From: Candidatus Paceibacter sp.
Lineage (GTDB): Bacteria; Patescibacteriota; Minisyncoccia; Phycocordibacterales; JABAAK01
Assembly (NCBI GenBank): GCA_014238775.1
Contig: JABAAK010000049.1
Span: forward strand, 1-20,490
Direction of reading: 5' to 3'
DNA length: 20,490 bases
Each line of letters opens with the position of its first letter. Within the stretch, counting starts at the first letter, position 1. The notes beneath the pieces were generated by a model. The model saw only the letters and a program-made list of their open reading frames with translations, had not been told where the DNA came from and searched no databases. Below are positions 1-20,490 of this stretch, in pieces. Both the position numbers and the translations under genes were made by a program.

Positions 1-63
1 ATAATTGAGGATATTAGACAAAGTCCGAAGGGTTATTCTATACTAATACAAGCAAACAAATAA
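1..63 (+). CDS. infC: Translation initiation factor IF-3, C-terminal end (partial)
   Basis: Frame 1 is open from the first base and ends in TAA at 61-63, giving 20 residues that finish QSPKGYSILIQANK. IF-3 proteins end in a similar way: a helix, then PK..G..M.VLAPK. The position directly upstream of rpmI and rplT is the conserved infC-rpmI-rplT order. IF-3 binds the 30S subunit and checks start-codon selection. The stop is one base before the rpmI ATG, so the genes are probably cotranscribed. Only the end is visible, so the call rests on context plus a short match. Confidence 0.75.
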   Translation: MIEDIRQSPKGYSILIQANK

Positions 64-64
64 T

Positions 65-253
65 ATGGTCAAGTCAAATAAATCTACATTATCAAGAATT
101 AAGATTACAAAAAACAAAAAACTCTTAACAAGAAAGAAGGGGCAAGCTCATCTTAATGCAAAACAAACATCTAAAAAAAGAATGGATAAAAGATCCGACA
201 CCTCTTTGGTGGAAAGTAAAAAAAATATACAAAGATTTTTGTATAATAGATAA
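65..253 (+). CDS. rpmI: 50S ribosomal protein L35 (bL35)
   Basis: 62 residues, close to the usual 64-66. It is very basic, with the L35 core visible as RIKITKNKKLLTRKKGQAHLNAKQTSKKR (given here only as a guide; key parts are the KxTxxxKLxxRKxGxxHLxxxxxxKKR pattern). The usual N-terminal PKMKTxxxxxKRF is degenerate (VKSNKSTLSRIKI). The ATG lies one base after the infC stop and rplT starts 8 bases after this stop, so it sits in an infC-rpmI-rplT operon. In model bacteria this operon is repressed by L20 through a leader upstream of infC, which is outside this window. No Shine-Dalgarno sequence precedes the ATG; the context is AATATG. Confidence 0.9.
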   Translation: MVKSNKSTLSRIKITKNKKLLTRKKGQAHLNAKQTSKKRMDKRSDTSLVESKKNIQRFLYNR

Positions 254-261
254 TAGACATT

Positions 262-606
262 ATGGTAAGAATAAAACGAGGCACAACAATTAAAAAAGGA
301 AGACGAACACTTTTTTCACAAGTAAAAGGTTATCGTCTTGGTAGATCTAAAAAAGTTAGAGATGCTGCAACCGCGATGTTACATGCCGGTGTACATGCAT
401 TTGCACACAGAAGAAAAAAGAAAGGAGATTTTAGAAAACTCTGGACAGTAAAAATAAATGCTTTAGCAAAAGAATCATCTACAAATTATTCTACTGTTAT
501 TTCTTCGTTGAAAAAGCAAAACATAAAATTAAATAGAAAAATTTTATCAGAAGTAGCTGAGCACAACAAAGAAGGGTTTAAAAAAATTATTGAGGAGTGT
601 AAATAA
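262..606 (+). CDS. rplT: 50S ribosomal protein L20 (bL20)
   Basis: 114 residues, near the family length of 115-120. The N-terminal basic tail MVRIKRGTTIKKGRRT is followed by the core motifs GYRLGRSKKVRDA, HAFAHRRKKKGDFRKLW and INALAKESSTNYS. L20 is an early 23S-binding assembly protein and in model species also represses its own operon. It is last in the infC-rpmI-rplT run. A 9-bp AT-rich hairpin overlaps its stop codon and the next gene converges on it from the other strand. The start context is ATTATG with no Shine-Dalgarno sequence. Confidence 0.97.
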   Translation: MVRIKRGTTIKKGRRTLFSQVKGYRLGRSKKVRDAATAMLHAGVHAFAHRRKKKGDFRKLWTVKINALAKESSTNYSTVISSLKKQNIKLNRKILSEVAEHNKEGFKKIIEECK

Positions 607-626
607 TTAGTTTGTTAAAACTAATT
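605..626. terminator. Possible bidirectional terminator hairpin between converging genes
   Basis: Perfect inverted repeat AATTAGTTT - GTTA - AAACTAATT (9-bp stem, 4-nt loop). It overlaps the last bases of the rplT stop and lies 7 nt past the end of the converging membrane-protein gene. No T-run follows on either strand and the stem is nearly all A/T, so termination strength is uncertain. Confidence 0.45.
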
Positions 627-633
627 ACAGAAT

Positions 634-1029
634 CTATTCAGACCTATTCAAGTACTTTGCTATAGTTATAGACATTAATGCACCTAAAGTAGCCCAAACA
701 ACATCAGAAAAAGCATCTACAAAATGCCATGGTACTAAAACGACATAAAACTCAAAGAACTCCCACATAGCAGAAGAAATCCACACAAATATCACAGGTA
801 CTATATATGTATATGTTTTATAAAATGCATACACACACAGTCCAACACATCCTCCTCCGAGCCAGTGAGTAAAGAAATCATACCAGTTAAAAATATAATA
901 AAGTTTCCCTTCTATACCGAGTGTGTGTGCAATAAGTAATCCAGATAACATAAAAAGAGTAGTTAAAAGTAAACCAAATCTGTTTTTGGAGTTTTTTCTA
1001 TCTAAGAATATTTTTAGGTTCAACATCAT
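634..1029 (-). CDS. Small multi-pass membrane protein, DUF2238/YjdF- or VanZ-like
   Basis: 131 residues with about four hydrophobic segments, near residues 18-39, 55-70, 73-95 and 104-124. Polar residues sit within or beside the membrane segments: WYDFFTH (D51, H55), MWEFFE (E90, E93), and D105 and D109 before a WATLGAL helix. The D/H, WE.FE and D...D...GA pattern resembles small integral-membrane families such as DUF2238, but I cannot assign it firmly. The gene is last in the minus-strand block, and its ATGATG start lies inside the 3' end of ndk (32-nt overlap), which suggests translational coupling. No function can be given; structural motifs only suggest a membrane enzyme or transporter-like role. 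Confidence 0.7.
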   Translation of the reverse strand: MMLNLKIFLDRKNSKNRFGLLLTTLFMLSGLLIAHTLGIEGKLYYIFNWYDFFTHWLGGGCVGLCVYAFYKTYTYIVPVIFVWISSAMWEFFEFYVVLVPWHFVDAFSDVVWATLGALMSITIAKYLNRSE

Positions 1030-1603
1030 ATATAAATCTCTCTTGCGCTGTTGTATATTTTAACAATTCCACCTCTTCAAACCATATTGCTATTTCTTTC
1101 TTTGCTGAATCCGAATCACTTGATGCGTGTATTAAATTTCGTATTGCTCTTTCTTGTGTGTCAGCCATTTCATAAGAATCAAAAACGTAGTCCCCTCGTA
1201 TAGTACCAACATCACTCGTCAATGGTTCTGTGTCTCCAACAAGTTTCCTAACTAACGGAACAGCATGTGCTCCTTCTATAACCATCACAACAACAGGTCC
1301 AGAAGTCATAAATTTTTTTAAAGAAGAAAGGATTATCTCACCAACTTCTTCTGGCTGTTTTTCCATAATTATTCCTTGTTTTTCTTTTGTTTTTTTTGCT
1401 TTTTCTCCTGTAGTTTTTCTCCAATCTGGGTCTACTGTATAATGTCTTTCAATTGTTTCGGATGTTGGTAAAATTAATTTGATTCCGCTGAATTTTAATC
1501 CCAGTCCTTCAAACCTTTTTATAATTTCTCCAATAAGTGATCTCTGTATTGCATCCGGTTTTAGTATTACTAGTGTTCTTTCTATAAATTGATTATTGTG
1601 CAT
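998..1603 (-). CDS. ndk: Nucleoside diphosphate kinase, long form
   Basis: Transfers the gamma phosphate from NTPs to NDPs through a phospho-histidine. Visible motifs: ERTLVILKPDAI at residues 8-19 (K15), the catalytic NLIHASDS-type motif as NLIHASSDSDS with His159, and GTIRGDY at 133-139. It has 201 residues against about 140-150 for most bacterial enzymes. Part of the extra length is a charged insert of about 30 residues after HYTV (near 59-86, rich in K and E), and part is a C-terminal tail after the usual EL.Y ending. The tail overlaps the next gene. It follows map by 12 bases. Long Ndk forms with an insert at this place occur in archaea and some CPR genomes (recalled, not checked). Confidence 0.93.
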   Translation of the reverse strand: MHNNQFIERTLVILKPDAIQRSLIGEIIKRFEGLGLKFSGIKLILPTSETIERHYTVDPDWRKTTGEKAKKTKEKQGIIMEKQPEEVGEIILSSLKKFMTSGPVVVMVIEGAHAVPLVRKLVGDTEPLTSDVGTIRGDYVFDSYEMADTQERAIRNLIHASSDSDSAKKEIAIWFEEVELLKYTTAQERFIYDVEPKNILR

Positions 1604-1615
1604 ATATACATTAAC

Positions 1616-2392
1616 CTACCACGACTCACCTGTAATTGAAACCGCTCCATTTTTTGTAACAATAAATGTATGCTCAAAATGACAAGAAATTGAGCCAGAC
1701 GGGTCGAAATATGTAAATCCGTCTATCTCATCTACCTTTATCTCTTCTATATCCCTAGTTGCAATAATTGGTTCTATTGCGATAATTTCATTCTCACTTA
1801 ACTGATAGTTGTTGTCTTTATTATAAAAATTAAAAATAAAAGGATTTTCGTGAGGCACATTACCTATCCCATGCCCACCAAGTTCAGACACCACAAAAAA
1901 CCCTCTATTGCGTACAAAATTGTCTATAAATTTGCCTATTTCGTTTACACGCACACCTGTTTTAATTTCTTTTTTAACCTCCGACAAACACTCCGATGAT
2001 GTTTGTAATAGATTTTTGTTTTTTTCTGTTATATCAGAAACCGCAACTGTAAATGCAGCGTCTGTAAAAAACCCGTTATACTCTACACCACAATCCACAG
2101 AAACAACATCTCCGGACTTTAGTATTTTGTTTTTTTTTGGTACACCGTGTGCTATTTCCTCATTTACACTAACACATACACACGAAGGAAATCCTGTAAC
2201 TGCTCCTTCGGGTTTATAACCAAGAAAAGCTGACTTAGCGTTTTTGTTTTCAAAATATTGATCTGCCAAAAGTGAAATATCCATAGTAGACATTCCTTCT
2301 TTAATTTCTTTTTTAATCTCAGTTAAAATATATTTAAGGATTTTTCCTGACTCTTTCAAAGAATTTATCTCACTTTCTGTTTTAACAATCAT
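1616..2392 (-). CDS. map: Methionine aminopeptidase, type I
   Basis: Removes the initiator Met from nascent proteins at the ribosome exit. 258 residues, the usual size for type I. The two-metal site is complete: D100 in VVSVDCG, D111 in FFTDAAF, H174 in GGHGIG, E207 in AIEP and E240 in CHFEHT. H82 in NEEIAHGVP is the substrate-binding His. The start ATG overlaps the stop of the upstream adenylate-kinase-like gene by one base (TAATG). The secY-adk-map order is the standard end of the bacterial spc operon. There is no N-terminal zinc-finger extension. Confidence 0.97.
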   Translation of the reverse strand: MIVKTESEINSLKESGKILKYILTEIKKEIKEGMSTMDISLLADQYFENKNAKSAFLGYKPEGAVTGFPSCVCVSVNEEIAHGVPKKNKILKSGDVVSVDCGVEYNGFFTDAAFTVAVSDITEKNKNLLQTSSECLSEVKKEIKTGVRVNEIGKFIDNFVRNRGFFVVSELGGHGIGNVPHENPFIFNFYNKDNNYQLSENEIIAIEPIIATRDIEEIKVDEIDGFTYFDPSGSISCHFEHTFIVTKNGAVSITGESW

Positions 2393-2988
2393 TATAAATT
2401 TAGTTTAATTTTTATTTTTTCAAAAATTTCTTCTGTATTTCCTTTTCCGGAAATTTTTAGAATGTCTGTATTTTCTTTGTGTTTTTTAAATATTTTTAAA
2501 GTTTTTTTAATAATTCTTCTGTGTTCTTTAAACCGTTTTTCTATTATTTCTGGTTTGTCATCACTCCTAGCTCTTTCCATTAGCCTTTTTTTAGATTCTT
2601 TTTTTGCTATTTTTAAATGTATCACTTTTATTTTGATATCATTTATTTCGTTTAATAAACCTAAAAACAATTCTGCCTCTTTTGGTTTTCTGACCCCACC
2701 GTCTAAAAAGAAAATGCTTCCAGGTTCATATTCTTTTAGGATTTTTTTGGTCCACATAAAGATCGGTATTACAGATGGCAACAAACCTCCATTATTTGTA
2801 TCATCACACATTGAGATTATTATTGGATTAGAAGATTTTTTGAAAAAACCTCTTAGAGATTCTCCCATATTTATTTCTACCATCTTGGTTTCGGTTTTTT
2901 TGATATGATTTTTTAAAAGACTAATTTGAGTACTTTTTCCTGTACCAGGGATTCCTAAAAAAATATAAAAATAAGACTGTTTTTTCAT
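2392..2988 (-). CDS. Adenylate-kinase-like nucleoside monophosphate kinase, second tandem copy
   Basis: 198 residues with a Walker A motif GIPGTGKST at 12-20. NMP-binding elements are INMGESLR (R46), GGLLPSVIP and LDGGVRKPKEAE (R100). The LID is the short, zinc-free type around ERARSDD, followed by IIEKRF (R152). The upstream copy matches it in register: the P-loop, R46, R100 and R152 fall at identical residue numbers. Adenylate kinase makes 2 ADP from ATP and AMP. The order secY-adk-map argues for adk function in at least one copy. This copy keeps the arginines but differs at G-x-P-R (here G-G-V-R) and may have a different NMP preference. Start and stop overlap its neighbours by one base each. 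Confidence 0.85.
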   Translation of the reverse strand: MKKQSYFYIFLGIPGTGKSTQISLLKNHIKKTETKMVEINMGESLRGFFKKSSNPIIISMCDDTNNGGLLPSVIPIFMWTKKILKEYEPGSIFFLDGGVRKPKEAELFLGLLNEINDIKIKVIHLKIAKKESKKRLMERARSDDKPEIIEKRFKEHRRIIKKTLKIFKKHKENTDILKISGKGNTEEIFEKIKIKLNL

Positions 2989-3599
2989 TATAATTTATTA
3001 TTTATTTTAGATATATGTTTATTTACCCGTTCTGCAACCTCCTCTGGTGTACCAGTTCCATCGATTTTGTAATATTTGAATATTCCTTTTGTTTTTTTAA
3101 ATAACCTTAAAGCTTTTTTTGTTTTTTTGTTATATTCCTTAAACCTTTTTTCTATTATTTTTACAGTATTATCATCTACCCTTCCTCTTTTCTTTAATCT
3201 CTCAATAGTGTGTGTTTTTGGTACAGAAAGATAAAAAATACACACACATGTTTTTAAAAACCTTAAAAAATCAATAAGTAGAGATGCTTCATTTTTAGTT
3301 CTCGCAACACCGTCAAGTATCATAGTTGTTCCATTTTCATACTTTTCAAGGATTTCCTCTGTCCATAGAGATATTGGTACAGCTGGTGGCAACAGTTCGC
3401 CGTTTTCCATTTTTTCTTTAAACAACTCTTCTATATTTGTTTTTGGATTAGCAAAGTGTTCACGGACAAGACTTCCTACATTTATTGAAATAGGATTGCT
3501 TTTTAATTCTTTTAAATGTTCAAACAACATTTTGTTCTGTGTTGTTTTTCCTGACCCAGGAGGTGCAAAAAATATATATACGCAGTGTTTTTGTGTCAT
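2988..3599 (-). CDS. adk: Adenylate kinase, first tandem copy
   Basis: 203 residues from the ATG at 3599. Walker A is PPGSGKTTQ (14-21). The NMP site has NVGSLVRE (R46), NGELLPPAVPISLWT and LDGVARTKNEA (R100). The short LID RGRVDD is followed by IIEKRFKEY (R152), with no Cys4 zinc LID. An in-frame TTG at 3620 would add 7 residues, but a TATAAT box lies inside that extension, so the ATG is preferred. The gene follows secY by 24 bases, the canonical place of adk. The sequence suggests it also has its own promoter giving a leaderless mRNA. Its relation to the next gene is a tandem duplication. Confidence 0.92.
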   Translation of the reverse strand: MTQKHCVYIFFAPPGSGKTTQNKMLFEHLKELKSNPISINVGSLVREHFANPKTNIEELFKEKMENGELLPPAVPISLWTEEILEKYENGTTMILDGVARTKNEASLLIDFLRFLKTCVCIFYLSVPKTHTIERLKKRGRVDDNTVKIIEKRFKEYNKKTKKALRLFKKTKGIFKYYKIDGTGTPEEVAERVNKHISKINNKL

Positions 3600-3605
3600 T
3601 TTTTT

Positions 3606-3635
3606 ATTATACAACAACAAAATCTACAAAGACAA
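3606..3635 (-). promoter_or_regulatory. Internal promoter for the tandem adk genes, probably leaderless
   Basis: On the minus strand TTGTCT (3630-3635) and a perfect TATAAT (3606-3611) are 18 bp apart. The -10 box ends 6 bases before the adk ATG, so initiation 7 nt downstream would fall on the A of ATG. The -35 box lies in the last codons of secY. This is a sequence-only prediction; the -35 match is 4 of 6. Confidence 0.5.
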
Positions 3636-4862
3636 GCGAGAATGTATTTTGTGATATATATCAAGTACAACAGAAACAATAATCAATACCCCAGCGCCAC
3701 CGATAGCAAAAAGAAAGTTTCCTACGGTAGATGAAGAAAACAAAAAAGGAACAGAAGCAACTATTGCAAGAAAAGACGCTGCATAAAATGTGATACGAGA
3801 AAGCACTGTGTCTAAATATTTTTGTGTATCTTCACCTGGCCTTAGCCCTGGTGTAAATAATGCTTGTTTTTGTAAGTTAAGAGAAACTTTTTCTGTATCA
3901 TAAACTATCGGTGCGTGAAAAAATGTAAACATAAAAGTTGCTATAAAAACAGGTATAGCATAATAAAATGAATTAGCAAGAAATGTTTGTACAACCTCTG
4001 CTGGTACTTGTAAAAAAGCATTACTGGATTTTGCTGCAAATATAGAAGCATAGTTTATAAAAGCTACTACTGTGAAAGAAAATATTAAAGGCAAAACACC
4101 AGTAACATTTACTTTTATTGGGAGATATGTTTCAGATTTTCCTATCCCGCTATTATTTATTTGTGTTAATGGTATTGGTCTAAAGGCTTCATTGAAAAAC
4201 ACTGTTACCAAAACAAAAACAAGTATTCCCACCACAAGCAACAAAATAAATGGTATTTGAGCTACGCTAAATGTTTGCACCAGTTGTCCGAGTAATGTAG
4301 GTATGTTTACTACTATCCCGGCAAAAACAATCAAGGATATTCCGTTTCCAATACCAAACTCCGTTAATAGTTCACCAATCCACATAACAAGAACAGCTCC
4401 AGCGACTATTGTTACTAGTGTTATTACAAAATCATAGTTTGATATGTTGGACAAAACGCCTTGTGTCTTGAAATACCAAAGTATACCAAAAGCATTTATA
4501 GCAGCAAGCGGTACAGAAAAAATCCTAATATAATTCCCTATTTTTTTTCTCCCTATCTCTCCTTGCTCGTGATACAAAGAATGTACAGAAGGAAATACAG
4601 AAGTCATTAGTTGTGCAATGATTGAAACTGTAATATATGGTATAACACCTAACATACCTACTGAAAAATTAGACAGTCCACCGCCAGAAAAAAGGTTAAA
4701 AACATTTAATATTTGATTATTCAAAAGAAGAGAGTGTAGAGTTTCTGTAGAAACATTTGCTATTGGTGTTGCTGTAATAAGTCTAAACGCTGCAAGTCCC
4801 ACAACAAGAAACAATATTCTTTTTAATAAAATTTTATCAGTAAAAAATTTTTTTAATTTCAT
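3624..4862 (-). CDS. secY: Protein translocase subunit SecY
   Basis: 412 residues, within the usual 410-440, with about ten hydrophobic segments. Recognisable signatures are the plug/TM2 region LFSGGGLSNFSVGMLGVIPYI, read in parts as GGLSNFS and GVIPYI, the TM4-5 motif GIGNGISLIVFAGIV, and the C-terminal cytoplasmic region with LPIKVNVTGVLPLIF and FTPGLRPGEDT. The usual RRIPVQYA before LPLKVN is replaced by AFRPIPLTQINN. SecY forms the membrane channel for Sec export with SecE and SecG. It follows rplO with only one base between them, as in the spc operon. The start context is AAAATG without a Shine-Dalgarno sequence. Confidence 0.96.
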   Translation of the reverse strand: MKLKKFFTDKILLKRILFLVVGLAAFRLITATPIANVSTETLHSLLLNNQILNVFNLFSGGGLSNFSVGMLGVIPYITVSIIAQLMTSVFPSVHSLYHEQGEIGRKKIGNYIRIFSVPLAAINAFGILWYFKTQGVLSNISNYDFVITLVTIVAGAVLVMWIGELLTEFGIGNGISLIVFAGIVVNIPTLLGQLVQTFSVAQIPFILLLVVGILVFVLVTVFFNEAFRPIPLTQINNSGIGKSETYLPIKVNVTGVLPLIFSFTVVAFINYASIFAAKSSNAFLQVPAEVVQTFLANSFYYAIPVFIATFMFTFFHAPIVYDTEKVSLNLQKQALFTPGLRPGEDTQKYLDTVLSRITFYAASFLAIVASVPFLFSSSTVGNFLFAIGGAGVLIIVSVVLDIYHKIHSRLSL

Positions 4863-4863
4863 T

Positions 4864-5310
4864 TTATCTTTTATATATCTTTCCCCCTGCTTTGTTTATT
4901 TTTTCTTCTGCTTTAGTAGAAAGTAAAAAACCAGAAACTGTTATTTTAGATTTTATTTCACCTACACCTAAAATTTTGAACGCTTCTACTTTTTTCCCTT
5001 TTGTATTTATTATTCCCATTTTACAAAGTAAGTTTGGAGTCACTGTAACTTTCTTGTCTGCAAAATTATTTTCTAATTTTGTTAGACTTACAGAAATAAC
5101 TTTTCTTCTCGGTACAACAGATCTAGATCTGTTTTTGTTGTGTCCTCTTTTTTTTGGAATTCTCTGTAATATATCTCTAAATGCTGGTCTTATTGATTTG
5201 CCTGCTCTTGATTTTTGACCTTTGTGTCCGTGCCCACTTGTCTTTCCTCTTTTACCGCCCCTCCCAACTCTCTTTTTGTTTTTTGTGTTTTTTTGCATTT
5301 TTTCGTACAT
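4864..5310 (-). CDS. rplO: 50S ribosomal protein L15 (uL15)
   Basis: 148 residues, typical length. The glycine-rich basic N-terminus is clear: KKRVGRGGKRGKTSGHGHKGQKSRAG, followed by FRDILQRIPKKRG. The C-terminal globular domain ends with VSGFLLSTKAEEKINKAGG. The usual leading LxxLxPAPGS is replaced by a short charged stretch. A second ATG at residue 5 is possible. L15 is a late-binding 50S assembly protein. It directly follows rpsE: the usual rpmD (L30) between them is absent, which is a known trait of CPR bacteria. Confidence 0.96.
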   Translation of the reverse strand: MYEKMQKNTKNKKRVGRGGKRGKTSGHGHKGQKSRAGKSIRPAFRDILQRIPKKRGHNKNRSRSVVPRRKVISVSLTKLENNFADKKVTVTPNLLCKMGIINTKGKKVEAFKILGVGEIKSKITVSGFLLSTKAEEKINKAGGKIYKR

Positions 5311-5319
5311 ATGTGTATA

Positions 5320-5889
5320 TTAATCAAGTTGTGCTAAAGCTTTTAACGTAGCCCTCGCATTATTTATATGGTTTTTACTTCGTGATAAAATTTTTGTATT
5401 TGCTTTTGTTATCCCAGCTAGATCTATAATTATACGTACAGCTCCACCAGAAACAATACCTGATTTGGTTGGTCTAATTTGAACCACAGAAGCACAATAC
5501 TTCGCAGAGACTTCCTTTTTAATAGAACCTTCTTTTGTTATTGATATGTTTTTTATATTTTTCTTTGCATTATTGAATGCTTTCTCTCTTGCTGATGCTT
5601 GATCGAGCCCTTTACCAACTCCTATTCCCACTTGTCCACTTTTATTTCCGATAGCAACCGCAACAGACAAACTAAACCTTCTACCTCCAGCGACAACACG
5701 AGCAACTCTTCTCGCTGAAAGAAGTTGTTGTTCAAATTCACTTCTTGCTTGCCTTTGTTTAGAAACAACACCTGGTGTTCTTCTTCCTTTTTTTATTTGA
5801 TTATTGTTTATATTTTTAGTGTTTTCTTTTTGCATTTTTTCTTTATTTTCTACAATTGATTTTTGGGTATTTGTTGTGGTTTTTTCCAT
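5320..5889 (-). CDS. rpsE: 30S ribosomal protein S5 (uS5)
   Basis: 189 residues. The double-stranded RNA-binding domain runs from about residue 50: RRVARVVAGGRRFSLSVAVAIGN, then GIGVGKGLDQASAREKAFNNAKKN. The C-terminal domain has SGIVSGGAVRIIIDLAGI and a final helix NARATLKALAQL. An N-terminal extension of about 45 residues is rich in N, Q, K and E and looks disordered. S5 sits near the mRNA entry tunnel and contributes to decoding accuracy. One base separates it from the rplR stop. The start context is AATATG. Confidence 0.96.
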   Translation of the reverse strand: MEKTTTNTQKSIVENKEKMQKENTKNINNNQIKKGRRTPGVVSKQRQARSEFEQQLLSARRVARVVAGGRRFSLSVAVAIGNKSGQVGIGVGKGLDQASAREKAFNNAKKNIKNISITKEGSIKKEVSAKYCASVVQIRPTKSGIVSGGAVRIIIDLAGITKANTKILSRSKNHINNARATLKALAQLD

Positions 5890-5890
5890 A

Positions 5891-6241
5891 TTAAAATATT
5901 AAACCATTTATTCTTGCCTCCTCTGCAAGGGCTTTAACTGCTCCCATATATCTATTTTTACCACGATCAAAATATACTTTTGATATGCCGTCTTTTTTTG
6001 CACACAAAGCTATAGAGGTTCCCACTTCTTTTGCTTTGTCTGTCATATTTTTTGATTTACTTTTTTGTGAAGTTGCAGCACAAAGTGTGTTTTGTTTGAT
6101 ATCGTCTATTATTTGTGCATATATGTTTGTATTAGATTTAAATACAGAAAGTCTTGGTCTGGTTTCTGTGCCTAGTTTACAAGATCTGACTCTTATTTTT
6201 CTTCTTGTTATTTTTTCTTGTTTTTGTTTTTGCTTATTCAT
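5891..6241 (-). CDS. rplR: 50S ribosomal protein L18 (uL18)
   Basis: 116 residues, normal size. The N-terminal basic tail is followed by RPRLSVFKSNTNIYAQIIDD and the conserved C-terminal part VYFDRGKNRYMGAVKALAEEAR. L18 binds 5S rRNA with L5 in the central protuberance. It lies in the standard rplF-rplR-rpsE order, with 5 bases to rplF. Many K and Q codons use AAA and CAA, in line with the rest of the window. Confidence 0.96.
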   Translation of the reverse strand: MNKQKQKQEKITRRKIRVRSCKLGTETRPRLSVFKSNTNIYAQIIDDIKQNTLCAATSQKSKSKNMTDKAKEVGTSIALCAKKDGISKVYFDRGKNRYMGAVKALAEEARINGLIF

Positions 6242-6246
6242 ATTTT

Positions 6247-6783
6247 TTATTTTGCGCTTTTCTTACCTTGTTTTCTTTTTACAACCTCATCTATATATCT
6301 AATACCTTTTCCTTTATAAGGCTCTGGCTTTTTGGTTGCCCTTATAATAGCAGCAAAAGAACCAACGGTTTCTTTTGATACCCCTGATACTTTAATATTG
6401 TTTTTTTCCACTTCTATTTTTATTCCTTTAGGTGTTTCTAACTTAACAGTATGCGATAGACCAATTTTTAAAACCAAATCATTCCCTTCGAGTGAAACAC
6501 GATACCCAACACCTTCCAAAACTAATTCTTTGGTATATCCAGAAACCACTCCAGAAACCATATTATCTATATGAGATGCATATGTTCCCCACAGTGAGTT
6601 TATAAATTTAGATTTCCCTTTTGGAGTTAGTTTGATAACATTTTCCTCCAGTTTAATTTCTATTTCATCTCTGAACTCTCTAGACATCTCTCCTTTTGGA
6701 CCTTTTACATTAAATGTTCCAGAAACAATCGATGCTTCTACTTCTTTTGGGATTGTTATTGCTTTTTTACCTAACCTAGACAT
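6247..6783 (-). CDS. rplF: 50S ribosomal protein L6 (uL6)
   Basis: 178 residues, the usual length. The sequence opens with MSRLGKKAITIP and VKGPKGEMSREF, has the central LVLEGVGYRVSLEG, and closes with RATKKPEPYKGKGIRYIDEVV. The last motif is the conserved rRNA-binding loop of L6 near the sarcin-ricin region. It lies one base after rpsH. It shows no insertions or missing blocks compared with the family as I know it. Confidence 0.97.
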   Translation of the reverse strand: MSRLGKKAITIPKEVEASIVSGTFNVKGPKGEMSREFRDEIEIKLEENVIKLTPKGKSKFINSLWGTYASHIDNMVSGVVSGYTKELVLEGVGYRVSLEGNDLVLKIGLSHTVKLETPKGIKIEVEKNNIKVSGVSKETVGSFAAIIRATKKPEPYKGKGIRYIDEVVKRKQGKKSAK

Positions 6784-6784
6784 A

Positions 6785-7189
6785 TTACCAAATCATAAAT
6801 AAAGCTTCACCTCCAACCTGCTCCTTTTTAGCCTCTATACCAGTTAAAATTCCTTTCGGTGTAGATATAAATATAGCACCTGTGTTTGATTTCACTGACA
6901 CTATTTCTCTTGCTTTTATATACACCCGTTTTGATGGTTTTGAAATTCTTTTTACTTCTTGAATTCTGTGTTTACCTTTATCTGTATATTTTAATTTAAC
7001 AATAATTCTTTTATTTGAAACCTTGTCTCCGAGTATTTTTATCTCTCCTATGAAATCTGTTTTTTGTAATTTTTCTGCAATTTTTTCTATTAAGTTAGAG
7101 TGAGGTACCATAACATCTTCGTGAGATATTCGTCCGGCATTTTTAATGCGGATTATGAAATCAGATATTCTATCGGAAATTACTACCAT
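6785..7189 (-). CDS. rpsH: 30S ribosomal protein S8 (uS8)
   Basis: 134 residues, typical. Visible motifs: ISDFIIRIKNAGR near the start, KYTDKGKHRIQEVKRISKPSKRVY in the middle, and the C-terminal ISTPKGILTGIEAKKEQVGGEAL, which matches the S8 signature S[TS].[KR]G.[MIL]T...A......GG. S8 organises the central domain of 16S rRNA; in E. coli it also represses the spc operon. Its ATG overlaps the end of rpsN by 7 bases, so the two are probably translationally coupled. Confidence 0.96.
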   Translation of the reverse strand: MVVISDRISDFIIRIKNAGRISHEDVMVPHSNLIEKIAEKLQKTDFIGEIKILGDKVSNKRIIVKLKYTDKGKHRIQEVKRISKPSKRVYIKAREIVSVKSNTGAIFISTPKGILTGIEAKKEQVGGEALFMIW

Positions 7190-7452
7190 GATGATTTTCT
7201 TATTCCTGGAATATTACCTTTATTTGCTTCTTCTCGAAAAGTAATTCTAGAAAAACCAAAATCTCTCATATATCCTCTACACCTTCCGGTAAATGTACAC
7301 CTATTTTTAATCCTTGTTGGTGATGAATTTTTAGGAAGTTTTTGCAACCCGACAGAGTCAAAATTTTTTTTCATTTCGGCTCTTTTTTCTGCGTACTTCT
7401 CGTTTAATTTTATTCTTTTATTGTTTCTTGCTATTAAAGATTTTCTAGCCAT
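7183..7452 (-). CDS. rpsN: 30S ribosomal protein S14 (uS14), zinc-free form
   Basis: 89 residues. It opens MARKSLIARN and ends FREEANKGNIPGIRKSSW, as expected for S14. The core RNRC..TGRPHG-type region reads KNRCTFTGRCRGYMRDFGFSR. Two cysteines remain, but the four-cysteine zinc ribbon is absent, so this is the C-minus type. It is intermediate in length between the 61-residue zinc form and the 101-residue E. coli form. S14 sits in the 30S head. The gene is preceded by a 282-nt gap with its own promoter and a structured leader, unlike all other junctions in the spc block. Confidence 0.95.
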   Translation of the reverse strand: MARKSLIARNNKRIKLNEKYAEKRAEMKKNFDSVGLQKLPKNSSPTRIKNRCTFTGRCRGYMRDFGFSRITFREEANKGNIPGIRKSSW

Positions 7453-7469
7453 AGTTTACTTATATTTTT

Positions 7470-7556
7470 GTACTTTAAGATATCTTATCTTATTTTTTAT
7501 AACCCTCACTTTTTTCTGTGAGAATATCATAAAACATATGATAGATCTAAAAGTAC
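7470..7556 (-). promoter_or_regulatory. Predicted structured leader RNA upstream of rpsN
   Basis: In the minus-strand transcript a closing stem pairs GTACTTT+AGAT (7545-7556) with ATCT+AAAGTAC (7470-7481), 11 bp with one T-T mismatch. It encloses hairpin ATCATA-loop-TATGAT (7526-7542, 6 bp, 5-nt loop) and hairpin CTCAC-loop-GTGAG (7505-7522, 5 bp, 8-nt loop). The predicted transcript start is at or near the outer end of the closing stem. The S14 ATG is about 17 nt beyond the structure. Such a layout fits a regulatory leader (r-protein autoregulation or a riboswitch-like element), but the AT content makes chance pairing possible. I do not recognise a known family. Confidence 0.45.
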
Positions 7557-7560
7557 TAAT

Positions 7561-7590
7561 ATAATAACAGAATATTGTTCTTTCGGTCAA
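7561..7590 (-). promoter_or_regulatory. Internal spc-operon promoter upstream of rpsN
   Basis: On the minus strand TTGACC (7585-7590) and TATTAT (7561-7566) are separated by 18 bp. Initiation is expected around 7553-7556, giving a leader of about 100 nt before rpsN. It would let rpsN through ndk be expressed separately from the S10 part of the cluster. Confidence 0.6.
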
Positions 7591-7675
7591 ATTTATTATT
7601 TTACTTTAGCACGTGGATCTATCTAACAACATCTTGTTTGATTTGACACAAAAAATATCAATTATATATTGAGTT

Positions 7676-7703
7676 TTTTGTTAAAAAAGCTTTTTTAACA
7701 AAA
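7676..7703. repeat. Perfect 28-bp palindrome between rplE and rpsN
   Basis: The arm TTTTGTTAAAAAAG is followed directly by its exact reverse complement, centred on AAGCTT, with no spacer. As RNA it could fold into about 12 bp with a 4-nt loop on either strand. It lies 32 nt past the rplE stop and upstream of the rpsN promoter, so it may end transcription of the S10-side mRNA. No U-run follows the hairpin on the minus strand, so a protein-binding site or A-tract bend is an alternative. Confidence 0.6.
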
Positions 7704-7734
7704 GTTGATTTAAAATATTGATTAGCTGTTTCTT

Positions 7735-8280
7735 TTATTTCGCAAAAGGAATACCTATCTCACCAAAAAAATCTATCGCATCTTTTTTGTTTTTTGCAGT
7801 AGACACTATTGTTACACAAAGCCCAAATACATCATTTATTTCTTCGTCTGAAGTCTCTGGAAAAACTGTGTGTTCTTTAATCCCAATACTTAAGTTTCCC
7901 ATAGCATCTACTGAATTTTTTCCTATACCTAAAAAGTCTTTTGTCCTTGGAAATGTTAAATTAACTAATTTATCTAGAAAAGAGTACATGTTTTTCTTTC
8001 TTAGTGTTACATAATATCCTATTACCTCCCCGTCTCGTAGTTTATATGCTGCTATGGATTTTTTTGATTTTGTTTCTGATGCTTTCTGTCCTGTTATTTT
8101 TTGGAGTCTATTTTTTATCACCTCAAGTTTTCTTCTGTCTTTTCTTATTTTTCCAATGCCCACAGACAAAACAACTTTCTCCAATTTTATTGTTTGCATC
8201 CTATTTTTCCATCCCATCTTATCTTTTAATTTGTCAAAAGATAGTGTTATTTTTTCTTTTATGTTTATGATTTTTTTCAT
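7735..8280 (-). CDS. rplE: 50S ribosomal protein L5 (uL5)
   Basis: 181 residues, the usual 179-182. Signatures: LEKVVLSVGIGKIRKD, the central ITGQKASETKSKKSIAAYKLRDGEVIGYYVTLR, and the C-terminal GNLSIGIKEHTVFPE. L5 binds 5S rRNA and contacts the P-site tRNA. In most bacteria rpsN follows at once; here a 282-nt gap intervenes. The start context is AATATG and the rplX stop lies 4 bases upstream. Confidence 0.97.
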   Translation of the reverse strand: MKKIINIKEKITLSFDKLKDKMGWKNRMQTIKLEKVVLSVGIGKIRKDRRKLEVIKNRLQKITGQKASETKSKKSIAAYKLRDGEVIGYYVTLRKKNMYSFLDKLVNLTFPRTKDFLGIGKNSVDAMGNLSIGIKEHTVFPETSDEEINDVFGLCVTIVSTAKNKKDAIDFFGEIGIPFAK

Positions 8281-8284
8281 ATTA

Positions 8285-8590
8285 TTATTTTATTTCTTTT
8301 CCACTTTTACAAGAAACTCTTACCTTTCCTTCTTCTGTTTTTTTTATTTTGATTCTAGTTGGTTTTTTTGTTACAGGGTCTATTAGTGCTACATTTGAAA
8401 TATCAATAGGGAACTCTGTTTTTGTTATTCCTCCTTGTGAATTAGCGGTTTTTTTATTGTGTTTAGTTACCACATTTATATCTTTAACTACTACCTTCCC
8501 ATCTTCTCGTAAAACCTTGTTTACAACAGACTCTTTGTTTTTATATTTTCCGCAAATTATTTTAACTTTATCTCCTTTTTTTATATACAT
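8285..8590 (-). CDS. rplX: 50S ribosomal protein L24 (uL24)
   Basis: 101 residues, typical. The KOW motif is at the N-terminus: IKKGDKVKIICGKYKNKESVVNKV, followed by KDINVVTKHNKK and GGITKTEFPIDISNVALIDP. L24 starts 50S assembly at the 5' part of 23S rRNA. The start lies in a 12-bp palindrome ACATATATATGT, which is probably only AT-rich coincidence. It is in the standard rplN-rplX-rplE order. Confidence 0.96.
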   Translation of the reverse strand: MYIKKGDKVKIICGKYKNKESVVNKVLREDGKVVVKDINVVTKHNKKTANSQGGITKTEFPIDISNVALIDPVTKKPTRIKIKKTEEGKVRVSCKSGKEIK

Positions 8591-8600
8591 ATATATGTTT

Positions 8601-8972
8601 TTATACGACTTCTGGTGCTAGTGAAATTATTTTTGTATATCCTCTCTCTGAGAGCTCTCTAGGTATTGGTCCAAAAACACGAGTTGCTTGTGGTTCTTTC
8701 TTTTTAGGATCCACTATTACAGCAGCATTCTCATCAAACCTGATATATGAACCATCTTTTCTTCTGAACGGCTGTCTCTGTCTAACTATCACACCTCGAA
8801 CAATTTCTTTTTTCTTTATATTTTTTCTTGGTTCTGCGGACAAAACAGACATAACAACTTGATCACCAATCCTGGCATATCTTCTTTTACTCCCTCCTAA
8901 AATCTTAAAAACTTTTACTATTTTTGCTCCAGAGTTGTCAGTGATTCTTAAAATTGTTTCTGTTTGTATCAT
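8601..8972 (-). CDS. rplN: 50S ribosomal protein L14 (uL14)
   Basis: 123 residues, invariant family length (122-123). It opens MIQTETILRITDNSGAK and has ILGGSKRRYARIGDQVV, GVIVRQRQPFRRKDGSYIRFDENAAVIVD and the end RVFGPIPRELSERGYTKIISLAPEVV. L14 sits at the subunit interface next to L19 and helix 14 of the 30S. It is separated by one base from rpsQ. Strong match with no odd features. Confidence 0.98.
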   Translation of the reverse strand: MIQTETILRITDNSGAKIVKVFKILGGSKRRYARIGDQVVMSVLSAEPRKNIKKKEIVRGVIVRQRQPFRRKDGSYIRFDENAAVIVDPKKKEPQATRVFGPIPRELSERGYTKIISLAPEVV

Positions 8973-8973
8973 A

Positions 8974-9216
8974 TTATTCTGTTATTACTTTAAATTTTTT
9001 AGTTTTTGAAATAGGTCTACACTCACTAATAGATACAAAATCACCTACCTCGTGTTTATTTGTAGAATGAGCGGAATATTTCTTTTCTTTCTTTACATAT
9101 TTTTCATATTTCGGAATTTTAAAAAACCTTGAGACTGCAACAACAATAGTGTCTTTCATTTTGTTTGAAACTACTTTTCCTCTTAGTGTTTTAACGTTAG
9201 TTTTTTTGTTTTCCAT
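8974..9216 (-). CDS. rpsQ: 30S ribosomal protein S17 (uS17)
   Basis: 80 residues, normal. Motifs: LRGKVVSNKMKDTIVVAVSRFFKIPKYEKYVKKEKKYSAHS and the conserved HEVGDFVSISECRPISKTKKFKV. This OB-fold protein binds 16S helices 7 and 11 early in 30S assembly. It follows rpmC after 18 bases, one of the longer gaps in this part of the operon. The start context is CATATG. Confidence 0.96.
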   Translation of the reverse strand: MENKKTNVKTLRGKVVSNKMKDTIVVAVSRFFKIPKYEKYVKKEKKYSAHSTNKHEVGDFVSISECRPISKTKKFKVITE

Positions 9217-9234
9217 ATGTTATTTATGATACAT

Positions 9235-9444
9235 TTATTTTGATTCTTTTGCCAGTTTTTCTTTTTTTTGGGTTTCTGTTTGAAATGTTTTTATTCTAGC
9301 TATTGTTTTTCTAGCCATTTTCTTGTTAAATTTTTTACCTTTAGACTCTATTGTGATTCTGTCCATGCAACAAGCTTTTTTTAACTCTTCTATTTTATTA
9401 GAAAGCTCTTTTGGGGTTTTTTTCTTTATTTCTTCTTTTTTCAT
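9235..9444 (-). CDS. rpmC: 50S ribosomal protein L29 (uL29)
   Basis: 69 residues, mostly helical and highly charged, as in L29. The N-terminal helix KKKTPKELSNKIEELKKACC and the second helix with KKMARKTIARIKTFQTE correspond to the family pattern (L...L..L......R.....G...N......R..IAR..T). It lies at the polypeptide exit tunnel near L23. The ATG overlaps the rplP stop by one base. Identification relies on pattern plus position; similarity is moderate, as usual for this small protein. Confidence 0.92.
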   Translation of the reverse strand: MKKEEIKKKTPKELSNKIEELKKACCMDRITIESKGKKFNKKMARKTIARIKTFQTETQKKEKLAKESK

Positions 9445-9866
9445 TAATCTCTTTTAATTAATTTTACATTTAATGGAAGTTTTTTACCACATTTTCTAGC
9501 AGCATCTTTTGCAACCTCCTCTGTGACACCAGAAAATTCATATATTATCCTTCCTGGTAAAATTTCTACTTCAAACCCTTTAGGGTCTCCTTTACCTTTT
9601 CCCATACCGACCTCACTTGCTTTTTGAGTAAAAGGCCTATCTGGAAATATTCGAATCCACATACGAGCATCTTTTCCTATTTTTTTTACCACAACTCTTC
9701 TAGTTGCCTCTATTTGGTTTGAGGATATTCTTGATTTTGATATAGCTTGTATTCCAAAATCCCCAAAAGAAACATTGGTGCCTTTAGTTGATGTTAAAAT
9801 CCTTTTACGATTACATCTAGCTTTTTGCCATTTTCTATATTTAACTTTTTTAGGTGAGAGTAACAT
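9444..9866 (-). CDS. rplP: 50S ribosomal protein L16 (uL16)
   Basis: 140 residues, typical 136-144. It opens MLLSPKKVKYRKWQK and has FGDFGIQAISKSRISSNQIEATRR and MWIRIFPDRPFTQKASEVGMGKGKG. The family motif EVRMGKGKG reads EVGMGKGKG, so the arginine that is hydroxylated in E. coli (R81) is Gly87 here. L16 lines the A-site tRNA corridor near the peptidyl transferase centre. It follows rpsC after 3 bases. Apart from the R-to-G change it looks normal. Confidence 0.97.
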   Translation of the reverse strand: MLLSPKKVKYRKWQKARCNRKRILTSTKGTNVSFGDFGIQAISKSRISSNQIEATRRVVVKKIGKDARMWIRIFPDRPFTQKASEVGMGKGKGDPKGFEVEILPGRIIYEFSGVTEEVAKDAARKCGKKLPLNVKLIKRD

Positions 9867-9869
9867 ATT

Positions 9870-10532
9870 TTATTTTTGATTGAATTTTATTCCGGTGTAA
9901 ATCCATACTTTAATTCCGATTGCCCCGTAAGAAAGAATTGCCTTTCTAGAAGTATAATCTATTTCCGCACGAAGTGTTTGTAGTGGTATAGACCCCTTTT
10001 TTACCTCTTCTGTTCTTGCAATCTCTGCGCCACCGAGTCTACCAGACATACTAATCCTAACACCTTTTACATCGCGGTTTGCAGCAACTTTTTCAACCGT
10101 TTGTTTCATCACCCTTCGAAAAGGCATTCTTTTTTCCAAAGACTCTATAATTTGTTCTGCAACCAAATTCGCATTTTTTTCTGATTGTTTTATCTCTTCT
10201 ACTTTCACTTTTAGTTGATCTCCAACTTTAGATCCTGTTTTTTTCAAAACTTTTTTAAGACTTTTTATGATATTTTCAATACCCATACCATCACGACCAA
10301 TAAGAAAACCTGGTTTTGCTGTAGAAATAGTTACAGAAACTGTGTTCCTAAACCTTTCTATTTTTATACTGTCTATCATATTGTTTTTTAGCGTTTTTTC
10401 CAAAAACATTCGTATAGCAATATCCTCTTTGACATTTTGTCTATAGTCTTTTTTATTTATAGAAAACCATTTTGACTTCCAGCCATTTAAAATTCCTATT
10501 CTTTGTCCATATGGGTGTACTGTGTGTGACAT
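9870..10532 (-). CDS. rpsC: 30S ribosomal protein S3 (uS3)
   Basis: 220 residues, within the usual range. It opens with HTVHPYGQRIG (usual GHKVHPxGLRLG). The KH domain carries the loop AKPGFLIGRDGMGIENI, and the C-terminal domain has GVRISMSGRLGGAEIARTEEVKKGSIPLQTLRAEIDY. S3 forms part of the mRNA entry pore and has helicase activity with S4 and S5. One base separates it from the rplV stop. The sequence ends soon after GIKVWIYTG, with no long tail. Confidence 0.97.
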   Translation of the reverse strand: MSHTVHPYGQRIGILNGWKSKWFSINKKDYRQNVKEDIAIRMFLEKTLKNNMIDSIKIERFRNTVSVTISTAKPGFLIGRDGMGIENIIKSLKKVLKKTGSKVGDQLKVKVEEIKQSEKNANLVAEQIIESLEKRMPFRRVMKQTVEKVAANRDVKGVRISMSGRLGGAEIARTEEVKKGSIPLQTLRAEIDYTSRKAILSYGAIGIKVWIYTGIKFNQK

Positions 10533-10533
10533 A

Positions 10534-10881
10534 TTATTGTTTTTCTTTTATTTTATTTTGCTCTTCTAATTCCACAAGAACACGAGATGTTCTTTTTCTT
10601 AATGGTGTAGACCTTCCCATCGCCCTTGCACGTCCTCTTTTCATTGTTATACCAGAGTCTACTATTATTTTTTTAATTGTTAAAGACCCGATATTAGAAA
10701 TACTCTTGTTTTTTGCATTCGCTATTGCTGATTCTATTAGTTTTAAAATCATACAAGCAGATTTTTTATTTAGAAGTTTTAGACTTTGACAAGCAGATAC
10801 AGCATTTTTACCACGAATACTGTCTGCAACATATCTAACTTTTCTAGGTGCTTGTCTTATATCTTTTACGCTTGATTTCAT
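10534..10881 (-). CDS. rplV: 50S ribosomal protein L22 (uL22)
   Basis: 115 residues, typical 110-120. The N-terminal region reads IRQAPRKVRYVADSIRGK and the core ESAIANAKNK. The long beta-hairpin that lines the exit tunnel appears as GITMKRGRARAMGRSTPLRKRTSRVLVEL. The tunnel-tip residues that affect macrolide sensitivity lie in that hairpin, with no visible insertion or deletion. It sits between rpsS and rpsC as usual. Confidence 0.97.
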   Translation of the reverse strand: MKSSVKDIRQAPRKVRYVADSIRGKNAVSACQSLKLLNKKSACMILKLIESAIANAKNKSISNIGSLTIKKIIVDSGITMKRGRARAMGRSTPLRKRTSRVLVELEEQNKIKEKQ

Positions 10882-10886
10882 ATTGT

Positions 10887-11219
10887 TTATTTTTTAACTG
10901 TTTTAGCTTGTTTTGCTGCATCAATTTCTGCTTCTTTCTTTTTTTGTTCTAAGTCTTTTTGCATTCGACCACCATGTCTTATAAATTTTTTGGTCATTGC
11001 AAACTCCCCAAGATAATGACCCACCATATCTTCTGTTATTAAAACAGGTTGATGTATTTTTCCATTGTGGACTCCAAATGTAAAACCGACCATTTCAGGA
11101 GAAATTTGACTATTCCTACACCAACAGTTTATCACACCAACATCATTAGGTTTTTTTCCCGATATCTTTTTAAGAAGTTTCTGATCTGTATAAGGTCCTT
11201 TTTTTATTGATCTTGTCAT
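10887..11219 (-). CDS. rpsS: 30S ribosomal protein S19 (uS19)
   Basis: 110 residues against about 92 in most bacteria. It opens [16 protein letters not shown] and continues with [46 protein letters not shown], which is the family core. The C-terminal 20 or so residues are a K/E/A-rich helix-like tail. The usual W-S-R-R-S is W-C-R-N-S. S19 forms a complex with S13 in the 30S head. It follows rplB after 18 bases. Confidence 0.96.
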
Positions 11220-11237
11220 ACTTATATACTATCAAAA

Positions 11238-12080
11238 TTATCTTTTTTTACCAACCTTTCTTCTTTTTACAATAGATTTGTTTGAATATTTTTTTGGTTT
11301 TCTTGTTTTTTGTCCTTTTCCAGAAGGTTTACCCCATTTAGTAAGTGCCCTCTTTCTTCCTCGGCTCGCTTTTCCTTCTCCACCTCCATACGGGTGGTCT
11401 ACTGCATTCATAGCAGCACCACGAACCTTTGGTCTCCTTCCTAACCACCTTGAACGACCAGCTTTACCTAGATTTCTTAGTTTATGAGTTTCATTTCCGA
11501 TCTCTCCTATAGATGCGTATCCATTTGATTGAACTTTTTTTATCTCAGAAGAAGGCATTTTAAGTTGTGTGTATTTTCCATCGTGCCCGAGGATTTCCGC
11601 AGAATTTCCAGCCCCTCTCGCTATCTTGGCCCCACCTCCTTCTTGTAATTCAACGTGGTAAACAGATGTACCACTTGGGATGTTTATTAATTTTGTTCTG
11701 TTACCTATTTTATTTGGAGCATTTTCTGATGTTATTACTGTATCTCCAACTTCTACTTTATTTGGTGTAACTATATATCTTCTCTCTCCATCACTATAAC
11801 AAACACAAGAGATAAAAGCAGTCCTATTTGGATCATATTCTACACTCTCTATCTTACCTGGGATGTCTTTTTTGTTATACAAAAAATCTATCTCCCTCCA
11901 TTTTCTTTTATGTCCTCCTCCTCTAAATCTTGATGTTATTCTACCGGTGTTATTTCTACCTTTTGCTCTTTTAAATCCAGAAGTCATAGATTTAACAGAT
12001 TTGTTTGTGGTTAAAAAATTTTTGTAGGGTACAATTACCGTTCCTCTTATACCTGCGTTTGTTGGTTTATATTTTTTCAT
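11238..12080 (-). CDS. rplB: 50S ribosomal protein L2 (uL2)
   Basis: 280 residues, typical. It opens with KKYKPTNAGIRGTVI and carries GRITSRFRGGGHKRKWREIDF, the KOW-like middle domain, GNSAEILGHDGKYTQLKMPSSEIKKV and the C-terminal RSRWLGRRPKVRGAAMNAVDHPYGGGEGK. L2 is needed for subunit association and peptidyl transfer. The motif is DHPYGGGEG rather than DHPHGGGEG: the first His (E. coli H229) is present, the second is Tyr. It follows rplW by one base. Confidence 0.98.
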   Translation of the reverse strand: MKKYKPTNAGIRGTVIVPYKNFLTTNKSVKSMTSGFKRAKGRNNTGRITSRFRGGGHKRKWREIDFLYNKKDIPGKIESVEYDPNRTAFISCVCYSDGERRYIVTPNKVEVGDTVITSENAPNKIGNRTKLINIPSGTSVYHVELQEGGGAKIARGAGNSAEILGHDGKYTQLKMPSSEIKKVQSNGYASIGEIGNETHKLRNLGKAGRSRWLGRRPKVRGAAMNAVDHPYGGGEGKASRGRKRALTKWGKPSGKGQKTRKPKKYSNKSIVKRRKVGKKR

Positions 12081-12081
12081 A

Positions 12082-12591
12082 TTAGCTTAATTTTATTTTA
12101 CTTCCTTTTTTAAGCTTCACATATGCTTTTTTCAAAGATTTTTTTTGACCTGGGTTTTTGTTTCCTTGTCTTCTTATTGATATTTTTTTCGGTCCTTTTT
12201 TTGCAAAAGATACTTTAGAAAGATCTGCTCCATATATTTCTTTTACTGCATTTTTTACATCTTTTGAAGAGGCTTTCTTTTTTACTACAAATGTATAAAC
12301 ATCAGACTCAGACAAAAGTGAAGATTTTTCTGTTATGTGTGGTTTTATGATAACTTCACTTGTGTGCATACATGCTTTAGATATTTTCCTTGGCATTTTT
12401 TTCAATCTTTTTTGTCTTCTTGTTTTTGTTTGTATTGGTTTGTATTTTTTCACAATGGTTTTTTGTTCTTGGTTTTCCTTTTTTTCCATATTTATTTGGT
12501 CATCTGTGTTTTGGTTTTGTAGATTTTCCACAGATATTTCTTTATCATCTTTGATTTCAATTTTATTTGAAGGTTTTTTTCTAAAAATCAT
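12082..12591 (-). CDS. rplW: 50S ribosomal protein L23 (uL23) with long N-terminal extension
   Basis: 169 residues against about 95-100 for the family. The L23 core starts near residue 78: SEVIIKPHITEKSSLLSE, then YTFVVKKKASSKDVKNAVKEIYG and the C-terminal KKAYVKLKKGSKI. The first 75 or so residues are a charged K/E/Q/N-rich stretch. L23 sits at the tunnel exit and is the docking site for trigger factor and SRP. The ATG overlaps the rplD stop (ATGA), supporting this start. An internal ATG at 12489 also has the AATATG context and would cut the extension by 34 residues. Confidence 0.94.
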   Translation of the reverse strand: MIFRKKPSNKIEIKDDKEISVENLQNQNTDDQINMEKKENQEQKTIVKKYKPIQTKTRRQKRLKKMPRKISKACMHTSEVIIKPHITEKSSLLSESDVYTFVVKKKASSKDVKNAVKEIYGADLSKVSFAKKGPKKISIRRQGNKNPGQKKSLKKAYVKLKKGSKIKLS

Positions 12592-13367
12592 ACTGTTTCT
12601 TTTTTATTCTTTTTTTTTGCCACAGTTTTTTTCTTTACAACCTTTAAAACGGGTTTTTTTACAACCTTCTCTTCTTTTGGTTCTTTTTTAATACTATTTG
12701 TTTTTAACTTTTCTGACAATCTTCCTTCTAATTTTTCTATACATTTTTCTGGGTCTACAAATATAACTGTTGTGTGTTTAAAAACATCAAGTGCATTAAG
12801 TGTATCAATATCAGTGAGAAAAGATCTATGTAGATTACTCCAACTTTTTTCTAAATTAGAATCTTTGCTTGAAAAAACAACTAAAGTATTTGTTTTTAGG
12901 TTATGTTTGAAATCTTTTTTAATGACAGATAGTACAGCGGATGTTATTTTAGTTTTTGGTGTTTCAAGCTTTAAATCTTCTACACAAGCTATACTGCCCA
13001 TCTTAGCTTTTTCAGAAAGAATAACAGACAATGCTTTTGCTTTCATTTTTTTGTTAACTTTTTTAGAATAATCTTTCTCGTTTTTTGGACCAAAGGTGAC
13101 ACCTCCACCTCTCCATAATGGAGAACGTATGGATCCGTGTCTTGCTTGTCCTGTTCCTTTTTGTCTATATGGTTTCTTTCCACCACCTCTTACATTTGCC
13201 CTATCTTTTGTGTGTGCTGTCTTTTGTCTTTGGTTTGAGGTTAAAGAGACAATAACCTGATATACCAAATTTTTATTCCATTCAGATCCAAAAATATTTT
13301 CCGGCAAAGAAATTTTTTTCGTTGTTTTTTTTGCTTCTTTTGTGTATAGTGGTGCTTCTATTTTCAT
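12588..13367 (-). CDS. rplD: 50S ribosomal protein L4 (uL4) with C-terminal basic tail
   Basis: 259 residues against about 205 usual. The tunnel loop is clear: TKDRANVRGGGKKPYRQKGTGQARHGSIRSPLWRGGGVTFGP. Later segments include KKMKAKALSVILSEKA and TLNALDVFKHTTVIF. The last 45 or so residues are a K/E/V-rich tail absent from typical L4. In E. coli L4 represses the S10 operon. The gene ends in TGA, used here as a true stop because rplW begins inside it. It follows rplC after 8 bases. Confidence 0.96.
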   Translation of the reverse strand: MKIEAPLYTKEAKKTTKKISLPENIFGSEWNKNLVYQVIVSLTSNQRQKTAHTKDRANVRGGGKKPYRQKGTGQARHGSIRSPLWRGGGVTFGPKNEKDYSKKVNKKMKAKALSVILSEKAKMGSIACVEDLKLETPKTKITSAVLSVIKKDFKHNLKTNTLVVFSSKDSNLEKSWSNLHRSFLTDIDTLNALDVFKHTTVIFVDPEKCIEKLEGRLSEKLKTNSIKKEPKEEKVVKKPVLKVVKKKTVAKKKNKKETV

Positions 13368-13375
13368 ATATTTTA

Positions 13376-13981
13376 TTATAGTGTTTTAACTTCTATCAAA
13401 GTTCCTCTCTTTCCTGGTAGAGACCCTCTTATCAAGATTTTATTTGAATCTTTATCTGTAAACATTATCTCCAACCCTTTTATTGTAGTCCTATCACTGC
13501 CTAATCTCCCTCCCATTTTCATTCCTTTTGGAACTCTACATCGGAGACCTCCACCTATTGACCCAGGAGACCTTTCTGTGTGTCTTTGTCCGTGTGATCT
13601 AGGTCCACCTCCAAAATTGTGTCTTTTGACGACACCAGCAAAACCCTTTCCTTTTGATACACCAGATATAGACACAACATCTCCTTTTTCAAAAAGACTC
13701 ATCGCGTCTATCTTATCTCCTATCTTATATTGTTCTACTTCGTTAACACGGAACTCTTTTGTTCCTTCAAATGTTTTTGCTTCTTTGTCTTTAGATCTTT
13801 TGTTTTGACTTGCTCTTTTTTCTCCATATCCTATCTGTATCGCATCATATCCATCTTTTTCTTTTTTACATATTTTTGTGATTGTCATATTTTCAAGTAT
13901 CACTTCTGTAGCAGGGTGAACAGCACCTTCAATGTCGAATATTTGTGTCATTTTTTGTTTTTTTCCTATTGCAAATTTCAT
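13376..13981 (-). CDS. rplC: 50S ribosomal protein L3 (uL3)
   Basis: 201 residues, usual 200-215. It begins MKFAIGKKQKMTQIFDIEG. The central extension has VSKGKGFAGVVKRHNFGGGPRSHG, RSPGSIGGG and GMKMGGRLG, which reaches towards the peptidyl transferase centre. L3 is one of the first proteins in 50S assembly. It follows rpsJ with a 58-nt spacer that holds a small hairpin. The start context is AATATG. Confidence 0.97.
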   Translation of the reverse strand: MKFAIGKKQKMTQIFDIEGAVHPATEVILENMTITKICKKEKDGYDAIQIGYGEKRASQNKRSKDKEAKTFEGTKEFRVNEVEQYKIGDKIDAMSLFEKGDVVSISGVSKGKGFAGVVKRHNFGGGPRSHGQRHTERSPGSIGGGLRCRVPKGMKMGGRLGSDRTTIKGLEIMFTDKDSNKILIRGSLPGKRGTLIEVKTL

Positions 13982-14016
13982 ATTTTAGAATTTGTTTTTC
14001 TTTTTGTTTTATTAAG

Positions 14017-14037
14017 AAAACTATTTTACTTAGTTTT
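14017..14037 (-). promoter_or_regulatory. Weak hairpin between rpsJ and rplC
   Basis: Inverted repeat AAAACTA - 7 nt - TAGTTTT in the 58-nt spacer. The 3' arm ends in TTTT on the minus-strand transcript. It could be a weak attenuator or transcript-end protector, but a 7-bp A/T stem is expected now and then by chance in this composition. Confidence 0.25.
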
Positions 14038-14039
14038 GC

Positions 14040-14384
14040 TTAAGATCTTATCTGTGCTTCTACAGAAACCCCGGCAGGTAAGTCTAGGTTTGAAAGTGCT
14101 TCTATAACTTGTTGTGATGGGTTTATAATATCAACAAATCTAGTGTGTATACGCATCTCAAACTGTTCTCTTGCGGTTTTAAATACAAACGACGCTCTGT
14201 TTACTGTGTATTTTTTGATTTTTGTTGGTAATGTTACTGGTCCTACTATCTCTACATTTAGTCTATTTCCAGTTTCTACAATTTGCTTTACTGACAAATC
14301 AAGAATACTTGGCTCATATGCTTGTACTCTAACTCGAAGTTTTGAATTTTCGGTTTTGTTTTTAGTAGCTTTACTCGTTGCCAT
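14040..14384 (-). CDS. rpsJ: 30S ribosomal protein S10 (uS10)
   Basis: 114 residues from the ATG at 14384. The core reads LRVRVQAYEPSILDLSVKQIV, VGPVTLPTKIKKYTVNRASFVFK, REQFEMRIHTRFVDI and EALSNLDLPAGVSVE, covering the whole family length with a short extra N-terminus. A TTG at 14387 just upstream is in frame, but the ATG is the more likely start. S10 is in the 30S head and also acts as NusE in antitermination. It follows tuf by 9 bases, joining the str and S10 operons. Confidence 0.97.
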   Translation of the reverse strand: MATSKATKNKTENSKLRVRVQAYEPSILDLSVKQIVETGNRLNVEIVGPVTLPTKIKKYTVNRASFVFKTAREQFEMRIHTRFVDIINPSQQVIEALSNLDLPAGVSVEAQIRS

Positions 14385-14393
14385 CAAAGTAAA

Positions 14394-15590
14394 TTATTTT
14401 GTGATTTTTACTACTACACCAGCTCCTACAGTTTTACCTCCTTCTCGAATAGCAAATCTTTGTTTTTCTTCCATAGCGATTGGCGCTACAAGTTTTACAT
14501 CTACATTGACTGTGTCTCCAGGCATAACCATCTCTGTTCCTGTTTTTAATACTACTTCACCTGTTACATCTGTTGTCCTAAAGTAAAATTGTGGTTTGTA
14601 TCCTTTCATAAAAGGAGTATGCCTTCCACCCTCTTCTTTTGATAGGACATAGATTTCCGCCTCAAATTCTGTGTGAGGTGTCACCGAACCTACAGCAGAC
14701 AAAACTTGTCCTCTTGTCATCTCTTCTTTCTTCTTTCCTCTAAGTAAGATGCCGGCATTGTCTCCAGCCATCCCTTCTTGAAGTTGTTTGTTAAACATCT
14801 CTATACCAGTAACTGTTGTTTTTGAAGTATCTTTTATACCTACTATCTCTACTTCCTCACCTACTTTTACCACACCTCTTTCAATCCTTCCTGTTACAAC
14901 TGTTCCACGTCCTTCAATAGAAAAGATGTCTTCTATAGGCATAAGAAACGGTTTTTCCATATCTCTTTTTGGCATTGGGAAATACTCGTCCATCTTGTCT
15001 ATTAACTCTACTATCTTTTTAGACCATTCTCCATCCACACTATCTTCTTCCAAAGCCTTTAGTGCTGAACCTCGAATGACAGGAGTCTTTGCTCCGTCAT
15101 AACCGTATTTGGTTAACAGTTCTCTAATTTCTTCTTCAACAAGCTCAACCATATCTTGGTCGTCTGTCATGTCACATTTGTTTATAAACACCATTATATT
15201 TGGTACACCAACTTGCCTCGCAAGTAAAACGTGTTCTCTTGTCTGTGGCATGGCTCCGTCTGTAGCTGACACAACTAAAATAGCTCCGTCCATTTGTGCT
15301 GCACCGGTTATCATGTTTTTAATATAATCTGCGTGACCAGGTGCATCAATCGCAGCGTAGTGTCTGTTTGGTGTTTCAAACTCAGAGTGAGCAATAGATA
15401 TGGTTATACCTCTCGCTTTTTCCTCTGGTGCTTTATCTAAGTCATCTACCTGTTTGCTCGTAGCTATATATCCGTTTCCTTTTTTACTTAAAACATTTAA
15501 GATAGCTGCAGTTAGTGTAGATTTACCGTTATCAACATGACCTATAGTTCCTACATTCATGTGTGGTTTGTTTCTGTCAAAGTCTGCCAT
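14394..15590 (-). CDS. tuf: Elongation factor Tu
   Basis: 398 residues, usual 394-400. It is a GTPase that delivers aminoacyl-tRNA. G1 reads GHVDNGKST (15-25), where nearly all EF-Tu have GHVDHGK[TS]: N21 replaces His. G3 is DAPGH (82-86) with the catalytic His86, G4 NKCD (137-140) and G5 GSAL (173-176). The effector region RGITI is intact. Domains II and III are complete, with [13 protein letters not shown] and the terminal [12 protein letters not shown]...[10 protein letters not shown]. Its own promoter and a leader of about 96 nt lie upstream. It is separated from fusA by an oppositely oriented gene. Confidence 0.98.
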
Positions 15591-15686
15591 AGTAATAATT
15601 ATTAAAATTTATAAATAAGGATTTGGTTTTAGACCAAAGAGCCTATAACATTTGCTGTGTTTGTTCTGTGACATATCACATAACAT
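15591..15686 (-). promoter_or_regulatory. tuf leader with two hairpins
   Basis: Predicted 5' leader of about 96 nt. It contains TGTGA-CATA/TATG-TCACA (15667-15680, 5 bp) and TTTGGT-5 nt-ACCAAA (15622-15638, 6 bp). The rest is A/U-rich up to the ATG, without a Shine-Dalgarno sequence. It may stabilise or regulate tuf mRNA; no known family is recognised. Confidence 0.35.
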
Positions 15687-15692
15687 AAAAAA

Positions 15693-15721
15693 AGAATAGC
15701 AAAAAACACCCTCTAGGTCAA
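15693..15721 (-). promoter_or_regulatory. Promoter of tuf
   Basis: On the minus strand TTGACC (15716-15721) and TATTCT (15693-15698) are 17 bp apart; transcription should start near 15686. The -35 box is inside the left arm of the inverted repeat at 15717-15747. It lets tuf and the S10 genes be transcribed apart from rpsL-rpsG-fusA. Confidence 0.65.
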
Positions 15722-15747
15722 GTTTTGTTATATTTAACAAACTTGAC
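15717..15747. repeat. 31-bp inverted repeat between divergent -35 boxes
   Basis: Left arm GTCAAGTTT-t-GTTA (15717-15730), centre TATT, right arm TAAC-AAACTTGAC (15735-15747): 13 paired bases with one extra T on the left. The outer ends of both arms form most of the -35 boxes of the tuf promoter (minus) and of the unknown-gene promoter (plus). It looks like an operator that could control both directions at once. Confidence 0.65.
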
Positions 15748-15771
15748 AAAACATTTTATATGGTGTATTAT
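15743..15771 (+). promoter_or_regulatory. Promoter of the unknown plus-strand gene
   Basis: Consensus TTGACA (15743-15748), a 17-bp spacer and TATTAT (15766-15771); an overlapping TATAAT sits at 15771-15776 but is too far. Initiation is expected near 15778, giving a leader of about 50 nt. Best -35 match in the window. Confidence 0.65.
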
Positions 15772-15828
15772 ATAATTAGAGCCGTAACGAACAGTAGGTA
15801 GTGTGGCAATGTTCAAAAAGATATAAAA

Positions 15829-16233
15829 ATGATGTATAATAATCCAATAGTCACTAGACTTAGCGAAATTAGAGGTGCTAACCGCACCGAAACATTTGGG
15901 GGTGGGGTGCTTGAAGCTGTTAGGATGGGATTCAAAAGAGAAAAAGCAGAAGAGCATGCCTTTGGTGTTAGAAAAGTAGAGTATATTAGAAGATCGGAAG
16001 AAGTGGAGAATACTCATTATCTTTTGACCTTAAAAAACAATGGTTCTGATCAAAAATTCAGATTTGCTGTAAAAGGCAAAGATGTAATTTTGTATAAGAA
16101 TTGGGACTCTATAAAATCCCAACACCAAGAGATGCTTATTTTGTTTTGTTTTTTTGTGTTTAACCACATTAAAAACAAAAAAAGCAAAGAGGAGGTTAAG
16201 ATCCACCTCAAAACTTTTAGCACAGCTGTTTAA
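15829..16233 (+). CDS. Unknown protein encoded antisense within the str operon
   Basis: 134 residues; I do not recognise a family. Residues 1-98 look like a small basic soluble domain: LSEIRGANRTETFGGGVLEAVR, a charged helix FKREKAEEHAFGVRKVEYIRR, then strand-like segments YLLTLKNN, KFRFAVKG and DVILYKNW. From about residue 103 a hydrophobic run MLILFCFFVF is followed by a lysine-rich tail; this part is low-complexity and less convincing. The gene is the only plus-strand gene between rpsL and rplT, lies between fusA and tuf, and has its own promoter upstream and strong terminators downstream. ATGATG start without a Shine-Dalgarno sequence. The stop lies inside a hairpin. Confidence 0.6.
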   Translation: MMYNNPIVTRLSEIRGANRTETFGGGVLEAVRMGFKREKAEEHAFGVRKVEYIRRSEEVENTHYLLTLKNNGSDQKFRFAVKGKDVILYKNWDSIKSQHQEMLILFCFFVFNHIKNKKSKEEVKIHLKTFSTAV

Positions 16234-16261
16234 TCTGTGCTCTAAGTCTAGAGGTTTTTTT
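16219..16261 (+). terminator. First terminator candidate after the unknown gene, with alternative folds
   Basis: Two overlapping stems: AGCACAG - 9 nt - CTGTGCT (16219-16241), spanning the stop codon, and CTCTA-AGTC-TAGAG (16240-16253) followed by G and seven T. The stems share two bases (16240-16241). The second has the form of a weak intrinsic terminator. A third small stem GAGGT-8 nt-ACCTC lies just upstream at 16192-16209. Confidence 0.5.
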
Positions 16262-16267
16262 ATAATG

Positions 16268-16300
16268 AGCAGCCGAGTCCATTGGGACAGCTGCTTTTTT
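16268..16300 (+). terminator. Intrinsic terminator of the unknown gene
   Basis: Nested hairpin AGCAGC-cga-GTCC-ATTG-GGAC-a-GCTGCT followed by T6 (the last stem T is the first of the run). It is the most GC-rich and best formed terminator in the window. The T-run overlaps the fusA stop codon on the other strand. On the minus strand the hairpin lacks a U-run, so it is called for the plus strand only. Confidence 0.8.
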
Positions 16301-18461
16301 ATTTGCCTGTGCGATTTTTTACTACCTCTTCTGCTATGTTTGTTGGTACCTCAGAGTAGTGTGAAAATTCCATAGTATTTGAACCCCTACCTGATGTCAT
16401 AGATCGTAGCGCTGTAGTATAACCAAAAATTTCTGACAGTGGTACAAGAGCTTTTAATACTTTCGCTTTTGATATATCTTCCATTTTTTCAATATGTCCT
16501 CTTCGGGAAGAAATGTCTCCGGACACATCTCCAACAAACTCTTCTGGAACTGTGACCTCAATTTTCATAACAGGTTCAAGTAATATGATTCCTGCTTTTT
16601 TTGTTGCTTCTTGAAAAGCTTGTGATGAAGCTATTTTAAATGCAATTTCTGAAGAATCAACATCGTGATAAGACCCGTCATATAGGTCCACAGAGACATC
16701 TACCATCGGATAAGATGCATAGACACCCCTCTGCATTGCATCAATTATTCCTTTTTCACAAGCGGGTATGTATTCCTGTGGTATCACCCCACCTTTTATG
16801 TTATTTATAAATTCAAACGATCCGTTATTTTTTATATTTTTCGGCAGTGCTTTTCGCTCTTCTTCTGTTAGTTTCTTGATCGGAGCAACTTTTATTTTTA
16901 CATGTCCATATTGACCTCTACCACCTGTTTGTTTTATATATTTTACTTCTGCCTCTGACGATCCTTTTATTGTTTCTCTATATGCTACTTGTGGTGTTCC
17001 TACATTTGCTTGTACACCAAACTCTCTTTTTAATCTGTCCACTATGATTTCAAGATGTAATTCTCCCATTCCAGCAATTTTAGTTTCCTCTGTCTCTTGG
17101 TCTGTTGTAACTTTAAAAGTCGGATCCTCGTTTGAAAGTTTGTGTAGCGAAATACCTAATTTTTCTTGGTCTGCTTTTGTCTTTGGTTCTATTCTCAGTT
17201 CTATAACTGGTTCTGGGAAAATTATTTTTGCCAACTCAATCGGGTTTTTTTCATCACAAAGGGTGTCTGATGTCTTTGCATCTTTCAGACCTATAACAGC
17301 ACATATCTCTCCAGAAAAAACTTTTTTAACTTCCTTCCTTTCATTCGCGTGTGGCAATACTACACGGCCTATTCTTTCTTTTGAACCAGTACGAGCGTTT
17401 AATACATATGTCCCTGCTTCTAAAATCCCAGAATATACACGACAATAAGACAACTGTCCTACAAAAGGGTCTGTTTGTAATTTAAATACCATAGCAGAAA
17501 AAGACTCATCATCAGATGGCTTTCTCTCAAGCTCTATATCTTCATCATCTGGATCTGTACCTTTGATAGGTGGTATATCTTTTGGCGATGGTAAATAATC
17601 AACAACAGCATCTAATAATATTTGTACACCTTTGTTTTTTAATGCTGATCCAGTAAACACCGGAAAAATTTTAGATTTTATCACACCTTCTCTTAATACT
17701 TTTTTAAGTGTTTCTACAGACAGGTCTTCGCCGTTTAAATATTTTTCTGCTATATCATCATCAAATTCAACTATTCGTTCAACGAGTATCTCTCTTTCTT
17801 TTTCTACTTCTGCTTTCATGTTTTCTGGTACATCACAAACTTCTATTTCTATTCCCATATCGCCGTTAAACTTATATCCTTTTCTTGTTAACAAATCCAC
17901 AACACCTTCGTGCTCTTCTTCTTCTCCTATTGGTAATTGCATTTTTACTGCATCTTTGTTTAATTTGTCTAATATACTTTGGAAAGAGTTTTTAAAGTTT
18001 GCCCCGGTTCTGTCTAGTTTGTTTATAAAAATTATTCTCGGAACATTATATTTATCTGCTTGTCTCCAAACTGTTTCTGATTGTGGTTCAACGCCAGCAA
18101 CTCCATCGAAAACAACAACCCCTCCATCTAAAACTTTTAGTGACCTCTCAACCTCTGCTGTGAAATCTACGTGTCCAGGGGTGTCTATGATGTTAAATCT
18201 ATATTTAGATTCCTCATCATTTTTATCTTTATCTGTTGGTGTCCAAAAACAAGTAGTCGCAGCACTTGTTATAGTTATCCCTTTTTCTTGTTCTTGCTCC
18301 ATCCAGTCCATCGTAGCCTCACCCTCATGTACTTCACCTATCTTGTGTGAAACCCCAGTATAAAAAAGTACCCTCTCTGTTGTTGTGGTTTTACCTGCGT
18401 CTATGTGAGCACATATGCCTATATTTCTTACTCGCTCTAATGGACAATCCCTTCCACTCAT
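16299..18461 (-). CDS. fusA: Elongation factor G
   Basis: 720 residues from the ATG at 18461; an upstream in-frame extension to 18557 lies inside rpsG and is rejected. EF-G drives translocation with GTP hydrolysis. The N-terminus is [29 protein letters not shown], with G2 [13 protein letters not shown]3 [17 protein letters not shown]4 NKLDR and G5 GSALKN. The later domains include [27 protein letters not shown] and the C-terminal [10 protein letters not shown] and [15 protein letters not shown]. It follows rpsG by one base (TAG T ATG). Length is slightly above the usual 690-700; no defects seen. Confidence 0.98.
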
Positions 18462-18462
18462 A

Positions 18463-18930
18463 CTACCAGGCAAGATGAGCGAAGGCTTTGTTAGATTCAG
18501 CCATTTTGTGCATGTTTTCTTTCTTTGTAACTGCTTCGCCTTCGTTAGCAGCGGCATTTATTAATTCTTGTGACAATACCTCCGATATAGGTTTTCCTTT
18601 TTTTGATTTTGAAGATGCTAAAATCCAACGAAAAGCTAAAATTTGTCTCCTGTGGCCTGAAACCTCTCTTGGTATTTGGTAGTTTGCACCACCGACTCTT
18701 TTAGAACATATTTCCATCATCGGTCCCACATTTTGTATAGCAGACTCAAAGACAACAAGAGGGTCTTTTTTTGTTTTTTCTTTTACATTTTTAAAAGATT
18801 GATAAACGATATTTCTTGCTGTGTTTTTTTTACCGCGCTCCATGACATAGTTGATAAACTTCGCCACTCTCACAGAGTTATATTTTGAATCTGGTGCTAT
18901 TTTTATTTTATTTTTTACTGGCTTTCTCAT
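18463..18930 (-). CDS. rpsG: 30S ribosomal protein S7 (uS7)
   Basis: 155 residues, as expected. Motifs: [72 protein letters not shown] and [24 protein letters not shown]7 nucleates the 30S head and in E. coli represses the str operon from the rpsL-rpsG spacer; here that spacer is only 3 bases, so that control cannot work in the same way. The start context is AAAATG. Confidence 0.98.
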
Positions 18931-18933
18931 TTT

Positions 18934-19350
18934 TTATTTTGTTTTCTTTGGCATCTTTGTTCCGTACCTACTCCTGCTTTTTTTTCTTCCTTCAACGGCA
19001 ACAGCATCTAATTTTCCGCGAACGATAGAATACCTAACTCCTATGTCTTTTGTTTTTCCGCCACGAAGAAGTACAACTGAGTGTTCTTGAAGAGTATGTC
19101 CTATGCCTGGGATATATGCTGTAACCTCTAATCCATTTGTTAATGTTACACGGGCAATTTTTCTAACAGCAGAGTTTGGTTTTTTAGGATTTGTTGTTGT
19201 CACTTTTGTACACACACCTCTTTTAAAAGGAGACATATACCTGGTAACTTTATTTGTCAAAGAATTGTATCCCCTTCTTAATGCTTGGGTCTTTGATTTT
19301 TTAGTTCTTTTTGTTCTTCCTTTTTTGACTAGTTGGTTTACTGTCGGCAT
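18934..19350 (-). CDS. rpsL: 30S ribosomal protein S12 (uS12)
   Basis: 138 residues, like the Gram-positive form with an extra 14 or so residues before KRGVC. Motifs: [38 protein letters not shown] (K56-K57 region intact), [20 protein letters not shown]. The conserved loop KDLPGVRY reads KDIGVRY (101-107), one residue shorter with the proline gone. This loop is near the decoding centre and its Asp is the methylthiolation site in E. coli. It heads the str operon. The spacer to the M50 gene is 51 nt. Confidence 0.97.
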
Positions 19351-19401
19351 AGTCTTAAACTAACACATAAAGAAATACTTAAGCAAGTACAAACAAACAG
19401 C

Positions 19402-20052
19402 TTAATGTAAAAGGGGGACACCAGAAAGCAATTCTGCAATCCAAAAAACAGTTCTAGCAAGTGGGGTTATTAGAAAATATAAAAATATGAAAACTACCAG
19501 AAACATTCCCAAATAACCTATTTTTCCAATTAAATTGGAAACTCTTTGGTCAAGTGCCATTTTTACTTTATATGGAGCGATGGATGCAAACATTCTGTAC
19601 CCATCCAGAGGCGGGATTGGTAGCAGATTAAAAGCCGCAAGAAACAAATTCACAGTCACTATAACAAGCACAAGAGCAGAAACGGCAGGTCCTAGAAAAT
19701 CTCCAAAAAATCTGTAAAACAATCCAAAAGTAACAGCTACTACAATATTTAAAAAGATTCCAGCAGAAACAACAAAAAATTCTGAGTATTTCCCTTTAAG
19801 GTTATACGGGTTGTATGGCACTGGTTTTGCCCATCCAAAAAGAAGACTGCTGCCAGTTACAATAAGTAAAAATGGAACAAGTAATGAACCTACAGGGTCT
19901 ATGTGCTTTATAGGATTTGGAGACAACCTTCCTGCATCTTTTGCTGTTGAATCGCCAAAAGAATATGCGGTATATCCGTGTGCAAGTTCGTGCAAAATAA
20001 CAGAAATTATAAGTATGACTATATATATAAGCATTTGATTATTATATATCAT
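19402..20052 (-). CDS. Site-2-protease-family membrane metalloprotease (M50)
   Basis: 216 residues, about five or six hydrophobic segments. The zinc motif HELAH is at 21-25 in the first membrane helix, and the third ligand is the Asp of LLPIPPLDGYRM (D150), which replaces the usual NPDG-like motif. The fold matches the compact M50 group without PDZ or CBS domains (YwhC/YdiL type, from memory). Such proteases cleave within the membrane; the substrate is unknown. A second in-frame Met at residue 7 precedes the hydrophobic part. It lies upstream of rpsL in the same direction and may be cotranscribed with it. Confidence 0.9.
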   Translation of the reverse strand: MIYNNQMLIYIVILIISVILHELAHGYTAYSFGDSTAKDAGRLSPNPIKHIDPVGSLLVPFLLIVTGSSLLFGWAKPVPYNPYNLKGKYSEFFVVSAGIFLNIVVAVTFGLFYRFFGDFLGPAVSALVLVIVTVNLFLAAFNLLPIPPLDGYRMFASIAPYKVKMALDQRVSNLIGKIGYLGMFLVVFIFLYFLITPLARTVFWIAELLSGVPLLH

Positions 20053-20104
20053 TTTAAAAAAATCTGCTGTCTATAGAAATCGAGAAAAAACACAGATCTC
20101 TTGT

Positions 20105-20133
20105 TTGAAAAGTTTTTTTGTGTGTGTTATTAT
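20105..20133 (+). promoter_or_regulatory. Promoter of rpmB, nearly leaderless
   Basis: TTGAAA (20105-20110), 17-bp spacer, TATTAT (20128-20133). The rpmB ATG is at 20143, so the usual start site near 20140 would leave only about 3 nt of leader. Confidence 0.6.
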
Positions 20134-20142
20134 CAATACATT

Positions 20143-20385
20143 ATGAGAAAATGTCCAATCACTGGAAAATGTCCAACAGTAGGTAGAAGTTATAGCAACA
20201 AAACTCGTGCCACAAAGTTTAACCCAACAACTGGTGTTGTAAGGAGACCAAACCTACAAACCAAAAAAATTTTTGTTGAAGAATTAGATAAAAAAATCAA
20301 AGTTAAAGCATCCACCAAAGCATTTAGAGAAATGAAAAAAAACGGAGTACAGAAAACACTAAAAACATCTGGTCTAATCAAATAA
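20143..20385 (+). CDS. rpmB: 50S ribosomal protein L28 (bL28)
   Basis: 80 residues from the ATG at 20143. The open frame continues upstream to a TTG at 20101, but that stretch carries the promoter. It opens MRKCPITGKCPTVGRSYSN, then TRATKFNPTTGVVRRPNLQTKKIFV and ends with VKASTKAFREMKKNG, matching L28 throughout. Two cysteines are in CPITGKC, which fits only half of a zinc ribbon. L28 binds late at the 50S near the E site. It is divergent from the M50 gene with 90 nt between. Confidence 0.96.
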   Translation: MRKCPITGKCPTVGRSYSNKTRATKFNPTTGVVRRPNLQTKKIFVEELDKKIKVKASTKAFREMKKNGVQKTLKTSGLIK

Positions 20386-20387
20386 AT

Positions 20388-20417
20388 TTGACTTTAAATC
20401 TTTTTGTTTTTTATCAA
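20388..20417 (+). promoter_or_regulatory. Possible promoter of the last gene
   Basis: TTGACT (20388-20393), 18-bp spacer, TATCAA (20412-20417), directly after the rpmB stop. Initiation would fall near 20424, 5 nt before the next ATG. The -10 match is only 4 of 6. Confidence 0.35.
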
Positions 20418-20428
20418 GAAAATAGACT

Positions 20429-20490
20429 ATGAATATAATTAAATTAATAGAAACAGAACCTTCCTTTTATCTTTTTAAAACAGCGTGGAA
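20429..20490 (+). CDS. Start of an unknown gene, cut by the window edge
   Basis: ATG at 20429 opens a frame of 20 codons (MNIIKLIETEP then SFYLFKTAW) that reaches the window end without a stop. It has the T-before-ATG context seen at most other starts and a possible promoter just upstream. Too short to name. The beginning could be amphipathic or membrane-associated; nothing more can be said. Confidence 0.4.
   Translation, partial: MNIIKLIETEPSFYLFKTAW

Follow-up and report, generated by a model that had tools for sequence, protein, structure and literature searches.

Probable back-to-back promoters in a palindrome between fusA and tuf of a Candidatus Paceibacter, and a tuf leader hairpin with complementarity to rpsJ in its order

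In the str-S10 array, fusA, tuf, rpsJ and rplC are found in a row. The S10 operon of E. coli, an operon of ribosomal-protein genes, is headed by a structured leader RNA. In the layout known from LysR- and TetR-type regulators, the gene of an autoregulator is divergent from its neighbour and the operator is located between the two genes. Divergent transcription is also a property of bidirectional promoters which, as described by Warman and colleagues, have a shared -10 element and start sites most often 18 bp apart (PMC12825309). The locus described here, the spacer between fusA and tuf of a Candidatus Paceibacter, can be compared with all four.

We analysed a stretch of 20,490 nucleotides, called the window below, from a genome of 478 kb in 109 contigs that is 79.55% complete. 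In the NCBI taxonomy, Candidatus Paceibacter belongs to Minisyncoccales. One strand carries two genes which we take, from their open reading frames, to be rpsG and rpsL, followed by fusA (EF-G, 16299..18557, - strand), tuf (EF-Tu, 14394..15590, - strand), S10 and L3. The S10 gene, rpsJ (14040..14387, - strand), starts 6 bp downstream of tuf. S10 and L3 thus come after tuf, which heads the S10-side genes as had been supposed. This order on one strand is that of the str-S10 array, with the difference that a small gene on the opposite strand (15829..16233, + strand, 134 aa), divergent from tuf and convergent with fusA, splits the two genes in the window and in a relative of the same genus, G002. 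G003 and G004, from two further genera of the family, lack this gene; an ORF-free spacer of about 160 bp separates their fusA and tuf genes, and tuf has its own promoter. fusA is located elsewhere in G005 and G007, and no fusA match was listed in G006. The spacer presents a gene of limited spread inside a str-S10 array in which the tuf promoter was kept.

The spacer contains an inverted repeat, GTCAAGTTTTGTTATATTTAACAAACTTGAC, at 15717..15747. The original prediction described arms of 13 paired bases with a single bulge around a centre of 4 bases, 31 bp in all, and a recount led to the same figures. A scan for -35 and -10 hexamers at 16-18 bp spacing on both strands also recovered the two promoters whose -35 boxes had been assigned to the repeat arms: TTGACC-17-TATTCT for tuf (15693..15721, - strand, -10 at 15693-15698) and TTGACA-17-TATTAT for the small gene (15743..15771, + strand, -10 at 15766-15771). 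Their description as 'face-to-back' needs correction, as the promoters are divergent, back to back, with the -35 boxes facing away from each other and separated by 21 bp. The + strand promoter (15743-15771), with 11/12 consensus matches, is the top of the 10 sites in 14300-16600 (mean of 6.1 sites in shuffles). The - strand promoter (15721-15693) has 9/12 matches, a score equalled by seven other listed sites of the same region.

As with the bidirectional promoters described in PMC12825309, two divergent sigma-70-type promoters occupy a short, partly symmetric stretch where polymerases may compete. Unlike that type, the -10 boxes are separate here, no -10 element being used in both directions, the -35 boxes lie towards the shared centre, and the starts predicted from box positions are roughly 90 bp apart.

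We consider it probable that the palindrome consists of the two -35 regions, together with adjoining A/T-rich DNA, of two back-to-back sigma-70-type promoters. Since both promoters carry CTTGAC at -35 and A/T-rich DNA upstream, with the boxes 21 bp apart, the spacer reads as a palindrome: the opposed CTTGAC regions account for the six outer pairs out of 13, leaving seven inner ones (inner arm TTTGTTA). One of the two would be a tuf-S10 promoter of the kind found throughout the order, the other the promoter of the genus's small gene, set between fusA and tuf. Each half would most likely serve its own promoter, as the -35 box and the upstream DNA touched by RNA polymerase. Two polymerases may interfere across the shared 21 bp, and a dedicated repressor would not be needed. 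This explanation builds on what is read from the sequence: both promoters match the consensus and are kept in one congener, and a promoter pattern recurs upstream of tuf in the order. It would imply that both promoters are active, that polymerase uses the shared DNA and that no regulator is present.

To characterize the tuf promoter pattern, the best 30 of 56 tuf genes (from 60 genomes of the order) were joined to six family or genus loci. After two of these 36 (L008 and L081) had been left out as too short, 34 regions of 260 bases up to tuf remained. TTGAC-16..18-TAnnnT is present in 23 of them, compared to a mean of 0.9 and a maximum of 4 in shuffles (n=500), and in 6/7 regions of the family, including G003 and G004. 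A C precedes TTGAC in 14/23 matches. The A-rich stretch found before the tuf -35 box in the window is not general among tuf promoters of the order, as judged from lists of 8-base words, which weighs against the promoter explanation. For the small-gene promoter, a near-copy which also covers the early leader (80% over 71 bp) is found in G002:C24, before a different ORF and without a GTCAAG arm upstream. This contig (L043, 659-1640) carries a 218-aa ORF behind the near-copy and then a second ORF which by eye resembles the first. Most of the weak hits of the near-copy search fall within genes by eye and were set aside.

The repeat was then compared with chance. No other repeat of the window has 13 pairs or more, a size that 40 dinucleotide shuffles produced 0.15 times on average; 12 pairs are reached around 7687 and around 14023 as well. 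Shuffles of the intergenic region gave at least 13 pairs in 0.15% of cases (n=2000). With opposed -35 boxes, however, the GTCAAG...CTTGAC symmetry comes for free, and the chance test was therefore made with the boxes fixed: when the 19 inner bases were shuffled, 13 pairs were obtained at P = 0.0093 (about 0.009; 20000 shuffles). A survey of GTCAA...TTGAC pairs 25-45 bp apart, drawn from 513 kb of fetched, redundant DNA, provided 28 distinct cases, and 13 pairs with one bulge were found only at the window repeat. The runners-up had 10, 10, 10 and 9 pairs, two of the tens being the G002 site read on each strand. The palindrome thus exceeds chance, and its inner seven pairs do so modestly.

In G002, gene order and both promoters are kept, with the small gene beside fusA and tuf. 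The tuf promoter reads TTGACC-17-TATTAT there, with a -10 box improved from TATTCT, and the small-gene promoter is identical from -35 to -10 save one spacer base. The repeat, GTCAAGTATTGCTTAAGTGTAACAAACTTGAC, differs from that of the window by one insertion and four substitutions. The substitutions are confined to the bulged base and three centre positions out of four; with a bulge placement chosen after the fact, all 26 paired bases are unchanged. The inserted base lies in the tuf-side arm and brings the repeat from 31 bp to 32 bp, a 1-bp shift seen in this one relative. With one bulge allowed the G002 repeat forms 10 pairs, with two bulges 13. When four substitutions and one insertion were placed at random, 13 pairs survived in 9% of trials (n=20000); the pairing kept in G002 is not beyond random drift (P about 0.09). 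In a third congener, G001, the contig breaks 43 bases before tuf, leaving no spacer repeat to compare; its start region differs little from that of G002 by eye. The expectation that the repeat arms would be conserved in relatives is thus not refuted in the one relative compared, whereas the pairing itself is not kept beyond drift.

These data bear on another explanation, in which the repeat is an operator where a dimeric regulator, a protein other than the product of the divergent ORF, blocks both promoters at once. We regard it as rather unlikely, with two points to its credit that count against an explanation by promoters only. The symmetry extends past the -35 boxes, the inner pairs having the low chance value given above, and in G002 the paired bases stayed unchanged while the substitutions fell on the bulge and most of the centre, as would fit an operator. 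Against this, the G002 insertion shifts the register of the tuf-side arm and requires a second bulge, and the retained pairing, in a comparison of two sequences, is not beyond what drift would leave. The half-site AACAAACTTGAC also has one exact match each in G000 and G002, in both cases at the fusA-tuf locus and at this locus alone in the three incomplete congeneric genomes. With one mismatch or less, the same genomes contain 18 matches compared to 17 for the reversed control, hence no sign of a regulon. A protein reading such an operator would therefore act at a single site, and the palindrome, if it is an operator, would switch a very abundant protein from that one place. The dimeric regulator of the original prediction is not needed to account for the repeat, as the kept bases double as promoter bases and the pairing is not beyond drift. 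Spacing in the consensus of Rex-like and GlnR-like operators differs from that of the repeat by eye, and both were set aside.

The repeat might also act as a nucleic-acid structure, either a hairpin in RNA reading through from fusA or a cruciform, for instance as a terminator or insulator. The tolerance of bulges and centre changes in G002 is hairpin-like. Both species have identical stem pairs, so that no compensatory change is seen, and on neither strand is the stem directly followed by a stretch of T. The terminator scan did not list the repeat, and a role as terminator was dropped. No Rfam family matched the window at gathering threshold, the spacer giving sub-threshold matches only. Such a structural role appears improbable to us, and the promoter explanation is preferred.

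We then examined the small gene and its product. A homologue of 134 aa, 31% identical, occupies the same place in G002, in agreement with the prediction that the divergent ORF is a genuine gene. A search of 98 genomes with this ORF gave four matching genomes at E 0.01, convincing only in the window's own genome and in G002; the other two were rejected as homologues, being 32-residue alignments with an internal stop. A search of 5.8 billion proteins returned three sequences: besides the product of the window itself, the G002 protein and P0003, a further homologue on an 8176-base contig. Identity between the window and its homologues is 31-35%. A scan of a contig database showed at least one relative of the gene (L075, the same contig as G002:C17), and of 67 pattern-matching stretches in viral contigs none encodes a relative. 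The small gene is real and conserved: it keeps its place and length, diverges fast and has a very limited spread. It is likely followed by an intrinsic terminator, CTCTA-AGTC-TAGAG and a T run (16240..16262, + strand), read by eye; its two G-C pairs explain its omission from the terminator scan, where three are required. Terminator-like hairpins are seen by eye at 16240-16300, beside the 3′ end of fusA.

As in the LysR/TetR-type layout, a palindrome separates this gene from a divergent neighbour, and autoregulators typically are divergent from their target and adjoin it. The 134-aa product might then bind the repeat, repress its own gene and tune EF-Tu and the S10 operon, as the original prediction suggested. 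Conservation of the gene at the same place in G002 is consistent with this, and a weak score for Pfam MCM_N (E 0.024) points the same way; it was below cut-off and, as NCBIfam CcoG (E 0.0035), was treated as chance. Unlike the LysR/TetR-type layout, no family of Pfam or NCBIfam was found above cut-off in the small protein, hence no recognisable DNA-binding domain, and a sequence search of the PDB gave no relative. The AlphaFold model, built from three sequences, is of low confidence (pLDDT 53.8, about 54) and shows helices and a four-strand sheet. A fold search with it returned nothing below E 0.06, a result that a new fold hidden by a weak model could also give; the best matches, metallo-beta-lactamase fragments at E 0.06, were not used. 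In addition, the 31-35% identity of the proteins contrasts with the unchanged paired bases, which is unexpected for a protein that reads this DNA. A small protein acting as its own regulator thus lacks a DNA-binding family, a PDB relative and a convincing fold match, and we hold its reading of the palindrome to be very improbable, the least likely of the explanations considered.

Related genomes suggest the RNA leader of tuf as a likelier place of control than a dedicated switch protein. In the window's family, comparison of seven leaders gave a candidate structured element, AGG-CUC-UUUGGU...ACCAAA-U-CCU in the window (15618..15644, - strand). In 7/7 leaders, the 6 bases after GGCUC can pair (counting G-U) with a 6-base stretch that precedes YCC, the pairing partner being the best choice within each leader. 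The stem bases vary among genera and still pair (UUUGGU/ACCAAA, UUCGUU/AACGAA, UAUUUU/AAAAUA, UUUUUU/GAAAAA). Three of the seven leaders have a long intervening loop and a minimum-energy fold without the GGCUC stem.

Outside the window, many families of the order (loci L104-L132 and L154-L173) carry upstream of tuf a hairpin with an 11-bp covarying stem and a loop ending in GUUCUCGCGC. The 8-mers TTCTCGCG and TCTCGCGC are each present in 11/34 tuf upstream regions (0.0 in shuffles), and the loop motif, with one mismatch or less, in 17/36 leaders. An alignment of 16 leaders (L085 left out) had 73% of cells paired and a covariation of 0.631, compared to 0.245 in shuffles. The model made from it matched 39/98 genomes of the order at E 0.05, missing one genome of its training set, G047. 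Among the 30 best loci of these 39 genomes, tuf is directly downstream on the same strand in 29 and S10 was detected after tuf in 26, some loci being short at that end; one of the 30 rows is a duplicate. Fifteen of the 30 genomes were outside the model training, some of them near kin of model genomes, and 14 of these have tuf (exception L133). When the 30 loci were aligned to the model, 89% of cells were paired and 105 cells had changed on both sides, compared to 31 in shuffles, in a model-guided alignment which leans towards structure. The hairpin is absent from the window's family (only L085 among the 19 sources matched in the model test). Like the E. coli S10 leader, it heads an operon that holds S10. 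It differs from that leader in two respects: 20 loci with tuf leaders contained no match to an Rfam family at gathering threshold, and the hairpin loop complements codons within rpsJ.

The idea that the bare loop 10-mer is common in these genomes was rejected, as it is not enriched (29 matches in 7 genomes, compared to 27 for the reversed control). Six 10-mer matches on the other strand downstream of tuf prompted us to compare tuf-rpsJ stretches of 40 genomes, chosen by hand so that half (20) had the hairpin and most of the other 20 lacked it. By the motif rule (one mismatch or less, in the 150 bases before tuf) they divide into 22 genomes with the motif and 18 without. Read in reverse complement, the loop spells the A-R-E-Q codons of rpsJ (GCG CGA GAA C), which are located 1435-1708 bases downstream of the tuf start. 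GCG-CGA is used in 17/22 motif genomes, compared to 1.15 expected from their own tuf and rpsJ codon usage (maximum of 6 in 20000 simulations), kinship being ignored in this expectation. In the 18 other genomes A-R is present in nine and GCG-CGA in two (0.36 expected, P 0.04). Among 101 windows of two conserved codons in tuf and rpsJ with at least 16 spellings, the GCG-CGA site is the most uniform (17/22, the next 12/22); in genomes without the motif the A-R codon window falls short of qualifying for this ranking. When each loop was compared with about 2 kb of its own genome, no other place matched it as well by Watson-Crick pairing as the rpsJ site in 16/22 genomes.

Changes on both sides are seen in L193 (loop GUGC, codon GCA), in L183 (loop GAGU, codon GCU) and in L161 and L154 (loop C, codon GAG). 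Evidence against the contact comes from L156 and L160 (Watson-Crick pairing at 6/10) and from L159 and L183 (7/10). In addition, loops pair with their own site hardly better than with swapped ones (9.18/10 on average, compared to 8.98, and 7.77 with the sites of non-motif genomes). In the window, complementarity between leader and rpsJ extends over 6 bases (mean of 6.2 in shuffles), and neither the window nor five family genomes show any beyond shuffles.

With some reserve, we favour the view that the hairpin loop pairs with the rpsJ A-R-E-Q codons about 1.5 kb downstream on the same transcript, and that the window's family, devoid of both hairpin and complementarity, has another conserved leader structure and, in the genus, the back-to-back promoters. 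The contact, suggested by sequence complementarity, would be a long-range RNA contact that is apparently undescribed; on the control of EF-Tu and ribosomal protein genes in these small-genome bacteria, nothing was found in open-licence literature. If true, it would tie EF-Tu and S10 synthesis together and, if real as a pairing, it would be a directly testable control device for the whole order.

By eye, many tuf leaders of the order (e.g. L087, L092, L101) also carry a short ACGC...GCGT-like hairpin and a T run. Located just after the predicted tuf start site, it is possibly an attenuator.
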